This document shows, one piece after another, positions 1 through 61,309 of a stretch of 61,309 bases of DNA. The notes under the pieces are model-generated. The model was not told the origin of the DNA. It did not search any database and was given only the letters and a program-made list of their open reading frames with translations. The position numbers and the translations under genes are program-made. The stretch's first letter is position 1, and each line of letters starts with the position of its first letter. The DNA lies in assembly GCA_040905805.1 (NCBI GenBank), contig JBBDQS010000114.1, positions 1-61,309 of the forward strand. Reading direction: 5' to 3'. Origin of the DNA: Egibacteraceae bacterium. GTDB taxonomy: Bacteria > Actinomycetota > Nitriliruptoria > Euzebyales > Egibacteraceae.

Positions 1-165
1 GCACGCCGGGATCTGCACGGGGGGCCGTCGGCAACGACGGTCCCTACCGTAATAGACCAGCAGGGAGGCCCGCGGATCGGCGTCGAGGTTGCGGGCGTGC
101 TCGGCCATGGTGCTCATGAGGATGAGGGGTGCGCCGGCGTCGGACGGATCGCGGCCCGCAGCACT
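1..165 (-). pseudogene. Fragment of a pyridoxamine-phosphate-oxidase-like (HugZ/PPOX-type) domain, cut by window edge
   Basis: After an in-frame TGA at 166-168 the minus strand is open to the window edge and translates to a stretch containing GAPLILMSTMAEHARNLDAD followed by PRASLLV. This closely resembles the conserved strand-helix segment of FMN-binding split-barrel proteins of the HugZ/heme-utilisation type, where it normally lies about 50 residues into the domain. Here the first part overlaps the 3' end of the lycopene cyclase gene in another frame, so no normal N-terminus exists. After LLV the sequence (YYGRDRRCRR...) no longer looks like the family. An ATG at 108 could start a short ORF of at least 36 codons. 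I read it as a 5'-truncated, probably decayed gene; the part beyond base 1 is not visible. Confidence 0.45.
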
Positions 166-1373
166 TCAGGGTGCTGCACGGCGGTGGAAGCCAAGGTGGT
201 GCGGACGCCCGGCGGCGCCGCGGCGAACAGCGCCAGCATCGTCGCGGCCAGGGCACCGACCGAACGCTCGCCCGACAGGAAGCCGCGCCAGCGGTAGGGC
301 GGCAGGTCGAAGAACGCGCCGAAGAACGCCCGGGTGTCCTCGGGACCGAACCGCAGGAGCGATTCGAGCCCCAGGGTGTGCAGGGCGCGCTGGCGCAGCA
401 GGTCCGGAGGCCACACGGCGCGCCAGCCCGCGGCCGCCACACCCGCCGGGGTCGCACCAGGGTCGTCGAGTGCGCCCGCCAGGGCCCGTCCGAGATGCGG
501 GGCTCGCGCCAGCGCCGCGCCCACCTGGTAGCCGGTTGCCGGGTGGACCATCCCGGCGGCAGCGCCGAACCCGACCACGCGCTGTCCCGGGGAGGGGAGC
601 GGACCGCCCATGGGGATGTGGACCCGCTCGACGGCCACGCGCTCCTCGACCCGGACACCGAGGGTGTCCAGGCGCAGGCGCAGCCGTGCCTGCAGCCACC
701 CCGGCTCCCGCGCCGGCCTGCTGGCCAGCACGGTCTCCTCGAGGAGGTGGCAGCCCCCGCCCATGGGCATCGCATAGAGGAAGGTCGGCGGTCCGGGCGC
801 GGCGGCGCCGCCGGACGGGTCGCGGTAGTCCATGAGCATCATCGTCCCCGGCGCGACCGGCGGGGAGGAGCACCGCGCCACGATGCCGAAGGCGGTCTGC
901 GCCGCCGGTGGGCGACCCCGCCCAGCGGCGAGGAGGGCGGGGCGATGTCCGCTCGCGTCGATGGCGAGGCGGCACCGCAGTCGCTCGCCGGACGCGGTGC
1001 GCACCGCCGTACCCGCGGGGCCGTGCTCGGCGTCGACCGCCCGGCCGGTCACGCGGCGCCCACCCGCCCGCTCCAAGCGGGCCTCCAGCGCCGCCCGCAG
1101 GTGGCGGTTGTCGAGTCGACCGTAGGCACGCTCCAGGCGGTGCGCCGGCGTCTGCCCGAGACGGACGGCGACAGTGGCCCAGCGCTCGGCCACGATGTCG
1201 TCCAGCCCCAGCCCCGCCAGCTCGTCGACCCAGACACCGAACGTCTGCGGCCAGGGGGCGTCGTGGTCCTGGGCGAGAACCGTGACGTCCAGCCCCTGCT
1301 CGGCGCAGGCCGCCGCCGCCGCCAAGCCTGCTGGTCCGTTGCCGACCACGACGAGGTCCCCGCGTGTCCCCAT
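114..1373 (-). CDS. crtL: Lycopene cyclase (CrtL/CrtY-type FAD protein)
   Basis: 419-aa flavoprotein that would cyclise the psi-ends of lycopene to beta rings in carotenoid synthesis, at or near the membrane. The N-terminus has the Rossmann dinucleotide motif VVGNGPAGLAAAAACAEQG. The motif PWPQTFGVWVDEL around residue 40 is diagnostic of the lycopene cyclase family, and ASGHRPALL and VGFGAAAGMVHPATGYQVG are the later FAD-binding segments. Length fits the family. The ATG at 1373 overlaps the TGA of an upstream 28-codon ORF as TGATG, which suggests translational coupling. The frame is open far upstream, but similarity begins only here. No other carotenoid gene is in the window. The C-terminal end overlaps the frame of a PPOX-like remnant. 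Confidence 0.88.
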   Translation of the reverse strand: MGTRGDLVVVGNGPAGLAAAAACAEQGLDVTVLAQDHDAPWPQTFGVWVDELAGLGLDDIVAERWATVAVRLGQTPAHRLERAYGRLDNRHLRAALEARLERAGGRRVTGRAVDAEHGPAGTAVRTASGERLRCRLAIDASGHRPALLAAGRGRPPAAQTAFGIVARCSSPPVAPGTMMLMDYRDPSGGAAAPGPPTFLYAMPMGGGCHLLEETVLASRPAREPGWLQARLRLRLDTLGVRVEERVAVERVHIPMGGPLPSPGQRVVGFGAAAGMVHPATGYQVGAALARAPHLGRALAGALDDPGATPAGVAAAGWRAVWPPDLLRQRALHTLGLESLLRFGPEDTRAFFGAFFDLPPYRWRGFLSGERSVGALAATMLALFAAAPPGVRTTLASTAVQHPEVLRAAIRPTPAHPSSS

Positions 1374-1459
1374 CAGGTGGCGGGTGGCACGGCCCGGACG
1401 AACGCCTGGGTGCCGTGGCAGCGCAGCGCCCAGGTGCAGCGGCTCCGGATCTCGCTCAT
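1373..1459 (-). CDS. 28-aa leader ORF coupled to lycopene cyclase
   Basis: A short ORF starting ATG AGC GAG at 1459 encodes 28 residues (MSEIRSRCTWALRCHGTQAF, then VRAVPPAT) with two cysteines and several arginines. Its TGA shares an A with the ATG of the lycopene cyclase (TGATG). A TACCCT hexamer lies exactly 7 nt before its ATG with no Shine-Dalgarno, matching the leaderless start pattern used by many genes here. I do not recognise the peptide. It may be a regulatory leader peptide or simply the entry point that delivers ribosomes to the cyclase start. It is supported by start and stop signals only, not by homology. Confidence 0.45.
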   Translation of the reverse strand: MSEIRSRCTWALRCHGTQAFVRAVPPAT

Positions 1460-1466
1460 GGACGCC

Positions 1467-1472
1467 AGGGTA
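1467..1472 (-). promoter_or_regulatory. -10 box TACCCT for the crtL leader ORF
   Basis: Minus-strand TACCCT with 7 nt to the ATG at 1459, the spacing expected when transcription starts at the start codon. It is divergent to the nth promoter 54 bp away. Confidence 0.45.
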
Positions 1473-1526
1473 TCCACTGGGCCCGGAGCCGAGGCGGGGC
1501 CGAGTGGCCCGCCCGGTCGTGACCCC

Positions 1527-1532
1527 TACACT
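1527..1532 (+). promoter_or_regulatory. -10 box TACACT of nth
   Basis: TACACT followed by 6 nt and the ATG at 1539. There is no purine-rich Shine-Dalgarno in the gap, which implies a leaderless mRNA. Confidence 0.55.
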
Positions 1533-1538
1533 TGCCCG

Positions 1539-2285
1539 ATGGCTCCCGAGGCTGGCGTGACCGAGGGCGAGGACCTGCACCGGCGCAGTCCCAAGGCGCA
1601 GCGCGCGCCGGCCATCCGGGCGCGTCTGCGCGAGGCGTACGACGGCGGGATCGTCGAGCTGGACTGGACCACCCCGTTCGAGCTGCTGGTCGCCACCATC
1701 CTGTCGGCGCAGTCCACCGACAAGAAGGTCAACGAGATCACCGCGACCCTCTTCGCGACCTACCCCGGACCCGAGGCGTACCTCGCCGCACCCGAGGAGG
1801 AGCTCCAGCAGGCGATCTACCAGACCGGGTTCTACCGGCAGAAGACCCGCAGCCTGCGCGGCATGTGCCAGGCGCTCCTGGAACGCCACGACGGTGAGGT
1901 CCCCCGCACGATGGCCGAGCTGATCGCCCTGCCCGGTGTGGCGCGCAAGACGGCGAACGTGGTGCTCGGCGCCGTCGACCCGGACGCCCACGCGGCCGAC
2001 CCCGACGCGGGCATCGCCGTGGACACGCACGTCAAGCGGCTGTCCCGGCGATTGCGGTTCACCCGCCACACCGACCCTGCCCGCATCGAGCGCGACCTCA
2101 TGCGCCTGCTGCCCAAAGCAGACTGGCCGCACGCCAGCCTGTCCATCATCCTCCACGGGCGGCGGGTGTGCGACGCGCGCAGACCGCGGTGCGCCGACTG
2201 CGTGGTGGAGGACCTGTGCCCGTCCTCACAGCTCGCCGGGTGCCGCGACCTCGCCGGGCAGGCGGTCGGCATGGGCGGCTCGTGA
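1539..2285 (+). CDS. nth: Endonuclease III (DNA glycosylase/AP lyase)
   Basis: 248-aa base-excision repair enzyme that removes oxidised pyrimidines and nicks abasic sites. The helix-hairpin-helix region contains LPGVARKTANVVLG with the lysine used for the Schiff base, followed by VDTHVKRLSRRL with the catalytic Asp. The C-terminus has the four-cysteine pattern C-x6-C-x2-C-x5-C (CDARRPRCADCVVEDLC), which ligates the 4Fe-4S cluster. Length is slightly above the E. coli enzyme (211 aa) because of N- and C-terminal extensions. The ATG at 1539 is chosen for its leaderless -10 spacing. It is divergent to the lycopene cyclase unit, with a 79-bp gap to the leader ORF. Confidence 0.95.
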   Translation: MAPEAGVTEGEDLHRRSPKAQRAPAIRARLREAYDGGIVELDWTTPFELLVATILSAQSTDKKVNEITATLFATYPGPEAYLAAPEEELQQAIYQTGFYRQKTRSLRGMCQALLERHDGEVPRTMAELIALPGVARKTANVVLGAVDPDAHAADPDAGIAVDTHVKRLSRRLRFTRHTDPARIERDLMRLLPKADWPHASLSIILHGRRVCDARRPRCADCVVEDLCPSSQLAGCRDLAGQAVGMGGS

Positions 2286-2330
2286 CCCGCCGGGGCCACC
2301 AGTCCCAGCTCCTTGCCACCCGACAGCCCG

Positions 2331-3062
2331 CTAGCGCCGCTGGCGGCGCCGCGCGATGACGCGCTCGGTGGCGCCCATGGCCACGGCCAGGACGGCGAGG
2401 ATGCCCGCCGCGATCCGGCGGCCTCCCATCGGTGGATCGGGGTGTCGGCGGCCGGCTTCGATCACCGCCAGCGAATCCGCGTGCACGACCGTGACCTCCC
2501 GCGATCCCGGATCCACACGGCGGAACACACCGACGACCTCGATCCGGTCACCGCGGACGTGCGGCCCCCCGACGGTGGTGATCTCAGCGGCCAGTCCGGG
2601 TGGGAGGCGCACACCGACGCCCGTGTTGGCGCCCTGGTACCGGCGGTGACCGGGCAGCGGTCCGAGCGGCCCCGCGTACACGTCGTCGTTGACCTGCACC
2701 CACGTGCCGTCCCGGCGCGGCAGCAGCCCCCCGATCGCCTCCCCCTGGTAGCGCACGATGCGCCGGTCGTAGTGCTCCGGGCAGTTGAGCAGCTCGGTGG
2801 AGGACACGTCCACGGGCTCCCCCCGCGGGACGATGGTCGCCGGGGGGCGCTCGCGGGCTTCGTCCGGTGTCGGCTCGGGGCAGTCCAGGGGCACGCGCGG
2901 GTCACCGGCGGCCGCCCCGTCCTCCACGGGCGGGTGACCCCGCGAGGGGGGGTGGCGCAACCCCTCGGCCAGCGCGACGAGCCCGGCCAGCAACGCCAGC
3001 GCGACTGCGGTGCCGGCCAGCACGCGCCGCCGGCGGACGGGTTCGCGGTGGTCGCGGCTCAT
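2331..3062 (-). CDS. Membrane-anchored protein of unknown function, last gene of the Trk operon
   Basis: 243 aa with a basic N-terminus, a transmembrane segment at about residues 14-30 (VLAGTAVALALLAGLVALAE), an extracytoplasmic domain, and a second hydrophobic segment near the C-terminus (IAAGILAVLAVAMGATE) ending in an Arg-rich tail. The central part (RRIVRYQGEAIG ... GTWVQVNDDVY ... VRGDRIEVVGVFRRVDPGSREV) has a rhythm of short beta strands that looks OB-fold-like; this is inference. Its ATG overlaps the trkH TGA (ATGA), so it is co-translated with the K+ transporter. Two cysteines flank the domain start. I do not recognise a named family. Confidence 0.7.
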   Translation of the reverse strand: MSRDHREPVRRRRVLAGTAVALALLAGLVALAEGLRHPPSRGHPPVEDGAAAGDPRVPLDCPEPTPDEARERPPATIVPRGEPVDVSSTELLNCPEHYDRRIVRYQGEAIGGLLPRRDGTWVQVNDDVYAGPLGPLPGHRRYQGANTGVGVRLPPGLAAEITTVGGPHVRGDRIEVVGVFRRVDPGSREVTVVHADSLAVIEAGRRHPDPPMGGRRIAAGILAVLAVAMGATERVIARRRQRR

Positions 3063-4561
3063 GTGCGCGCCCGGAACATCGAGAGCAGGTAGCCGCCCAG
3101 CGCGAAGACCGCGAGGAACTCCAGGCGGCCGACCAGCATCTGCGCGATGTAGACGACCTTGAGGGGCCACTCCAGCGCGGGTCGCACGATGCCGACGGAC
3201 AACCCGCCGGTGGCGGCCGCCGCCGTGCTCTCGAACAGGCTGAGGGTGAGCTCGTAGCCGTAGAACAGCCCGAGGATCCCCCCGCCCAGGTAGAGCATCA
3301 GGTAGAGCAGCAGGATCGTGGCGGCCCCGCGCACGAGGTCGTCGCGCAGGATCCGGCGCGTGGTCGAGTGGAAGCTCTCGACCACCACGGCGTTCTCGGG
3401 CAGGAGCACCTTGCGCAGGTCGCGCCGCAGGCCCTTCAGCAGCACCCCGATGCGGATCGCCTTGATGCCACCCGCCGTCGACCCGGCCATGCCCCCGAGG
3501 GCCATGGCCGTCACCAGCATCGCCGGCGCCAGCGCCCCCCAGTCCGTCACGAGCAGGCGCTCGGGCACGGTCGTCAGGCCTGTGGTCGTGTGCGCGCTGA
3601 TCGTCTGGAAGAAGCCGACGCGGAACAGGTCGGCGAAACCGGTGTGGGTGCCGGCTCGGGCGAGACCGGTGGCCAGTATCGAGAAGATGACGACGATCGA
3701 CAGGGCCAGGGTGCGGGTCTCCAGGTTGCGGGTCAGCTCGCGGCGACGTCCCAGCCACAGCTGGTAGTGCAATGCGAAGCTGAACGCCCCGGCGACCATC
3801 AGGACCATCAGGGCGACCTCGACCGGCTGGGACCGGTAGAAGGCCGCGCTGGCCGACTGGGGCGCGAAACCCGCGGTGTGGAAGGCGGTCATGAACAGCA
3901 GGGCGGCGTGGTAGAGCGCCGTGGCGGCCTCGAGCCCGCTGCGCCACAGCAGCAACCACAGCACGCTCGTGCCGATCAGCCCGTAGGCGACGACCACCCG
4001 CGCGACGAAGCGGGCGGTGTGGACGACGTTGGGCAGGATCCGTTCCTTGTGCCCCTCGCCGGTGTAGAGGGTGCCGATCGCGGCGCCGGCGCTCGCGAAG
4101 ATGGTGAGCACCACGAGGATGATCCCCTGTCCGCCCAGGACGTGCAGGAGATGGCGCCAGAGGTTCATGCTGCGGGACAGGTGGTCGAGGTCGTTCACGA
4201 GGGTGAGGCCGACGGTGGCGAACCCGCTCATCCCCTCGAAGTACGCGTCGAGGTAGGAGGTGTAGTGGCCGGACAGCAGCAGCGGGACCGCGGCGAAGAC
4301 CGGCGCGACGATCCACGCCCCGCCGACCACGGCCAGGCCGCGGGCGGCGTCCAGCGTGGTGCGGGTGCGCAGGAGCTGGCTGGCCGCGCCGACGATGATC
4401 GCCAGCGAGGCGCCGATCAGGAACGCGAAGGCGTCGTTGGCCTCCCCCGCGGCCACCGCTACCACGAACGGCACGAGCATGGCCGCCCCCAGCAGGTACA
4501 CCACCTTGCCGGTGTAGAGGCCGATGACCCGCAGGTCGTCGGGGGAGGGTCGGAAGAGCAT
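3059..4561 (-). CDS. trkH: TrkH-type potassium uptake channel subunit
   Basis: 500-aa integral membrane protein of the Trk/Ktr/HKT superfamily, which conducts K+ (or Na+) when gated by cytoplasmic TrkA rings. Repeated membrane-pore-membrane units carry the selectivity-filter loops, recognisable as MSGFATVGLTL, AFHTAGFAPQS, HTTTGLTTVPE and AAATGGLSVG. The intramembrane-loop segment GGMAGSTAGGIKAIRI is also present. Length fits TrkH (about 480-510). Its start lies 3 nt after the stop of a 45-aa membrane protein, and its stop overlaps the next gene. Two TrkA-type genes lie upstream in the same operon, so a complete regulated uptake system is encoded. Confidence 0.95.
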   Translation of the reverse strand: MLFRPSPDDLRVIGLYTGKVVYLLGAAMLVPFVVAVAAGEANDAFAFLIGASLAIIVGAASQLLRTRTTLDAARGLAVVGGAWIVAPVFAAVPLLLSGHYTSYLDAYFEGMSGFATVGLTLVNDLDHLSRSMNLWRHLLHVLGGQGIILVVLTIFASAGAAIGTLYTGEGHKERILPNVVHTARFVARVVVAYGLIGTSVLWLLLWRSGLEAATALYHAALLFMTAFHTAGFAPQSASAAFYRSQPVEVALMVLMVAGAFSFALHYQLWLGRRRELTRNLETRTLALSIVVIFSILATGLARAGTHTGFADLFRVGFFQTISAHTTTGLTTVPERLLVTDWGALAPAMLVTAMALGGMAGSTAGGIKAIRIGVLLKGLRRDLRKVLLPENAVVVESFHSTTRRILRDDLVRGAATILLLYLMLYLGGGILGLFYGYELTLSLFESTAAAATGGLSVGIVRPALEWPLKVVYIAQMLVGRLEFLAVFALGGYLLSMFRART

Positions 4562-4564
4562 CGC

Positions 4565-4702
4565 CTAGTAGAGCAGTGAGACGATCAGGGCGATCAGCCC
4601 CGCGACGGCGGCCAGACCGACGGTGGCGGCGGTCACCAGCCCGATACCGACCAGGCCTCCCCGGATCAGCGACTCGGCGCTCTGGCTCTGCCGGCGGCGC
4701 AT
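4565..4702 (-). CDS. 45-aa single-span membrane protein inside the Trk operon
   Basis: ATG at 4702 to TAG at 4565 encodes 45 residues: a basic, polar head MRRRQSQSAESLIRGG followed by about 28 almost entirely hydrophobic residues ending LIALIVSLLY at the stop. It starts 4 nt after the upstream trkA stop and ends 3 nt before trkH. The frame therefore fills a gap that would otherwise be an odd 145-nt hole in a tightly packed operon. The head/tail charge pattern predicts an N-in single transmembrane helix. By analogy with KdpF-like small subunits it could assist TrkH assembly or gating, but this is inference; I know of no described family that it matches. Confidence 0.72.
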   Translation of the reverse strand: MRRRQSQSAESLIRGGLVGIGLVTAATVGLAAVAGLIALIVSLLY

Positions 4703-4706
4703 CGCG

Positions 4707-5378
4707 CTATTGCCCCTCGTCGTCGAGGACTGCGGTGCGGAGCTCGTCCTCCAGCTCCGGCGTGGTCAGGGCGATCACCCGGTCCTCGGGCTCCAAGCGG
4801 GTATCGCCGCGTGGGATGATGATCTTGTCCCCGGGGCCCCGGAAGATGCAGACGAGCACGGACTGCTCCGGCAGGTGCAGGTCGGCGACGCTCTGCCCGG
4901 GGGAGTCCGCGGTGGACGGGATGTCGATCTCCACGAGGTTGACCTTGCCGCGTTGGAGCGTGGCCAGGTGGATCAGGTCCCCGACGGTCACCTCCTCGCG
5001 GATGAGCCGGGAGATGAGCGTGGTCGTGGACACCGCCTCGATGCCCATGCGCGCGAAGATCTCCTCGTTGCGGGGGCTGTTGACCCGCGCGATCGCGCGG
5101 GGCACCTCGAAGGACGTCAAGGCCAGCTGGCACGCCACGAAGTTGTCGTCGTCGTCGCCGGTGGTCGCCGCGAACACGTCGGCGCGCTCCGGGCGAGCCT
5201 GCTCCAGGTAGCGGACGTCGCAGGCGTCGCCGTGGATCACGAGCAGATCGTGGTCGCGCAGCAGCTGCTCGCAGCGGCGCTCGACCTTCTCGATGATGGT
5301 GACCGTGTGCCCTTCGGCGAGCAGCTCGACGGCGATGAACCGCCCGACCTTACCGCCACCGGCGATGACCACGTACAC
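4707..5378 (-). CDS. trkA: TrkA-family K+ channel regulatory protein (second copy)
   Basis: 223-aa RCK protein. The N-terminal Rossmann domain binds NAD(H)/ATP (MYVVIAGGGKVGRFIAVELL, with the acidic VTIIEK strand end), and a TrkA-C domain occupies the C-terminal 80 residues (ADLHLPEQSVLVCIFRGPGD). Such proteins form the cytoplasmic gating ring on TrkH. The GTG at 5378 lies 4 nt after the stop of the first trkA copy. The two consecutive single-RCK genes resemble the CeoB/CeoC pair of other actinobacteria and may form a hetero-ring. Confidence 0.93.
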   Translation of the reverse strand: MYVVIAGGGKVGRFIAVELLAEGHTVTIIEKVERRCEQLLRDHDLLVIHGDACDVRYLEQARPERADVFAATTGDDDDNFVACQLALTSFEVPRAIARVNSPRNEEIFARMGIEAVSTTTLISRLIREEVTVGDLIHLATLQRGKVNLVEIDIPSTADSPGQSVADLHLPEQSVLVCIFRGPGDKIIIPRGDTRLEPEDRVIALTTPELEDELRTAVLDDEGQ

Positions 5379-5382
5379 GCGG

Positions 5383-6045
5383 CTACAGGTCCTCGGCGAA
5401 GGGGTGCTCGACCAGGCGCCGCAGCTTCTTGTGGGCCCCCCGACCGACCGCCGCCACGACCAGGTCGTCGGTCTGCAACCGGTCGTCAGGCGCGGGGATG
5501 CGCGGACGCAGGCCGCGCTGCACCGCCGCGACCCGCACGTTGCCGCTGGCTTCGAGCTCTGCGACCGTCACCCCGTGCCCCCCCGCGTGGACCCGCATCT
5601 CCACCACCTCCACGTCGCTCTCGAACCCCACGTGCAGCGGGAACGTGCCGGCCTGCAGCTCGTTCATGATCGCCTTGGCCACGAGCCGGGTTCCCGAGAC
5701 GTAGTGCACGCCGATCTTGCGATAGGACTGCTCCCGCTCCGGGTTGAACAGGCGGGCGACGGTCTTGCGCACGCCGAACAGCTCCTTGGCGATCTCGACC
5801 GACATGAGGTTGGCGTTGTCCAGGTCGGTGACAGCGATGAGCGCGTGCGCGTGCTCGATGCCCGCCTGGATGAGCGCGTCCTTGTCGGTGATGTCGGCGG
5901 TGACCGTCTCGCCGTTGAAGGTCGATCCGATCCGGTCGAAGGCCGCCTCGGACATGTCGAGCACGACGACATCGTGCCCGTCGTCGGACAGGCGGTCGGC
6001 GAGCTCCGCCCCGACCCGTCCGCAGCCTCCGATGATCACATGCAT
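5383..6045 (-). CDS. trkA: TrkA-family K+ channel regulatory protein (first copy)
   Basis: 220-aa RCK protein with GxGxxG motif IIGGCGRVGAELADRL, acidic VVLD strand end and a C-terminal TrkA-C domain. First gene of the five-gene Trk operon. An upstream in-frame ATG at 6063 exists, but the ATG at 6045 is preferred: the protein then begins directly at the first beta strand, and a CATACT hexamer lies 8 nt before it. The 42-bp gap to ispH holds divergent promoters for both genes. Confidence 0.93.
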   Translation of the reverse strand: MHVIIGGCGRVGAELADRLSDDGHDVVVLDMSEAAFDRIGSTFNGETVTADITDKDALIQAGIEHAHALIAVTDLDNANLMSVEIAKELFGVRKTVARLFNPEREQSYRKIGVHYVSGTRLVAKAIMNELQAGTFPLHVGFESDVEVVEMRVHAGGHGVTVAELEASGNVRVAAVQRGLRPRIPAPDDRLQTDDLVVAAVGRGAHKKLRRLVEHPFAEDL

Positions 6046-6087
6046 GACCCGGCAGTATGCCACCGCAACCTGCCTATACTGGGCGCG
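6046..6087. promoter_or_regulatory. Divergent leaderless promoter pair for trkA and ispH
   Basis: The whole trkA-ispH gap is 42 bp. On the plus strand TATACT (6075-6080) lies 7 nt before the ispH GTG. On the minus strand CATACT (6054-6059) lies 8 nt before the trkA ATG. The -35 regions of the two promoters must overlap the opposing promoter, so the two transcripts probably compete. Confidence 0.6.
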
Positions 6088-7056
6088 GTGAACTCCTCAT
6101 CCCCGCCACCCCTGTCCGTCCTGCTCGCCGCGCCGCGTGGCTTCTGCGCCGGCGTGGACCGGGCCATCGAGATCGTCGAGCTGGCCCTGCGCGTGTACGG
6201 GCCCCCGGTCTACGTCCGCCATGCGATCGTGCACAACACGCATGTGGTCGCCGACCTCGAGCGCAAGGGCGCGGTGTTCGTCGAGGACGAGCGCGACGTC
6301 CCGCCCGACGGGCTGCTGGTCTTCAGCGCACATGGCGTCGCCCCCGAGGTCAGGCGCAACGCCGACGATGCCGGTCTGCGCACGATCGACGCGACCTGCC
6401 CGCTGGTGACCAAGGTGCACCTCGAGGCCGGCCACTACGCCGAGGCCGGCTACTCGGTGGTGCTGATCGGCCACGACGGGCATCAGGAGGTCATCGGGAC
6501 CATGGGCCACGCACCCGGGTCGATCTGGCTGGTGGAGACCCCCGAGGACGTGGACGCCCTGGAGCTGCCCGATCCGGACCGGGTGGCCTACGTTTCCCAG
6601 ACCACCTTGAGCGTCGACGAGGCCGGCGCGGTGATCGCCCGGCTGCGGCAGCGCTACCCGAACGCCCGCGGCCCGCGCGGCGACGACATCTGCTACGCCA
6701 CGCAGAACCGGCAGGACGCGACCAAGGTCCTCGCCGAGCGCAGCGACCTCGTCCTGGTGATCGGGTCCGACACCTCCTCGAACTCCCAGCGCATGGTCGA
6801 GGTCGCGCTCGCCTCGGGTGTGCCTGCGGCGTACCTGGTGAACGATGCCGGGGCCATCCAGGATCAGTGGCTGGACGGGGTGGCGACCCTCGGACTCACG
6901 TCGGGGGCGAGCGCGCCGGAAGCGCTGATCGACGAGGTGGTCACCCGGCTCAAGGATCGGCCCGGCGGCGCGGTCGTCGAGCCGCTGGAGGTGGTCGAGG
7001 AGGACATGCACTTCGCGCTGCCCGCGGGACTGCGCCGGCTGCCGCTCCACCAGTAG
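6088..7056 (+). CDS. ispH: 4-hydroxy-3-methylbut-2-enyl diphosphate reductase
   Basis: 322-aa 4Fe-4S enzyme that makes IPP and DMAPP in the last step of the MEP isoprenoid pathway. The three cluster cysteines are visible as C20 (PRGFCAGVDRAI), C104 (DATCPLVTKVH) and C202 (DDICYATQNRQ). The conserved ligands around HAIVHN, SAHGVAPEV and GSDTSSNSQRM are also present. The GTG at 6088 is favoured because TATACT lies 7 nt upstream and the conserved N-terminus follows within 10 residues. It supplies isoprenoid precursors, consistent with carotenoid production by this organism. Confidence 0.96.
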   Translation: MNSSSPPPLSVLLAAPRGFCAGVDRAIEIVELALRVYGPPVYVRHAIVHNTHVVADLERKGAVFVEDERDVPPDGLLVFSAHGVAPEVRRNADDAGLRTIDATCPLVTKVHLEAGHYAEAGYSVVLIGHDGHQEVIGTMGHAPGSIWLVETPEDVDALELPDPDRVAYVSQTTLSVDEAGAVIARLRQRYPNARGPRGDDICYATQNRQDATKVLAERSDLVLVIGSDTSSNSQRMVEVALASGVPAAYLVNDAGAIQDQWLDGVATLGLTSGASAPEALIDEVVTRLKDRPGGAVVEPLEVVEEDMHFALPAGLRRLPLHQ

Positions 7057-7063
7057 CTGCGCC

Positions 7064-7366
7064 TCAGCTCGCGTCGGCCTCCGGCCCGGGGATCTGCTCG
7101 ATCTTCTCGGCGAGGTCCAGGTCCGCCTGTGTGGCCCCGCCGGCGGAGTGGGTGACCAGGTCGAGGCGCACCGTGTTCCAGCGCACGTGGATGTCGGGGT
7201 GGTGGTTGGCGTCCTCCGCCAGGTCCGCGACCCAGCTCACGAACCGCATCGACTCGGCGAAGTCCGCGAACGTGAAGGTCTTGGTGATCCCCTCCAGGGT
7301 GCCCGTCCAGCCGTCGAGCGTGTCCAGACCGTGGTGGAGGGCATCGGGGTTCAGCACGTCAGCCAT
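7064..7366 (-). CDS. Pterin-4a-carbinolamine dehydratase
   Basis: 100-aa enzyme that dehydrates 4a-hydroxytetrahydropterin, normally to regenerate tetrahydrobiopterin for aromatic amino acid hydroxylases. The signature EDANHHPDIHVRWNTV with the His-His-Pro triplet, the downstream LVTHSAGG His and a later Asp fit the family pattern. Its ATG lies inside the 3' end of the RNase D gene (8-nt overlap), with an AGGAGG ribosome site about 11 nt upstream, so the two are coupled. No phenylalanine hydroxylase is in the window, so a moonlighting or molybdopterin-related role cannot be excluded. Confidence 0.9.
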   Translation of the reverse strand: MADVLNPDALHHGLDTLDGWTGTLEGITKTFTFADFAESMRFVSWVADLAEDANHHPDIHVRWNTVRLDLVTHSAGGATQADLDLAEKIEQIPGPEADAS

Positions 7367-8531
7367 CGTCGGGGCCTCCTTGGGGGGTGACCGGTGCGGG
7401 CCTTCCCGGTCCGGTGAGGTCCAACGCCTCGCAGAAGGCGTCGCCGAGCTGCTCCCACTGCCAGTCGCGCAGCCCCAAGGACGCTCGGAGCTGCTCCGGC
7501 GTCTCGGGGTCGGCCAGCAGGCCCGCCAGCAGCGTGCGGTTGGGGCACAGCACACCGGCGGCGACGCCGAGCTGCTCGGCGCGCTCCGTGCGCAGCGCAC
7601 GCAGGTGCTCCGCGTGGTCGCGGTCGGTCTCGGTGGGGCGGCGACCGCTGCGCATGGGGGAGTCCTCGCTGTGCGCGCCGTCCGACTGGGTCGCCGAGAC
7701 GGCGGCGAGCAGCTCGTCACCGAACTCGCGGACTGCTTGCCGGCGCACGCCCCGGCGTCCGAGCTCCGCCACTGCCGCAGGCGGCGTGGTGGCGAGGTCG
7801 AGGAGGGTCTTGTCCCCAGCGATGCGCCCCGGGGCGGTGTCGGTGTCGCGACCGAGACGCTCGCGCGTCTCCCAGAGCGAACGGAACCGGGCGCGGGCCA
7901 GCCGGTTGAGCCGCCCGGCGCCCTTCGTGCGGGTCCAGGCGCGGCGGGCCGGGGCCGGCGGCAGGGCGAGGGCGGCGGCCATCTCCTGGCGATACCAGGA
8001 CGCTCGCCCGGCCGCGTGCAGGCGCGCATCCATCTCGGCCCACAACGCCGGGAGGTCCGCGACGTCGCCCGCGGCGTAGGCCTGCATCTTCTCGCTCAGG
8101 GGGCGCGCCTCCCAGTCGGCGCGCTGCATCGCGGACTTGTCGCCGGCGAGCTCGATGCCCAGGAGCTCGCCGAGCAGGGCCTCCAGGCCCATGGGCAGCC
8201 CGAGGACGGCCGCCGCCACGGCGGTGTCCTCGACGTGCGGCGGGCGGACGTCGACCGCCGCGAGGGGCTCCAGGTCGTTGTCGCAGGCATGCAGCACCGT
8301 CGCCCGGCCGTCGAGGAACTCCTGGACGGCGGAGAGGTCGTCCAGGGCCAGGGGGTCCACCAGGATGGCCTTGCCCTCGCCACCGATCTGGATCAGCGCG
8401 GCGGCACGGTAGTAGCGGTCCCAGTCGGAGCGTTCCACGTCCACACCCACGACCGGGAGCTCCCGGAGGCTGTCCAGGGCCGCGCTCAGACGCGCGGGTG
8501 TGTCGGCGAGCGTGAGCTCCTCGAGTGCCAT
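7359..8531 (-). CDS. rnd: Ribonuclease D-like 3'-5' exonuclease with HRDC domain
   Basis: 390-aa DEDDy exonuclease. Acidic motifs are visible as VVGVDVERSDW (Exo I, Asp and Glu), LHACDNDLEPL (Exo II) and YAAGDVADLPALW (Exo III, Tyr and Asp). A C-terminal HRDC region (KTLLDLATTPPAAVAELGRRG) follows at about residue 240. The likely role is 3' maturation of tRNA and other stable RNAs. A TATCCT hexamer 6 nt before the ATG indicates a leaderless message. The 3' end overlaps the pterin dehydratase start. Confidence 0.9.
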   Translation of the reverse strand: MALEELTLADTPARLSAALDSLRELPVVGVDVERSDWDRYYRAAALIQIGGEGKAILVDPLALDDLSAVQEFLDGRATVLHACDNDLEPLAAVDVRPPHVEDTAVAAAVLGLPMGLEALLGELLGIELAGDKSAMQRADWEARPLSEKMQAYAAGDVADLPALWAEMDARLHAAGRASWYRQEMAAALALPPAPARRAWTRTKGAGRLNRLARARFRSLWETRERLGRDTDTAPGRIAGDKTLLDLATTPPAAVAELGRRGVRRQAVREFGDELLAAVSATQSDGAHSEDSPMRSGRRPTETDRDHAEHLRALRTERAEQLGVAAGVLCPNRTLLAGLLADPETPEQLRASLGLRDWQWEQLGDAFCEALDLTGPGRPAPVTPQGGPDDG

Positions 8532-8537
8532 GCCCCC

Positions 8538-8543
8538 AGGATA
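8538..8543 (-). promoter_or_regulatory. -10 box TATCCT of the RNase D gene
   Basis: Minus-strand TATCCT followed by 6 nt (GGGGGC) and the ATG at 8531. No Shine-Dalgarno is visible. Confidence 0.5.
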
Positions 8544-8556
8544 GGGGGCCGAGCCG

Positions 8557-9066
8557 TCACCCGGCCGTGGCGAGGTCGGCAGCGCCGAACCCCCGCGAGA
8601 ACCGTCGGCACCAGATCACCGCGCTGTCGTAGCGATCGAGGTCGACGTCTGCGGGGATCTCGTAGTTCTGGTCGCCGACGTTGCCGCGCAGCACCCCCAG
8701 ATCGACGAAGTCGGCGTTCAGATCGGGGTCCGAGTCGGCGGAGTCCGCCGCGGTCAGGTACACGAAGAGGTCCGGCCCGTTGGTCGACTCGAAGTCCTCC
8801 AGGCGCAGCGTGCGGGTACCGTCGTCGAGCTCGAACACCGTCGCCCTGCCGGTGACGGTGTACCGGTTGCGCGACGCGAACGAGCCCGTCGACAGCGCAC
8901 GGGGGCCGGCGGGCTCCTCGACCGCCACGCTGTCCGCATCGGGTTCGGCGCCGGCGCCGTCCTCCGGGTCCGGTGCCTCGCTCGCCCCCGCGTCGTCCGC
9001 CGCCCCGCCGTCGTCCCCGGCCTGCGCGCCGTTCTCGGGCTGCGCCGCAGGGAACTCGTCGTCCAC
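8557..9066 (-). CDS. DM13-domain protein, possibly severed from the upstream lipoprotein
   Basis: The C-terminal about 110 residues form a DM13 domain: ALSTGSFASRNRYTVTGRAT, LRLEDFESTNGPDLFVYL, LGVLRGNVGDQNYEIP and YDSAVIWCRRFSRGFGAADL, with the single conserved Cys that has been proposed for redox or haem-type roles. The N-terminal 60 residues are an acidic low-complexity linker. As drawn it starts at GTG 9066 with no good ribosome site and no signal peptide, which is unexpected for an extracytoplasmic domain. The frame continues upstream to a TGA at 9094-9096 and, beyond it, in the same frame into a lipoprotein ORF. The domain is certain; the start is not. Confidence 0.75.
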   Translation of the reverse strand: MDDEFPAAQPENGAQAGDDGGAADDAGASEAPDPEDGAGAEPDADSVAVEEPAGPRALSTGSFASRNRYTVTGRATVFELDDGTRTLRLEDFESTNGPDLFVYLTAADSADSDPDLNADFVDLGVLRGNVGDQNYEIPADVDLDRYDSAVIWCRRFSRGFGAADLATAG

Positions 9067-9093
9067 GACTTGGTCGAACAGCAGCCCATCCTC

Positions 9094-9270
9094 TCACGTC
9101 GTATCGTCGTCCATCGGGTCCTCCATGGTCTCGTCCTCCATGCTCTCCTCGTCCATGGGCTCCTCCATCTCCTCGTCCGCGGGTGTGTCCGCGGTGTCCT
9201 CCCCGCAGGCCGAGCCTGTCAGGGCCAGCACGCCGGCCAGGACCAGCGTGGCGAGTCTGCTGCGGTGCAT
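9094..9270 (-). CDS. Small acidic lipoprotein, Met/Glu/Asp-rich
   Basis: 58 aa. ATG at 9270 has an excellent AAGGAGG site 5 nt upstream. A signal peptide MHRSRLATLVLAGVLALTGS is followed by a lipobox-like GSAC, so it should be exported and lipidated. The mature part consists of near-repeats of the type EEPMDEES / MEDETMEDPMDDD, very rich in Asp, Glu and Met. The TGA at 9094-9096 is followed in the same frame by EDGLLFDQVVDDEFPAAQP and the DM13 domain. Either this is a short lipoprotein gene or the N-terminus of a lipid-anchored DM13 protein interrupted by a stop. Confidence 0.65.
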   Translation of the reverse strand: MHRSRLATLVLAGVLALTGSACGEDTADTPADEEMEEPMDEESMEDETMEDPMDDDTT

Positions 9271-9410
9271 GGTGACCTCCTTGGTCATGCTCGTACGGCC
9301 CGGTCGGGCCGCCTGCACAGTCAGCCGCGTGCGTCGCAACACAGGAGAAAGGGATTGTGAAGTCCCGCGAAATACGGACGCGACCCTGGCCGCAGGGGTG
9401 GCGCCATGCC

Positions 9411-9416
9411 TACGAT
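9411..9416 (+). promoter_or_regulatory. -10 box TACGAT of the response regulator
   Basis: TACGAT followed by 6 nt and GTG at 9423, in frame with the receiver domain. This decides the start against an ATG 66 nt upstream. Confidence 0.5.
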
Positions 9417-9422
9417 GCGGTG

Positions 9423-10124
9423 GTGTCCACCTCCGTGTCGGCGCCGTGCGCGCGGGTCCTCGTCGTCGACGACGAGCCGATGGTCCGCGAGGTCGTCACG
9501 CGCTATCTCGAACACGACGGCCATGAGGTCACGGTCGCCGCCGACGGCTCCGACGCCCTGCGCCATCTGGCAGGCGGGCCCTTCGACCTGGTCGTGCTCG
9601 ACCTCATGCTGCCTGGCGTCGACGGCCTTGGCGTGCTGCGCGAGCTGCGGGCCCGAAGCCAGACGCCGGTGATCGTCCTGACCGCCCGAGGCGAGGAGTC
9701 CGACCGCGTCCTCGGATTGGAGCTCGGCGCCGACGACTACGTGGTGAAACCGTTCTCTCCGCGTGAGCTGGCCGCACGGGTGTCGTCCGTCCTGCGTCGA
9801 GCCGGCGCCCCGCCACCGCGTGGAGCCCTGCGCTTCGGGGACCTGGAGGTCGACGAGGCCACCCGCGACGTGCGCGTGGCCGGTCGGCCCGTGCAGCTGA
9901 CCCGGCGCGAGTTCGACCTGCTCGCCTTCCTCGTCCGCTCCCCCCGGCAGGTCTACACGCGGGCGCAGCTGCTGGAGCAGGTGTGGGACTCCTCGGCTGC
10001 CTGGCAGGACCCGGCCACGGTCACCGTGCACGTCGGTCACCTGCGCCAGAAGATCGAGGCCGACCCCGCACGGCCGCGCCGGCTGGAGACCGTCCGCGGG
10101 GTCGGCTACCGGTTCCAGCCGTGA
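9423..10124 (+). CDS. OmpR/PhoB-type response regulator
   Basis: 233-aa two-component transcription factor. The receiver domain has the acidic pair VVDDEPMV, phospho-acceptor D60 in VVLDLMLPG, the T of VLTARGEE and the K of VVKPFSP. The C-terminal winged helix contains LTRREFDLLAFLV and a recognition helix region TVTVHVGHLRQKIEAD ending GVGYRFQP, typical of the family. The GTG at 9423 follows a TACGAT box by 6 nt. Its TGA overlaps the GTG of the histidine kinase (GTGA), so the pair is co-translated. Target genes cannot be read from the sequence. Confidence 0.93.
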   Translation: MSTSVSAPCARVLVVDDEPMVREVVTRYLEHDGHEVTVAADGSDALRHLAGGPFDLVVLDLMLPGVDGLGVLRELRARSQTPVIVLTARGEESDRVLGLELGADDYVVKPFSPRELAARVSSVLRRAGAPPPRGALRFGDLEVDEATRDVRVAGRPVQLTRREFDLLAFLVRSPRQVYTRAQLLEQVWDSSAAWQDPATVTVHVGHLRQKIEADPARPRRLETVRGVGYRFQP

Positions 10125-11398
10125 GAGCGACCCTCGCGGTCGGGGTGGTCGCCGTCGGGTTGGCCCTGATCGTCAGCGAGGTGGCGATGCGCCCGACGCC
10201 CGACGAGCGGCTGGCGCTGTACGGCCTGTTCGGTGCGGCTGTGGTGGTCGCCGGGCTGGTCTGCTGGTGGCTGACCCGCCTGCACCGCCGTCTGCCGTCC
10301 CTGCGGTGGACCATGCTGCTGGTCGCGACGTCCGCGGTGACCATCGCCGGAGCGGTCGTGGCGGCGTCGGCAGCGGCGATGGTGCTCGCGCCGCCCGGTG
10401 TGCGCGTGGTGGTGGCGGCCCTGGCGATGGGGGCGGGCCTCGGGCTGCTCGTCGCGATCGGCGTCACCGAGCCGCTCACGGCCGACCTGCGCCAGCTCGC
10501 TGCGACCGCCCGCCGCGTCGCGGACGGTGACCGCGACGTGCGGACCCACATCGATCGCCGTGACGAGGTCGGTGCCCTGGCGGACTCGCTCGACCGCATG
10601 GTCGACCAGCTGGCACGCTTCGAGGAGGAGCGGACACGCGACGAGGCCTCCCGCCACCTGCTGATCGCCTCGATCGGTCACGACCTGCGGACGCCGCTGG
10701 CGAGCCTGCGGGCGGCGATCGAGGCCATCCAGGACGGCGTCGCCCCCGATCCTGAGCGGTACCTGCGGTCGATGGCCGGAGACGTCGACCTGCTGAGCGG
10801 GATGGTCGGCGACCTGTTCGTGCTGGTCCGGCTGCGCGCGGGTGACCTGCCCCTAGACCGGACGCCGCTGGACCTGTTCGAGGTGGCCGACGGTGCGGTC
10901 GAGGCCGTCATCCCCCTCGCTGCCGGCCGCGAGGTCTCGGTGGCGTGCGCCGGCGGCGGGGCCGCCCCGGTGGCGGGCGACCTGCGAGCCCTCGATCGCG
11001 TGCTGCGCAACCTGCTCGACAACGCCGTCCGGCATGCGCCGGTGGGCACCGTCGTGCAGGTGACGGTCGAGACGGACGGCTCGTCGGCCACCACCCGTGT
11101 GCGCGACGAGGGGCCGGGCTTTCCCCCCGAGTTCGTCGCGCGGGCATTCGACCTGTCCGCGCGGGCCGACGCGGCCCGGTCGCGCGACGGGGGCGGGGCC
11201 GGCCTGGGACTCGCCATCGCGCGGGAGCTCGTCGACGCGCACGGTGGCGAGATCTGGATCGAGCAGACCGACGCGACCACGGTCGCGTTCCGCCTCCCGC
11301 TCGCCCCCGGCACCGCTCGGGAGGCGCCACCGCGTCGGGGGGCGGACCGGCGCAGGCGGTCCCTGACCCCGGTGCCGCCACCGGCCGCGCCGGGGTAG
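10121..11398 (+). CDS. Membrane sensor histidine kinase
   Basis: 425 aa. Several N-terminal hydrophobic segments (residues 1-120) carry little extracytoplasmic sequence, suggesting an intramembrane sensor. They are followed by a HAMP linker (PLTADLRQLAATARRVADGD), a HisKA helix with the phospho-accepting H187 in IASIGHDLRTPLASLR, and an ATPase domain with N-box NLLDNAVRHAP, G1 DEGPGFP and G2 GGAGLGLAIAREL. The partner is the response regulator encoded immediately upstream with a 4-nt overlap. Its stop codon TAG forms part of the mshB promoter. Confidence 0.92.
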   Translation: MRATLAVGVVAVGLALIVSEVAMRPTPDERLALYGLFGAAVVVAGLVCWWLTRLHRRLPSLRWTMLLVATSAVTIAGAVVAASAAAMVLAPPGVRVVVAALAMGAGLGLLVAIGVTEPLTADLRQLAATARRVADGDRDVRTHIDRRDEVGALADSLDRMVDQLARFEEERTRDEASRHLLIASIGHDLRTPLASLRAAIEAIQDGVAPDPERYLRSMAGDVDLLSGMVGDLFVLVRLRAGDLPLDRTPLDLFEVADGAVEAVIPLAAGREVSVACAGGGAAPVAGDLRALDRVLRNLLDNAVRHAPVGTVVQVTVETDGSSATTRVRDEGPGFPPEFVARAFDLSARADAARSRDGGGAGLGLAIARELVDAHGGEIWIEQTDATTVAFRLPLAPGTAREAPPRRGADRRRRSLTPVPPPAAPG

Positions 11399-11401
11399 GC
11401 T
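11396..11401 (+). promoter_or_regulatory. -10 box TAGGCT of mshB
   Basis: TAGGCT followed by 6 nt (GCCGCG) and ATG 11408. The first three bases are also the kinase stop codon. Confidence 0.45.
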
Positions 11402-11407
11402 GCCGCG

Positions 11408-12262
11408 ATGTCGCTTGCGCTGATGTGCGTGCACGCCCACCCCGACGACGAGGTCATCACCACCGGCGGGGTGCTGGCACGCGCCGCCGACGAGGGGATC
11501 CGCACGGCCGTGGTCACCGCGACCGGGGGGGAGCGCGGCGAGATCGTCGGTGCGGGCATGGATCCCGACGAGGTCCGTCCGCGCCTGGGCGAGGTGCGCC
11601 GCGAGGAGCTCACCGCCGCCCTGGCACTGCTGGGCGCGGGCGAGCCGCGGTTCCTCGGCTACCGCGATTCGGGGATGGTCGGCACGGAGGGCAACGACGA
11701 CCCCGAGTCGTTCTGGCGCGCTCCGTTCGACGAGGCGGTGGGCCGGCTCGTTGCCCAGATCCGGGCGTTTCTGCCCGACGTCCTGGTGACCTACGACGCG
11801 GTCGGCGGGTACGGCCACCCCGACCACGTGCAGGCCCATCGGGTCGCGCTGGTGGCGGCCGAAGCCTGCGCGGTCGCCCAGCTCTTCCCCGACGCGGGGG
11901 ACCCCTGGATGGTGCGCAAGCTCTACCTCGGCACCATGCCGCGCTCGTTCGTGGCCCTGGCCAACGCCGAGCTGCCCCGCCACGGGATGCCCTCGCCCTT
12001 CGGTGACGAGACCGACGCCGACAAGGTGGCCTTCGGTACCCCCGACGAGCAGGTGACCACGACCGTGGACGTCCGCCCGTGGCTGGAGCGCAAGTGGGCG
12101 GCGCTGCGTGCCCACGCCTCCCAGATCGGCCCCGAGTCGTTCTTCCTGAACATCCCCGCCGAGTTCCGACAGGAGGCGTTCGGACAGGAGTGGTTCGTCC
12201 GCCAGCGCTCCTCGGTGGCGGTCCCCGACACCGAGGACGACCTGTTCACCGGCTTGCGCTGA
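11408..12262 (+). CDS. mshB: GlcNAc-Ins deacetylase of mycothiol synthesis (MshB/Mca family)
   Basis: 284-aa zinc-dependent PIG-L deacetylase. The zinc and catalytic motifs are visible as HAHPDDEV near the N-terminus and GGYGHPDHVQAH in the middle. The segment FLGYRDSGMVGTEGNDDPESFWRA matches MshB better than the paralogous mycothiol conjugate amidase Mca, which in my memory has a different insertion here. MshB removes acetyl from GlcNAc-inositol to give the mycothiol precursor in the cytosol. Mycothiol is confined to actinobacteria, so the gene supports the taxonomic reading. The ATG has a leaderless-type promoter. Confidence 0.82.
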   Translation: MSLALMCVHAHPDDEVITTGGVLARAADEGIRTAVVTATGGERGEIVGAGMDPDEVRPRLGEVRREELTAALALLGAGEPRFLGYRDSGMVGTEGNDDPESFWRAPFDEAVGRLVAQIRAFLPDVLVTYDAVGGYGHPDHVQAHRVALVAAEACAVAQLFPDAGDPWMVRKLYLGTMPRSFVALANAELPRHGMPSPFGDETDADKVAFGTPDEQVTTTVDVRPWLERKWAALRAHASQIGPESFFLNIPAEFRQEAFGQEWFVRQRSSVAVPDTEDDLFTGLR

Positions 12263-12393
12263 CCCGTGAATCGTTCCGATGGCGCCCGCCCCAGGGAACG
12301 GCAGTCGCCTGGGCAGCGCGCCGGTCTGGCGCTAGGGTACTCCGAACACGGGTGGGGCCCGAGGCGTGCCGGACAGAGCTCGGAGGATGTGCG

Positions 12394-13671
12394 ATGGAGA
12401 CAGCCACACGGCGGTTGGCGGGGCACCGGTTGCGCGTCGTGCTCCTGGTCATGCTCGTGGTGCAGATGGCCGCCGGGCTGCTCGTCGTCGGCGGTGGGCC
12501 GGGCAATGAGGCCCCCGCCACGCTGGGTGCGGCCGGCAGCGGGCCCGCGGCCGGCGGTGCCGGCGGTGGGCAGCGCGTCCCCCCCGTCGCCGACCCGGTG
12601 CCCGGCCCCACCACCCCGCCGGCCCCGGCCGATGTCGCGCGTCCGTCCGCCGGCGTCGCGGCCACCGCGGTGCTCGACGATGCCGCCGGAGGGCTGGTCA
12701 TGCCCGACCCCGGCGCACCGCCCGAGCCGTCGCACCAGGCCGCCGCCCAGGCTCCCCCGACCTTGGTGGCCGCCAGCGGTCCCGGCAGCGCCAGCCAGCA
12801 GACCTTCGCCCGGGAGTACCCGACCCATGCCGCCGCCAGCCAGCGTGCCGGCGAGCCGTCGACCTTCCACTGGGCGGTCATCATCGGCGTCAACGACTAC
12901 ATGGGCCGCACCACCAGCACCATCGGGTCGGTCGGCGACGCGCACATGCTGCGGGACACGCTCTACCGCGAGGGCTGGCGCGGCGACCAGGTGCTGACCC
13001 TGACCGACCACGAGGCGACGCACGACCGCGTCGTGCGGGCCATCGAGTGGCTGATCCGCTCGACCGACCATCGCTCCACCGTCGTCTTCAGCTACTCGGG
13101 CCACATGCGCCACGACTCGGGGGTGACCGCGCTGTGGCCCGCCGACAACCGTTTCATCTGGGCCGGTGACCTCGGCCGTATGCTCGGCGCGGTGCAGGCC
13201 GACCGGATGTGGATGGGCCTCAACGGCTGCCACGCGGCCGGTCTGGCCGCGCCCGGCCTGGAGGGTGCGGGCCGCCTGGTGACCTACGCCTCCAACGTCC
13301 AGGGCAAGGCCTACGAGGACCCCGCGGTCGGTCGCTCGGTCATGGGCAACCATCTGTACACCGGCGCGCTGCGCAACGGGCAGGGCGACGAGGACGGGGA
13401 TGGCCGCGTCAGCGTGCAGGAGGCGTTCCGGTGGGCCGCACCCCGGGCCACCGCCCAGACCGCGGGACAGCAGCCCTACGGGGCACAGCACCCCGTGCTG
13501 GCCGACGGCCTCGGCGGCCGGACGTTCCCGATCGCCGTGACGGGCGCACCCCCGACCCCCGGTGCGCCGGCTGCTCCCGCGGCCCCCGCCCCGCCCTCCG
13601 ACGGCGAGCGGGGCTCGCTGCTGGGCCGGCTGCTGCCGGGTGGCCTGACGGACCGCCTGCCCCTCCGGTAG
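12394..13671 (+). CDS. Membrane-anchored caspase-like (C14/metacaspase) protein with EF-hand loop
   Basis: 425 aa. A basic N-terminus and one hydrophobic segment (about residues 14-34) anchor or export the protein. A Pro/Ala/Gly-rich linker follows to about residue 155. The caspase fold begins at HWAVIIGVNDY, with catalytic H237 in FSYSGHM and catalytic C279 in GLNGCHAAG. Residues 332-343 (DEDGDGRVSVQE) form a perfect EF-hand calcium loop, with Asp at positions 1, 3 and 5, Gly at 6 and Glu at 12. Metacaspases are typically Arg/Lys-specific, Ca2+-activated cysteine proteases. A Pro/Ala-rich tail ends the protein. GGAGG lies 7 nt before the ATG, and TAGGGT at about 12334 may be the promoter. 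Confidence 0.85.
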   Translation: METATRRLAGHRLRVVLLVMLVVQMAAGLLVVGGGPGNEAPATLGAAGSGPAAGGAGGGQRVPPVADPVPGPTTPPAPADVARPSAGVAATAVLDDAAGGLVMPDPGAPPEPSHQAAAQAPPTLVAASGPGSASQQTFAREYPTHAAASQRAGEPSTFHWAVIIGVNDYMGRTTSTIGSVGDAHMLRDTLYREGWRGDQVLTLTDHEATHDRVVRAIEWLIRSTDHRSTVVFSYSGHMRHDSGVTALWPADNRFIWAGDLGRMLGAVQADRMWMGLNGCHAAGLAAPGLEGAGRLVTYASNVQGKAYEDPAVGRSVMGNHLYTGALRNGQGDEDGDGRVSVQEAFRWAAPRATAQTAGQQPYGAQHPVLADGLGGRTFPIAVTGAPPTPGAPAAPAAPAPPSDGERGSLLGRLLPGGLTDRLPLR

Positions 13672-13685
13672 GCGGCGGGCAACGG

Positions 13686-14309
13686 CTACGCCGTGCCGTA
13701 CAGGCGATCCCCGAAGTCGCCGAGGCCGGGGACGATGTAGCCGCGATCATCGAGGCGCTCGTCGACCGCCGCAGACACGACCGGGACGTCGGGGTGCTCG
13801 GCCGCGACGCGGTCGAGGCCCTCGGGGGCGGCCACCACGCAGACCAGTCGGATGTCGGTCGCACCCCGCTCCTTGAGCAACCGCGCCGCGGCCACCGCGG
13901 AGCCGCCGGTGGCCAGCATCGGGTCGAGCAGCAGCACCGGCCGGCCCCGCATGGCCGGCACGTTGACGTAGTAGGTGCTCGGCTCCAGGGTCGTCTCGTC
14001 GCGCTGCAGGCCCACGTAGCCGACGGACACGTCAGGCAGCAGGTCCGTGGCAGCCTCGAGCATGCCCAGGCCGGCACGCAGCACGGGCACGGCCACCACG
14101 GACCCGGCGAGCTGTCGCCCGGTCGTGGCCGCCACCGGGGTGCGCACCGGGGTCTCGCGGGTCGCCAGCGACCGCGTCGCCTCGAGCACGAGCACGGTGG
14201 CCAGGCGTCGGGCGAGGTGGCGGAACCGCTCCGGGGGCGTGTCGGCGGTCCGCAGCCGCGCGAGCAGGTCACCGGCCAGGGGGTGGGCGACGACGGTGAC
14301 GGCCTCCAT
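13686..14309 (-). CDS. upp: Uracil phosphoribosyltransferase
   Basis: 207-aa salvage enzyme making UMP from uracil and PRPP. The PRPP-binding loop is visible as LLLDPMLATGGSAVAA, and the uracil-binding tail as YIVPGLGDFGDRLYGT at the very C-terminus. The ATG at 14309 gives the standard family length; an upstream in-frame ATG at 14366 would add an atypical extension. It converges on the caspase-like gene with a 14-nt gap and is divergent to pyruvate kinase. Confidence 0.95.
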   Translation of the reverse strand: MEAVTVVAHPLAGDLLARLRTADTPPERFRHLARRLATVLVLEATRSLATRETPVRTPVAATTGRQLAGSVVAVPVLRAGLGMLEAATDLLPDVSVGYVGLQRDETTLEPSTYYVNVPAMRGRPVLLLDPMLATGGSAVAAARLLKERGATDIRLVCVVAAPEGLDRVAAEHPDVPVVSAAVDERLDDRGYIVPGLGDFGDRLYGTA

Positions 14310-14401
14310 GGGGCACAGCATTCCACAACCGGGCCGGTGGGCCTGCCGGTGCCCCAGCGACCTCACTGGGCCGCCTTGTTCGCGCCCGCCCGCCGTGCCT
14401 C

Positions 14402-14407
14402 TACGAT
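14402..14407 (+). promoter_or_regulatory. -10 box TACGAT of pyk
   Basis: TACGAT followed by 6 nt (GACACG) and ATG 14414. No Shine-Dalgarno is visible. Confidence 0.55.
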
Positions 14408-14413
14408 GACACG

Positions 14414-15853
14414 ATGCGAAGGGCGAAAATAGTGGCCACGCTCGGACCGGCCCTCGACGAGCGCGACAAGCTGCGCGCCGCGCTGGAAGCCGGCATCGAC
14501 GTGGTGCGCCTGAACTTCTCCCATGGTGATCACGAGACCCACGCCCGGCGGTTGGAGATGGTCCGGGAGCTGGCCGACCGCCTGGGGCGCAACGTCGGCA
14601 GCCTCGCGGACCTGCAGGGTCCGAAGATCCGTCTCGGGGTACTGCCCGACGGCGGGGTGGAGGTGCCGACGGGAGCGGAGGTCTTCCTGGTGCCCGGCCG
14701 GGATGCGCTGGCGTCCTACTCCAGCGAGGGGATGCCCGCCCTGCCCGTCGTGTACGACGCGCTGGGGGACGACGTGCTTCCGGGGGCGCTGATCCTGATC
14801 GCCGACGGGCTCCTGCGCCTGGTCGTGTCGCGTGTGGAGCCTGGTGGTGTCTGGGCGCGTGTCGTCGCGGGCGGCACGGCGCACAGCCGCAAGGGGGTGA
14901 ACCTGCCGGGTGTCGCGGTGTCGGCGCCGAGCATGACCGAGAAGGACGTCGCGGACCTCGCCTGCGCGTTGGAGATCGGTGTCGACTGGGTCGCGCTGTC
15001 GTTCGTGCGCCATCCCGACGACGTCGTCAAGGCCCGAGCGCGCGTGCACGAAGCCGGGGGGGAGTGCCCCGTCGTGGCGAAGCTCGAGCGCCCCGAGGCG
15101 ATCGACCGGCTGCCGGAGATCATCGCGGCCAGCGACGCGGTGATGGTCGCCCGCGGCGACCTCGGCGTGGAGATCGGCCCGGAGCAGGTGCCGGCCATCC
15201 AGAAGCGCATCATCGCCGACGCCGGCGCGCAGATGAAGACGGTGATCACGGCCACGGAGATGCTGGAGAGCATGATCAACTCGCCGAGGCCGACGCGCGC
15301 GGAGGCCAGCGACGTGGCCAACGCCGTGTTCGACGGCAGCGACGCGCTCATGCTGTCGGGAGAGACGGCGGCCGGCAACTTTCCGGTCGAGGCCGTCCGC
15401 ACCATGGCCCGCATCATCGAGGTCGCCGAGCGCTCGCCCCAGCTGGTCAACCCGCCGGCCCCGCCGCCGCAGGAGCTGGGTGTGGGGCGCGTGGTCGCGC
15501 GGGCGGCGGTCGAGGTCGCTCGCGACATCCACGCCGCGGCGATCGCCTGCTACTCGATCTCGGGCCGGTCGATGCTGCGGATCAGCAAGTACCGCCCGGA
15601 GATGCCGCTGCTGGGCCTCACCCCGCAGGACACGACCCGGCGCCGCACGGCGTTGATGTGGGGAACCGAGTCGATGCTGGTGCCCATGAAGGACTCCGGC
15701 CTGGACTTCACGACCGCCGCCGAGCGGGCGCTGGTCGACGGGGGATGGGCCTCCCAGGGGGACCAGGTGGTGATCGTCTCCGGGCGGCCCGGTGGCCATG
15801 GTGGCACCAACCGCATCATGGTCCACAAGATCGGTGACGAGGCCTGGAGCTGA
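14414..15853 (+). CDS. pyk: Pyruvate kinase
   Basis: 479-aa glycolytic enzyme converting PEP and ADP to pyruvate and ATP. Recognisable segments are RRAKIVATLGPAL at the N-terminus, LNFSHGDHETH, LADLQGPKIRLG, the catalytic Lys region VAKLERPEAIDRL, the metal ligands in MVARGDLGVEIG, and SGETAAGNFPVEAV. The C-terminal allosteric domain is complete. Length is typical. A leaderless -10 box fixes the ATG. Confidence 0.97.
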   Translation: MRRAKIVATLGPALDERDKLRAALEAGIDVVRLNFSHGDHETHARRLEMVRELADRLGRNVGSLADLQGPKIRLGVLPDGGVEVPTGAEVFLVPGRDALASYSSEGMPALPVVYDALGDDVLPGALILIADGLLRLVVSRVEPGGVWARVVAGGTAHSRKGVNLPGVAVSAPSMTEKDVADLACALEIGVDWVALSFVRHPDDVVKARARVHEAGGECPVVAKLERPEAIDRLPEIIAASDAVMVARGDLGVEIGPEQVPAIQKRIIADAGAQMKTVITATEMLESMINSPRPTRAEASDVANAVFDGSDALMLSGETAAGNFPVEAVRTMARIIEVAERSPQLVNPPAPPPQELGVGRVVARAAVEVARDIHAAAIACYSISGRSMLRISKYRPEMPLLGLTPQDTTRRRTALMWGTESMLVPMKDSGLDFTTAAERALVDGGWASQGDQVVIVSGRPGGHGGTNRIMVHKIGDEAWS

Positions 15854-15878
15854 TCGCCGTGCCCCGGCAAGGTTGACC

Positions 15879-17276
15879 GTGGCCGGGCGCAGGCTGCTCG
15901 TCGTCGGCGGCGACGCCGCCGGCATGACCGCGGCCAGCCACGTGCGGCGGGCGGTCGCCGACGCGGCGGTCACGGTGGTCGAGCGGGGCCCCCACACCTC
16001 CTACTCGATGTGCGGGATCCCCTTCCTCGTCGGGGGACTGATCGACACCGCCGACGACCTGGTCGTGCGCCGTCCCGACGAGTTCGCTGCGGCGGGCATC
16101 ACGGTGCACACCCGTACCGAGGCGCGGTCCGTGGACGCCGCGGCCCGCACCGTGCGGGTTCGTGACCTGGACGGGGGACGGGAGCGCGACGAGCCCTACG
16201 ACGCGTTGCTGTACGCCGCGGGCGCGCATCCCGTCGTCCCGCCGGTCCCCGGGGTGCAGCGCTACGCGGCGGTGGTGCACACCCTGGACGAGGGCGATCG
16301 GCTGCGATCCCTGCTCGATGCCGAGCAACCCCAGGTGCGGTCCGTGGTCGTGGTCGGCGCCGGGTACATCGGCCTGGAGCTGGCCGAGGCGCTCGTCCGG
16401 CGCGGGCTCGACACCACCCTGGTCGACAGGGGCGACCAGGTGATGCCGAGCCTCGACGCCGACATGGCCGCACCGGTCGAGACGGCGTTGCGCGGGTTCG
16501 GCGTCCGCGTGGCGCTCGGTGAGACCCTGACGGAGGTCGTGGGTGACGAGCAGGGGTGCCGTCATGTGGTCACCGACGCGGGGACCCACGTCGCCGACCT
16601 CGTCGTGATCGCGGTCGGTGCCAGCCCCAACGTCGCCGTCGCCCGGAGCGCCGGCTGCGCGTTGGGCCCGAGCGGGGCGCTGGAGGTCGACGCGGCCATG
16701 CGGACCAGCGTCGAGTGCATCTGGGCGGCCGGCGACTGCGTGGAGTCCACCAACGTGGTCAGCGGCCGTCCGGTCAACGTCCAGCTCGGCACGCACGCCA
16801 ACAAGCAGGGCAAGATCGCCGGGTTGCACCTCGCCGCGGCGTTGGGCGCTGCGCCGGCACCGGCCGAAGCGCTCTTCCCCGGGCTGGTGGGTACCGCGGT
16901 CACGAAGGTGTGCGACACCGAGGTCGCCCGCACCGGCGTGAATGAGCGCGAAGCGGCAGCCGCCGGGATCGACTACGCCGCGGTGCGGTTCACCGGCACC
17001 GCCCGCGCCGGCTACATGCCCGATCCCGGGGACGTGACCGTCAAGATGCTCGCCGAGGTCGGCACCGGGCGGGTGCTCGGGGCGCAACTGGTGGGCACCG
17101 GCAACGTCGGCAAGCGCATCGACACTGCGGCGACCTGGTGCCAGCTCGGGGTCACGGTGCAGCGGGCGCAGCTGCTGGACCTCGCCTACGCCCCGCCGTT
17201 CGGCGGGGTGTGGGACCTGCTGGCCGTCGCCGCGCGCAAGCTCGTGCGGCGTCTCGACCTGTCCCCGCAGCTGTGA
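15879..17276 (+). CDS. CoA-disulfide reductase / NADH-oxidase family flavoprotein
   Basis: 465-aa pyridine nucleotide-disulfide oxidoreductase. FAD-binding GGDAAGMTAASH at the N-terminus is followed by the single active cysteine in SYSMCGIPF, typical of CoA-disulfide reductases and related NADH oxidases or peroxidases. The NAD(P)H-binding VVVVGAGYIGLELAEAL and second FAD motif IWAAGDCVES follow, then a dimerisation domain. The GTG at 15879 is used; a TTG two codons upstream is possible. The enzyme could keep CoA or another low-molecular-weight thiol reduced. It is convergent with a MarR regulator 7 nt away. Confidence 0.85.
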   Translation: MAGRRLLVVGGDAAGMTAASHVRRAVADAAVTVVERGPHTSYSMCGIPFLVGGLIDTADDLVVRRPDEFAAAGITVHTRTEARSVDAAARTVRVRDLDGGRERDEPYDALLYAAGAHPVVPPVPGVQRYAAVVHTLDEGDRLRSLLDAEQPQVRSVVVVGAGYIGLELAEALVRRGLDTTLVDRGDQVMPSLDADMAAPVETALRGFGVRVALGETLTEVVGDEQGCRHVVTDAGTHVADLVVIAVGASPNVAVARSAGCALGPSGALEVDAAMRTSVECIWAAGDCVESTNVVSGRPVNVQLGTHANKQGKIAGLHLAAALGAAPAPAEALFPGLVGTAVTKVCDTEVARTGVNEREAAAAGIDYAAVRFTGTARAGYMPDPGDVTVKMLAEVGTGRVLGAQLVGTGNVGKRIDTAATWCQLGVTVQRAQLLDLAYAPPFGGVWDLLAVAARKLVRRLDLSPQL

Positions 17277-17283
17277 GCGCCGG

Positions 17284-17838
17284 TCACTCCTCCAGGGACT
17301 GGGGGAGTGCGCCGCGGACTCGCCGCAGCAACGTGACGAGCGTCGCCTGCTCGTCGGGTGACAGTGCCGCCAGCAGTGCCTTCTGCTCCGCATAGTGGGT
17401 GGGGAAGTGCTGCTCGAGCAGCCTACGGCCCATGTCGGTCAGCGCCACGAGAACGCGGCGGCGGTCCTGGTCGTGTGTGCGGCGGGTGATGAAACCCTTG
17501 CCTTGCAGGGTGTCGAGCAGTCCCGTCACCGATGGGCGACTGACCAGCAGGCGGTCGGAGAGGTCGCGCGGCTCCAGCGTGTGCCCGGGGGTGTTGAGCA
17601 GCGCCATGAGCACGTTGAAGCCGCTGGGGGAGACACCCAGGGGGCGAAGCTCGTCGGTCTGGGCATTCAGCACGGCGCTGGCGGCGCGCAACAGCCAGAT
17701 GACGGTCTGCACCTGCAGGGGTTCGCAATCCGGATGGGTCCGCTCCTGCAATGCCAGGCGCTGCAGCTCCACCGGATGCGTCCCGGGTGCGGTGCGCCTG
17801 CGCGGCCGGGGCGGGACGGGGTCGTCGGGGTAGGGCAC
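17284..17838 (-). CDS. MarR-family transcriptional regulator
   Basis: 184 aa. The winged-helix DNA-binding region runs from LGVSPSGFNVLMALLNTPG through PRDLSDRLLVSRPSVTGLLD to the wing FITRRTHDQDRRRVLVALT. Flanking helices form the dimerisation domain. An Arg/Pro-rich extension of about 35 residues precedes the fold. It starts at GTG 17838. MarR proteins usually respond to small phenolic or oxidant ligands, and this one may control itself or the adjacent disulfide reductase, though the two are convergent. Confidence 0.9.
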   Translation of the reverse strand: MPYPDDPVPPRPRRRTAPGTHPVELQRLALQERTHPDCEPLQVQTVIWLLRAASAVLNAQTDELRPLGVSPSGFNVLMALLNTPGHTLEPRDLSDRLLVSRPSVTGLLDTLQGKGFITRRTHDQDRRRVLVALTDMGRRLLEQHFPTHYAEQKALLAALSPDEQATLVTLLRRVRGALPQSLEE

Positions 17839-17882
17839 GGATGCGGCCTTGCCGGTTGCGCGGGCGGGGGTCCGCCGACAGG

Positions 17883-18110
17883 CTACCGCCGAGGCGGGGC
17901 ATCGGGCACCACTCGAGCGGCCAGCAGGTCGCGTTCCGGGAGGCGGGCGACCGTGCCGTCACGGCGCTCCACGACGAGCGTGGCGTCCTCCCACGCGCGC
18001 AGGACCCCCACCGTGTCGGTGGCGGGCGGCCGGCTGTGCGTGCGGGCTCGGACGCTGACCCGGCGCCCGACGTCCGCCGCGGTGATGCGGATCGCGTAGC
18101 GCGCCTTCAT
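17883..18110 (-). CDS. Small SH3-like domain protein (GNAT-associated N-domain type)
   Basis: 75 aa: AADVGRRVSVRARTHSRPPA, DTVGVLRAWEDATLVVERRD and GTVARLPERDLLAARVVPDA. This is the small beta-barrel domain usually found at the N-terminus of actinobacterial GNAT acetyltransferases of the Rv0428c type, here without any acetyltransferase. GAGG lies about 10 nt before the ATG. It sits 31 nt downstream of the sirtuin. A protein-deacetylase next to an acetyltransferase-type accessory domain is suggestive, but the function is unknown. Confidence 0.7.
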   Translation of the reverse strand: MKARYAIRITAADVGRRVSVRARTHSRPPATDTVGVLRAWEDATLVVERRDGTVARLPERDLLAARVVPDAPPRR

Positions 18111-18141
18111 GGCTGCACCTCGCTGTGGCGCGTGGCGCTGG

Positions 18142-18933
18142 TCATGGCCGACCGATGGCCGCAGCGGTCGCGGCGGGTAGCACCGAGCCGGCGCGGCCGG
18201 TCACCACCAGATCGGCCATCTGGTCAAGCGGGGTGGCCTCGTCGTTGACGATCGCCAGCGCGGTGCCCGACCGGACGGCAGCGGCGGGGAGGTCCGCGGC
18301 CGGGCGCACCCGCAGCGACGACCCGATCGCGATCACCAGGTCGGCGGCCTCGACCAGGGTCGATGCCCGCTCCAGGACGCCCGGGAACAGGTTCTGCCCG
18401 AAGCTCACCGTCGCGGACTTGACGATGCCGCCGCACGTCGGGCATCGGGGATCAGCCACCCCGCAGTCGATCACGTCGAACGCCCACCGGGTCGGACCCC
18501 GCCACCCGCAGCCGTCGGGGGTCCCCGCCCGGGGGGCCGCGCCCAGGCACATCACCTCCCGCGAGGTGCCGTGGAGCTCCACGACCTGCCGTGAGCCCGC
18601 GGCCTGGTGGAGCCCGTCGATGTTCTGGGTGACGACCCCGAGCAGCCGACCGGCCTGCTCCAGGTCGGCCAGCGCCCCGTGTGCCGGGTTCGGCCGGGGG
18701 TCGTCGGCCCAGAACTCCCGGCGCATCCGCCACGCGCGAGCGCGCACCACGGGATCGCCCACGTAGCGGGAGAAGGTGAAGTCGCGGGGGTCGTACCGGG
18801 CCCACACGCCCTGCGGCGACCGGAAGTCCGGGATGCCGGACTCCGTGGAGACGCCCGCACCGGTGAACGCCACGGCGGCGCGGGCGTCGGCGAGCAGCTC
18901 GGCCAGCGGCTGCCAGGCATCGTGGCGCTCCAT
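18142..18933 (-). CDS. Sir2-family NAD-dependent protein deacylase (sirtuin)
   Basis: 263 aa. The NAD-binding motif AFTGAGVSTESGIPDFRS, TQNIDGLH, the catalytic His in VELHGTSREVMC, and GSSLRVRPAADLP are all present. Zinc-ligand cysteines occur as MC...GC and CPTCGG; the first pair is spaced more widely than usual because of an insertion rich in Gly/Ala/Pro. Such enzymes remove acyl groups from lysines, classically activating acetyl-CoA synthetase. The ATG at 18933 lies 20 nt after the Zur stop, so the gene is probably read from the zinc operon. Confidence 0.93.
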   Translation of the reverse strand: MERHDAWQPLAELLADARAAVAFTGAGVSTESGIPDFRSPQGVWARYDPRDFTFSRYVGDPVVRARAWRMRREFWADDPRPNPAHGALADLEQAGRLLGVVTQNIDGLHQAAGSRQVVELHGTSREVMCLGAAPRAGTPDGCGWRGPTRWAFDVIDCGVADPRCPTCGGIVKSATVSFGQNLFPGVLERASTLVEAADLVIAIGSSLRVRPAADLPAAAVRSGTALAIVNDEATPLDQMADLVVTGRAGSVLPAATAAAIGRP

Positions 18934-18953
18934 GGCGGCTGGGCGACCCACCG

Positions 18954-19364
18954 CTACGTGCACGCGGGGCAGACGCCGAAGATGTCGGCGCGGTGCCCGG
19001 TCACCTGGTAGCCACGGCGGCTGGCGACCTCGCTGACCCAGCGCTCGACCTCGTCGGCGGCGATCTCCTCCACGCGGTTGCAGGTCTCGCAGACAAGATG
19101 GTGGTGGTGGACGTCGCCGCACAGCCGGAACGCCTGCTCGGTCTCGCGGGTGAACGTGTCCAGGAAGCCGGCATCGGCCAGGGCGGTCAGGGTGCGGTAG
19201 ATCGTGGTGAGCCCGATGGACTCGCCGGCCTGGCGAAGCTCCATGTGCAGGTCCTGGGCGGTGACCGCATCGGGACGCTCCCGCAGGGCCTCCAACACGG
19301 TTCGCCGTTGACGTGTCGCCCGCAGGTTCGCGCCCCGCAGGGCCTCGTCCGATGCCTGGGTCAC
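18954..19364 (-). CDS. zur: Fur-family regulator, probably Zur
   Basis: 136 aa. Winged helix: LRATRQRRTVLEALRER and SIGLTTIYRTLTALADAGFL. The dimerisation domain has the His-rich metal site CGDVHHHHLVCETC and a C-terminal CPAC, giving the two CxxC pairs of the structural zinc site. It is encoded directly after znuB with a 4-nt GTGA overlap and behind a Fur-type box, so zinc sensing (Zur) is much more likely than iron. The GTG at 19364 has AAGGAGA upstream, which decides the start. Confidence 0.9.
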   Translation of the reverse strand: MTQASDEALRGANLRATRQRRTVLEALRERPDAVTAQDLHMELRQAGESIGLTTIYRTLTALADAGFLDTFTRETEQAFRLCGDVHHHHLVCETCNRVEEIAADEVERWVSEVASRRGYQVTGHRADIFGVCPACT

Positions 19365-20218
19365 CCGGTCTCCTTGTGTGCGCGTCCGTCGTAGCCGGCC
19401 TTCGCCAGCCGGGGAAGGCTGCGACCGCGCAGCCCACGGACCACCACCGCGAGCGCGTATGACGCGATCGCGGTCAGGACGATCGACGCGCCGGGGGTGT
19501 AGTCAGCGTAGAACGCGACCGTGAGACCCACGAGCGCGCTGCCGACACCGATGCCTGCAGCGGTGGCCATGGTACCCCGGTAGCTGTGCGCCACCTGGGA
19601 TGCCGCCGCCACCGGGACGACCATCATGGCGGCGATCAGCAGGAGACCGATGGCGTTCATGCCGCCCACGACGATCACGCCCACGACGACGGTGAGGGCC
19701 AGGACGAGCCGGTCGGTCGGCACTCCCGAGACCCGGGCCGCCTGCTCGTCGAACGCCAGCGCGACGAGCGGTCGGTACAGCACCAGCATGATCGCGGCGG
19801 TCGTCAGCGACAGCGCCACGATCGCCGCCACCGTCGACCACGCCAGGCTCAACGGGCTGCCGAACAGGAAGCCGAGGAGCGTGTTCAGCCCGGCGCCAGA
19901 GCGTTGGGCGAACAGGAAGCCGAGGGCGATCCCGCCGTAGAAGATCAGTGCCAGGGAGAGGTCCCCGGCCAACCCGCCGCGCTGGAGGCGGACCAGCATC
20001 ACCGCCGCGAGCACCGTCAGCACGAGCGCCCCGGCCATGGGGCTCACCCCCAGGAGGAAGGCCAGCCCGACCCCGGCGAACGCGACGTGACCGAGCCCGT
20101 CACCGACCAGGCTCTGGCGCCGCTGCACCACGAACGCGCCGGCCAGTGGCGCGACACCGCAGACCACCGTGCAGGCGATCAGGGCCCGTTGCATGAAGCC
20201 GAACTCGAGCATCCTCAT
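19361..20218 (-). CDS. znuB: Zinc ABC transporter permease
   Basis: 285-aa ABC-3 family membrane permease with eight or nine hydrophobic segments. Conserved family stretches are RRQSLVGDGLGHVAFAGVGL, the loop GFLFGSPL, and NAIGLLLIAAMMVVPVAAA. It forms the channel for Zn2+ (or Mn2+) delivered by the lipoprotein ZnuA. ATG 20218 overlaps the znuC stop as ATGA; the 3' end overlaps zur. Confidence 0.94.
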   Translation of the reverse strand: MRMLEFGFMQRALIACTVVCGVAPLAGAFVVQRRQSLVGDGLGHVAFAGVGLAFLLGVSPMAGALVLTVLAAVMLVRLQRGGLAGDLSLALIFYGGIALGFLFAQRSGAGLNTLLGFLFGSPLSLAWSTVAAIVALSLTTAAIMLVLYRPLVALAFDEQAARVSGVPTDRLVLALTVVVGVIVVGGMNAIGLLLIAAMMVVPVAAASQVAHSYRGTMATAAGIGVGSALVGLTVAFYADYTPGASIVLTAIASYALAVVVRGLRGRSLPRLAKAGYDGRAHKETG

Positions 20219-20958
20219 CGGCGCGGACCCTGCTCGCTGGACCCGGGCGGCAGGACCGGCTCGTGCGGATGCCCGTGCACGCTCGGGTCGTCGCACAGCG
20301 CGATGTGCCCGGCACGCAGCTCCACGACACGGTCGGCCAGCCCGGCGAACCCCTCCGGGTCGTGGCTGATGTAGGCCACGGCGACCCCCTCGACGTGGAC
20401 CAGATGCTCGAGGGACTCGCGGAGCACGCCCCGGGCATCGGCGTCCACCCCGGTCGTGGGCTCGTCCAGGACCAGCAGGCGCGGGGCGGTCACCAGGGCC
20501 CGGGCGATCAGGGCGCGCTGCTGCTGCCCGCCCGACAGCTGCCCGATCGGTTCCTTGCGGATGGCTGCCAGCCCTAGCAGGTCGATGACGTGCTCGATGC
20601 GCTCGCGGTCGGCGGGGCGAATGCGATGCAACAACCGGAGCTGGCCGGCAAGCCCGGTGTGCACCACCTCCTCGACGCTGACCGGGACGGTGCTCGCCCC
20701 GCTGGCGCGCTGCGGCACGTACCCGACCTTGCCCCAGTCGCGGAACCGGCCGATCGGGCGCCCGAACAGCCGCACCGTGCCGTGCGACGGCTGCAGCAGG
20801 CCCAGACCCAGACGCATGAGCGTGGTCTTGCCGGACCCGTTCGCGCCGATGACGGCGACGAACTCCCCCTCCTTGAGGGTCAGCGACGCCTCGCGGAGCA
20901 CCGGGATGCGCCCGTACCCGAAGGTGACCTGGTCGAACTCGAGGGCGGGGGCGGACAC
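20215..20958 (-). CDS. znuC: Zinc ABC transporter ATP-binding protein
   Basis: 247-aa ABC ATPase with Walker A GANGSGKTT, signature LSGGQQQRALIARAL, Walker B LLVLDEPTTGVD and switch His in YISHDPEGF. It powers import with ZnuB. It starts at GTG 20958, 6 nt after the znuA stop. The family assignment as zinc rather than manganese rests on the flanking Zur-like regulator and on the His-rich loop in the binding protein. Confidence 0.94.
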   Translation of the reverse strand: MSAPALEFDQVTFGYGRIPVLREASLTLKEGEFVAVIGANGSGKTTLMRLGLGLLQPSHGTVRLFGRPIGRFRDWGKVGYVPQRASGASTVPVSVEEVVHTGLAGQLRLLHRIRPADRERIEHVIDLLGLAAIRKEPIGQLSGGQQQRALIARALVTAPRLLVLDEPTTGVDADARGVLRESLEHLVHVEGVAVAYISHDPEGFAGLADRVVELRAGHIALCDDPSVHGHPHEPVLPPGSSEQGPRR

Positions 20959-20964
20959 GACGGC

Positions 20965-21954
20965 CTACCCGCACCCGAGCACGTCGGCGAACGCCGCTGC
21001 CTGCTCGCGCAGGAGGGCCGGGTAGCCGGCCCCGGCCTGGTCGTCGTTGACGACCTCCAGCGTTTGGATCTCGACGAGCTCGACGTTCGCCTCGTCCGCC
21101 AGCGCCTCGGCGTCAGCGCGACCCTCGACCGGGTCGGTCGCCACCGCCTCGATGCCCTCCTCGCGGACGTGGGCGGTCAGCTCGGCCAGGCGCTGCGGCG
21201 AGGCGTCCGCATGCCCACCCGTCCCCGAGATCCCCTCCTGGTGCAGCCCCCGAGGCTCGAGCAGGTAGGCGTACGCCGCATGGCTCACGACCGCGGTGTC
21301 GTGGCGGCAGCCCTGAAGGAGGGTGTCGATCTCGGCCTCGAGGTCCCGCAGCTCCTCGGCGACCCGCGTCGCGTTGGCCGCGTAGTCCGCGGTGCCGTCG
21401 GGATCGACGCCCGCGAGGGTCTGACCGACATGCTCGACCACGTCGGCCATCACGCGCCCGTCGAACCACAGGTGGGGGTCCACGGCCGCGTCGCCGTGGC
21501 CGTGGTCGTCGTCGGGTCCGTGGCCGTCGTCGGGTCCGTGGTCGTCGTCGGGTCCGTGGTCCGCGTCGAGCAGGTGGGCGTCCCCGGCGATGTCGGCGAC
21601 GGCGACGGTCACCCCCGGTGCGCTTCTCACGACCTCCTCCACCTGGGGCTGGAAGTCCAGGTCGCCCATGTAGAGCAGGAGATCGGCGGTCTCGACCAGC
21701 TCCCGGTCGGCAGGGCCCATCTCCAGGGCGTGGGGGTCCTGGCCGCTCGAACCGAGCAGCGCGATCTCGGCGCCCGGGGCGACCTGCGTCGCGATCCACG
21801 CCAGCGGGAACACCGTGGCCACCACCGTCAGGCCGTCACCGACCGCGGCGGTCGCGTCCCCGGTGGGGGACCGGTCTGCGGTCCCGGTGGGGCTCGCACC
21901 GCACCCGGCGGTGAGCAGAACGCCGACGAGCGCTGCGGTGAGCGGGCGGGTCAT
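20965..21954 (-). CDS. znuA: Zinc-binding lipoprotein of the ABC transporter
   Basis: 329 aa. The signal peptide ends in lipobox LTAGC (lipidated C18). The cluster A-I fold is recognisable (VVATVFPLAWIATQVAP, DPHALEMGPAD, VDPHLWFD, VVSHAAYAYL, with a later Asp ligand). Between residues 130 and 155 a His/Asp-rich flexible loop made of DHGPDD-type repeats is present, the hallmark of zinc-specific members. The repeat is also visible in the DNA as an imperfect 18-nt repetition at 21490-21560. It is the first gene of the zinc operon, transcribed from a promoter overlapped by a Fur-type box. Confidence 0.94.
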   Translation of the reverse strand: MTRPLTAALVGVLLTAGCGASPTGTADRSPTGDATAAVGDGLTVVATVFPLAWIATQVAPGAEIALLGSSGQDPHALEMGPADRELVETADLLLYMGDLDFQPQVEEVVRSAPGVTVAVADIAGDAHLLDADHGPDDDHGPDDGHGPDDDHGHGDAAVDPHLWFDGRVMADVVEHVGQTLAGVDPDGTADYAANATRVAEELRDLEAEIDTLLQGCRHDTAVVSHAAYAYLLEPRGLHQEGISGTGGHADASPQRLAELTAHVREEGIEAVATDPVEGRADAEALADEANVELVEIQTLEVVNDDQAGAGYPALLREQAAAFADVLGCG

Positions 21955-21993
21955 TGGGAGCTCCTCGGGTGGCTGGCGCGCGGGACGCTCACC

Positions 21994-22023
21994 ACTCTAG
22001 ATCAATCTGACAATCATTGCCAA
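21994..22023 (-). promoter_or_regulatory. Promoter of the znuA operon
   Basis: Minus strand: -35 TTGGCA (22018-22023), 18-nt spacer, -10 TAGAGT (21994-21999). The stretch is strikingly AT-rich for this genome. The predicted Zur box overlaps the -35 and spacer. Confidence 0.5.
22008..22022. promoter_or_regulatory. Zur/Fur-type 7-1-7 operator
   Basis: TGACAAT-C-ATTGCCA is an inverted repeat with one mismatch in the 7-1-7 arrangement typical of Fur-family boxes. It overlaps the znuA -35 region, so zinc-loaded Zur would block znuACB-zur transcription. It sits in an AT-rich island between znuA and the antitoxin gene. Confidence 0.7.
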
Positions 22024-22091
22024 TATCAACAACATCCTCGGCCCGGCCCCGTGGGCGCCCATGGCTTCCACGCGGCGGCGCCCGCAAAGGC

Positions 22092-22110
22092 AGTGTACCC
22101 GTGCTACACT
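22092..22110. promoter_or_regulatory. Promoter and inverted-repeat operator of the toxin-antitoxin pair
   Basis: AGTGTA and TACACT form a perfect 6-bp inverted repeat separated by 7 nt (CCCGTGC). The right arm TACACT is also the -10 box, 7 nt before the antitoxin ATG. An autorepressing antitoxin would bind exactly here. Confidence 0.55.
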
Positions 22111-22117
22111 GGTTCAC

Positions 22118-22357
22118 ATGGCCACCCGCAACGTTACCCTTGCACTGCCCGCTGATCTGGTCCGCCGAGCCAAGATCGTCGCGGCCAGCCGCGACACGTC
22201 CCTGTCCGCTCTGGTCACCGCCTACCTCCAGCGGCTTGTCGAGGACGAGGACGGCTACGCCGAGGTGTGGCGCGAGGAGCAGCGCCTCATGGATACGGGC
22301 TTGCCCATGCGCGTCGGCCCGATCACCTGGTCGCGCGCCGATAGCCATGAGCGCTGA
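22118..22357 (+). CDS. Ribbon-helix-helix type antitoxin
   Basis: 79 aa. The N-terminal strand and helices ATRNVTLALPADLVRRAKIV AASRDTSLSALVTAYLQRLV fit an RHH (CopG/DUF6364-like) DNA-binding fold. The C-terminal 35 residues, with EVWREEQRLMDTG, would wrap the toxin. The ATG follows a TACACT box by 7 nt, and the inverted repeat overlapping that box is the likely autoregulatory site. It overlaps the PIN toxin gene by 11 nt. Family assignment is by fold pattern, so subclass is uncertain. Confidence 0.82.
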   Translation: MATRNVTLALPADLVRRAKIVAASRDTSLSALVTAYLQRLVEDEDGYAEVWREEQRLMDTGLPMRVGPITWSRADSHER

Positions 22358-22778
22358 GCAGACGCTGGCCTTCGTCGACACCAACGTCTTCCTGTACGCC
22401 TACGACGTCGAGGCTGGAGCGCGCCACGAGCGCGCTGCACGGCTGATCGGCGACCTCGGCGTCCGGCGGCAGGGAGCTCTCAGCGTCCAGGTGCTCCAGG
22501 AGTTCTTCGTCAACGCCACCCGCAAGATCGCCCAGCCCCTCACCCACACCGCAGCGCTCGACCGGGTGCGCGTGCTGAGCCGCTGGCCGCTGCATGTGGC
22601 GCGCCCCCACGACGTGATCGCCGCCGCCGACCTCGCCGAGGCGAGCCAGGTGTCCTTCTGGGATGCCATGATCCTGCGTAGTGCCGCCGCGCTCGGCTGC
22701 GCGACGTTGTGGTCCGAGGACCTCAACGACGGACAGGTCGTCGCCGGCGTGACCGTCCGCAACCCCTTCCGGGGTTGA
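22347..22778 (+). CDS. PIN-domain ribonuclease toxin (VapC-like)
   Basis: 143 aa. PIN fold acidic residues are visible: D11 in LAFVDTNVFLYAYD, the Glu in VLQEFF, the Asp in SFWDAMIL and the Asp in LWSEDLNDG. VapC toxins are Mg2+-dependent RNases that cut tRNA or rRNA when freed from antitoxin. The gene overlaps its antitoxin by 11 nt. The length and the VLSRWPLHVARPHDVIAAAD stretch match the group paired with DUF6364-type antitoxins. Confidence 0.88.
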   Translation: MSAEQTLAFVDTNVFLYAYDVEAGARHERAARLIGDLGVRRQGALSVQVLQEFFVNATRKIAQPLTHTAALDRVRVLSRWPLHVARPHDVIAAADLAEASQVSFWDAMILRSAAALGCATLWSEDLNDGQVVAGVTVRNPFRG

Positions 22779-22824
22779 GGCGGGCCTTGGGCGCTGGGCG
22801 GTATGCCGACGCCGCCGGGGAAGT

Positions 22825-22888
22825 GGCCCGGCGACGCGACCACTTCCCGGGTGGTGCACTGGCCTGGCGACGCGACCACTTCCCGGGT
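22825..22888. repeat. Tandem 28-bp direct repeat, 36-bp period
   Basis: GGCCCGGCGACGCGACCACT... at 22825-22852 and GGCCTGGCGACGCGACCACT... at 22861-22888 differ at one base over 28. Their inverse also appears just before as CCGGGGAAGT. The core resembles the tandem repeat at the right end of the window (61162 onward). Confidence 0.75.
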
Positions 22889-22959
22889 CTGAGCTCACAC
22901 CGGCGCCCGCACCCCCGACGCCGACGCCGGGCCCTGACCAGGCCTGCCCGCCCGGTGAG

Positions 22960-23106
22960 GTCACCGAAGCCGACTTGGCCGACCACGCAGACGCGCTCCC
23001 CGCGCTCCAGGAGCAGCGCGACCAGGGCGCTGCCGAGCGCCCCGGTCCCGCCCGCGACGAGGCTGGTCGCGGGTCGATCGTGGTCGGACGGCCGGCTGGT
23101 TGCCAT
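22960..23106 (-). pseudogene. 5' fragment of an NAD(P)-binding Rossmann-fold protein
   Basis: From ATG 23106 the minus strand reads a short lead-in, then TSLVAGGTGALGSALVALLL and ERGERVCVVGQVGFGD. This is the beta-alpha-beta start of an atypical SDR or epimerase with the TGxxGxxx glycine motif. Afterwards the frame runs into Arg-rich low complexity and the 36-bp-period repeat, with no second Rossmann strand or catalytic motif. I read it as the stump of a gene whose remainder was deleted. Confidence 0.55.
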
Positions 23107-23224
23107 GCACGGTCACCTTGTCCTCGCGCGCGGTGCCAGGGTCTGCGACCCTACCGCTGGGCTGCCCGAGACGTCGGGGGGCCGTCCGCGGGGTAGTCAG
23201 GCTGGAGGGAGTACACGCAAGACC

Positions 23225-23965
23225 GTGACCGAGACCATGCAGGTGACCGCGCACGCCGACACCCACGTCGGCCTCGTACGGGACGGCAACGAGGACGCCT
23301 ACCACTGCGGGGTGGCGGTGTTCGTCGTGGCCGACGGCCTCGGGGGGCACGCAGCCGGCGAGGTGGCGTCCGGCATCGCCACCGAGCACCTGGCGGCCCT
23401 GGACCCCACCGCGCACGAGGGCACCCAGGCCCTGCAGGGCGCCCTGGTGGAGGCGGTCCGGGAAGCCAACCGCGCCGTGCACGCCGCCGCCGGGACGCCC
23501 GAGCGCGCCGGGATGGCCACGACCGTCACGGCCGCGGCCCTCACCGAGGGGCAGGTCGTGCTCGCCCACGTCGGGGACAGCCGTGCCTACCTGGTGCGCG
23601 GCGGCACCCTGCAGCAGCTGACCACCGACCACACGGCCGCCCAGCACGCGGTGGAAGCCGGCCTGCTCACCCCCGAGCAGGCCGCCACGCGCCCCGAGCG
23701 CCACATGCTGTCACGGGCGGTGGGTCTGGACTCCGACGTCACCGTCGATGCGCCGCCCCCGCTGGCCTTGCAGAGCGGGGACCGACTCCTGCTGTGCAGC
23801 GACGGGCTCACCGAGGCGGTCGACGAGGCGGCCATCCCCGCCATCATCGACGAGCGTCCCGCACCCGAGGATGCCTGCCGCGCCCTCGTGCAGGCCGCGT
23901 TGGACGGCGGGGGCCCCGACAACGTCACCGTCCTGCTCGTGGCGGTCCACGGACCCGCTGCGTGA
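23225..23965 (+). CDS. PP2C-family (PPM) serine/threonine phosphatase
   Basis: 246 aa. Metal and phosphate motifs: GLVRDGNEDAY, VFVVADGLGGHAAGEVAS, VLAHVGDSRAYLVRGG, LLLCSDGLTEAVDE and GGPDNVTVLLV. All metal-binding aspartates are present. Such phosphatases reverse Ser/Thr kinase signalling, as PstP does in actinobacteria, but no kinase gene or FHA protein lies nearby. Start is GTG 23225 or ATG 23237, four codons later; a GGAGGG element lies about 15 nt upstream. It overlaps the downstream phosphodiesterase gene as GTGA. Confidence 0.93.
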   Translation: MTETMQVTAHADTHVGLVRDGNEDAYHCGVAVFVVADGLGGHAAGEVASGIATEHLAALDPTAHEGTQALQGALVEAVREANRAVHAAAGTPERAGMATTVTAAALTEGQVVLAHVGDSRAYLVRGGTLQQLTTDHTAAQHAVEAGLLTPEQAATRPERHMLSRAVGLDSDVTVDAPPPLALQSGDRLLLCSDGLTEAVDEAAIPAIIDERPAPEDACRALVQAALDGGGPDNVTVLLVAVHGPAA

Positions 23966-25062
23966 TCCGCGACGAGCCGGTCAGGCCCGACTACGAGGGC
24001 GCCTGGATCGGGGCGGTCGTGCCCGCTCTGCTGACCGGCGAGGGAGCGCCGTGGATGCCGGCGCCGGCACGGGACGCCGAGCGTGCCGTGCTGCTGGTCC
24101 TCGACGGGCTGGGACAGCACGCGCTGGACTCCCATGGGCGCCGCCTGCCGGAGCTGTCGGCCATGCAGGGCACGACGCTGACCACGGTCGCCCCCTCGAC
24201 CACGGCGGCCGCGCTGACCTCGATCACGACCGGCCTGCCGCCTGCCAGGCACGGCGTCGTGGGCTACCGCATGCGGGTCAGCGGCGAGGTCCTGAACGTC
24301 CTCGGCTGGAAGACGTCCGGACGCCACCGCGGCCCCGACCCCGCCGTGGTGCAGCCCCAGCAGCCGTTCCCGGGCCATCGCGTCGGGGTCGTGACCCGCG
24401 CGGAGTTCCAGGAGTCGGGGTTCACTGCCGCGCACCTGCGGGAGGCGACGTTCCTCGGGTGGCGCACGCCCTCGACGCTCGTCGAGCACGTCCGCCGCCA
24501 GGTCGCCGGCGGCGCGCGCTTCACCTACGCCTACTACGACGGCGTGGACAAGGTCGCCCACGAGTTCGGGCCCGCCTCCGGATTCTTCCGCGCCGAGGTG
24601 ATCGCCGCCGACGACCTGGTCGGCCACCTGCGCGACGTCCTGCCGCCCGAGGTCGCCCTCGTGGTGACCGCCGACCACGGGCAGCTCGATGTCGGGCCGG
24701 ACGACGTCGTGGGCCTCGACGGGCTCGACGGGGCCGTCGCCGCCTACTCGGGCGAGAGCCGCTTTCGCTCGCTGCACGCGCGGACCGGTGCGACGGCCGA
24801 CCTGCTGCAGGCCGCGCGGGCCGGGTTCTCCGATCGCGCGTGGGTGTTCGCCCGCGACGAGCTCTTCGACGAGGGCTGGCTCGGCTCCGGCGCCACCGGT
24901 GCGGTGCGGGGTCGCATGGGCGACGTGGTGCTGGCCGCCCACGCCGGCGTGGCCTTCGCCGACCCCGGCGAGACGCAGGAGAACACCCTGGTCGGCCGCC
25001 ACGGCAGCCTCACCCTCGACGAGATGGTCGTGCCGCTGCTCGCCGCCCACGGCCGCGCCTGA
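23962..25062 (+). CDS. Alkaline-phosphatase-superfamily phosphodiesterase
   Basis: 366 aa of the type I phosphodiesterase/nucleotide pyrophosphatase group. Visible metal-site segments are [13 protein letters not shown], the nucleophile Thr/Ser region [20 protein letters not shown], the mid-domain [24 protein letters not shown] and a late HGSLTLDEM. No signal peptide is seen, so it probably acts in the cytosol. Coupled by a 4-nt overlap to the PP2C gene. The substrate is unknown; nucleotide or phospho-lipid headgroup diesters are possible. Confidence 0.85.
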
Positions 25063-25087
25063 CCGGGAGCGGGTCAGCCCCTCCCCG

Positions 25088-25108
25088 GGCGGTCGCTGCG
25101 CGACCGCC
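25088..25108. terminator. Hairpin between convergent phosphodiesterase and fdhD genes
   Basis: GGCGGTCGC-TGC-GCGACCGCC is a perfect 9-bp stem with a 3-nt loop in the short convergent gap. There is no T-tract, so it may be an intrinsic-like or Rho-assisted bidirectional terminator. Confidence 0.5.
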
Positions 25109-25158
25109 ACACCCAGCACAGCTGAGAATCGTCCTCGCAGGCTCGGCCGATTCACGGG

Positions 25159-25992
25159 TCAGGCTGGCGCGGTGCCGGTGACCCGCTCGACGCCGGCGTA
25201 GACGTTCATCGTCGCGCCGCGCAGGAATGCGACGAGTGTCATGCCGGCCCCGTCGGCCAGCTCGACCGCCAGGCTCGACGGCGCCGACACCGCGGCGAGC
25301 ACCGGGATGCCGGCGACCAGCGCCTTCTGGGCGATCTCGAACGCCACCCGCCCGGACACGAGCAGGACGCAGCCGCGCAGCGGCAACCTGCCGTCGGTGG
25401 CGGCCCACCCGATGACCTTGTCCACGGCGTTGTGGCGGCCGACGTCCTCCCGCAGGCAGAGCAGCGCACCCTCGGGGGTGAAGAGCCCGGCGGCGTGCAG
25501 GCCGCCCGTGCGCTCGAACACCCGCTGCGCGTCGCGCAGGGTGTCCGGCATGGCTCCGAGCGCCGACGCCGTGACCCGCACCGGGTCGCCGCCCACGTCA
25601 GGCGCCTGCGTGCGCACCGCATCGATGCTGGCGGTCCCGCACACGCCGCACGACGACGACGTGTAGACGTGGCGGCGCAGCTCGGGCGCCACGGGCTCGG
25701 GGGAGCGCAACGTGACCTCCACGACGTTGAAGTCGCCGGTGTAGGGCCCGGGTTCGCCCGCGCAGTAGCGGATGGTGGCCACGTCGCGGGCCGAGGCGAC
25801 GATGCCCTCGGTGAGGCAGAAGCCGACGGCGAGCTCGAAGTCGCTGCCGGGCGTGCGCATCGTGACCGCCACGGGGTCGCCGTTGACGCGCATCTCCAGC
25901 GGCTCCTCGGCGGCCAGGTCGTCGCTGCGCGTGCGGGCGGTGCCGTCCTCGATGCGGACGACCTGCCGCCGCGTCGCGGTCCGGCCGGTCAT
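25159..25992 (-). CDS. fdhD: Formate dehydrogenase accessory sulfurtransferase
   Basis: 277-aa FdhD, which passes sulfur to the molybdenum/tungsten bis-MGD cofactor of formate dehydrogenases. The active cysteines lie in [13 protein letters not shown]. The conserved segments [34 protein letters not shown] and [11 protein letters not shown] are also clear. ATG 25992 has GAGGAGGAGAAG upstream. No formate dehydrogenase gene lies in this window, so the client is encoded elsewhere. Confidence 0.95.
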
Positions 25993-26098
25993 CGCTTCTC
26001 CTCCTCGGTGAGCGGTCACGGCTCTGCAGGCGAGCCTAGCCGTCCTCGGAATCGTGGCATGCTGCGCAGGACCGACGCCCGCCGACGGAGAAGGCCCC

Positions 26099-27187
26099 GT
26101 GCGCATCCTGCAGATCGCCCCTCCGTGGTTCGCGGTCCCCCCTGCCGGTTACGGCGGGGTCGAATGGGTGGTGGCCGAGCTGGCCGACGGCCTCGCCGAC
26201 CGGGGCCACGACGTGACCTTGCTGGCCAGCGGGGGCTCACGCACCAGGGCCAAGCTCTGGTCGGTCTTCGCCGAGCCGCCCTCCAAGCTCATCGGCTCGC
26301 CCTACCACGACCTCATGCACTGTGCGGCCGCCTACCAGCGACGCGCGGACTTCGACCTGATCCACGACCACTCGGGCATCCTCGGGCCGGCGATCGGCTC
26401 CTTCGTGGACGGCCCCCCGGTCGTGCACACCCTCCACGGCCCCTGGCTCTCCGAGGTCGAGGGCCTCTACCGCGCCTTGCCACCCCGCCTGCACCTGGTC
26501 GCGATCAGCCACGATCAGCGCGCCCGTGCGCCGGAGACCTTGGCGCTCGCGGGAGTGGTGCCCAACGGCATCCGCGTGGACGCCTACCCGCTGCGCGCCG
26601 AACGCCGCGGCACCGACGGGTACCTCGTGTTCATCGGTCGGGCGAACCGCGAGAAGGGCCCGGAGGTGGCGGTTCGGGTGGCCCGGCGTCTCGGCAGGCA
26701 CCTGAAGATGATGGTGAAGATCAACGAGGCCGAGGAGGAGGCGTACTGGCGCGCCCGAGTGGCGCCGCTGGTCGTGGACGCCGATGTCGAGTTGCTCGCC
26801 GAGGTCTCGCTGGAGGAGAAGGCCAGGCTGGTGGCCGGGGCGGATGCCTGCCTCTTCCCGATCCAGTGGCCGGAACCGTTCGGGCTGGTCATGACCGAGT
26901 CGATGGCCTGCGGGACGCCGGTGGTGGCGTTCGCCAACGGCGCGGCGACGGAGGTCATCGTCGATGGCGAGACCGGCTTCCTCGCGCGCCCCGGCGATCT
27001 CGACGGGTTCTGCGCCGCGGTGGAACGGGTGGCCGAGATCGACCCGCTGGCGTGCCGCCGACGGGTCGAGGAGCACTACTCGGGTGCGCGCATGGTCGAG
27101 GGCTACGAGCGGATCTACGAGCAGGTGCTCACGCCGGCGACGGGGCCAGGGGAGGATCCGGCGGCGGGTGCGGCTCGTCGGGCGTGA
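26099..27187 (+). CDS. GT4-family glycosyltransferase
   Basis: 362-aa GT-B fold enzyme. The N-terminal domain begins [20 protein letters not shown] with the Gly-rich donor/acceptor loop. The nucleotide-sugar domain has [19 protein letters not shown] and the EX7E region [20 protein letters not shown]. The group resembles putative sucrose or trehalose synthase-like GT4 proteins; the substrate is not readable. The GTG at 26099 has GGAGAAGG just upstream. Its last 59 bp overlap the convergent debranching enzyme gene, so read-through would make antisense RNA for both. Confidence 0.9.
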
Positions 27188-29267
27188 CGACGTCGACGTG
27201 GAGGCCATCCGGCGCCTCGTCCACGGTCACGCCACCGTCGGCGCCGACGGTCATCGACAGCCGACCGCCGGCCAGCGCCAGCCCCTCGATGCGCAGCGCG
27301 CCGAACGGTCCCGGCACCATCGGGCGCAGCAGCAGCCGGCCCTCGGGCACGTGCGGGTGGACGCCGAGGACCGAGCGCAGGAGCAGCAGGGCCGCGCCGG
27401 CGGCCCACGCCTGCGGGCGGCAGGCGGCCGGGTAGGGCAGCGGGAACCCGCCCGCGGTCCGTTGGTCACCGCCGAGCAGCTCGGGCAGTCGGAAGGCGTA
27501 GAACGGGGCGGCGGCGACCAGTCCCCGCAGCAGTGATCCGGCCTGCCGCCCGTGACCGGTCGCGGCCAGGCCGGCCGCCGCGATGGCGGTGTCGTGCGGC
27601 CACACGGACCCGCCGTGGTAGGACAGCGGGTTGAAGCGCGGTGACGTGCTCGACAGGGTGCGAAGGCCCCACCCCGAGTCCATGGCTGGGCCCGCGAGGC
27701 GGTGGGCGACCAGCGCGCACTCCTCGTCGTTCAGGATTCCCGTCGCGAGGAGGTGGCCCATGTTGGAGGTGACGCTGTCCACCCGGTGCTTGTCCCGGTC
27801 GAGTGCGATGGCCGGGTAGGCGCCGTCCGGATCCTGCACCCAGAACGCCGCCCGGAAGCGGTCGGCCATGGCGGCAGCCCATTGGCGCCACGCCTGCGCA
27901 TCGGGACGGCCGAAGGCGGCGAGCAGCTCCGCGCCGCGGATGGCGGCCTCGTAGGCATAGCCCTGCACCTCGCAGAGGGCGATCGGCGCGGCGGCGAGCC
28001 GGCCGTCGGCGAACTGGACGCCGTCCTCGGAGTCCTTCCAGCCCTGGTTCGACAGCCCCCGCTCGCCGGACTGCTGGTACTCCAGGAAGCCGTCACCGTC
28101 CGGGTCGCCACCGTCGCGCAACCATCCCAGGGCACGTTCGGCCGCGGGCAGCAGCGCCTCGACCTCGTCGGGGGGCAGGCCCCAGCGCCAGGCTTCGTTC
28201 AGCAGGGTGACGAACAGGGGGGTGGCGTCCATCGAGCCGTAGTACAGCGGCGGCAGGTCGCCGCGCCCGGCGAACCCGCCGTGGCGGACCTCGTGGAGGA
28301 TCTTGCCGGGGGCTTCCTCCGTCTCGGGGTCGGTCTGGGTGCCCTGCCGACGGGCCAGCACCCGAAGGGTCTGGCCGGCGAGTGAGACCGACAGCGGCAG
28401 CGCCATGGAGGCCGCCCACAGCGAGTCACGACCGAAGAGCGTCAGGAACCACGGACTGCCGGCGGCGAGGAAGGCGTCGTCGGGGGCGTCGGGGTCGATG
28501 ACCAGGAGCGAGGCGAGGTCGGTCGAGCTCTGCTCGATCAGCTCGGACAGCGCCCTTTCGCGCGCGTCGACCTTCGGCAGGCTCCACGGGGCGTCGGCCG
28601 GCTCGGTCATCGGCGGGGCGCTCGACCACGTCCGTGTGGGCCACACGGTCCGGTCCTCGGTGGCCAGACCCACGCTGACCGACAGGGCCCAGCTGCCGCC
28701 CGGCGGCACGACCACCTGCCAGCGCAGCCGTCCGGCCGCGGCGTCATAGGTGTCCGCCGGCGGCGAGGGCCGCACGAACGTGGTCATCGGGACCTCGGGG
28801 TGGGTGAACGACAACCCCCCGTCGCGGGGCTCACCGGCCGTCACGGGCGGGCGCTGCCCGTGCTTGACGTCGAAGATGTACGCGAAGTCGGTGCCTGCCG
28901 CCACCTCCACGGTCAGCTCGCGGGGGGTCATCGCGTGGTTGGCGAACGTGATCTCCTCCGACAGCGACGTCGAGACGATCCGTCGGCGGTCGATGAGCAG
29001 GTCGGGGTCGGGCCGCGCGTGGTCAGCCGGTATCGAGTAGCCGGTGAACCGTCCGGCGTTGGCCCCGATGCGCCGGCCGTGGAGCACCTGCGGTTCCTGC
29101 CCGTCGACGTACAGCAGCAGGCTGTCGAGCACGCGCGTGTCGATGATGTACAGGCCCTGGTCGCCGCCGGCACGGATCTGCCCGCTCACCCCGGAGATGC
29201 AGAACGTCTGGCCCTCGACGAACGTGAGCTCGCCGAGCGGCCCGGTGTCCGGTGTGGTCCTCGCCAT
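27129..29267 (-). CDS. Glycogen debranching enzyme-like (amylo-alpha-1,6-glucosidase family)
   Basis: 712 aa. The N-terminal about 230 residues (FVEGQTFCISGVSGQIRAGG ... GLYIIDTRVLDS ... LLIDRRRIVS) form the DUF4135/GDE N-terminal beta domain. The (alpha/alpha)6 barrel follows with WFLTLFGRDSLWAASMAL, GRGDLPPLYYGSMDATPLFV, SNQGWKDSEDG and GGSVWPHDTAIAAAGLA, which contain the general acid and base residues of GH133/GH63-like glucosidases. It would cleave alpha-1,6 branch residues of glycogen or a related glucan. Convergent overlap of 59 bp with a glycosyltransferase gene. Confidence 0.88.
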   Translation of the reverse strand: MARTTPDTGPLGELTFVEGQTFCISGVSGQIRAGGDQGLYIIDTRVLDSLLLYVDGQEPQVLHGRRIGANAGRFTGYSIPADHARPDPDLLIDRRRIVSTSLSEEITFANHAMTPRELTVEVAAGTDFAYIFDVKHGQRPPVTAGEPRDGGLSFTHPEVPMTTFVRPSPPADTYDAAAGRLRWQVVVPPGGSWALSVSVGLATEDRTVWPTRTWSSAPPMTEPADAPWSLPKVDARERALSELIEQSSTDLASLLVIDPDAPDDAFLAAGSPWFLTLFGRDSLWAASMALPLSVSLAGQTLRVLARRQGTQTDPETEEAPGKILHEVRHGGFAGRGDLPPLYYGSMDATPLFVTLLNEAWRWGLPPDEVEALLPAAERALGWLRDGGDPDGDGFLEYQQSGERGLSNQGWKDSEDGVQFADGRLAAAPIALCEVQGYAYEAAIRGAELLAAFGRPDAQAWRQWAAAMADRFRAAFWVQDPDGAYPAIALDRDKHRVDSVTSNMGHLLATGILNDEECALVAHRLAGPAMDSGWGLRTLSSTSPRFNPLSYHGGSVWPHDTAIAAAGLAATGHGRQAGSLLRGLVAAAPFYAFRLPELLGGDQRTAGGFPLPYPAACRPQAWAAGAALLLLRSVLGVHPHVPEGRLLLRPMVPGPFGALRIEGLALAGGRLSMTVGADGGVTVDEAPDGLHVDVVTPDEPHPPPDPPLAPSPA

Positions 29268-29288
29268 GCCCGCCCAGCCTTCGAAAGC

Positions 29289-31193
29289 TCAGGAAGCCGC
29301 GCGCGTGGGTTCGTCCCGCGCCGGCGCGCCGAGCATAGGCCCCTCGCCGGACGGGTCCACGATCCCGGCCTCGAGCCACGTGTGGCGACCGTCGAGCACC
29401 TGTTGCGCGCTGGTGTAGTCGGTGTCGTCGTCATTGCGCCACAGGGCGCGGAACAGCGTGTCGACGCGCCGCCTGGACTGGCGGCAGAACAGGTCGGCGA
29501 GCTCGACCGCGCGGTCCCCCTCGACGAGGTCGTCCTCGACGAGCATCTGGGCGCGCACGCACGCGGCGCTCATGGCGAACAGCTCCGCCCCGATGTCCAC
29601 GATGCGCGCGAGGAAGCTCTGCTTGCGCTCCAGCTTGCCCTGCCAGCGGCTCATCGCGTAGAAGGTCGAGCGGGCGAGCTTGCGCGACGAGCGCTCGACG
29701 AAGCGCAGGTGCCCGGCGAGCTCGCCGAACTCCCCGTAGGCGCCGGGCATGGCCCCCTTGCCGGTGACGAGCTTCGGCAGCCACTTGGCGTAGAAGCCTC
29801 CCGCCTTGACGGCGGCGCGGGCCTTGTCGGCCAGCTCCACGTCGGGGTCGATGATGTCCCCGGCGACCGACAGGTGCGCATCGACGGCCTCGCGGGCGAT
29901 CAGCAGGTGCATGATCTCCGAGGAGCCCTCGAAGATGCGGTTGATGCGGATGTCGCGCAGGACCTGCTCGGCGGGCACCGGCTTCTCGCCGCGGGCCGCC
30001 AGCGACTCGGCGGTCTCGAAGCCCCGGCCGCCGCGGATCTGCACCAGCTCGTCGGCGACGAGCCAGCCCATCTCGGAGTTGTACAGCTTGGCGAGAGCCG
30101 CCTCGATGCGGATGTCGTTGCGGCCGTCGTCGGCCAGCGTGGAGGACAGCTCGACGACGGACTCCATCGCGAACGTCGTCCCGGCGATGTACGCGATCTT
30201 GGCCGCGACCGCCTCGTGCTTGCCGATCTTCTGGCCCCACTGGACCCGCTCGTTCGACCACTCGCGGGCGATCTTCAGACACCACTTGCCGACGGCGGCG
30301 TTCACGGCGGGCAGGCTGAGGCGCCCGGTGTTGAGCGTGGCGAGTGCGACCCGCAGGCCGCGGCCCTCCTCGCCGACGATGTTCGCTGCGGGCACGAAGA
30401 CGTCGGTGAAACGGGTGACGCCGTTCTCGATGCCCCGCAGCCCCATGAAGGCGTTGCGGTGCTCCACCACGACCCCCGGGCTGTTGGCCTCGACGATGAA
30501 CGTGGTGATCCCGCCCTTGCGGCCCTCGCCCTTGGGTACGACCGCCATGACGACCAGGAGGTCGGCGACCACGCCGTTGGTCGTCCACAGCTTCACGCCG
30601 TTCAGCGTGTAGCCAGACCCGTCCGCGGTGGGGGTGGCCGTGGTGCGCATGCGGGCGGGGTCGCTGCCGACGTCGGGCTCGGTGAGCAGGAAGGCGCTGA
30701 CCTCGTCGCGGGCGACCCGGGGCAGGTACGTGCGCTTCTGCTCCTCGGTGCCGAACAGCTTCAGCGGCTGCGGCACCCCGATGGACTGGTGGGCGCTCAG
30801 CAGCGTGGCGATCGCCGAGTGGGCGGTGCTCGCCAGCTGCAGGGCCCGCCCGTAGTAGACGGTGGACAGGCCGAGGCCGCCGTACTCCTCGTCGATCTTC
30901 ATCCCGAGCGCGCCGAGGTTGGCCAGGCCCTTGACGACCTGGTCGGGGATCTTCGCGTCGCGCTCGATCTGGCGCGGGTCGACCTGGGTGTCGAGGAACT
31001 CCCGCAGGCGCGCCAGGAAGGCCTCGCCCTTGGCCACGGCGTCGGGTTGCTGGCGCGGGTGGGGGTGGATGAGGTCCAGGCGCAGGCGCCCGAGGAAGAG
31101 CTCCTTGCCGAAGCTGGGCTGGTGCCACTCCGACTCGCGTGCCGCCTCGGCCACGGCACGGGCCTGGCGTTCGTCGACCTGACTGGTGCTCAT
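29289..31193 (-). CDS. Long-form acyl-CoA dehydrogenase
   Basis: 634 aa. N-terminal helical domain, FAD/acyl-CoA domain with AFLLTEPDVGSDPARM and LNGVKLWTTNG, then C-terminal helices with the catalytic Glu in RIFEGSSEIMHLL. It continues with about 170 further residues, a second helical domain as in VLCAD/ACAD9-type enzymes that supports dimerisation or membrane contact. It catalyses the first step of beta-oxidation of longer acyl-CoAs. ATG 31193 is preferred over an in-frame ATG 12 nt upstream. A single gene flanked by gaps on both sides. Confidence 0.93.
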   Translation of the reverse strand: MSTSQVDERQARAVAEAARESEWHQPSFGKELFLGRLRLDLIHPHPRQQPDAVAKGEAFLARLREFLDTQVDPRQIERDAKIPDQVVKGLANLGALGMKIDEEYGGLGLSTVYYGRALQLASTAHSAIATLLSAHQSIGVPQPLKLFGTEEQKRTYLPRVARDEVSAFLLTEPDVGSDPARMRTTATPTADGSGYTLNGVKLWTTNGVVADLLVVMAVVPKGEGRKGGITTFIVEANSPGVVVEHRNAFMGLRGIENGVTRFTDVFVPAANIVGEEGRGLRVALATLNTGRLSLPAVNAAVGKWCLKIAREWSNERVQWGQKIGKHEAVAAKIAYIAGTTFAMESVVELSSTLADDGRNDIRIEAALAKLYNSEMGWLVADELVQIRGGRGFETAESLAARGEKPVPAEQVLRDIRINRIFEGSSEIMHLLIAREAVDAHLSVAGDIIDPDVELADKARAAVKAGGFYAKWLPKLVTGKGAMPGAYGEFGELAGHLRFVERSSRKLARSTFYAMSRWQGKLERKQSFLARIVDIGAELFAMSAACVRAQMLVEDDLVEGDRAVELADLFCRQSRRRVDTLFRALWRNDDDTDYTSAQQVLDGRHTWLEAGIVDPSGEGPMLGAPARDEPTRAAS

Positions 31194-31278
31194 CGCATGC
31201 CCCACCTGGTGCTCGCTGGTTGGTTCGGTTCAGCCACCGTACCCGGGTTTCGGGCTCGGCAGGCATCGCGCACGGGTG

Positions 31279-31884
31279 CTACGGGGCGAGGCGCTCGATG
31301 CGCCAGCCGTCCCCTGGGGCACTGACGTAGCGCAGCCGGTCGTGGAGGCGGTCCGGGCGGCCCTGCCAGAGCTCCACGCGGTCCAGGGCGACCCGGTAGC
31401 CGCCCCAGTGGGGCGGGCGGGGCAGGCCGTCGGGGTGGCGCGCAGCGGCCTCGGCGATCCGTCGCTCCAGCACGGCGCGGTCCGCGATGACCTCGCTCTG
31501 CGGCGACGCGATGGCCCCGAGCCGGCTGCCGGGCGCCCGGCTGGCGAAGTAGGCGTCGGACTCCTCGGCGCTCGTGCGGGTCACGGCGCCGGCGATGCGC
31601 ACCTGTCGGTGCAGCGCCGGCCAGACCAGGGCCAGCGCCGCGTGCGGGTTCTCGTCGAGGTCGCGGGCCTTGGCCGAGCCGTAGTTCGTGTAGAAGACCG
31701 CCCCCTGCGCGTCGAGGCCCTTCAGCAGCACCGCACGCACCGAGGGCCGCCCCGCGGCGTCGGCGGTCGCGAGGGTCATCGCGGTGGGCTCCACGACGCC
31801 GGCGGCCCTCGCCGCGTCCAGCCACGTCTGCACCTGCACCGCTGGTTCGGCGTGCAGGTCGGCGGGTTCGAGACCGGGCGGCAT
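31279..31884 (-). CDS. pdxH: Pyridoxamine 5'-phosphate oxidase
   Basis: 201-aa FMN enzyme making pyridoxal phosphate from pyridoxamine or pyridoxine phosphate. Family motifs are PSVRAVLLKGLDAQGAVFYT, SAKARDLDENPHAALALVW, ESDAYFASRAPGSRLGAIAS, HWGGYRVALDRVELWQGR and the C-terminal RLHDRLRYV...WRIERLAP. Length fits. The ATG is embedded in a perfect 9-bp inverted repeat, so its expression may be controlled by a hairpin or operator. Divergent to threonine synthase, itself a PLP enzyme. Confidence 0.93.
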   Translation of the reverse strand: MPPGLEPADLHAEPAVQVQTWLDAARAAGVVEPTAMTLATADAAGRPSVRAVLLKGLDAQGAVFYTNYGSAKARDLDENPHAALALVWPALHRQVRIAGAVTRTSAEESDAYFASRAPGSRLGAIASPQSEVIADRAVLERRIAEAAARHPDGLPRPPHWGGYRVALDRVELWQGRPDRLHDRLRYVSAPGDGWRIERLAP

Positions 31885-31902
31885 GGCACAAGCGTGCCAT
31901 GC
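31881..31902. promoter_or_regulatory. Perfect 9-bp inverted repeat spanning the pdxH start codon
   Basis: GCATGGCAC-AAGC-GTGCCATGC. On the minus strand the pdxH ATG lies in the right arm, so an mRNA hairpin would occlude initiation, or a dimeric repressor could bind the DNA. Confidence 0.55.
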
Positions 31903-31969
31903 GGGCACCGGCGTGGTGCGCCGGGGCGTGGCGCGGGTGCGGGCACTCGAGGCGGGGGCGGCGTGGTGT

Positions 31970-32004
31970 GGGGTCTTTCGTACCGTGGCGGTGCGCCAGA
32001 CCCC
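31970..32004. repeat. Structured intergenic element, copy 1
   Basis: Outer stem GGGGTCT/AGACCCC (31970-31976 with 31998-32004) encloses an inner 7-bp stem CGTACCG/CGGTGCG with loop TGG. The 20-mer ACCGTGGCGGTGCGCCAGAC (31982-32001) recurs exactly at 60591-60610. Confidence 0.6.
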
Positions 32005-32104
32005 TCGGCGGTGCCAACCGAGTGTCTTCGCAATCTGTGGACAGCGCCCGCCTGCGGTCCGGCGTTGGCCGCGCCCGACACGCGCCGCAGCGACGGCGGT
32101 CCGA

Positions 32105-32110
32105 TAGCCT
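32105..32110 (+). promoter_or_regulatory. -10 box TAGCCT of thrC
   Basis: TAGCCT followed by 6 nt (GCGGTG) and ATG 32117. No Shine-Dalgarno is visible. Confidence 0.5.
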
Positions 32111-32116
32111 GCGGTG

Positions 32117-33382
32117 ATGGTGCCCTCAGCGTCTGCCTGGACCGCCACCTCGTGTCTGACGCAGCTGGAGGGTGCCCTGTCCGGCGAGACCTACCCTGCC
32201 GACGAGCCGCAGGGTCTCGACCCGGTCGACGGTCGGCCGCTGCTCGCCCGCTACGACCTGGAGGCCGCCGCCCGCACCCTCACCGCCGACGCGCTGGCCG
32301 CGCGCCGAGACGGGGGGCTGTGGCGGTGGTGGGAGCTGCTGCCCGTCCAGGACCCCGCGCACGCGCTGCACCTCGGCGAGGGCGCCACCCCGCTGCTGCG
32401 CGCGCCCCGGCTCGGCCGGGCGCTCGGGATACCCGGCCTGCGGATCAAGGCGGAGGGCGTCAACCCGACGGGGTCGTTCAAGGCCCGGGGCATGGCCGTC
32501 GCGGTGTCCCGTGCCGCCGAGCTCGGCGCCACGTCGCTGGTGGCGCCGTCGGCGGGCAACGCCGGCGGGGCGCTGGCGGCCTACGGCGCGGCCGCCGGCC
32601 TGCCCGTGACCGTGCTGATGCCCGCCGACGTGCCGGCGGCCAACCTCGACGAGGCGCTGGTGTGCGGCGCCCGGGTGATCCTCGTCGAGGGGCTCATCAG
32701 CGACTGCGGGCGCCTGGCCGGGCGCTTGGCCGCGCGCACCGGCGCGGTCGACCTGTCGACGCTCAAGGAGCCCTACCGCGTCGAGGGCAAGAAGACGATG
32801 GGGTTCGAGATCGCCGAGCAGAGCGGGTGGCGACTGCCCGACGTCATCGTCTACCCGACCGGGGGCGGCACCGGGCTGATCGGGATGTGGAAGGCGTTCC
32901 AGGAGCTGGAGGCGCTGGGCCTCATCGGCTCGGACCGGCCGCGCATGGTGAGCGTGCAGGCGGCCGGTTGTGCACCCCTGGTGCGCGCGTTCGCGGCGGG
33001 GGAGCGCATGGCCGAACCGTGGGACGGCCCGGCGACGACGCGCGCCACCGGCCTGCGGGTGCCCGCGACGCTGGGTGACTTCCTCGTGCTCGGCGCGGTC
33101 TGGGTCTCGGGCGGCACGGCGCTGGCGGTGGCCGAGGACGCCATCGAGGACGCGCGGGCTCTCGCGGGACGATCGGGTGCCGGCTACGTCAGCCCCGAGA
33201 CCGCCGCGGCGATGGCCGGCGTGCGCCTGCTCGCCGGGCGGGGCGACCTCGGGCCCGGCGACGACGTGGTCGTCTTCGACACCGGCGTCGGCCACAAGTA
33301 CCCAGCCCCGGACCTGCCGGTCCCGCCGGTCGTGACCGCCGACATCGACGAGGACCGCCTGGTCGAGCTGGCCGGCACCTGA
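32117..33382 (+). CDS. thrC: Threonine synthase
   Basis: 421-aa PLP enzyme converting O-phosphohomoserine to threonine. The PLP lysine lies in VNPTGSFKARGMAVAVS, the phosphate-binding loop in YPTGGGTGLIGMWKAF, and substrate contacts in LGEGATPLLRAPRL and SAGNAGGALAAYG. The type resembles plant/archaeal-like threonine synthases. The ATG at 32117 is set by the -10 spacing; a GTG directly before it is in frame. No other threonine gene is adjacent. Confidence 0.92.
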   Translation: MVPSASAWTATSCLTQLEGALSGETYPADEPQGLDPVDGRPLLARYDLEAAARTLTADALAARRDGGLWRWWELLPVQDPAHALHLGEGATPLLRAPRLGRALGIPGLRIKAEGVNPTGSFKARGMAVAVSRAAELGATSLVAPSAGNAGGALAAYGAAAGLPVTVLMPADVPAANLDEALVCGARVILVEGLISDCGRLAGRLAARTGAVDLSTLKEPYRVEGKKTMGFEIAEQSGWRLPDVIVYPTGGGTGLIGMWKAFQELEALGLIGSDRPRMVSVQAAGCAPLVRAFAAGERMAEPWDGPATTRATGLRVPATLGDFLVLGAVWVSGGTALAVAEDAIEDARALAGRSGAGYVSPETAAAMAGVRLLAGRGDLGPGDDVVVFDTGVGHKYPAPDLPVPPVVTADIDEDRLVELAGT

Positions 33383-33406
33383 GCGCGAGGGGCCGCGGGA
33401 CAAGAA

Positions 33407-33490
33407 GCGCGGGAAAGTGGTGAAGGAGCGCGGGGCGCAGGCTCAGGCAGCCCCTCCGTCGGCAAGCTTTCCCGCGCTGGCGCGGGAAAG
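33407..33490. terminator. Repeat-built hairpin terminator region after thrC
   Basis: GCGCGGGAAAG occurs at 33407-33417 and again at 33480-33490, with its inverse CTTTCCCGCGC at 33467-33477. The last two form a perfect 10-bp stem (CTTTCCCGCG-CTGG-CGCGGGAAAG, 33467-33490) with weak A-T extension. The first copy can pair with the inverse as an alternative stem. It lies between convergent thrC and a HAD gene. Confidence 0.55.
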
Positions 33491-33537
33491 TTGGGGAGCA
33501 CCAGGCGTGGCCGGGCTCGGGCCCTGCGCCGCGGGTC

Positions 33538-34179
33538 CTACAGGCGGCCGACCAGGGCGCCCGGGTCGTCGACGACGTCGTCGACGCCGGCGGCGAGCAG
33601 CCGGTCGTCGCCGAAGCCACCGCAGCGAACGGCGATGGTGCGGATGCCCACCCGCCGCGCCGCCTCGGCGTCCCACGGGCTGTCGCCGACCAGCGTCGCG
33701 TCGGCCGGCTCCACACCGAGGTCGGCGCACGTGGCCAGCAACAGGTCGGGCGCGGGCTTCGAGGAGCCGACGTCATCGGCGTCGGCGCTGCTCAGATCGG
33801 TGCGGCCCAGCGCACCGAGGAGCGCCTCGCGCACCTCGGCGTCGGCGGAGGTCGCGATCTGGAAGGCCACCTCGCGGCGTTCGAGGTCGCCGATCAGCTC
33901 GGTCGCACCGCGGGTGGCCCGCAACCGGCCGGCACGGCTGAGGAACCGGCGTCGGTGGTCGTCGGAGATGTCGTCGCCGTCGTCGACGTGGCGGCCGAGC
34001 ACCCATGGCACCAGTCGGGAGCCGCCCATGCCGATGCCCGCGTGGATGCGCCACGCGGGCACCTCGTACCCGCGCGCGGCGAAGGCCCCGCTCCACGCGA
34101 TGACGTGCTGGTACACCGAGTCCACCAGCGTGCCGTCGAGATCGAGCAGCACGCCGGGCATGTACGCGTCAGGGTCCAT
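33538..34179 (-). CDS. HAD-superfamily phosphatase
   Basis: 213 aa. Motif I LLDLDGTLVDS with the nucleophile Asp, motif II Thr/Ser in FQIATSADAE, motif III Lys in SSKPAPDLLLA and motif IV LVGDSPWDAEAA. The four-helix cap lies between motifs I and II (subfamily I, phosphoglycolate/beta-phosphoglucomutase-like). The substrate is unknown. ATG 34179 is chosen because motif I then starts near residue 10; the in-frame ATG at 34161 is possible. Convergent with thrC. Confidence 0.9.
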   Translation of the reverse strand: MDPDAYMPGVLLDLDGTLVDSVYQHVIAWSGAFAARGYEVPAWRIHAGIGMGGSRLVPWVLGRHVDDGDDISDDHRRRFLSRAGRLRATRGATELIGDLERREVAFQIATSADAEVREALLGALGRTDLSSADADDVGSSKPAPDLLLATCADLGVEPADATLVGDSPWDAEAARRVGIRTIAVRCGGFGDDRLLAAGVDDVVDDPGALVGRL

Positions 34180-34249
34180 GTCAAGGCGATGCCCAAGGGC
34201 GTCCGGTCTCAACCGCCGGTTCAACGGCGCGGTGTCCTTGGGCTCGGGA

Positions 34250-35485
34250 TCACGAGGGGCTGTCGACGGCTCCTTGCGGGTCGATCAGGGGGTGGCTGGG
34301 CCGACGCAGGCCGTCGCCGTCGACCGCGGCCCACATGACGCCGCTGCCGTCGACCAGCACCCAGCCTTCGGCTTGTCCGGCGACCGCCTCCGACGGGAGG
34401 TACACGCGTCCGCGTTCGGGGTGATCGGCGTGGAAGACCGGTGGGACGCCGCAGCCGGCCAGGCCGGCGGAGTCGTCGGACGACTCGTTGCCCGCGCCCG
34501 GGACGGGCGGGACGTCGAGCACGATCGGCGGTGGATCGGGCGCGGCCTCCTCGTCCACCGACAGGCGGACGTGGGTGGCGCGGAGCTCGACCACCTCGCC
34601 CAGGCCGAGCGCGGCCAGCTCGTCGGGCATGCCGTCCACCGGTCGCCACGACCGGTACAGCGGCAGGCCCGTCGGCAGGTGGTGGACGAACGTGCGCTCC
34701 ACGCGGACCTCGGGCTCGGCGCAGCGGCCGACGAAGGCGCCCTCGGGACCGCAGAACTCCTCGACGGTCACTACGGCCCGCAGATCGCCGGCAGCCAGGT
34801 CGAGCTCCGCCGCCACCCGGTCACGCACGGCGGTGGCGTCGCCGTCGACGAGCCGCACGCCCGGGACCTCGCCCGGGACCTCGCCGTAATCCTCGGGCAC
34901 GGGACCGAGCACGCGCCCGGGGGTCACGGGGTGGACCTCCGGGTCACGCGGGGTGCGGTCGCCGACCACCGCGTCGCGGGCGGCCGCCAACGCGGCGAAC
35001 GGCACGGTGGTATCGCGAACGTCCAGCGTGCCGCTCTCGTGCCATTCCGGGGTCATCCGGGACACGTGGGCGGGGTTGTCGCCCACGAGGACATCCCCGT
35101 CCGGCCGCAGCTCGTACATGGCGATGTGGACGTGGGTCCAGGTGTCCCAGCTCTCTGCCGCGAGCTCCTCGACGGTGCGCAGCACCGGCGCCCGCGGCTG
35201 CTGGATGTACTCGCCGTAGTCCAGGTCGACGATCTCGAAGCGCGCCTCCAGCGGCCAGCCGCCCGACTGCGGGGACGGTCCGGCGGGGGCGAGATCGACG
35301 CGGGTGATGCCCAGGCCGGCGACCGCAGCCGCCACCACCCCGACGAGCAGGAGGCCGGTCAGGCCCAGGCCGGCATGACGTCGGCGCCGGCGTGCGCCCG
35401 CCCGGCGCACGAGGTCAGCCACCGGCGGCTCGGCGTCGGTCTCCAGGACCGCCTGGGCGACGAGGCCCCGTAGGTCGTCAGTCAT
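34250..35485 (-). CDS. Membrane-anchored partner of the SigE-type sigma factor (putative anti-sigma)
   Basis: 411 aa. A cytoplasmic head of about 38 residues ending RRRRRH, one transmembrane helix (GLTGLLLVGVVAAAVAGLGI) and a large extracytoplasmic region without a family I recognise. That region has a pair of cysteines in EFCGPEGAFVGRCAEP and a C-terminal segment GRVYLPSEAVAGQAEGWVLV. It overlaps the sigma factor gene by 8 nt, the usual layout of ECF sigma/anti-sigma pairs of the SigE family. No zinc-finger anti-sigma motif is visible, so the inhibitory role is inference from position and topology. Confidence 0.75.
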   Translation of the reverse strand: MTDDLRGLVAQAVLETDAEPPVADLVRRAGARRRRRHAGLGLTGLLLVGVVAAAVAGLGITRVDLAPAGPSPQSGGWPLEARFEIVDLDYGEYIQQPRAPVLRTVEELAAESWDTWTHVHIAMYELRPDGDVLVGDNPAHVSRMTPEWHESGTLDVRDTTVPFAALAAARDAVVGDRTPRDPEVHPVTPGRVLGPVPEDYGEVPGEVPGVRLVDGDATAVRDRVAAELDLAAGDLRAVVTVEEFCGPEGAFVGRCAEPEVRVERTFVHHLPTGLPLYRSWRPVDGMPDELAALGLGEVVELRATHVRLSVDEEAAPDPPPIVLDVPPVPGAGNESSDDSAGLAGCGVPPVFHADHPERGRVYLPSEAVAGQAEGWVLVDGSGVMWAAVDGDGLRRPSHPLIDPQGAVDSPS

Positions 35486-35996
35486 CGCCGGCCTCGCTTG
35501 TGGTCAGGGGTGCCAGGTGGGCGCGCAGTGCGGCGACGGCCCGCCGGGTGTGGGCCTTGACCGCGTCCTCGGACAGGCCCATGACCGCCGCGGTCTCGGC
35601 CACCGACAGGTCGGCGTAGTAGCGCAGCCCGAGCACGGTGCGCTGGCGGGCGGGCAGGCCCAGCACGGCCTCGCGCACCGCGATCGCGTCGGTGGGGTCG
35701 GGGACCGGCGGTCCGCCGCCCGTGCCCGCCCGGGCGTGCGCGCGCCGCTCCGCTTGCCGGCGCCGCAGCCACGAGGTGGCGAGGTTCACCCCCACCCGAT
35801 GGACCCACGCTCCCGGTGCGGCCATCGCCGAGACACGCGTCCAGCGGTCGGCTGCCCGCACGAGCGCCTCCTGGGCGAGCTCCTCGGCCACGTGGCGGTC
35901 GCGGCAGTGCAGGCTCAGCGCGCCCACCAGGCGCGGGTACTCCCGGCTGGCGAACTCGGCGAACCCTGCTGGCTCCTGCACCCGGCCTCCCGGCAC
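35478..35996 (-). CDS. SigE-family ECF RNA polymerase sigma factor
   Basis: 172 aa. Region 2 spans GFAEFASREYPRLVGALSLH through EELAQEALVRAADRWTRV to WVHRVGVNLATSWLRRRQAE. Region 4 has VLGLPARQRTVLGLRYYADL and the helix-turn-helix LSVAETAAVMGLSEDAVKAH. It should direct RNA polymerase to a stress or envelope regulon, kept in check by the membrane protein encoded downstream. GTG 35996 is used; GTG 35981, preceded by GGGAGG, is an equally good start. Confidence 0.92.
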   Translation of the reverse strand: MPGGRVQEPAGFAEFASREYPRLVGALSLHCRDRHVAEELAQEALVRAADRWTRVSAMAAPGAWVHRVGVNLATSWLRRRQAERRAHARAGTGGGPPVPDPTDAIAVREAVLGLPARQRTVLGLRYYADLSVAETAAVMGLSEDAVKAHTRRAVAALRAHLAPLTTSEAGDD

Positions 35997-36085
35997 CCGC
36001 GGTCATACTGCACAGACGCGCGAGACGCCGGTGTGGTGTCACTATCGCAAGCGCGTCGGCGGGCCGGGCCTATGCTGCCGCTGCC

Positions 36086-37783
36086 ATGACCATCGACGAG
36101 GACCTGCGTGCCGCCGCCGAGGCGTGGATGGCCGACGACCCCGACCCGGCGACGCGTGCCGAGGTGGCGCGCCTGCTCGCCGACGGGGACGCGGACGGGC
36201 TCACGGCGCGGTTCGGCGCCCCCTTGACCTTCGGGACCGCCGGCATCCGGGGACCGCTGGGAGCCGGGCCGGCGCGGATGAACCGCGCGACCGTGCGCCG
36301 GGTGGTCGCCGGGCTCGCGGCCTGGCTGGGCGCGCGGGGTGCGGACGGTGACGTCGTGGTCGGCCGGGACGCCCGGCACGGGTCCGCCGCGTTCGCCGAC
36401 GAGGCCGTCGCCGTGCTCGCCGGCGCCGGGTTCGCCGTGCGCCACTTCACCGAACCCGTGCCCACACCCCTCGTCGCCTACACGGTGCGGGCCGTGGGCG
36501 CCGCCGCGGGGGTGCAGGTCACCGCCAGCCACAACCCGGCGGGCGACAACGGCATCAAGGTGTACCTGGCGGGCGGCCTGCCGTTGGGTGTCCCCCACGA
36601 TGGTGAGATCGCCGCCGCAATCGCCGCGGTCGGTCCCCTGGCGACGGTGCCCGTCACCGCGCCCCCCGCCGCCGAGGCACCAGATGCCATGCGCACCGGC
36701 TACCTGGAGGCGGTCCGCGCCCTCGCCGGTCCGGCCCCCGACCCGGCGGGCTTGCGCATCGTCGTCACGGCCATGCACGGGGTGGGGGGCGATCTGCTGG
36801 TCGCGGCCCTGGCCGACGGGGGCTTCACCGACGTCGTCCCGGTGGCCGCGCAGCACGATCCCGACCCGGACTTCCCGACCGCGCCCCGCCCGAACCCCGA
36901 GGAACCCGGGGCGCTGGACCTCGCCCGTGCCCTCGGCGCCGAGCACGCCGCCGACCTCGTCCTGGCCACCGATCCCGACGGCGACCGCCTCGCCGTGGCC
37001 ACCCCGGCCGACGGTTGGCGGACGCTGACCGGCGATGAGGTCGGCTGCCTGCTCGCCGAGCATCTGCTGGACCGCGACGCCGGCGAGCCCGGACAACCGC
37101 TGGTGGCCACCACCGTGGTGTCCTCGCGGCTGCTCGCGCGCATCGCCGAGGCTCACGACGCCGCCTACGCCGAGACGCTCACGGGCTTCAAGTGGCTCGC
37201 CCCGGTCGCCGAGGGGGCGCAGGCGGCCGGGCAGCGCTTCGTCCTGGCCTACGAGCAGGCCCTCGGCGTGATGGTCGGTGACGCCGTGCGCGACAAGGAC
37301 GGCATCGCCGCGGCGGTGCTGGTCGCCACGCTCGCCGCGGACCTGAGGGCCGGCGCGACGACGCTCACCGACGCGCTCGACGGCCTGGCCCGCCGCCACG
37401 GCGTGCACGCCACGGCCGGGCGGTCCGTCGCCGTCGAGCAGCCCGAGCAGGTCGAGCGCGTCCTCGATGCGCTGCGCCGCGCCCCGCCCGCCGCGGTCGC
37501 GGGGGCCGCCGTCGTGGCGGTGGCCGACCACGCCGCGGGCCTCGTCCGCCACGCCGACGGGTCGAGCGAGCCCCTGGACACCCCGCCCGCCGACATGGTC
37601 GGGCTGGTCCTGGCCGACGGCTCCCGGTGCCTCGTCCGCCCCAGCGGTACCGAGCCCGTGCTCAAGTGCTACCTGGAGGTCGTGGAGCAGGTCGCCGGCG
37701 ACGGCGTGGCGGTGGCGCGGGAACGCGCCGCCGGGCGACTCGAACGCCTCGGCGCGGCGTTCCTCGCCCTGGTCGACCGGTGA
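36086..37783 (+). CDS. Phosphohexomutase (PGM/PMM family)
   Basis: 565-aa four-domain alpha-D-phosphohexomutase. The active serine lies in VTASHNPAGDNG, the Mg2+ loop is TDPDGDRLAVA, the sugar-binding loop region is VAYEQALGVMVGDAVRDKDG, and the phosphate-binding loop is VRPSGTEPVLK. It belongs to the longer type that interconverts glucose-1-P and glucose-6-P (PgcA/Pgm2-like) rather than short PMM. ATG 36086; TATGCT at 36071-36076 with 9 nt spacing is the likely -10. It complements the glycogen enzyme in the window. Confidence 0.93.
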   Translation: MTIDEDLRAAAEAWMADDPDPATRAEVARLLADGDADGLTARFGAPLTFGTAGIRGPLGAGPARMNRATVRRVVAGLAAWLGARGADGDVVVGRDARHGSAAFADEAVAVLAGAGFAVRHFTEPVPTPLVAYTVRAVGAAAGVQVTASHNPAGDNGIKVYLAGGLPLGVPHDGEIAAAIAAVGPLATVPVTAPPAAEAPDAMRTGYLEAVRALAGPAPDPAGLRIVVTAMHGVGGDLLVAALADGGFTDVVPVAAQHDPDPDFPTAPRPNPEEPGALDLARALGAEHAADLVLATDPDGDRLAVATPADGWRTLTGDEVGCLLAEHLLDRDAGEPGQPLVATTVVSSRLLARIAEAHDAAYAETLTGFKWLAPVAEGAQAAGQRFVLAYEQALGVMVGDAVRDKDGIAAAVLVATLAADLRAGATTLTDALDGLARRHGVHATAGRSVAVEQPEQVERVLDALRRAPPAAVAGAAVVAVADHAAGLVRHADGSSEPLDTPPADMVGLVLADGSRCLVRPSGTEPVLKCYLEVVEQVAGDGVAVARERAAGRLERLGAAFLALVDR

Positions 37784-37807
37784 GCGCCGGGGCTCAGCGG
37801 CGGCGGG

Positions 37808-38311
37808 CTACAGCGGCAGCGGGACCACGTGCTCCATGCCGTCGAGCACCCGCACCCGCAGGTTGCAGTCCTGCAGGAAGCGGCGGGTGTCCTCCCATCC
37901 CTCGTAGCGACCGCCGGCCGCGACCACCTCGTCGATGCCGGAGTTGGCGATCAGCTTGGCGCAGCCGAAGCAGGGCGCCGCGGTGCAGTACAGCGTGGCA
38001 CCCTCGCGCTCCTCGGGGGAGGTGAACAGCAGCGCGTTGGCCTCGGCGTGGATGGCCACGCAGTTGTCGTACGGCGCGCACATCCCCGTGTCGCTGGCCG
38101 CATGCGGGCACGCGCCGGCGTCGCAGTGGCCGTACCCGGACGGCGGTCCGTTGTAGCCCGTGGACTGGATGCGCCGCTGGCGGGTGATCACCGCTCCGAC
38201 CCGGCGCCGTGCGCAGTTCGACCGGGTGGCGGCCGCGGACGCCAACCCGAGGAAGTACTCGTCCCAGGACTGCCGGCCCTGGCTTTGGGCGGGCGTCAGA
38301 CGGTTGGGCAC
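37808..38311 (-). CDS. Deoxycytidylate deaminase-family protein
   Basis: 167-aa zinc-dependent deaminase of the dCMP deaminase/ComEB group. Zinc and proton-shuttle motifs are visible as CVAIHAEANAL and CTAAPCFGCAKLI. The extra cysteine/histidine cluster YGHCDAGACPHAA...MCAPYDNC is typical of dCMP deaminases that bind a second zinc. It would supply dUMP for thymidylate synthesis. GTG 38311 has GAAAGG upstream. Confidence 0.9.
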   Translation of the reverse strand: MPNRLTPAQSQGRQSWDEYFLGLASAAATRSNCARRRVGAVITRQRRIQSTGYNGPPSGYGHCDAGACPHAASDTGMCAPYDNCVAIHAEANALLFTSPEEREGATLYCTAAPCFGCAKLIANSGIDEVVAAGGRYEGWEDTRRFLQDCNLRVRVLDGMEHVVPLPL

Positions 38312-38420
38312 GGCGGGGCCTTTCGCGTCGGCGGCAGCAGGCCCGGGGAAACGCGGCAGGCGCCGCGGGCTCCCGGCAGCGTACGCCCGCGGGCCGGACG
38401 CCGTCGAGGCCCGGCGGTGG

Positions 38421-39995
38421 TCAACCGGACGGATCGGCCGGCCCGTCCGCGCCAGACGCGACGAGCACCCGATTGCGCCCGGCGGCCTTCGCGGCGAGGA
38501 GCGCGTCGTCGGCGGCCTTGATCAGCACCTCCGGGGTGTCGGCGTGCTCGGGGGCGAGTGCGACGCCGACGCTGGCCGTGATGGGCACGACCGTCGAGGC
38601 CTGCTCGACCCGGCGGCGCAACCGCTCGGCCGCGGCGTGCGCGGCGGCCCGGTCGCAGCCCGGGACGATGACGGCGAACTCCTCCCCGCCGTAGCGGGCG
38701 ACCGTGTCGAAGCCACGGGCCGAGGCCATGAGCGTGGCGCCGACCTGCCGCAGGACGTCGTCGCCGACCTGGTGACCGTGCGTGTCGTTGACGGTCTTGA
38801 ACCAGTCGATGTCGAGCAGGAGGAGCGCCACCTGCTCGCCCTCGTCGCCATCAGCCGCGTGCTCCGACGCACGCATGGCACGCGACACCTCGGCAGCCAG
38901 GGCGTCGTCGAACGCCCGGCGGTTGCCCGTCCCGGTCAGCCCGTCGATGGTGGCCAGTCGGCGCTGCTCGTCCAACAGGCGCGCGGCGCGCAGGGCCAGG
39001 GCGCCGTGGTCGGCGAAGCGCTCGAGGGCGCTCACGACCCGCCGCTCGATCCTGGCTTCGCCGTGCTCGGCCACGACCACCCCCAACGTCCCGCCCTCCC
39101 CTGGCAGCGGGACGACCACGAGGTTGCCGGCCGCCGGCAGCAGCCGCGCCAGGCCGTCGTCGTCGTCGTCGTCCAGGCCACCGACGAGCAGCGTGGTGCG
39201 ACCGGCACATGCCCGGCGCAGGACCGAGCCGGGGCCGGCGGCAGACGGGGCCGCGGCGGCGGGCACCGTCCCGGCGTGCGCAAGGAGGGTGCTGTGGTCG
39301 TCACCGCCGAGCACGACCACCCGCGTGAACCCGAAGGTGGTGTGCAGTCGCTGGGCCAGGACCCCCGCGACCGCGGGCACGTCGTCCACCTGGTCGAGCT
39401 CCGCGGCGAACCCGGCCAGGGCCTCCAGGTCGGCGCGCCCGCGGCGGAGCTCGCGCTCGTTGACCGCCGACAGCGACGCCGTGGCGAATGCGACCACCCA
39501 GAGCACCGCCGCGTACGCCACGAGCCAGCGCCCCGGCTCGGCGCCCAGCCCGGCCGCCGTGATCACCCCGAGGTCATGCAGCTCGTGGGCCCCGTAGAGC
39601 AGGAGCGAGTGCCACAGCGCGACCTTTACGCCGGTGCGGTAGGACACCAGCAGGGTCACGCCGGCCACGTGCAGGAGCACGAGGTAGGCCACGATGCCAG
39701 CGCCACCGCCGGTGGCCGCGCCCGCCCACGCGAGGTACACGCCGTCGAGCACGAGCAGCCCCCCGACCGACCCGAGGCCAGATGCCCCGGTGCGCCGCCA
39801 GACCTCTTCGAGGCTGACCGAGCCGACCAGGTACAGGACCGTGACCGCGACGAGGTTCTCTGCCGCCACCGTCAGCGGCGTCGCGCCCATCGCCGCCGCG
39901 GCGAGGACCAGGACCGCGATCGCCCCCCGCAGCCAGCGCACGGGCGCGAGTCGCTCTGTGACGGGGACCAGCCCGTCCATTCCGGGTGCCTTCAT
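38421..39995 (-). CDS. Membrane diguanylate cyclase (GGDEF protein)
   Basis: 524 aa. The N-terminal about 180 residues contain six or so hydrophobic segments with little loop sequence, a MASE-like membrane sensor. A GAF-like region follows (FAAELDQVDDVPAVAGVLAQ through LPGEGGTLGVVVAEHG). The C-terminal cyclase domain has IDGLTGTGNRRAFDDAL, the substrate Asp in LLLDIDWFKTVNDTHGHQVG and the active loop RYGGEEFAVI. The intact GGEEF predicts active c-di-GMP synthesis. The ATG overlaps the stop of the surface protein gene (ATGA). Confidence 0.93.
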   Translation of the reverse strand: MKAPGMDGLVPVTERLAPVRWLRGAIAVLVLAAAAMGATPLTVAAENLVAVTVLYLVGSVSLEEVWRRTGASGLGSVGGLLVLDGVYLAWAGAATGGGAGIVAYLVLLHVAGVTLLVSYRTGVKVALWHSLLLYGAHELHDLGVITAAGLGAEPGRWLVAYAAVLWVVAFATASLSAVNERELRRGRADLEALAGFAAELDQVDDVPAVAGVLAQRLHTTFGFTRVVVLGGDDHSTLLAHAGTVPAAAAPSAAGPGSVLRRACAGRTTLLVGGLDDDDDDGLARLLPAAGNLVVVPLPGEGGTLGVVVAEHGEARIERRVVSALERFADHGALALRAARLLDEQRRLATIDGLTGTGNRRAFDDALAAEVSRAMRASEHAADGDEGEQVALLLLDIDWFKTVNDTHGHQVGDDVLRQVGATLMASARGFDTVARYGGEEFAVIVPGCDRAAAHAAAERLRRRVEQASTVVPITASVGVALAPEHADTPEVLIKAADDALLAAKAAGRNRVLVASGADGPADPSG

Positions 39996-40648
39996 GCCCG
40001 GGCGGACCCGGGGGGGAAGGTCAGGTCGGGGGCTGCCTCGCGCGGTGCCAGGGCGAGCTTCGGGTCCCGCCGGTCGATCCAGCCCTGGACCGACAGGAAG
40101 GCCCCGACGAGCAGCAGCAGGAGCAGGGGGACCCCCGCGCGCTCGGCGACGGGCCCGACGATGCCGGGGCCGCCCGGGGATCGTCCCGCAGAGGAGGGCG
40201 GCGGTGGCGGGGTTGACGGCGCCGATGCCGGCGGGGTGGTCACCGGCGCGGTCGCGGGCGCCGGAGCGGGGACGGGCGCCGGCTCGGCGGCCGCCGGGGG
40301 CTCGGACGCAGTCGGCGCGGCCGGAACCGGCTCCAGCACCGCTGGCGGGGGCTCCACAGCGGTTGGCGCGGGTGGTGGTGCCAGCGCGTCGGCCGTCCCC
40401 TCCACGACGTCCTGGACGGCGCCGGTGACGCCATCGACCGTGCCGCCGACCGTGTCGACGGTGCCGTCCACCGTGCCGCCGAGCGTGTCGGTGAGGGCTC
40501 CGACGGTCTCGGTGGCGGTGTCCACCACCGACCCGAGCGCCTCGTCGCCCACCAGCGGCAGGGCGGCGGCCGGACTGCCCAGAGCCAGCAGGGCGAGGAG
40601 CACGCTGGCGCAGGCCCACACGCGGCCGCGGGCTCGTGCGTCGCCCAT
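39992..40648 (-). CDS. Putative surface protein with signal peptide, TVDG repeats and C-terminal anchor
   Basis: 218 aa. Signal peptide VWACASVLLALLALGSPAAA, then an amphipathic repeat block of the TVDGTVDTVGGTVDGV type (residues about 40-80). A Pro/Ala-rich stretch of about 80 residues follows, then a hydrophobic segment VPLLLLLLVGAFLSVQGW before a charged tail. The layout resembles a stalked, membrane-anchored surface protein. It is translationally coupled to the diguanylate cyclase, so the pair may link c-di-GMP output to the envelope; this is inference. ATG 40648 has GAGGAGG about 9 nt upstream. I do not recognise the family. Confidence 0.75.
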   Translation of the reverse strand: MGDARARGRVWACASVLLALLALGSPAAALPLVGDEALGSVVDTATETVGALTDTLGGTVDGTVDTVGGTVDGVTGAVQDVVEGTADALAPPPAPTAVEPPPAVLEPVPAAPTASEPPAAAEPAPVPAPAPATAPVTTPPASAPSTPPPPPSSAGRSPGGPGIVGPVAERAGVPLLLLLLVGAFLSVQGWIDRRDPKLALAPREAAPDLTFPPGSARA

Positions 40649-40768
40649 CTCGTGGCCTCCTCTTCCCTCGCGCCCTCGCGGTGGCGGTGCCCCAGGCAGA
40701 GCACGGGCACACGCCGCTTGGGGGGATGTCGGCACCTCGAGAGCGGACCTTTAGGGTGAGCAGGCCAT

Positions 40769-42034
40769 TCAGGTCGTGGGGTCGGTGACGGCGCCGAGGA
40801 ACAGCACCGCCCCCGTCTGCGTGTCCGTGACGGCGAACAGGAACGGGCGATCTGCGCGGAACGTCGGCGGTGCGGAGACCGCCCCCACGCCGCCGGTGAC
40901 GGCAGCAGCCTCGGTGCCCGACTCGTCGACGACGATGGCTGTGGCGTGGGCCACCGTGTCGAGGGAGGGGTCCACCGGCGACATCGGCGTGAGGTCGGCG
41001 GCCCCTGAGAACACCACGCCCATGCCCAGCGCGGCGAGGGGCTCCACCAGGTCCGCGTCGTAGGAGAGGTCCAGGCGGGGCAGGGACACCTGAATCTCGG
41101 CCGGCGACAGGGCGGCGGTCAGCGCCGCCCACGCGTCGTCGTCGAGGCCCGCGACCACGTCGGCCAGATCCTCACCCTCGGGTGGCAGGACCACATCCAT
41201 GGCGAAGCGCTCGGACGCGCCGTAGGGCAGGCGCAGCACCTGGGTCCCATCGACGTCGGCGTACCCGAAGCGCTCGGCGGTCCCACCGTGGTGCATCATC
41301 GGCACGGTGACGTCCCCCCCGGCACCGGTGCTGAAGGGCGCGTCGGTGGTCTGGTCGGGATCGAACTGGATCGTCCAGGTGCCCTGGAAGTACAGCGCGT
41401 TCAGCAGGGCCAGCACCGCCTGGCCGTTGGGCAGCCCGAGATCCTGGGCGATGCCGTCGATCAGGCCGTGGGTGTGCTCCACGACCCACTCGTCGATGCG
41501 GTCGGCGGTGGCTTGGTCGCCGAGGTCGCCCTCTTCGGCGGTCGCGTCGAAGACGGTCCGCACGCGCTCGAGATAGTCGGCCTCCATCGGCGCGTCGATC
41601 CACAGCGAGTTGGCGACCTCCAGGGTGACGTCACTGGTCTCGGTGAGTGTGAACAGCAGGCCGGCGTGCGCGGAGCCGACCCCCGGGTCCTCCAGATGCA
41701 GCGCGGCGGCCATGTCCTCCGCGGTCTGCCCGTCCGCGCCGGCCAGGACCATGGCGAGCAGCGTGGCGACGCTCACCGGCGAGATCACGACGTTGGGGCC
41801 CTGCGCACCGACGAGCTCGTGGAGCAGGTCGAAGCCGAACGCGTTGACGCGGGTGGCGAGGTCGCGGGCGTCGTCCTCGCTCAGGGAAGCGGCGATCGCG
41901 GCACGGTCAGCCGTCTGTCCGTCCGCCGGCTGCCCGTCCCCCGGTTGCCCCTCCGGCGGGGCGGCGCCGGGGTCGGTGGCACAGGCCGCCACGAGGCACA
42001 GCGTCAGGACGAGGGTCACGGCGCGGCGTCGCAT
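40769..42034 (-). CDS. Serpin-family protease inhibitor lipoprotein
   Basis: 421 aa. Signal peptide with lipobox LVAAC (lipidated C18) and a Gly/Gln/Asp-rich spacer precede a full serpin fold: NVVISPVSVATLLAMVLAGA, LEVANSLWID, LLNALYFQGTW, VPMMHH and PFLFAVTDTQTGAVLFLGAV. The reactive-centre hinge VVDESGTEAAAVTGGVG keeps small residues, as in inhibitory serpins. The scissile bond probably lies in the following GAVSAPPTFR. An inhibitory serpin displayed outside the cell would trap serine, or possibly cysteine, proteases. A GAGGAAGGAG site precedes; GTG 42043 is an alternative start. Confidence 0.92.
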   Translation of the reverse strand: MRRRAVTLVLTLCLVAACATDPGAAPPEGQPGDGQPADGQTADRAAIAASLSEDDARDLATRVNAFGFDLLHELVGAQGPNVVISPVSVATLLAMVLAGADGQTAEDMAAALHLEDPGVGSAHAGLLFTLTETSDVTLEVANSLWIDAPMEADYLERVRTVFDATAEEGDLGDQATADRIDEWVVEHTHGLIDGIAQDLGLPNGQAVLALLNALYFQGTWTIQFDPDQTTDAPFSTGAGGDVTVPMMHHGGTAERFGYADVDGTQVLRLPYGASERFAMDVVLPPEGEDLADVVAGLDDDAWAALTAALSPAEIQVSLPRLDLSYDADLVEPLAALGMGVVFSGAADLTPMSPVDPSLDTVAHATAIVVDESGTEAAAVTGGVGAVSAPPTFRADRPFLFAVTDTQTGAVLFLGAVTDPTT

Positions 42035-42094
42035 GGATGGCACTCCTTCCTCCTGTTCGACGCCGCCGCCCCGCCACGGGTTCCCGGTTCGGCG

Positions 42095-43192
42095 CTACAG
42101 GTTGCCGCGGCTGTCCTGCTCGCGCTCGATGGCCTCGAACAGCGCCTTGAAGTTGCCGACACCGAAGCCGCGGGAGCCGTGGCGCTCGATGATCTCGAAG
42201 AACACCGTCGGACGGTCCTGGACCGGGTGGGTGAACAGCTGCAGCAGGTAGCCCTCGTCGTCGGTGTCCACGAGGATGCCGTGGGCGGCCAGCGCGTCGA
42301 GGTCCTCGTCGATGCGCGACCAGTCGAGGCGGTCGCGCAGGTCGTCGTAGTAGGCGTCGGGGACCTGCAGGAACCGCACGCCGCCGGCCTCCAGCGCGGA
42401 GACGGTCGCCACCATGTCGTCGGTGGCCAGCGCCATGTGCTGCACGCCGGGACCGCCGTAGGCCTCCAGGTACTCATCGATCTGGGAGCGCTTCCGGCCC
42501 GGCGCCGGCTCGTTGATGGGCAGCTTCACGCGGCCGTCACCGTCCCAGAGCACCTTGCTCATGAGCGCGGTGTACTCGGTGGAGATGGCCTCGTCGTCGA
42601 AGTGCACCAGCTGGGAGAAGCCGAGGATGCGCTCGTAGAACCGGGCCCACCGGCTCATCGCCCCGAGCTCGACATTGGCCACCACGTGGTCGACGTGGCG
42701 CAACCCGATGTCGGCCACGGCACCGGGGTCGTCCAGGGCCGTGTAGCCGGGCAGGAACGCACCGTCGTAGGCGCCCCGCTCCACGAACGAGTGGATGGTC
42801 TCGCCGTAGGCGCCGATGGCGGCCACCACCACCTTGCCGGACTCGTCCTCGCGCACCTCTGGGGGCAGGACCGGCACGGCCCCGCGCTCGACCGCCGTGG
42901 CGAACGCGACCTCGGCGTCTGCGACCGCGAACGCGATGTCGCGCACACCATCGCCGTGGCGGCCCTGATGCGCCACGACCTCGTGGTCCGGGCGCAGGCC
43001 GGCGGTGAGCACGAAGCGGATGTCGCCTTGCGCGAGCACGTAGGAGGCCAGGTCGCGCACACCGGTCTCCGGGCCGGCGTAGGCGATCGGCGTGAACCCG
43101 AATGCGGTGCGGTAGTAGTGCGCGGCCTGGTGGGCGTTGCCCACGTAGAACTCGAGGTGGTGGTAGCCCTGCAGCGCCATGAGCTCGGACAT
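42095..43192 (-). CDS. hppD: 4-Hydroxyphenylpyruvate dioxygenase
   Basis: 365-aa Fe(II) enzyme converting 4-hydroxyphenylpyruvate to homogentisate in tyrosine catabolism. Two vicinal-oxygen-chelate domains; the iron ligands are the His in GLRHVDHVVANVE, the His in GGPGVQHMALATDD and the Glu in PTVFFEIIERHG. C-terminal GFGVGNFKALFEAIEREQ is the usual lid helix. It starts 5 nt after the ferredoxin stop, so they share an mRNA. No homogentisate dioxygenase is visible here. Confidence 0.94.
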   Translation of the reverse strand: MSELMALQGYHHLEFYVGNAHQAAHYYRTAFGFTPIAYAGPETGVRDLASYVLAQGDIRFVLTAGLRPDHEVVAHQGRHGDGVRDIAFAVADAEVAFATAVERGAVPVLPPEVREDESGKVVVAAIGAYGETIHSFVERGAYDGAFLPGYTALDDPGAVADIGLRHVDHVVANVELGAMSRWARFYERILGFSQLVHFDDEAISTEYTALMSKVLWDGDGRVKLPINEPAPGRKRSQIDEYLEAYGGPGVQHMALATDDMVATVSALEAGGVRFLQVPDAYYDDLRDRLDWSRIDEDLDALAAHGILVDTDDEGYLLQLFTHPVQDRPTVFFEIIERHGSRGFGVGNFKALFEAIEREQDSRGNL

Positions 43193-43197
43193 GGGAG

Positions 43198-43545
43198 CTA
43201 GCCTCCTGGCATCTCCGGTGGTCGCAGGTCGAACTCCGCGTCGCCGATCTCCAGGATCTTCACCGGGTCGCCGCCCTGCACATGGTCGAGGATGGCCGAC
43301 ACGTCCAGTTCGGTGACCCCCCCGTAGAAGACATTGTCGGGGAACACGGCCACGACCGGACCGACCATGCAGGCCTCCATGCACCCGCCGGCGACCACCT
43401 TCACGTCGGTCAGCAGGCGCCGTCCCTGCTCCTCGCGCAGCATGTTGAACACGTGCGCGGCCCCGTTGGCGTTGCAACTCGGGCGTGGGTGCTCGCGGTC
43501 GCGCTCGTTGATGCACACGAAGACGAACTTGGTCGGCTTGGGCAC
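43198..43545 (-). CDS. Thioredoxin-like [2Fe-2S] ferredoxin
   Basis: 115 aa. Four cluster cysteines: C in FVFVCINERDREHPRPSC (two, 12 residues apart) and the pair in VVAGGCMEACMVGP, the pattern of thioredoxin-fold 2Fe-2S ferredoxins. GTG 43545 with GGAGG 8 nt upstream. Linked to HPPD with a 5-nt gap, which is unusual because HPPD needs no external electron donor. It may serve another oxygenase or an iron-sulfur related function. Confidence 0.88.
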   Translation of the reverse strand: MPKPTKFVFVCINERDREHPRPSCNANGAAHVFNMLREEQGRRLLTDVKVVAGGCMEACMVGPVVAVFPDNVFYGGVTELDVSAILDHVQGGDPVKILEIGDAEFDLRPPEMPGG

Positions 43546-43586
43546 TGGCAACTCCTCCGTCCGTGAGTCCCAGCCTACTGCGGGGG

Positions 43587-44453
43587 TCAGTCCAGGCCGC
43601 GCGCCGACACCGCGGGGGCACGCCACCCGAGGATCGCCTCGAGCGTGCGCACCGCGCGCACCGTGGGTTGCGTGTCGTGCACCCGCACGATGCGGGCCCC
43701 GAGCGACACGGCGGCCACCGCCGCTGCCAGGGACGCCTCCGCACGCTGGTCCACGGGGACACCGAGGACCTCGCCCAGGAAGTCCTTGTTGGACAGCGCG
43801 ACCAGGACCGGGTAGCCGAGCGCGCACAGCTCCGGCAGCCGACGCGTCAGCTCCAGCGAGTGCGCGGTGTTCTTCCCGAAGTCGTGGCCCGGGTCGATGA
43901 CGAGGCGCTCGGCGGGAACGCCCCGTCGACGTGCCTCGGCCACCAGGCCGGCGAGCCGTGCCGCGACCGCCGTGGTGACGTCGGGCAGGTAGGTCGGTCG
44001 GAAGGGGCGGGTGCGCGGAGGCCCGCCGGCGTGCATCACGACCAGGGCGGTCAGGGGGCGCGCGGCCACGACGTCGGCGATGTCGGGCTCGGACATCCCG
44101 CTGACGTCGTTGACGATGTCCGCGCCGGCGTCGAGGGCGTCCGCGGCCACGGCGGCCCGGAACGTGTCCACCGACAGCGGCACGTCGCTGCGGGCCCGAA
44201 ACGCCTCGACGAAGGGCAGGACCCGCCGGCGCTCCTCATCGACGTCCACGTCGGTGCCGGGACCGGCCTTCACGCCGCCGATGTCGATGATGTCCGCCCC
44301 GGCCGCGACTTGGGCCATGGCGTGGTCGAGTGCGGCGTCGAGCTCCCAGGTGCGCCCCCCGTCGGAGAAGGAGTCGGGGGTGCGGTTCACGATCGCCATG
44401 ACCGCGACCCGGCGCTGCAGGTCGAAGGTCCGGGTGCGCAGCCGCAGTCGCAT
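43587..44453 (-). CDS. folP: Dihydropteroate synthase
   Basis: 288-aa folate enzyme joining p-aminobenzoate to the pterin diphosphate. TIM-barrel motifs: VMAIVNRTPDSFSDGGRTWE, GADIIDIGGVKAGPGTDVDV, PLSVDTFRAAVA, IVNDVSGM, ERLVIDPGHDFGKNTAHSLE and the Lys/Arg end ARIVRVHDTQPT. IGGVKAGP in place of the usual GGESTRPG suggests the FolP2-like actinobacterial subgroup, whose true DHPS activity is less certain. TACCAT 8 nt before ATG 44453 may be the promoter. Confidence 0.88.
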   Translation of the reverse strand: MRLRLRTRTFDLQRRVAVMAIVNRTPDSFSDGGRTWELDAALDHAMAQVAAGADIIDIGGVKAGPGTDVDVDEERRRVLPFVEAFRARSDVPLSVDTFRAAVAADALDAGADIVNDVSGMSEPDIADVVAARPLTALVVMHAGGPPRTRPFRPTYLPDVTTAVAARLAGLVAEARRRGVPAERLVIDPGHDFGKNTAHSLELTRRLPELCALGYPVLVALSNKDFLGEVLGVPVDQRAEASLAAAVAAVSLGARIVRVHDTQPTVRAVRTLEAILGWRAPAVSARGLD

Positions 44454-44535
44454 CACCGTCCATGGTAGGCATACTGACAGGGCGAAGGGCTGCCGCGGGC
44501 CGCCCGAACAGCTGAACCCGGAGAGGTGATGTGCA

Positions 44536-45600
44536 GTGACGGGCATGGGACTGCCGCCCCCGCCCGGCGGGCAGCCACCGCTGCCGCCCCCGCCGGCCCC
44601 GGGCTCGCCGGAGCGCCCGCCACCGACAGGCCCCGGCCCTGCCGCCGGCGGGGCGGCCGGGCCCGGCCCGATCGCGGTGCGCCCGCTGAACCTCGGCGAG
44701 ATGCTGGACGGGGCGTTCAAGCTGCTTGCGGCCAACTGGCGGGCGATCCTCATCGTGACCGCGATCTTCGTGGTCCCGATGCAGCTGCTGTCCGCCTACC
44801 TGCAGCGGGGGGTGCTCGGCGCAGGGCTGCTCGACGTGTTCACCGACCCGACCGCGGTGGACGCCCTGCTGCTGCAGGCAGGCGGGACCGGACAGGACAT
44901 CGCCGCCCTCCTCTCCTTCGTCAACGGTCTGGTCCTCATCCCGCTGGTCACCGGGACCGTGGCGGCGGTGGTCGCCACCTCCTACCTGGGCGGCACCGCG
45001 GACGCGGGGACGGCTTTGGCGTCGGGGCTGCGCCGATGGTGGGCGCTGATCGCGGCATGGGTGCTGCTGATCGTCGGCTGCACGCTGCCGGTCCTGGTGG
45101 CCGGTGCGGTGATCGGCGGGGCGGCGGTGGCGGGCCTGCCGGTCCCGCTCGTCGTGGTGCTCGGCATCGTGCTCGTCCTGGGCGGGCTGGCCGCCGCCCT
45201 GGCGATCGGGTCGCTGTTCGCCGGGGCGGCCCCGGCGATCGTCGTCGAGCAGCTCGGGGCGATCGCGGGACTGCGCCGCTCCGCCCGCCTGCTGCGCCCG
45301 CGGCTGCTGCCCGTCATCGGCATCCTGGTCCTGGCGTCGCTGCTGATCTCGGTGCTGTCGATGGCCCTGGGGGGCATCCCGCAGCTGGCCGGCCTGCTGA
45401 TCGGCGATCGCTTCGGCTGGGTGCTCGTGGCGGTCGGGGGCGTGCTGGCCGGTCTGATCACCACCCCGCTGCTTGCGATCGTGGTCACCCTGCTGTACTT
45501 CGACGGCCGGGTCCGCCAGGAGGCGCTGGACCTGCGGCTCACCGCCGAGGGCCTCTCGGCGCCCGACGCCGGTGGCCTGCCCGCAGGGTGGTCGAGCTGA
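44536..45600 (+). CDS. Polytopic membrane protein with proline-rich N-terminus
   Basis: 354 aa. About 45 residues of Pro/Gly-rich sequence, then the conserved-looking NLGEMLDGAFKLLAANWRAI and six hydrophobic segments with a polar RRWWALIAAW loop, ending VTLLYFDGRVRQEALDL. This architecture matches the glycerophosphodiesterase membrane-domain/DUF7544-like proteins that commonly open DUF4129-MoxR clusters in actinobacteria. The function is unknown. GTG 44536 has GGAGAGG about 9 nt upstream. Its 3' end overlaps the next gene. Confidence 0.82.
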   Translation: MTGMGLPPPPGGQPPLPPPPAPGSPERPPPTGPGPAAGGAAGPGPIAVRPLNLGEMLDGAFKLLAANWRAILIVTAIFVVPMQLLSAYLQRGVLGAGLLDVFTDPTAVDALLLQAGGTGQDIAALLSFVNGLVLIPLVTGTVAAVVATSYLGGTADAGTALASGLRRWWALIAAWVLLIVGCTLPVLVAGAVIGGAAVAGLPVPLVVVLGIVLVLGGLAAALAIGSLFAGAAPAIVVEQLGAIAGLRRSARLLRPRLLPVIGILVLASLLISVLSMALGGIPQLAGLLIGDRFGWVLVAVGGVLAGLITTPLLAIVVTLLYFDGRVRQEALDLRLTAEGLSAPDAGGLPAGWSS

Positions 45601-46265
45601 CCGTCGCGCTGCCTGTCCCGGCCGCTGGTGCCGACGCGGTGCGCCGTGTGGTGGCGGAGGTGCTGGCGCGACCCGAGTACGCCGAGGCCACCCCGTCGCT
45701 CACCGCGCGCATCCGCGGGTGGGTCGGCGAGCAGCTGGGCCGTCTGCTGGATGCCGTGCTCGGCACGGGCCAGGCGTCGCTCGTCGGGTCGCTGCTCCTG
45801 GTTGCCGCGGTGGCGGCCATGGTGGTGCTGGCCGTGCGCTTCGCCCGCTCGGTGCGCCGGGATCCGGGCACAGCCGTGGTCACCGCCGAGGGGGTCGGGC
45901 GCGCCCCGGCGGACTGGATCGCCGAGGCGGACGGGCACGAGCGTGCCGGGCGCTACCGCGAGGCCGTGCGGTGCCGCTACCGGGCCCTGGTCGCGTTCCT
46001 GGCTGTCGCGGGCGTCGTCGACGAAGCGCCCGGGCGCACGGCGGGGGAGTACCTCGCCGAGACTCGTCGCCGCCGCCCCGAGGTCGGCGAGGAGGTCGCC
46101 GCCGTGACCGCCGCGTTCGAGGCCGCCTGGTACGGCCATGCACCGGTGGACCGGGCCATCCTCGACCAGGTGCGTGACCGGGCCGCGGCTGCCCGCACCG
46201 CCGTCGCCGGCACCCGCGCCGGCGCCCGCCCCGCGGTCGCCGCCGCACCGGGTGGTGCGCCGTGA
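45588..46265 (+). CDS. DUF4129 membrane protein
   Basis: 225 aa. One transmembrane segment (SLLLVAAVAAMVVLAVRFA) and a C-terminal cytosolic domain with YREAVRCRYRALVAFLAVAG, ETRRRRPEV and AAFEAAWYGHAPVDRA, the DUF4129 signature (often seen at the end of transglutaminase-like proteins). Starts at GTG 45588 inside the preceding gene and overlaps the next gene at GTGA. Part of a MoxR/DUF58 cluster thought to chaperone or mature envelope proteins. Confidence 0.85.
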   Translation: MVELTVALPVPAAGADAVRRVVAEVLARPEYAEATPSLTARIRGWVGEQLGRLLDAVLGTGQASLVGSLLLVAAVAAMVVLAVRFARSVRRDPGTAVVTAEGVGRAPADWIAEADGHERAGRYREAVRCRYRALVAFLAVAGVVDEAPGRTAGEYLAETRRRRPEVGEEVAAVTAAFEAAWYGHAPVDRAILDQVRDRAAAARTAVAGTRAGARPAVAAAPGGAP

Positions 46266-47395
46266 CCACCGACCGTCGCCGCGCGCTGCGCCGGGGAGTG
46301 CCGCTCGCCGTGATCGCCGTGGCCGTGCTGCTCGCCGTGGCGGTGGCGGGAGCCCCCGCCCAGGACGGCCCGCCACTGGACCCCCGCGTGACCGGACCGG
46401 TCGGGACCAAGGGACTGGTGGACGTGCTGGCCGCCCTGGACGTCGAGGTGAGGGTCACCGACGAGGTGGAGGCCGACGACGCCATCGCCCTGCTGCTCAC
46501 CGACGACCTCGACGAGGACGGTGCCGCGTCGTTGCGCCGCTGGGTCCGCGACGGGGGCACGCTCGTGGTCGCCGACCCGGCCAGCACCTTCGCGCCGGAG
46601 ATCGTGGGCACGACGAGCCTCGGCCCGCTGCAGACGTCCCTGCCCCGGGGATGCGAGGCGGTCGCCCTCCGCGACGTGGACCGTGTGTCCGCGCGGGGCG
46701 GGGCGGTCTACGAGTCGGCGGCCGGCGACCTGGCCTGCTTCCCGCGGGCGGGCGGGCACTGGCTGGTCGCGGCGTCCGAGGGAGCGGGGACGGTCGTGGC
46801 GATCGGGGGCGCGGGCGCGTTCACCAACCGCGGCTTGGGGGAGGCCGACAACGGCGTGCTCGCTGCGGCGCTGCTGGCCCCCGCGGCCGGCGGGAGCGTG
46901 GCCTTCCTGCGTCCGGCCGCACCCGGCGAGGGCGAGGCGAGCCTGGGCGACCTCGTCCCCGACCCCGTGCGGTTCGCCCTGGTGCAGCTGCTCGTCGCGT
47001 TCCTCGTGGTGGTGGCGTGGCGGGCCCGCCGGCTGGGCGACCCGGTGCGTGAGCCCCAGCCGGTCCAGGTCGCCGGTTCCGAGCTGGTCGTCGCGGTCGG
47101 CAACCTCCTGCAGCAGACGGGCGCCCGGGGGCAGGCAGCCCGCCTGCTGCGCGACGACCTGCGCCGGGACCTCGCCGACCGCCTCGGCCTGCCCGCCGAC
47201 AGCCCGCCCGATGCGGTGGCCGCCGCCGTGGCCCGCCGCACCGGTCGGCGCCCCGAGGACCTGATCGCTCTGCTGACCGGTGCCGAGCCGGCCGGGGAGG
47301 CCGGGCTGGTCGTGCTGGCCGCCGAGCTCGAGCGGGCGCGCCGCGCCGCGCTGGACGAGACCACGCCGACGAAGGAGCCCGCCCGTGTCCGCTGA
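46262..47395 (+). CDS. DUF4350 membrane protein
   Basis: 377 aa. N-terminal signal anchor (VPLAVIAVAVLLAVAVAGAP), an extracytoplasmic domain with the GATase-like core (IALLLTDDLDEDGAASLRRW, VRDGGTLVVADPAS, GTVVAIGGAGAFTNRGLGEA, DNGVLAAALL), a second transmembrane helix (FALVQLLVAFLVVVAW), and a helical C-terminal cytosolic part. This is the DUF4350 protein usual in MoxR/DUF58 operons. GTG 46262. Confidence 0.87.
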   Translation: MTTDRRRALRRGVPLAVIAVAVLLAVAVAGAPAQDGPPLDPRVTGPVGTKGLVDVLAALDVEVRVTDEVEADDAIALLLTDDLDEDGAASLRRWVRDGGTLVVADPASTFAPEIVGTTSLGPLQTSLPRGCEAVALRDVDRVSARGGAVYESAAGDLACFPRAGGHWLVAASEGAGTVVAIGGAGAFTNRGLGEADNGVLAAALLAPAAGGSVAFLRPAAPGEGEASLGDLVPDPVRFALVQLLVAFLVVVAWRARRLGDPVREPQPVQVAGSELVVAVGNLLQQTGARGQAARLLRDDLRRDLADRLGLPADSPPDAVAAAVARRTGRRPEDLIALLTGAEPAGEAGLVVLAAELERARRAALDETTPTKEPARVR

Positions 47396-48371
47396 TGCCC
47401 CGACGACCGCCGCCCGCGAGGCGATCGTGGCCGTCCGCGACGAGGTCGCCAAGGCGGTCGTCGGCCATGACCGGGCGGTGACCGGCCTGCTCGCCGCGCT
47501 GCTGATCCGCGGTCACGTCCTGCTCGAGGGGGTCCCCGGGACCGCCAAGACGCTGCTCGTCAAGGCGCTGGCCGCTGCCCTGCGCCTGGACCAGCGCCGC
47601 ATCCAGTTCACGCCGGACCTGATGCCCTCCGACGTGCTCGGCCAGCTGATCTACTCGCCGGGCGACGCCAGCGGGGGCACGGAGGGCGCATTCCGCTTCC
47701 GGCGCGGGCCGGTGTTCACCAACCTGCTGCTCGCCGACGAGATCAACCGCACGCCCCCCAAGACCCAGGCGGCGCTGCTGGAAGCCATGGAGGAGCACCA
47801 GGTGTCCCTGGAGGGTCAGGCGCATCCGCTGCCCGAGCCGTTCGCGGTCATCGCGACCCAGAACCCCGTCGAGTACGAGGGCACCTACCCCCTGCCCGAG
47901 GCACAGGTTGACCGGTTCGTCTTCAAGCTGCTGGTCGGCTACCCCACCGCCGACCACGAGCGGATGGTGCTCGCCCGCCACCACGCCGGCATGGACCCCC
48001 ATGACATCGCCTCGCTCGGTATCCACGCGGTCGCCGGTCCGGAGGACCTCGTCGCCGCGCGACAGGCGGTCGGGGGGGTGCGCGTCGAGGATGCCGTGCA
48101 GGCCTACATCGTGGCGATCGCCCGGGCGACCCGGGAGTCGCCCTCGTTGGCGCTCGGGGTCAGCCCGCGGGGGTCCGTGATGCTGTTGCACGCCGCCAAG
48201 GCGTGGGCGTGGTTGGCCGGCAAGGCGTACGTGACCCCCGACGAGGTCAAGGCGGTCGTGCCGCCGACGTTGCGCCACCGTGTCCGGCTGCGGCCCGAGG
48301 TCGAGCTCGAGGGGGTCACCGCCGACGGCGTCCTCGACGGGCTCCTCGCCGCGGTGCCCGTCCCGCGGTGA
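47385..48371 (+). CDS. MoxR-family AAA+ ATPase
   Basis: 328 aa. Walker A GVPGTAKTLLVKAL, Walker B LLLADEINRTPPKTQAALLE, sensor 1 FAVIATQNPVEYEGTYPLPE and sensor 2 GVSPRGSVMLLHAAK. MoxR ATPases act as chaperones for VWA-type or metal-cofactor proteins and are nearly always encoded beside DUF58. GTG 47385 preceded by AAGGAG, overlapping the DUF4350 gene by 11 nt and the DUF58 gene by 4. Confidence 0.94.
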   Translation: MSADAPTTAAREAIVAVRDEVAKAVVGHDRAVTGLLAALLIRGHVLLEGVPGTAKTLLVKALAAALRLDQRRIQFTPDLMPSDVLGQLIYSPGDASGGTEGAFRFRRGPVFTNLLLADEINRTPPKTQAALLEAMEEHQVSLEGQAHPLPEPFAVIATQNPVEYEGTYPLPEAQVDRFVFKLLVGYPTADHERMVLARHHAGMDPHDIASLGIHAVAGPEDLVAARQAVGGVRVEDAVQAYIVAIARATRESPSLALGVSPRGSVMLLHAAKAWAWLAGKAYVTPDEVKAVVPPTLRHRVRLRPEVELEGVTADGVLDGLLAAVPVPR

Positions 48372-49732
48372 CCGGCTGGCTGCCCGTCCCGACCTGGCGC
48401 CTGGCTGCGCTGGCAGCCGTCCTGGCCGTGGTGGTGGCGATCGCGCCGTTCGGCGCACGGACGTCGCTGCTGGCGGTCAACGTGGCGTTGGTCGCGGCGG
48501 CGGCCGTCGACTGGGCGCGGGCACCGCGTCCCGCGCGCCTGGAGGTCGGCCGCGACCTGCCGGGGGTGGTCGCCCTGGACGGTGCGGTCGACGTCCGGTG
48601 GTCGGTGGCCAACCCCACCGGGCGCCCGGTGCGGGTCCGGTTGGCCGACCAGCTCGCCCCGTCGCTGCGAGCGGAGGCCCGCACCGCCCGCCTGACGGTG
48701 CCGGCGCGGGGCCGTGGGCAGGAGGCGACCCGGCTGCACCCGTCGCGGCGCGGACGGTTCACCCCCACCACCCTGACCGTCCGGGTGGAAGGCCCGTGGG
48801 GGCTCGTGGCCCGCCAGGCCGACCGCCACGTGCCCGGGGAGCTGCGCGTGTACCCGCCGTTTCGTTCCCGCGAGGAGGCGGAGCTGCGCATCACCCGGGC
48901 ACGCATCCTCGATGTCGGTCTGCGGTCGGCGGCTGGGCGCGGGGGCGGAACCGAGTTCGACCAGCTGCGCGAGTACACGATCGATGACGAGTTCGGTCGC
49001 ATCGACTGGGCCGCCACCGCCCGGGTCGGCAAGCCGATCGTCCGGTCCTACCGCGCCGAGCGCAACCAGACGGTGCTGTGCCTGCTCGACACGGGGCGGG
49101 TCATGGCCGGCCGGGTGCGGGTGCCGGAGTCCGCGCAGCGGGACCCGGGGGGTGGGCCGGATGCCGGGATCCCGCGCCTGGAGCATGCGATGGACGCCGT
49201 GATGATGCTCACCGCGGTCTCCACGCGGCTGGGCGACCGTGCGGGGCTGGTGGCGTTCGCCGACACGGTGCGCAGCGTCGTCGCCCCCGGGCAGCGCCGC
49301 GACCAGCTCGGTCGGGTCACGGCCGCGATGTACGACCTGGACCCGCGGCTGGCGGAGAGCGACTACCGGGGAGCCTTCGCCGAGACGCTGGCGCGGTTTC
49401 GCCGTCGGGCGCTGCTGGTGGTGCTCACCGAGCTGGCCGAGCAGGCCGTGGCCGAGACGCTCCTGCCCGCGCTGCCGTTGATCGTGCGCGACCACGTGGT
49501 GCTGGTCGCCGCGGTCCGCGACCCCGACGTCGACCGGTGGGCGCATGCCACACCGGCGGGTGCCGGCGCCGCCTACCGCAAGGCGGCTGCGGTGCAGTCC
49601 CTCGATGCCCGGCGACGCACGGTCGCACGTCTGCGCGGACTGGGCGCGGTGGTCGTGGACGCCACGCCGGGCCGCCTTGCGCCCGAGCTGGCCGACGCGT
49701 ACCTGCACGTGAAGGCCACCGCGCGGCTCTAG
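48368..49732 (+). CDS. DUF58 (VWA-like) protein
   Basis: 454 aa. Two N-terminal hydrophobic segments, a beta-rich extracytoplasmic or linking region (RPVRVRLADQLAPSLRAEAR, GRFTPTTLTVRVEGPWGLVA) and the DUF58 signature EFDQLREYTIDDEFGRIDWA followed by a von Willebrand-like MIDAS-type segment (VLCLLDTGRVMAG). It is the partner of the MoxR ATPase. GTG 48368 overlaps the moxR stop. Confidence 0.9.
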   Translation: MTGWLPVPTWRLAALAAVLAVVVAIAPFGARTSLLAVNVALVAAAAVDWARAPRPARLEVGRDLPGVVALDGAVDVRWSVANPTGRPVRVRLADQLAPSLRAEARTARLTVPARGRGQEATRLHPSRRGRFTPTTLTVRVEGPWGLVARQADRHVPGELRVYPPFRSREEAELRITRARILDVGLRSAAGRGGGTEFDQLREYTIDDEFGRIDWAATARVGKPIVRSYRAERNQTVLCLLDTGRVMAGRVRVPESAQRDPGGGPDAGIPRLEHAMDAVMMLTAVSTRLGDRAGLVAFADTVRSVVAPGQRRDQLGRVTAAMYDLDPRLAESDYRGAFAETLARFRRRALLVVLTELAEQAVAETLLPALPLIVRDHVVLVAAVRDPDVDRWAHATPAGAGAAYRKAAAVQSLDARRRTVARLRGLGAVVVDATPGRLAPELADAYLHVKATARL

Positions 49733-49855
49733 GCACCTGTCCGGAGGGACGGGAAAGCGCCCGGACCGGACAGTGTCGGGTGGGGGGCGGGGGGGGTTAC
49801 CGTCATGGTGGCCCCGCCTGCCCGGCGGGGGCTCCGTCGATGAAGGAAGCCCGCC

Positions 49856-51337
49856 GTGTCGTCGTTCAGACCGGTCAACACGCTGCGCCGCAGCCTGTTC
49901 ATCCGCCCCGCCGTGTTCGTCGTGGGCGGCGTGGCGCTGTGCGTGGTCACGCTGGCCATCGACGCCAGCGCCGTGGGCGCGCTCATCCCGAGCGTCCTGC
50001 ACTTCTCGGCGGAGACGGCCCGCACGCTGCTCGGCACGATGGCGGGGGCGATGCTCACGCTGGCCGGCATCACGTTCTGGGTGCGCGCCGCCTCGGTGCA
50101 GCTCGCCGCTGGGCAGTTCTCCAACCGGGTCGTGCACGGCTTCCTGGAGGACTGGTTCCAGCAGTCGATCATGGGCCTGCTGCTCGGGATCTTCGCCTAC
50201 ATCATCGGGGTGTTCCGCGTCATCCCGGCGGCGAGCAGCCTGGCCGACACCCCGCAGCTGTCGGTCAACCTCGCGCTCGGGCTCGCGGGCGGCTCGGTGC
50301 TGGTGATCCTTCACGCCATCCGCAACGCCGTGCAGTCCATGCAGGTCGACCAGCTCGCCCGCCGCATCACCGACGAGACCGTGGAGCGCATCGCCCTCCT
50401 GCCCCCGCTGGCCGAGGCGATGCCGGTGCGGGACCTCCCGCCGCCGCCCCCGCCGCTGCGGCGCGGCACGGTCATCCGGGCGACCGCCAGCGGGTGGGTC
50501 CACCGCCTCGACGAGACCGGGCTGCTCGCCCGCCTGCCCGGCCACGTCACGGTGCGCCTGGAGGTCCGGGCCGGCCTGTTCGTGCTCCGCGGCCGTCCCG
50601 TCTGCACCGTGTGGGGCGCCGACCTCGATGCGGCGACCGTCGCGGGGGTGCGCTCCCAGATCCGGCTCGGCCGCAACCGGCCGGAGAGCGGCGACATCGA
50701 GTCGGGCATCCAGCAGCTGGTCGACCTCGTGGTCGGCTCCCTGTCCAACGGCCTGTCCGACACCACGGGAGCCCACGAGGTCCTGGCCCACGTGGAGATG
50801 GTCCTGGCTGAGCTGTCCTGCCGCCAGCTGGCATCCCAGGGCTACACCGACGAGCGGGGCCGCCTGGTGCTGCGCGCCCGGGAGTTCACCTGGAGCGACT
50901 ACGTGCGCACCGCGTTCGACCGCCTGCGACGCGCGACAGGGTCCTTCCCCGAGGTGACCGTGGCGATGGTCACCCTGCTCGGCACGCTCGCCCGCGACCT
51001 CGAGGCGGCCGGTCACCCCGACCGTGCCGCGCCCGTGTGGCGGCAGATGCGGATGGCGGTGGAGGCCTCGGAGGCGGGCAACCTGTTCGCCGACGACCTC
51101 GAGTCGATCCGCGAGGCCGCCGAGCGCCAGCGCACGGCCAGCTACGAGGAGACCGCCGCCGGGACTGCCGCGAGCGACGAGGCGCTTCCAGCCCCCGTGG
51201 AGGCGGGCACCGACGCGGTGCGTCCGCCCCCGGCTCCGCTCGACTACGCGGAGGCCGCCCACGCCGGCTCGTCGGCTTCCCCGAGCGCGCCGGTCAACCC
51301 CCTCGACGCGGCCGAACTGCCGCGTGTGACCACGTAG
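49856..51337 (+). CDS. DUF2254 membrane protein
   Basis: 493 aa. Four transmembrane segments in the first 175 residues (VFVVGGVALCVVTLAIDASA, LLGTMAGAMLTLAGITFWV, SIMGLLLGIFAYIIGVFRVI, LALGLAGGSVLVILHAIRNA) followed by a large soluble domain typical of DUF2254 (VDQLARRITDETVERIALLP, GWVHRLDETGLLARL, GRNRPESGDIESGIQQLVDL). An acidic Ala/Pro tail ends it. GTG 49856. The final 94 bp overlap the convergent SpoIIM-like gene. Confidence 0.9.
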   Translation: MSSFRPVNTLRRSLFIRPAVFVVGGVALCVVTLAIDASAVGALIPSVLHFSAETARTLLGTMAGAMLTLAGITFWVRAASVQLAAGQFSNRVVHGFLEDWFQQSIMGLLLGIFAYIIGVFRVIPAASSLADTPQLSVNLALGLAGGSVLVILHAIRNAVQSMQVDQLARRITDETVERIALLPPLAEAMPVRDLPPPPPPLRRGTVIRATASGWVHRLDETGLLARLPGHVTVRLEVRAGLFVLRGRPVCTVWGADLDAATVAGVRSQIRLGRNRPESGDIESGIQQLVDLVVGSLSNGLSDTTGAHEVLAHVEMVLAELSCRQLASQGYTDERGRLVLRAREFTWSDYVRTAFDRLRRATGSFPEVTVAMVTLLGTLARDLEAAGHPDRAAPVWRQMRMAVEASEAGNLFADDLESIREAAERQRTASYEETAAGTAASDEALPAPVEAGTDAVRPPPAPLDYAEAAHAGSSASPSAPVNPLDAAELPRVTT

Positions 51338-52254
51338 GCGAGGAAGCCCACCTCGGCAGTGACGCCGATCCCGACCCGGGCCCAGGTGGGCAGGGCGGAA
51401 CCGGTGACGAACCCCTCGATCAGCCCGGCGACCACGAAGACGCCCGTCAGGCCGATCACGATCACCACCGCCCGTCGGCCCTCGGCCACCAGGGCCTCGC
51501 CGCGGGGACGGTCGCCCGGGTCGATCAGCGTCCACCCGAGCCGCAGGCCGGCGGCTCCCGCCACGAACACCGCCGTCACCTCGAGCAGGCCGTGCGGCAG
51601 GATGAGGCCCCAGAACCGCGGCATCTCCCCGGCTGCGGCGAACAGCCCGGCGGCCAGGCCCAGGTTCGCGCCGTTGAAGACCAGCACGAAGGCGGTCGGC
51701 ACGCAGGCGAGGATGCCGCCGGCGAAGGCGATGATGCCCACCCGGATGTTGTTGGTCGTGACCTCCGAGGCGAACTGGGCCGAGGCGCTGGACGAGTAGT
51801 AGGCCTCGAAGTCCTCTTCGACGTACGCCTCCCGTACGGCCTCGGGGCCGCTGGCCTCAAGCGCCGCCGGCGACCCGCCGAGCCACAGCGCCACTGCGAC
51901 CGCAGGGGCCAGGAACAGCAGCGTGGCGACGCCGACGAAGGCGCGGGCGTGCCAGAGTGCGGCCGGGAAGGTGTCCGCCACGAACCGGCCGGCGGCGCGC
52001 GCGGTGCGCGGACGGGTACCGTAGATCAGGGCACCGGCCTGGGCGACCAGCCCGGTCAGGCGGGCGGTCAGCGCCGGCTCCCGGTACGTCGTCCGTGCCA
52101 CCGACAGGTGCGTGGAAACCTGCTGATAGAGCCGCACGAGCTCGTCGAGCTCCTCGACGGACAGCCTCCCGACCCGCCGTGACGCACGCCGGGTGAGCGC
52201 GCCGAGGCGGTCCCACGCCGGCTGGTGGGTCGAGATGAAGCGGTCGATGTCCAC
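51244..52254 (-). CDS. Stage II sporulation protein M-like membrane protein
   Basis: 336 aa. An N-terminal helical domain (MDIDRFISTHQPAWDRLGAL, LDELVRLYQQVSTHLSVART) and six transmembrane helices with the family motif VTTNNIRVGIIAFAGGILAC and FWGLILPHGLLEVTAVFVAG. In non-sporulating actinobacteria SpoIIM-like proteins accompany MoxR/RDD genes and are not sporulation genes as such. GTG 52254. A TACACT hexamer on the minus strand at 52264-52269 lies 9 nt before the start. Confidence 0.9.
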   Translation of the reverse strand: MDIDRFISTHQPAWDRLGALTRRASRRVGRLSVEELDELVRLYQQVSTHLSVARTTYREPALTARLTGLVAQAGALIYGTRPRTARAAGRFVADTFPAALWHARAFVGVATLLFLAPAVAVALWLGGSPAALEASGPEAVREAYVEEDFEAYYSSSASAQFASEVTTNNIRVGIIAFAGGILACVPTAFVLVFNGANLGLAAGLFAAAGEMPRFWGLILPHGLLEVTAVFVAGAAGLRLGWTLIDPGDRPRGEALVAEGRRAVVIVIGLTGVFVVAGLIEGFVTGSALPTWARVGIGVTAEVGFLAYVVTRGSSAASRGLTGALGEADEPAWAASA

Positions 52255-52273
52255 GGACAGGAGAGTGTAGGCA

Positions 52274-53128
52274 GTGAGCGGTGTCGTGACCCCGGAGGCC
52301 GTCCACCTCGAGTTCGAGGCGGCCGGCGTCGGATCACGCGCGATCGCCCTCGCCCTGGACCTGCTGCTGCAGGCGGTGGCGGTCGTCTTGCTGTTCGTGA
52401 GCCTCGGCCTGGTGGCGGAGGGGACCGGGGCGGGCGTGCCCGAGTGGGTGGGAATCACGGTGACGCTGCTGCTGGTGTTCGCCGTCATGTTCGGCTACCC
52501 GGTCGCCATGGAGACCCTCTGGCGCGGCCGGACGCTCGGCAAGGCGGCGATGGGACTGCGTGTGGTGACCCGCGAGGGTGCCCCGGTGCAGTTCCGGCAC
52601 GCCGCCATCCGTGCCGCGCTGGGCCTCATCGACTTCTACCTGGCGTTCGGCGGGGTGGCGGTCGTCACCGCGCTGGTGACCCGGGAGCACCAGCGGCTCG
52701 GCGACCTTGTGGCGGGCACTCTGGTCCTGCGCGAGCGCACGGGTGCGCGGGCCCCGACCGCCGTGCGGTTCGCGGTCCCCGTCGGCGCGGAGCCCTACGC
52801 CTCCACGATCGACCCGGCCGGGTTGACGACCGACGACTACGCAGCCGTGCGCGGCTACCTGTTGCGTGCCGGTGAGCTCGCGCCGGCCGTGCGGGCGGAC
52901 CTCGCGCGACGGATCGCCCGCCCGATCGCCGCCCGCCTGCGCCACCAGCCACCCGAGGGCGTGTCCCCGGAGCTGTTCCTGGTCTGCGTCGCGGCCCGCT
53001 ACCAGGCGCGCGGTGGCATCGGCGCACGGACGACGTCGGGGGCGACCGCAGCGACGACGGCGGCGCCGATCCCGCCGCCGGCGTCCACACCATCCCCGCC
53101 CGGAGAGGGGTTCGCCCCCCCGGGATGA
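52274..53128 (+). CDS. RDD-family membrane protein
   Basis: 284 aa. Begins EAVHLEFEAAGVGSRAIALA with the Arg and Asp (LALDLLLQ) of the RDD motif. Three to four transmembrane segments carry WRGRTLGKAAMGLRVVTREG and REHQRLGDLVAGTLVLRER. A soluble C-terminal domain follows, with a Pro/Thr-rich tail. GTG 52274 has AGGAGAG 8 nt upstream. Divergent from the SpoIIM-like gene across 19 bp. Confidence 0.9.
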   Translation: MSGVVTPEAVHLEFEAAGVGSRAIALALDLLLQAVAVVLLFVSLGLVAEGTGAGVPEWVGITVTLLLVFAVMFGYPVAMETLWRGRTLGKAAMGLRVVTREGAPVQFRHAAIRAALGLIDFYLAFGGVAVVTALVTREHQRLGDLVAGTLVLRERTGARAPTAVRFAVPVGAEPYASTIDPAGLTTDDYAAVRGYLLRAGELAPAVRADLARRIARPIAARLRHQPPEGVSPELFLVCVAARYQARGGIGARTTSGATAATTAAPIPPPASTPSPPGEGFAPPG

Positions 53129-53175
53129 CGGGCGCCCGGGAGCTACGATGACGCCCGCCGACCCCGTGATGGGAC

Positions 53176-54336
53176 GTGATGGGCATGACGCGTCTGCTCG
53201 CCGAGGACCTCCTGCTGCTGTGCTGGAACGACGAGAAGGGTGGGCTTCACCAGCGGTGCTCGACGACGGTGGGACCGGGGATCGGTGGCGCCCTGGTCAT
53301 CGACGCGGTGCTCGCGGGGGCCCTGGTCATCGCCGACGACCGGGTGCAGGTGACCGGCACCGACCCCGGCGACCTGATGCTCACCGAGGTGGTGGCTGCG
53401 GCTGGCCGGCGACGGCCGCCGGGTGTGACGAGGCTCGTGCAGGAGGTGGGCACACCGAGCCGGTACAAGGCGATCCGTGACCGCCTGGTCGAGCAGGGAG
53501 TGCTCCGCGCCGACCGACGTCGTGTGCTCGGACTCGTCCCCTCCACCCGTTTTCCGCCCGCCGACCCTGCCAAGACCGAGGTGGTGCGGGAGCGGGTGCG
53601 CGAGCTGCTCACCGGGCGGGCGGACCCCGCGGACGCCGAGCCGCGGACGGTGATGCTGGCCAGCCTGGCCGTCCCGACCGGCGCCATCGACGTGCTGGTG
53701 GCCCGTGGGGAGCGGACGCGGGCACGCCGACGGGCCGAGGCCTTCAGCAATCCCCATGCCGCCCTTGGCATCGGTCAGGCGGTCCAGGAGGCGCAGATCA
53801 CGGCGATGGCCGCCGTGGCAGCGGCCGTGACCGCGGGCACGGCCACGTCGACTGCGGGTGCGCCCCAGCAGCCCGACTGGACCACGGCACCGGTTCGCGA
53901 CCCACGACGCGACGCGGGCGCGGGGGACGGTCACGCGGAGGAGTCGGTCGCGCACGCGCCGACTGCTCACGAGCAGGAGCCGGCGACGGACGTGCCCGTG
54001 CGCACCGTGCGGGTCGAGGAGGCGCCGGCCGAGGACCTGCCGCCCGACCCCGTGCAGGTCGACGAGCCGGTCGCGGACGTGCCGGCGCGCCCCGCACCCG
54101 TCGGGCAGCCGGTCGCGGACGTGCCGGCGCGCCCCGCACCGGTGGGGAAGGTCGGTGCCGCGGCAGTGGACGAGGCGGGTGCTCGGCGACGGGCGCAGCC
54201 CCCACCGGAGGGCGATGTGGGCGTCGCCGGCCGCGTGGGCGTGGGCATCGGGGTCGGCGCCGCCCTGCTCATCGGGATCGGCGTCGTCCGCCGGCGGCTG
54301 GCACCCCGCGCGCGCAAGCGCCCGCCAGACGACTGA
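53176..54336 (+). CDS. GOLPH3/VPS74-like (GPP34) protein with C-terminal membrane anchor
   Basis: 386 aa. The first about 215 residues are a GPP34 domain: RLLAEDLLLLCWNDEKGGLH, GIGGALVIDAVLAGALVI, PSRYKAIRDRLVEQGVLRAD and EAFSNPHAALGIGQAVQEAQ. Eukaryotic relatives bind PI4P at the Golgi; the bacterial role is unknown. A Pro/Val/Asp-rich linker follows with two exact 14-residue repeats PVADVPARPAPVG(Q/K), encoded by near-identical 42-bp units at 54067-54108 and 54109-54150. Then comes a single transmembrane segment (VGVGIGVGAALLIGIGVVRR) with a basic tail. GTG 53176, ATG 53179 or ATG 53185 could start it. Confidence 0.85.
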   Translation: MMGMTRLLAEDLLLLCWNDEKGGLHQRCSTTVGPGIGGALVIDAVLAGALVIADDRVQVTGTDPGDLMLTEVVAAAGRRRPPGVTRLVQEVGTPSRYKAIRDRLVEQGVLRADRRRVLGLVPSTRFPPADPAKTEVVRERVRELLTGRADPADAEPRTVMLASLAVPTGAIDVLVARGERTRARRRAEAFSNPHAALGIGQAVQEAQITAMAAVAAAVTAGTATSTAGAPQQPDWTTAPVRDPRRDAGAGDGHAEESVAHAPTAHEQEPATDVPVRTVRVEEAPAEDLPPDPVQVDEPVADVPARPAPVGQPVADVPARPAPVGKVGAAAVDEAGARRRAQPPPEGDVGVAGRVGVGIGVGAALLIGIGVVRRRLAPRARKRPPDD

Positions 54337-54393
54337 CGCCGTCCTCATGGCCGGGTCCGCGTGACCGCGTCAGCCCGAACCAGTGGAGGGACC

Positions 54394-54681
54394 ATGACAA
54401 GCCCCGGCAACGAGCGACAGACCGTCGTCGCGTTCCCCATGCCGCTGACGCCCCGGGCGTCGCGCATCCTTGCGCAGGCGGCCGAGCAGGCGCGCGTCCA
54501 CGGTGCGGACAGCTTCATCGGGGTGGAGCACATGGTGATGGCGGTCCTGGCCGATCCGAACAGCGTCCCGACCCAGGTGCTGGCAGGCCTCGGCATGGCC
54601 GACGAGCGCGGACCTCGACGGCCGTTCGGCGCGATTCCGGGAGCCCCGGAGCTCGTGCGGTTGGCCACGCGGCTGGGTCTT
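54394..54681 (+). pseudogene. Clp N-terminal-domain gene without a proper 3' end
   Basis: ATG 54394 with GGAGGG 5 nt upstream begins a Clp_N repeat: LTPRASRILAQAAEQARVHG and DSFIGVEHMVMAVLADPNSV, PTQVLAGLGM, as at the N-terminus of ClpC/ClpB adaptors. After about 90 residues no stop follows. The frame runs through a 70-nt palindrome, then antisense through the whole uracil-DNA glycosylase gene to 55758. A 454-aa product is implausible, so the original end has probably been lost by insertion or deletion at the palindrome. The coordinates cover only the recognisable part. Confidence 0.55.
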
Positions 54682-54751
54682 GGTTACCGGCCGGTAGATG
54701 GGGTTGCGGGGACATATCTGTCCGTCCCACCCCATCTACCGCCGGGTAACC
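54682..54751. repeat. 70-nt near-perfect palindrome
   Basis: Nested stems: GGTTACC/GGTAACC (54682-54688 with 54745-54751), CGGTAGATGGGGT/ACCCCATCTACCG (13 bp exact, 54692-54704 with 54729-54741) and GGACA/TGTCC (54710-54714 with 54719-54723) around a TATC loop. It lies between the truncated Clp_N frame and the convergent UDG gene. No T-tract follows. Confidence 0.85.
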
Positions 54752-54780
54752 TGCGTGCAGCGCTGAGGCCGAGCAGGGCG

Positions 54781-55458
54781 CTAGCGCTGCGAACCCACGA
54801 GAAGTCGCTTCGCACGGGCGAGCACCTCGTCGAGCATCGCCTCGGTGAGCCGGCCGGTGAAGGTGTTCTGCTGGCTCACGTGGTAGCAGCCGAGCAGCGT
54901 CACGCGACCGATCACCACCTCCGCCCCGTGGCCGAACCGCGGCTTGGGGCGCACCGGACCGAGCAGGCGCAGAGCGGCGTCCCAGGCATAGCCGCCGAGG
55001 GCGAGTACGACCCGGGCTGGCAGGAGCGCGAGTTCCGCGGCGAGGTAGGGCAGGCAGCGGTCGCGCTCGCCGGGCAGGGGCCGGTTGGCCGGCGGGGCGC
55101 ATTTCACGGGCGCGCTGACCCAGCAGTCGGTCAGGGCCAGCCCGTCGCCGCGGTGGTGGGCGGTCGGCTGGTTGGCCAGTCCGGCCCGGTGCAGCGCCGC
55201 GTAGAGGAAGTCGCCCGACCGGTCGCCGGTGAAGATCCGGCCGGTGCGGTTGGCGCCGTGGGCTGCGGGGGCCAGACCGACGACGACCAGGCGCGCCGCA
55301 GGATCGCCGAAGCCGGGAACGGGGCGACCCCAGTACTGCTCGCCGGCGTAGGCGGCGCGCTTCTCGTGGGCGACGGTCTCCCGCCAGGCGACCAGTCGCG
55401 GGCACGCGCGGCAGTCGATGACGTCGCGCTCGACTGCGGCGAGATCGCTCCACGTCAT
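54781..55458 (-). CDS. udgB: Uracil-DNA glycosylase, family 5 (UdgB-like)
   Basis: 225 aa. Cluster cysteines in [13 protein letters not shown] and further Cys in [10 protein letters not shown] and DRCLPYL ligate a 4Fe-4S cluster. Motif 1 [19 protein letters not shown] has Ala instead of the catalytic Asp/Asn, as in family 5. Motif 3 [13 protein letters not shown] is present near the C-terminus. It removes uracil and some other deaminated bases. ATG 55458 with TACGGT 7 nt upstream. Confidence 0.92.
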
Positions 55459-55505
55459 GACGGGCACCGTAGCGGGCACCGTGCGCCTGGGTATGGTCGG
55501 CCCCG
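55459..55505. promoter_or_regulatory. Divergent leaderless promoters of udgB and the phosphoesterase gene
   Basis: 47-bp gap. Minus-strand TACGGT (55466-55471) is 7 nt before the udgB ATG. Plus-strand TATGGT (55492-55497) is 8 nt before the phosphoesterase ATG. Confidence 0.5.
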
Positions 55506-55997
55506 ATGCATGTCGTCGTGCTCGCCGACACCCATATCCGGCGCGGCTCCTCGCGCCGGCTGCCGGAGCGAGCGGTCGCGGCACTGGAAGATGCCGACGT
55601 CGTGCTGCACGCCGGCGACATCATGGTTGGCGACGTCCTCGACGACCTCGGCCGCTACGCCCCCGTGTACGCCGTGCTGGGCAACAACGACCAGGAGCTC
55701 GAGGGCGCGCTCCCCGAGGCGCTCGACCTCGACCTCGGTGGGCTGCGGGTGGGGATGATCCACGACAGCGGCGCTCGGCGCGGGCGTCCCGCGCGCCTGC
55801 GCCGCCGCTTCCCGGATGCCGACCTCGTCGTGTTCGGGCACAGCCACGATCCCGTCAACGAGCCCGGCGTCGACGGTCAGTGGCTGCTCAACCCGGGGTC
55901 GCCGACCGAGCGGCGGCGCCAGCCACATCACACCATCGCCGTGTTCGACGTGGATCAGGGCCGGCTCGTCGCCCCCGAGATCATCGCGGTGTCGTGA
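55506..55997 (+). CDS. YfcE/MJ0936-type metallophosphoesterase
   Basis: 163-aa calcineurin-like phosphodiesterase of the small YfcE family. Metal-binding motifs in order: [28 protein letters not shown] and VFGHSHDP, with the closing [10 protein letters not shown] typical of the family. It hydrolyses model phosphodiesters; the natural substrate is unknown. ATG 55506 has a near-leaderless TATGGT box. Confidence 0.93.
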
Positions 55998-56021
55998 CCC
56001 AGGCCGTCGAGGCAGAGCGTC

Positions 56022-57296
56022 TCAGTCGGCGAACTCGAACTGCAGTCCCTCGACGCAGGCCTCGTACTTGGCGGTCAGCTCGTCGGTGTCCTCCGCGCCG
56101 ATGAAGATGTTGGCCAACCGGTAGCTGTATGCGTCCTGGTCGTGCATCTCGGATAGCCGCACGCCCTCGCGGGGCTCGAGGTCGATCACCGTGCCCGGGA
56201 TCTGCTCCTGCAGCGCGGCGATCTCCTCGTCTGTTGGACTGCGGGTCACGAGCCCGTCCTCGAAGCGACGCAGGAACCACTTCGCCGAGCAGTTGTGCGG
56301 CCCCTTGCCCTCCAGCACCGGCGGCGGCCAGCCGAGGGCGAGGTTGACCATGAAGGCGTGGTTGGGGATGCCGTCGACCGCCTCGAACAGCAGGGCGTGC
56401 GACTGGGAATGGCGCGTGTTGACCTCGAGCAGGCGCACCAGGTCGGTGTCCTCGTTCCAGAAGAACTCGATGTTGAAGGTCGACCGGTCCACGCCGACCT
56501 GCCGGATGATGCGCCGCGACATGTCCGCCATGCACGCCCGCACGCGCTCGGGCAGGCGGGAGGGGTACTCGTAGCGCAGGAAGGTCGAGGAGTCGGGGTA
56601 GCGCAGCGAGTCCACCACACCGTAGATGTCGATCTGGCCGTGCAGGCTGTAGCCCTCGACCGTCGCCATGTGGCCGGTCAGGGTCTCCTCGGCCAGGCAC
56701 GAGGTGGGCGGGGCGCTGCCGACCACAGGGGGCAGCTCGACCTGGGACAGCAACCAGCCGAACGGCTCGCCGACCCGGGCGACGCCTTCGCGGATCTGGG
56801 CGAGCGCCCGGGTGAACACGCCTGTGTCGGTGACTTTGAACGCCAGCTCCGAGGAGAAGGCCTTGATCGGCTTCAGCCAGAAGGGGAAGTCGAGGGTCAG
56901 GCGGTCGAGCGCGTGCTCGTCCCAGGGATCGACCACCTGGAAGGTGACGTTGTCGTCGAGGACCTTGGCCTGCTCGACGCGGCTCCAGAACTTGTGCTCG
57001 CACTTCAGCCGGCTCTCCAGCGACGTGGTGGGCAGGCCGAACCGCTCGCACAGGATCGGCAGCATGCAGCTCACCGGGAAGTCCCAGTAGCCCACGATCG
57101 CATCGATGTCGCCGTCGAAGGCCTCGAGCTCGCGGGTGGCCTTTTGGATCAGGTCGGGCACGGGGATCTCGTCGCGGTGCTGCAGCTCGTCGATCGACAG
57201 CAGCGGGTGGTAGGTCAGCTCGTCGGCTCTGGGCACGCGCTGCAGGCTCGTGAGATTGCGATCGTCGAGTCCGAGCACGAAAACGTTGTAGGCCAT
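56022..57296 (-). CDS. ATP-grasp domain protein of unknown substrate
   Basis: 424 aa. N-terminal pre-ATP-grasp domain (AYNVFVLGLDDRNLTSLQRV), ATP-grasp core with PFWLKPIKAFSSELAFKV (ATP-binding Lys) and the metal-binding end FNIEFFWNEDTDLVRLLEVN followed by RHSQSHALLFEAVDG. A C-terminal domain contains PRE/NIFIGAED segments. ATP-grasp ligases join a carboxylate to an amine or thiol; neither partner nor pathway is indicated by the neighbours. ATG 57296 with GGGAGG 6 nt upstream. Codon use is normal for the window. Confidence 0.87.
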   Translation of the reverse strand: MAYNVFVLGLDDRNLTSLQRVPRADELTYHPLLSIDELQHRDEIPVPDLIQKATRELEAFDGDIDAIVGYWDFPVSCMLPILCERFGLPTTSLESRLKCEHKFWSRVEQAKVLDDNVTFQVVDPWDEHALDRLTLDFPFWLKPIKAFSSELAFKVTDTGVFTRALAQIREGVARVGEPFGWLLSQVELPPVVGSAPPTSCLAEETLTGHMATVEGYSLHGQIDIYGVVDSLRYPDSSTFLRYEYPSRLPERVRACMADMSRRIIRQVGVDRSTFNIEFFWNEDTDLVRLLEVNTRHSQSHALLFEAVDGIPNHAFMVNLALGWPPPVLEGKGPHNCSAKWFLRRFEDGLVTRSPTDEEIAALQEQIPGTVIDLEPREGVRLSEMHDQDAYSYRLANIFIGAEDTDELTAKYEACVEGLQFEFAD

Positions 57297-57403
57297 AGGC
57301 GGCCTCCCTTCTGCTTCCAGTCCTAGCCGGGGAGGTCCCGGCTCAAACGGATTGTCGTACGGCCAGCCGTCGGCGCACGGGGTCGCGGGGACACCGACAT
57401 GGC

Positions 57404-57970
57404 CTAGTCCTTCGGGGGTGAGTCCCAGTCGGTGACGTCGTGTCCGGCTTCACGCGACAGGATGTCGAGCGCGGCGACGGCACCCGCGCCCGCGGAGATG
57501 ATCGCCTGGCTGCGGTTCGGCCGGGCGATGCGCCCGACCGCGTAGCAGCGGTCCACGCTCGTGCGCTGCTCGCGGTCCACGACCACGCCGGCGCCGGCGA
57601 CCTCGGCGCCGAGCTGTTGGGCAAGGCGTCCCATCGGCTTGCCGCCCGCGAGGACGAGGTAGTCCGCGCGCTCGGAGGCGCCACCGGCGGTGGTGACCAC
57701 GAAACCCGCGTCCTCGCGCGAGGCCGCCGTGACCTCGTCGTCGCGGACATCGCCACCCTGCTCGCTGACCTGCCGGCGGGCGACCGCCTGCAGCTCGGTC
57801 CCGCCGGTGTCGGGTGCCCCGAGGTAGTTGTGCAGCTGCGCGTAGTGCATGGCCGTTGCGTCCTGGCCGTACACCACCGCGTCCAGCCCGTTCTTCGCCA
57901 GGAAGAGCGCGGCGGACAGGCCCCCCGGGCCGTCGCCGACCACGATCACCCGCGTCGCGTCGGCGCTCAC
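57404..57970 (-). CDS. Short thioredoxin-reductase-like flavoprotein
   Basis: 188 aa. FAD motif VIVVGDGPGGLSAALFLAKN and the second FAD motif RCYAVGRIARPNRSQAIISA GAGAVAALDIL are present. The NADPH-binding domain and the CxxC redox centre of thioredoxin reductase are missing, because the sequence passes from the first domain directly to the end. This minimal form resembles other short FAD-dependent proteins of the family. GTG 57970 overlaps the hydrolase stop (GTGA), so the two are co-expressed. Confidence 0.82.
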   Translation of the reverse strand: MSADATRVIVVGDGPGGLSAALFLAKNGLDAVVYGQDATAMHYAQLHNYLGAPDTGGTELQAVARRQVSEQGGDVRDDEVTAASREDAGFVVTTAGGASERADYLVLAGGKPMGRLAQQLGAEVAGAGVVVDREQRTSVDRCYAVGRIARPNRSQAIISAGAGAVAALDILSREAGHDVTDWDSPPKD

Positions 57971-58740
57971 GTCAGGAACTCCAGGATCGCCGCGGCGATC
58001 ACGTCGGGCTGCTCGAGGGCGGCCCAGTGCGCTGCCGCCGGGATGACCCGCACGCGCGAGACCGGGATGTCGCGGTGCAGCTCCTCGGTCATGCGCAGCG
58101 GGGTGGACCGGTCGTGGTCGCCGACGAGCAGCAGGGTCGGCTGGCCGATGCTCTCGCGCTTGGTGGACGGCGCCTTCGCCAGCGCCCGGCACGACTTCGC
58201 GTAGCTGTTCGGGTCGTTGCGCAGGAACAGCTCGCGCAGCAGGCCGGTGAGCTGGGGCAGCTTGGCGTGGGTGCGGGGGGCCAGGGCGCCGGGCAGCCAG
58301 TCGTCGACGAGGGCGTCCATGCCATCGGCCTCGACCATCTCGGCACGTTTGGCGTAGACCTCCTTGGCCGGTGGCTCGAAGTAGGAGATGCCACCGAGCA
58401 GGACGAGGTTGTCCACCACCTCGGGCTTGCTGATCGCCAGATGCTGGGCGACGAGGGTGCCCATGGAGTGGGCCACCAGCGTCACCGCGGGCAGCTCCAG
58501 GGCTCCGATCAGGGCCTCGACGTCGCCCGCCCAGGTCTTGATGGAGTAGGCGCCCTTGGTGTGCTCGCTGCGGCCGTGGCCCCGCAGGTCGAGCGCGACG
58601 ACGTGGTGGTGCAGGGCCAGGTTGTCGATCACCCCCTGCCAGGCGTGCAGCGTGCCGCCCAGGCCGTGCACGAGCACCACCGGGGGGCCTTCGCCCCGGC
58701 TGATGTAGTGGTGCTTGACGCCGTTCAGCTCGATGAACAT
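57967..58740 (-). CDS. Alpha/beta hydrolase
   Basis: 257 aa. Oxyanion loop HGLGGTLHAW, nucleophile elbow VAHSMGTLVAQ, catalytic Asp in LLVGDHDRSTPLRM and His in AAAHWAALEQPDV. It belongs to the broad esterase/MhpC-like group; the substrate is unknown. Coupled to a short flavoprotein gene. The upstream region holds two tandem TGACCCGACC elements near a possible TATGAC promoter. Confidence 0.9.
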   Translation of the reverse strand: MFIELNGVKHHYISRGEGPPVVLVHGLGGTLHAWQGVIDNLALHHHVVALDLRGHGRSEHTKGAYSIKTWAGDVEALIGALELPAVTLVAHSMGTLVAQHLAISKPEVVDNLVLLGGISYFEPPAKEVYAKRAEMVEADGMDALVDDWLPGALAPRTHAKLPQLTGLLRELFLRNDPNSYAKSCRALAKAPSTKRESIGQPTLLLVGDHDRSTPLRMTEELHRDIPVSRVRVIPAAAHWAALEQPDVIAAAILEFLT

Positions 58741-58816
58741 GCCGGCTCCGCGGTCGGGTCAGAGAGGTCGGGTCATACTACGGGCCATCGGACGACCGCG
58801 ACGAAAGGCGGCCCGC

Positions 58817-59308
58817 GTGGCCCGCATTGAAGCGACGACCCATATCGAGGCCGAGCCCCAGCACGTCTGGGACGTCCTGGTCGACTGGGAGGGACAGGCA
58901 CGCTGGATGCGTGACGCCCACAGCGTGACGGTGGTCTCCCCGCACCGCGAAGGTGTCGACGTGACGTTGCGCTGCCGCACCGACATCGTCGGAGGCCTGC
59001 GGGGCGCGCACCGGCCCGGCGGATCGTTGCTCATGGTCACCGACGACATGGTGGTCACCGAGTGGGAGGAGCCCCGCATCATCGGCATCCGCCACCTCGG
59101 CCGGGTGATCCGGGGGGTGGGCGCGTTCGAGCTGGCGCCCACCGCCGACGGCACCCACTTCACCTGGTGGGAGGAGATCGACGTTCCGCTGGGCGCGCTC
59201 GGCGAAGCGGTGACGACCGTCGGCGTGGTGCCGGTGGCGCGCCGGGTGTTCCGCGCGAGCCTGGCGGGGCTCAAGCGCGTGTGCGAGTCGACCAGCGTGC
59301 GTCCGTAG
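58817..59308 (+). CDS. SRPBCC (START-like) protein
   Basis: 163 aa. VARIEATTHIEAEPQHVWDV LVDWEGQARWM opens the helix-grip fold, then GRVIRGVGAFELAPTADGTH FTWWEEIDVPLG and the long C-terminal helix RRVFRASLAGLKRVCES. Such proteins bind hydrophobic ligands or act as cyclases/dehydratases. GTG 58817, with AAAGGCGG shortly upstream. It is followed 1 nt later by a RidA gene, so they share an mRNA. Confidence 0.87.
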   Translation: MARIEATTHIEAEPQHVWDVLVDWEGQARWMRDAHSVTVVSPHREGVDVTLRCRTDIVGGLRGAHRPGGSLLMVTDDMVVTEWEEPRIIGIRHLGRVIRGVGAFELAPTADGTHFTWWEEIDVPLGALGEAVTTVGVVPVARRVFRASLAGLKRVCESTSVRP

Positions 59309-59309
59309 G

Positions 59310-59690
59310 GTGGCCGTGCAACGGATCAGCTCCGGCTCCCCCTGGGAGTCGGTCATCGGCTTCAGCCGCGCTGTGCGCGTCGGTGACCGGGTCCTGGTCT
59401 CGGGTACCGGGCCGGTGTGGCCCGACGGGACATGCGATCCCGACCCCGCGGTGCAGGCGCGCCGTTGCCTCGAGATCATCGCCGCGGCGTTGCACGAGGC
59501 GGACGCGGACGCGTCGCAGGTCGTGCGCACGCGGATGTACCTCGTCGAGGCCGGCGACGTCGACGTGGTGGGCCGCGCCCACGCCGCGGCGTTCGGCGAC
59601 GTCCGACCGGCCACCACGATCGTGGTCGTGACCGGCCTGGCCGATCCGCGCTGGCGGGTGGAGATCGAGGCCGAGGCCTACCACTGCTGA
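59310..59690 (+). CDS. RidA-family protein
   Basis: 126 aa. The Rid fold shows SGSPWESVIGFSRAVRVGDR, VLVSGTGPVWPDG, QARRCLEIIAAALHEADADA, VRTRMYLVEAGD and the C-terminal VEIEAEAYH. The ligand Arg of RidA lies in QVVRTRMYL. It may deaminate reactive enamine/imine intermediates. GTG 59310 directly after the stop of the SRPBCC gene. The last 13 bp overlap the convergent glpQ-like gene. Confidence 0.9.
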   Translation: MAVQRISSGSPWESVIGFSRAVRVGDRVLVSGTGPVWPDGTCDPDPAVQARRCLEIIAAALHEADADASQVVRTRMYLVEAGDVDVVGRAHAAAFGDVRPATTIVVVTGLADPRWRVEIEAEAYHC

Positions 59691-60544
59691 TCGCCTCGCC
59701 AGGCGACGCGGCGCCGATCGAGGAGCTCCGCCAGCACGTCGGGGCGGTCGCTCATGATCCCGTCGACCCCGAGGTCGAGCAGCCACGCCATCTGGTCGGG
59801 GTCGTCGATGGTCCACACGTGCACGGCCAGACCACCGGCCTGCGCGTCGGCGACGAACGCCGGGGTGACGACCTCGACGTCGCGGTAGGTGACGGGCACC
59901 TGGAACGCCACGGGCGGGCGCGTGCCGGGTGCCACGACCGGCAGGTCGCGGGCGCCCCAGAACGCGGCGGTCTCGTCGGCGCTGGTGGCGGTCGGCACGG
60001 TGGGGGCCACGCGCCGGAAGTCGCGGAGGACGGTGTCGTCGAACGCGGCGACGATCACGTCGTCGTCCCGCCCGTGCTCGGCGAGCAGCTCGGCGACGGC
60101 TCCGGCCAGCGACGGCCGGTCCGGCGGGCCCTCCTTGAGCTCCATGGTGAGGGGGGCGCCGGGGAACTCGGCGAGCACGGCGCGCAGGCTCGGCACGCGC
60201 AGGTCGTCGGCGCGGGTGCCGCGCAACGGGTAGGGGCCGTCGGGAGCGCGCTCCTCTGCCCCGTGGCCCTGCACGAAGCGGAACGCCGCGTCGAGCCGTG
60301 TCAGCTCGGCCAGTGTGTGGGCGGCGACCGGCCCCGATCCGTCGGTGGTCCGATCGACGGTCGCATCGTGGCAGACGACGACCTCACCGTCGGCGGTGGC
60401 CCGCAGGTCCATCTCCAGTCCCGCCGCGCCGGCGGCGACCGCCCCGCGGAAAGCCCGCAGCGTGTTCTCGGGCCACAGCCGGGCGCTGCCCCGGTGGCCG
60501 AAGGCCAGCACCCGTCGGTGCAGCCAGGCATTGTCGACGAGCAT
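59678..60544 (-). CDS. Glycerophosphodiester phosphodiesterase
   Basis: 288-aa cytosolic GDPD (no signal peptide). Catalytic pair and metal ligands: [52 protein letters not shown] and [27 protein letters not shown]. It releases sn-glycerol-3-phosphate from phospholipid headgroup diesters. ATG 60544 with TACCCT 7 nt upstream. Confidence 0.93.
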
Positions 60545-60551
60545 GCGGTCG

Positions 60552-60557
60552 AGGGTA
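60552..60557 (-). promoter_or_regulatory. -10 box TACCCT of the GDPD gene
   Basis: Minus-strand TACCCT with 7 nt to ATG 60544; no Shine-Dalgarno is visible. Confidence 0.5.
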
Positions 60558-60578
60558 CGCGCCACACCCCGGGGGTGC

Positions 60579-60618
60579 GGTGTCGAGCGCACCGTGGCGG
60601 TGCGCCAGACGCCACACC
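60579..60618. repeat. Structured intergenic element, copy 2
   Basis: Inner stem GCGCACCG-TGG-CGGTGCGC (8 bp perfect, 60587-60605) and outer GGTGT/ACACC (60579-60583 with 60614-60618). Shares the exact 20-mer of the element at 31982-32001. Confidence 0.6.
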
Positions 60619-60623
60619 GACCC

Positions 60624-61066
60624 TCAGGCGAGCAGCGGTCGGACCTCGTTGCGGAAGAACGGCAGGAAACCGGCCTCCTCCAGCATCTCCAGGCGGACGG
60701 CGGTCGGCGGCCAGCGGTCACCGAGGATGTGCTCGTTCAGGGTTCTCGCCGCTGCCCACGCCCAGGAAGAAGCGGCCCTGCAGCAGCACCGCCGACGTGG
60801 CCGCGGCCTGGGCGATGATCGCCGGGTGGATGCGCACGGTGGGGCAGACCACGCCGGTGACGGCCCGCAACCGCTCGGTGGCCTGCGCGATCTCGCCGAT
60901 CACCGACCACACGAACGGGCTGTGGCCCCTGCGCGTCGACCCAGGGGTGGTAGTGGTCGCTGATCATGGCGCTGGTGAAGCCGGCCTCCTCGGCCAGCGC
61001 GGCGTGGCGGACCAACTCCCGCGGTCCGTGGTCCTCGCTGGACAGGATGTAGCCGACCTCGACCAT
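60624..61066 (-). pseudogene. Frameshifted, internally deleted F420-type luciferase-like oxidoreductase
   Basis: ATG 61066 (AAGGAG upstream) starts VEVGYILSSEDHGPRELVRH and runs to ISDHYHPWVDAQG, the N-terminus of TIGR03557-like LLM oxidoreductases. Then the frame shifts by +1 in a run of four G (60926-60929 on the plus strand as C), continuing as FVWSVIGEIAQATERLRAVT ... [12 protein letters not shown] second +1 in a three-base run (60740-60742) leads to [22 protein letters not shown], which jumps directly to a C-terminus-like [15 protein letters not shown] and TGA. About 200 central residues are missing. It is therefore dead unless sequencing errors are involved, and the deletion would remain even then. 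Confidence 0.85.
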
Positions 61067-61161
61067 CTTCGGGTGCTCCTTCGCCGCGGTGCGGGCGGCA
61101 GGCTTGCCCGTGGGCGCCGCGGGGAAACCCGGTGTGGTGTGCGCGGCTGGCGTCCCCGCGC

Positions 61162-61309
61162 TGGAGTGGGTCGTCTCGCCGGGCCGCATGCCGGGGCGTT
61201 CCGCCGGGCCACGCGCCCACTGTGGAGTGGGTCGTCTCGCCTGGCCACATGCCCGGGCGTTCCGCCGGGCCACGCGCCCACTGTGGAGTGGGTCGTCTCG
61301 CCTGGCCAC
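61162..61309. repeat. 61-bp tandem repeat running off the window
   Basis: TGGAGTGGGTCGTCTCGCC begins at 61162, 61223 and 61284, an exact 61-bp period with the unit also containing GGGCGTTCCGCCGGGCCACG. Copies 2 and 3 are identical as far as visible; copy 1 differs at a few positions. As 61 is not a multiple of 3, it is not a coding repeat. Confidence 0.9.

Follow-up and report, generated by a model that had tools for sequence, protein, structure and literature searches.

Organization of the trk locus

In the window, by which we mean the whole analysed stretch of 61,309 nucleotides, an operon with the order trkA1-trkA2-sp-trkH-(243-aa gene) encodes a potassium channel of the Trk type, where sp is a short ORF that encodes a small protein. 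Trk channels are a main route of potassium uptake in bacteria, and the host genome is a 3.6-Mb bin, in 166 contigs, from the Nitriliruptoria (Actinomycetota). The relevant features are:

5383-6045, reverse strand: trkA1, the other single-RCK regulator, with its ATG at 6045 (GTG 6063 is the start in the ORF list)
4707-5378, reverse strand: trkA2, single-RCK regulator with TrkA_N and TrkA_C (Pfam)
4565-4702, reverse strand: sp, ATG to TAG, small protein of 45 aa with a single predicted helix; family Gly19 at 4646-4648 and Val23 at 4634-4636
3059-4561, reverse strand: trkH, channel subunit of 500 aa, aligned over its full length with Vibrio TrkH (PF02386)
2331-3062, reverse strand: uncharacterised gene of 243 aa, in ATGA overlap with the trkH stop and with a hydrophobic stretch at both ends

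The product of the small ORF is MRRRQSQSAESLIRGGLVGIGLVTAATVGLAAVAGLIALIVSLLY. An earlier, sequence-only reading had described an ATG-to-TAG frame fitted between trkA and trkH, and our coordinates reproduce it: 4 nt separate the trkA2 stop, ending at 4707, from the ORF start at 4702, and 3 nt separate the stop of the ORF, ending at 4565, from the trkH ATG at 4561. Its GC content by codon position (0.73/0.51/0.91) resembles that of trkH (0.68/0.47/0.97), and no Shine-Dalgarno core was found within 20 nt of trkH. As detailed below, the ORF is a real, conserved gene.

The deduced TrkH matches PF02386 (E 4e-40) and the TrkH structures 3PJZ and 4J9U (E about 1e-57), and its residues 10-490 align to residues 3-478 of Vibrio TrkH; thus, no TrkH helix is missing. 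The two adjacent and separate single-RCK genes, trkA1 and trkA2, make this a two-regulator Trk system. The closest solved structures include Vibrio TrkA for both products, together with TM1088B for that of trkA2 and TM1088A for that of trkA1. Thermotoga maritima likewise has two separate TrkA proteins, TM1088A and TM1088B, next to the TrkH TM1089 (PMC4380455), and the window regulators are of this same two-protein type, although TM1088A has only TrkA_N (PMC4380455), compared with the 220-aa product of trkA1; the portion of that source consulted does not mention a small membrane protein for the T. maritima system. The Vibrio TrkA-TrkH complex (4J9U; PMC6987127) shares the TrkH family and the regulation by RCK domains, but its TrkA is a single protein with tandem RCK domains, in place of two proteins with one RCK each.

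The slot upstream of trkH is occupied in distant bacteria

We searched for homologues by using the window TrkH as a query in related genomes and then reading the gap before each trkH gene. Within Nitriliruptoria, nearly every trkA-trkA-trkH locus contained a small ORF whose product combines a basic head with one hydrophobic helix, and the slot was also filled in other classes of the phylum as well as in Omnitrophota, Coriobacteriia, Acidimicrobiia, Clostridia, Erysipelotrichaceae, a Cryosericum isolate and a Hadarchaeum bin. The first automatic examination yielded candidates for 136 of 150 TrkH matches, duplicate loci included, from which we removed false picks corresponding to the C-terminus of a gene of the 243-aa type upstream of tandem trkH copies, or to the ends of trkA and trkH frames. 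The curated set comprises 103 distinct small-protein sequences from 107 loci.

Chance does not account for this occupancy. Among the 89 loci with trkA located 60-260 nt upstream of trkH, 69 contained a hydrophobic ORF that spans 70% or more of the gap, versus 0.15 expected from dinucleotide-preserving shuffles, and the reverse strand of the same 89 gaps yielded no spanning hydrophobic ORF. Most of the remaining 20 gaps also contained a small hydrophobic ORF, with less coverage or with its start inside trkA. The position of the ORF is tightly constrained, with its stop lying at most 15 nt ahead of, or at most 4 nt beyond, the start of trkH in 95 of the 103 sequences; there is a 4-nt overlap with the trkH start in 20 of them, and in 29 the start of the ORF overlaps the trkA stop by 4 nt. 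Both these stop positions and the overlaps with trkA make translational coupling likely.

Judged from these comparisons, the ORFs in the slot are a family of small proteins that belongs to this TrkH subfamily and is spread over distant bacteria. The sequence-only reading had taken a lack of positional homologues as grounds for discarding the gene and had implied a search among actinobacterial genomes; positional homologues exist far beyond Actinobacteria, so that scope was too narrow and the family is not specific to this group. A profile built from the small proteins of Nitriliruptoria (class profile A1) fails to reach across the phylum, since outside the class it retrieved only matches with E>1e-6, mostly within long unrelated frames.

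The small protein is under purifying selection

Nei-Gojobori estimates of dN/dS ranged from 0.18 to 0.63 in the 12 pairs with finite dS. For the window gene and its relative from the same genus, dN/dS was 0.32, with a significant excess of synonymous changes (one-sided p = 0.002), and the combination of six clade-independent pairs gave p = 2e-18. Constraint on the small protein is weaker than that on TrkH and TrkA. By this codon-level evidence, the small protein is under purifying selection, and a Ka/Ks near 1 in close relatives, which had been named beforehand as the outcome that would speak against the gene, is not what we observed.

A conserved glycine and a single predicted helix mark the family

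Sequence identity across phyla is very low. Members share their position before trkH, a single helix, a near-invariant Gly and a Glu (or Val) four residues later. The members from Nitriliruptoria can be aligned with hardly any gaps within the helix, and Gly19 does not vary among them. In the alignment of the sequences with Glu from outside the class (Glu-type), all 44 rows contain the Gly plus the Glu four residues later. In Nitriliruptoria, the position of this Glu is mostly Val, as with Val23 of the window protein, which occupies the place of Glu in most relatives; the members from Acidimicrobiia keep the Glu and have Phe at the Gly position, and Eggerthellaceae-type loci also lack the Glu. 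These last loci (L144, L148-L151), with a small ORF devoid of Glu and no trkA in the available stretch, represent a second apparent loss of Glu besides that of Nitriliruptoria. We found no clear basic partner among TrkH columns changing with the loss of Glu, in a comparison that is confounded by kinship. The pattern MRRR...SLLY, initially put forward as a family signature, turned out to be limited to the genus and its near kin; the distinctive mark is instead one invariant Gly, accompanied in most lineages by a Glu four residues on, which the window protein has lost (V23).

The Nitriliruptoria and Glu-type profiles were colinear over 41 columns, with a score of 25.6, compared to a maximum of 16.2 in 200 column shuffles and to 10.3 with the reversed profile. 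Numbered from the Gly, the positions most conserved among the Glu-type sequences (0, +4, +7, +11, +15 or +16, and +18 or +19) lie on one helix face; the conservation moment was significant in this set (p = 0.03) and not significant in the Nitriliruptoria set (p = 0.12). AlphaFold2 confidently predicts a single continuous helix for residues 9-44 of the window protein, with a mean pLDDT of 87.5. The mean net charge is higher in the N-terminal (+2.0) than in the C-terminal flank (+0.4) and, following the positive-inside rule, this suggests that the N-terminus is inside.

The small gene follows trkH, not trkA

We examined 61 genomes of the class Nitriliruptoria, searched both ways, for the co-occurrence of the small gene and trkH. 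Class profile A1 matched 46 of the 49 genomes containing this TrkH and none of the 12 lacking it (Fisher p = 3e-10), and the three misses (G031, G033 and G038) are due to a single genus, in which the ORFs of the slot do not reach the score cut-off applied. The small gene also adjoins trkH in two loci where trkA is downstream (L090 and L110) and in others with no trkA in the available stretch (L083, L121, L122, L126, L133, L144 and L148-L151), and additional trkH copies come with their own small gene (L025, L026, L039 and L092). The small gene, then, follows trkH and not trkA, which supports the proposal of the sequence-only reading that it encodes a small partner of TrkH; the part of that proposal concerning assembly or gating is one that we can only infer.

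This distribution bears on whether the protein could anchor the TrkA1/TrkA2 ring to the membrane, or regulate it, instead of being a TrkH subunit. Such a role would agree with its gene being mostly directly after trkA2, often overlapping the trkA2 stop, and with several orphan trkH copies without trkA that also lack the small gene; nevertheless, we consider it rather unlikely, because the small gene abuts trkH even when trkA is downstream or not near, and because it has been duplicated together with trkH alone.

The association has its exceptions. TrkH copies at most 33% identical to that of the window, of the classical type, lack a small gene of this kind in the slot, and any trkA at these loci often directly adjoins trkH; the plasmid records listed contained only TrkH of this type (at most 33% identity) and no annotated example of the small gene. 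Likewise, the small gene is missing from the orphan trkH copies L032-L036 and the tandem copies L093, L095 and L097, mostly without trkA, and from L088, which has both trkA genes and where trkA2 runs directly into trkH. These small-gene-less copies indicate that the small protein is not indispensable to every TrkH. The window genome itself contains two further TrkH genes (G000:C141:5122-6621 and G000:C136:17288-18787; 61% and 57% identity), with no small hydrophobic ORF upstream of either.

It is also conceivable that the ORF works as a translational coupling or leader device, handing ribosomes over to trkH while the peptide itself is inert. Compatible with this are the start of the window trkH, 3 nt after the small stop and lacking a Shine-Dalgarno core, and the overlap of the ORF with both neighbours in many relatives. 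We nonetheless regard an inert peptide as clearly improbable, because its amino acid sequence is under purifying selection, the Gly, the Glu and the conserved helix face are kept across phyla, and trkA could couple straight to trkH, as in L088 and beside the classical TrkH. Even less probable, in our opinion, is an independent small protein, for instance one acting in membrane stress or resembling a toxin, that shares nothing with Trk but the operon. In its favour, hydrophobic peptides of this length are frequent, and the weak matches of the profile at other places in the genomes lie within long, unrelated frames; against it, this TrkH subfamily and the small gene occur together almost without fail in the class, and the position is fixed across phyla.

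Comparison with known families

The window protein did not match any Pfam family; more generally, searches in Pfam, NCBIfam and PHROG revealed scattered matches of single members and no family common to them, and no PDB chain was convincingly similar. In the open-access literature we found no description of a small TrkH-linked protein, and a prior mention in subscription papers or preprints is possible. This well studied type of Trk system probably has a small subunit that is still missing from the protein-family libraries.

One candidate for its identity was KdpF (PF09604), and the predicted helix of residues 9-44 agrees with the single short membrane helix typical of that protein. We rejected it on the basis of the model, the position and the profile comparison. 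The Potass_KdpF model matched neither the window protein nor any of 65 relatives (E<=0.1), and it gave no match at E<=0.01 at the small gene of the window genome and its relatives. The small gene lies between trkA and trkH, and not with kdpA in a kdp operon. The comparison of both profiles was not significant (probability of 3% over 4 columns), and the KdpF-type sequences of the same class occur at other loci and contain a conserved Tyr-Leu and an acidic C-terminal motif, both absent from the small family. The likeness resides in a short hydrophobic helix tied to a channel subunit of the same superfamily, since KdpA and TrkH are both SKT members (PMC6255902). KdpF is the single-span subunit of KdpFABC and stabilises the complex (Gassel 1999, cited in PMC6255902). 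AcrZ and similar small transmembrane modulators bind a large transporter and change its activity (PMC7267776), but AcrZ has a different partner from the small Trk protein and the parallel is mechanistic only.

We likewise rejected a TrkH fragment: a split-off piece such as the N-terminal helix would suit the place directly before trkH and an in-frame fusion found in one bin (L124, see below), but we give it hardly any credence, because the window TrkH is complete, with residues 3 to 478 of Vibrio TrkH covered and nothing missing, hhalign finds no similarity of the small family to any part of TrkH, and that single bin may reflect a deletion.

A putative accessory subunit of TrkH

The close link with trkH, together with the length of the single helix and its conserved face, suggests a helix that packs on TrkH. 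The reading that we favour, and consider probable, is that of an accessory subunit bound to TrkH in the two-regulator Trk channel, working in a manner similar to KdpF. The small protein would be made in step with TrkA and TrkH, probably through translational coupling, and would form one helix bound to TrkH within the membrane, the basic N-terminus being cytoplasmic and the C-terminus outside. The candidate docking surface is the conserved face, composed of Gly at 0, Glu/Val at +4, Leu/Ile at +11, a small residue at +15, Ile/Leu at +18 and a small residue at +19. Once packed, the helix might stabilise the channel or tune its opening by the TrkA1/TrkA2 ring, much as KdpF acts on KdpA, a distant member of the TrkH superfamily, and with no detectable homology to KdpF. 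In Vibrio, opening driven by TrkA involves changes at the TrkH-TrkA contacts and at the TrkH dimer interface (PMC6987127), and the Gly and Glu, near the cytoplasmic side, could influence either of them.

A broader, tentative version, which we would not expect to hold in full, is that two-regulator Trk systems, bacterial and perhaps some archaeal, are four-protein complexes of TrkA1, TrkA2, TrkH and the helix, where the Gly/Glu face on the cytoplasmic side would set how the ring opens the pore; such an ancient gating subunit, if so, would have been overlooked because its gene is so short. To our knowledge, the cytosolic ring is the only part of the two-regulator Trk with a solved structure. Should a small subunit be part of the system, earlier reconstitution and structural work carried out without it would be incomplete and, if the proposal is true, a missing part would be gained for understanding how two unlike RCK proteins drive TrkH. 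It would also offer a compact case of a KdpF-like subunit, apparently of separate origin, for another channel of the same superfamily.

Other features of trkH loci

In an actinobacterial bin (L124:3854-4010), the small protein and a TrkH without roughly its first ten residues are fused into one reading frame; this was observed in a single bin and may be due to a deletion or to an assembly error. The 243-aa protein encoded after trkH in the window (2331-3062) had no Pfam family above the cut-off, and genes of its type recur beside trkH, often between tandem copies (L006, L014-L016, L018, L024, L051, L093, L095, L097 and L115).
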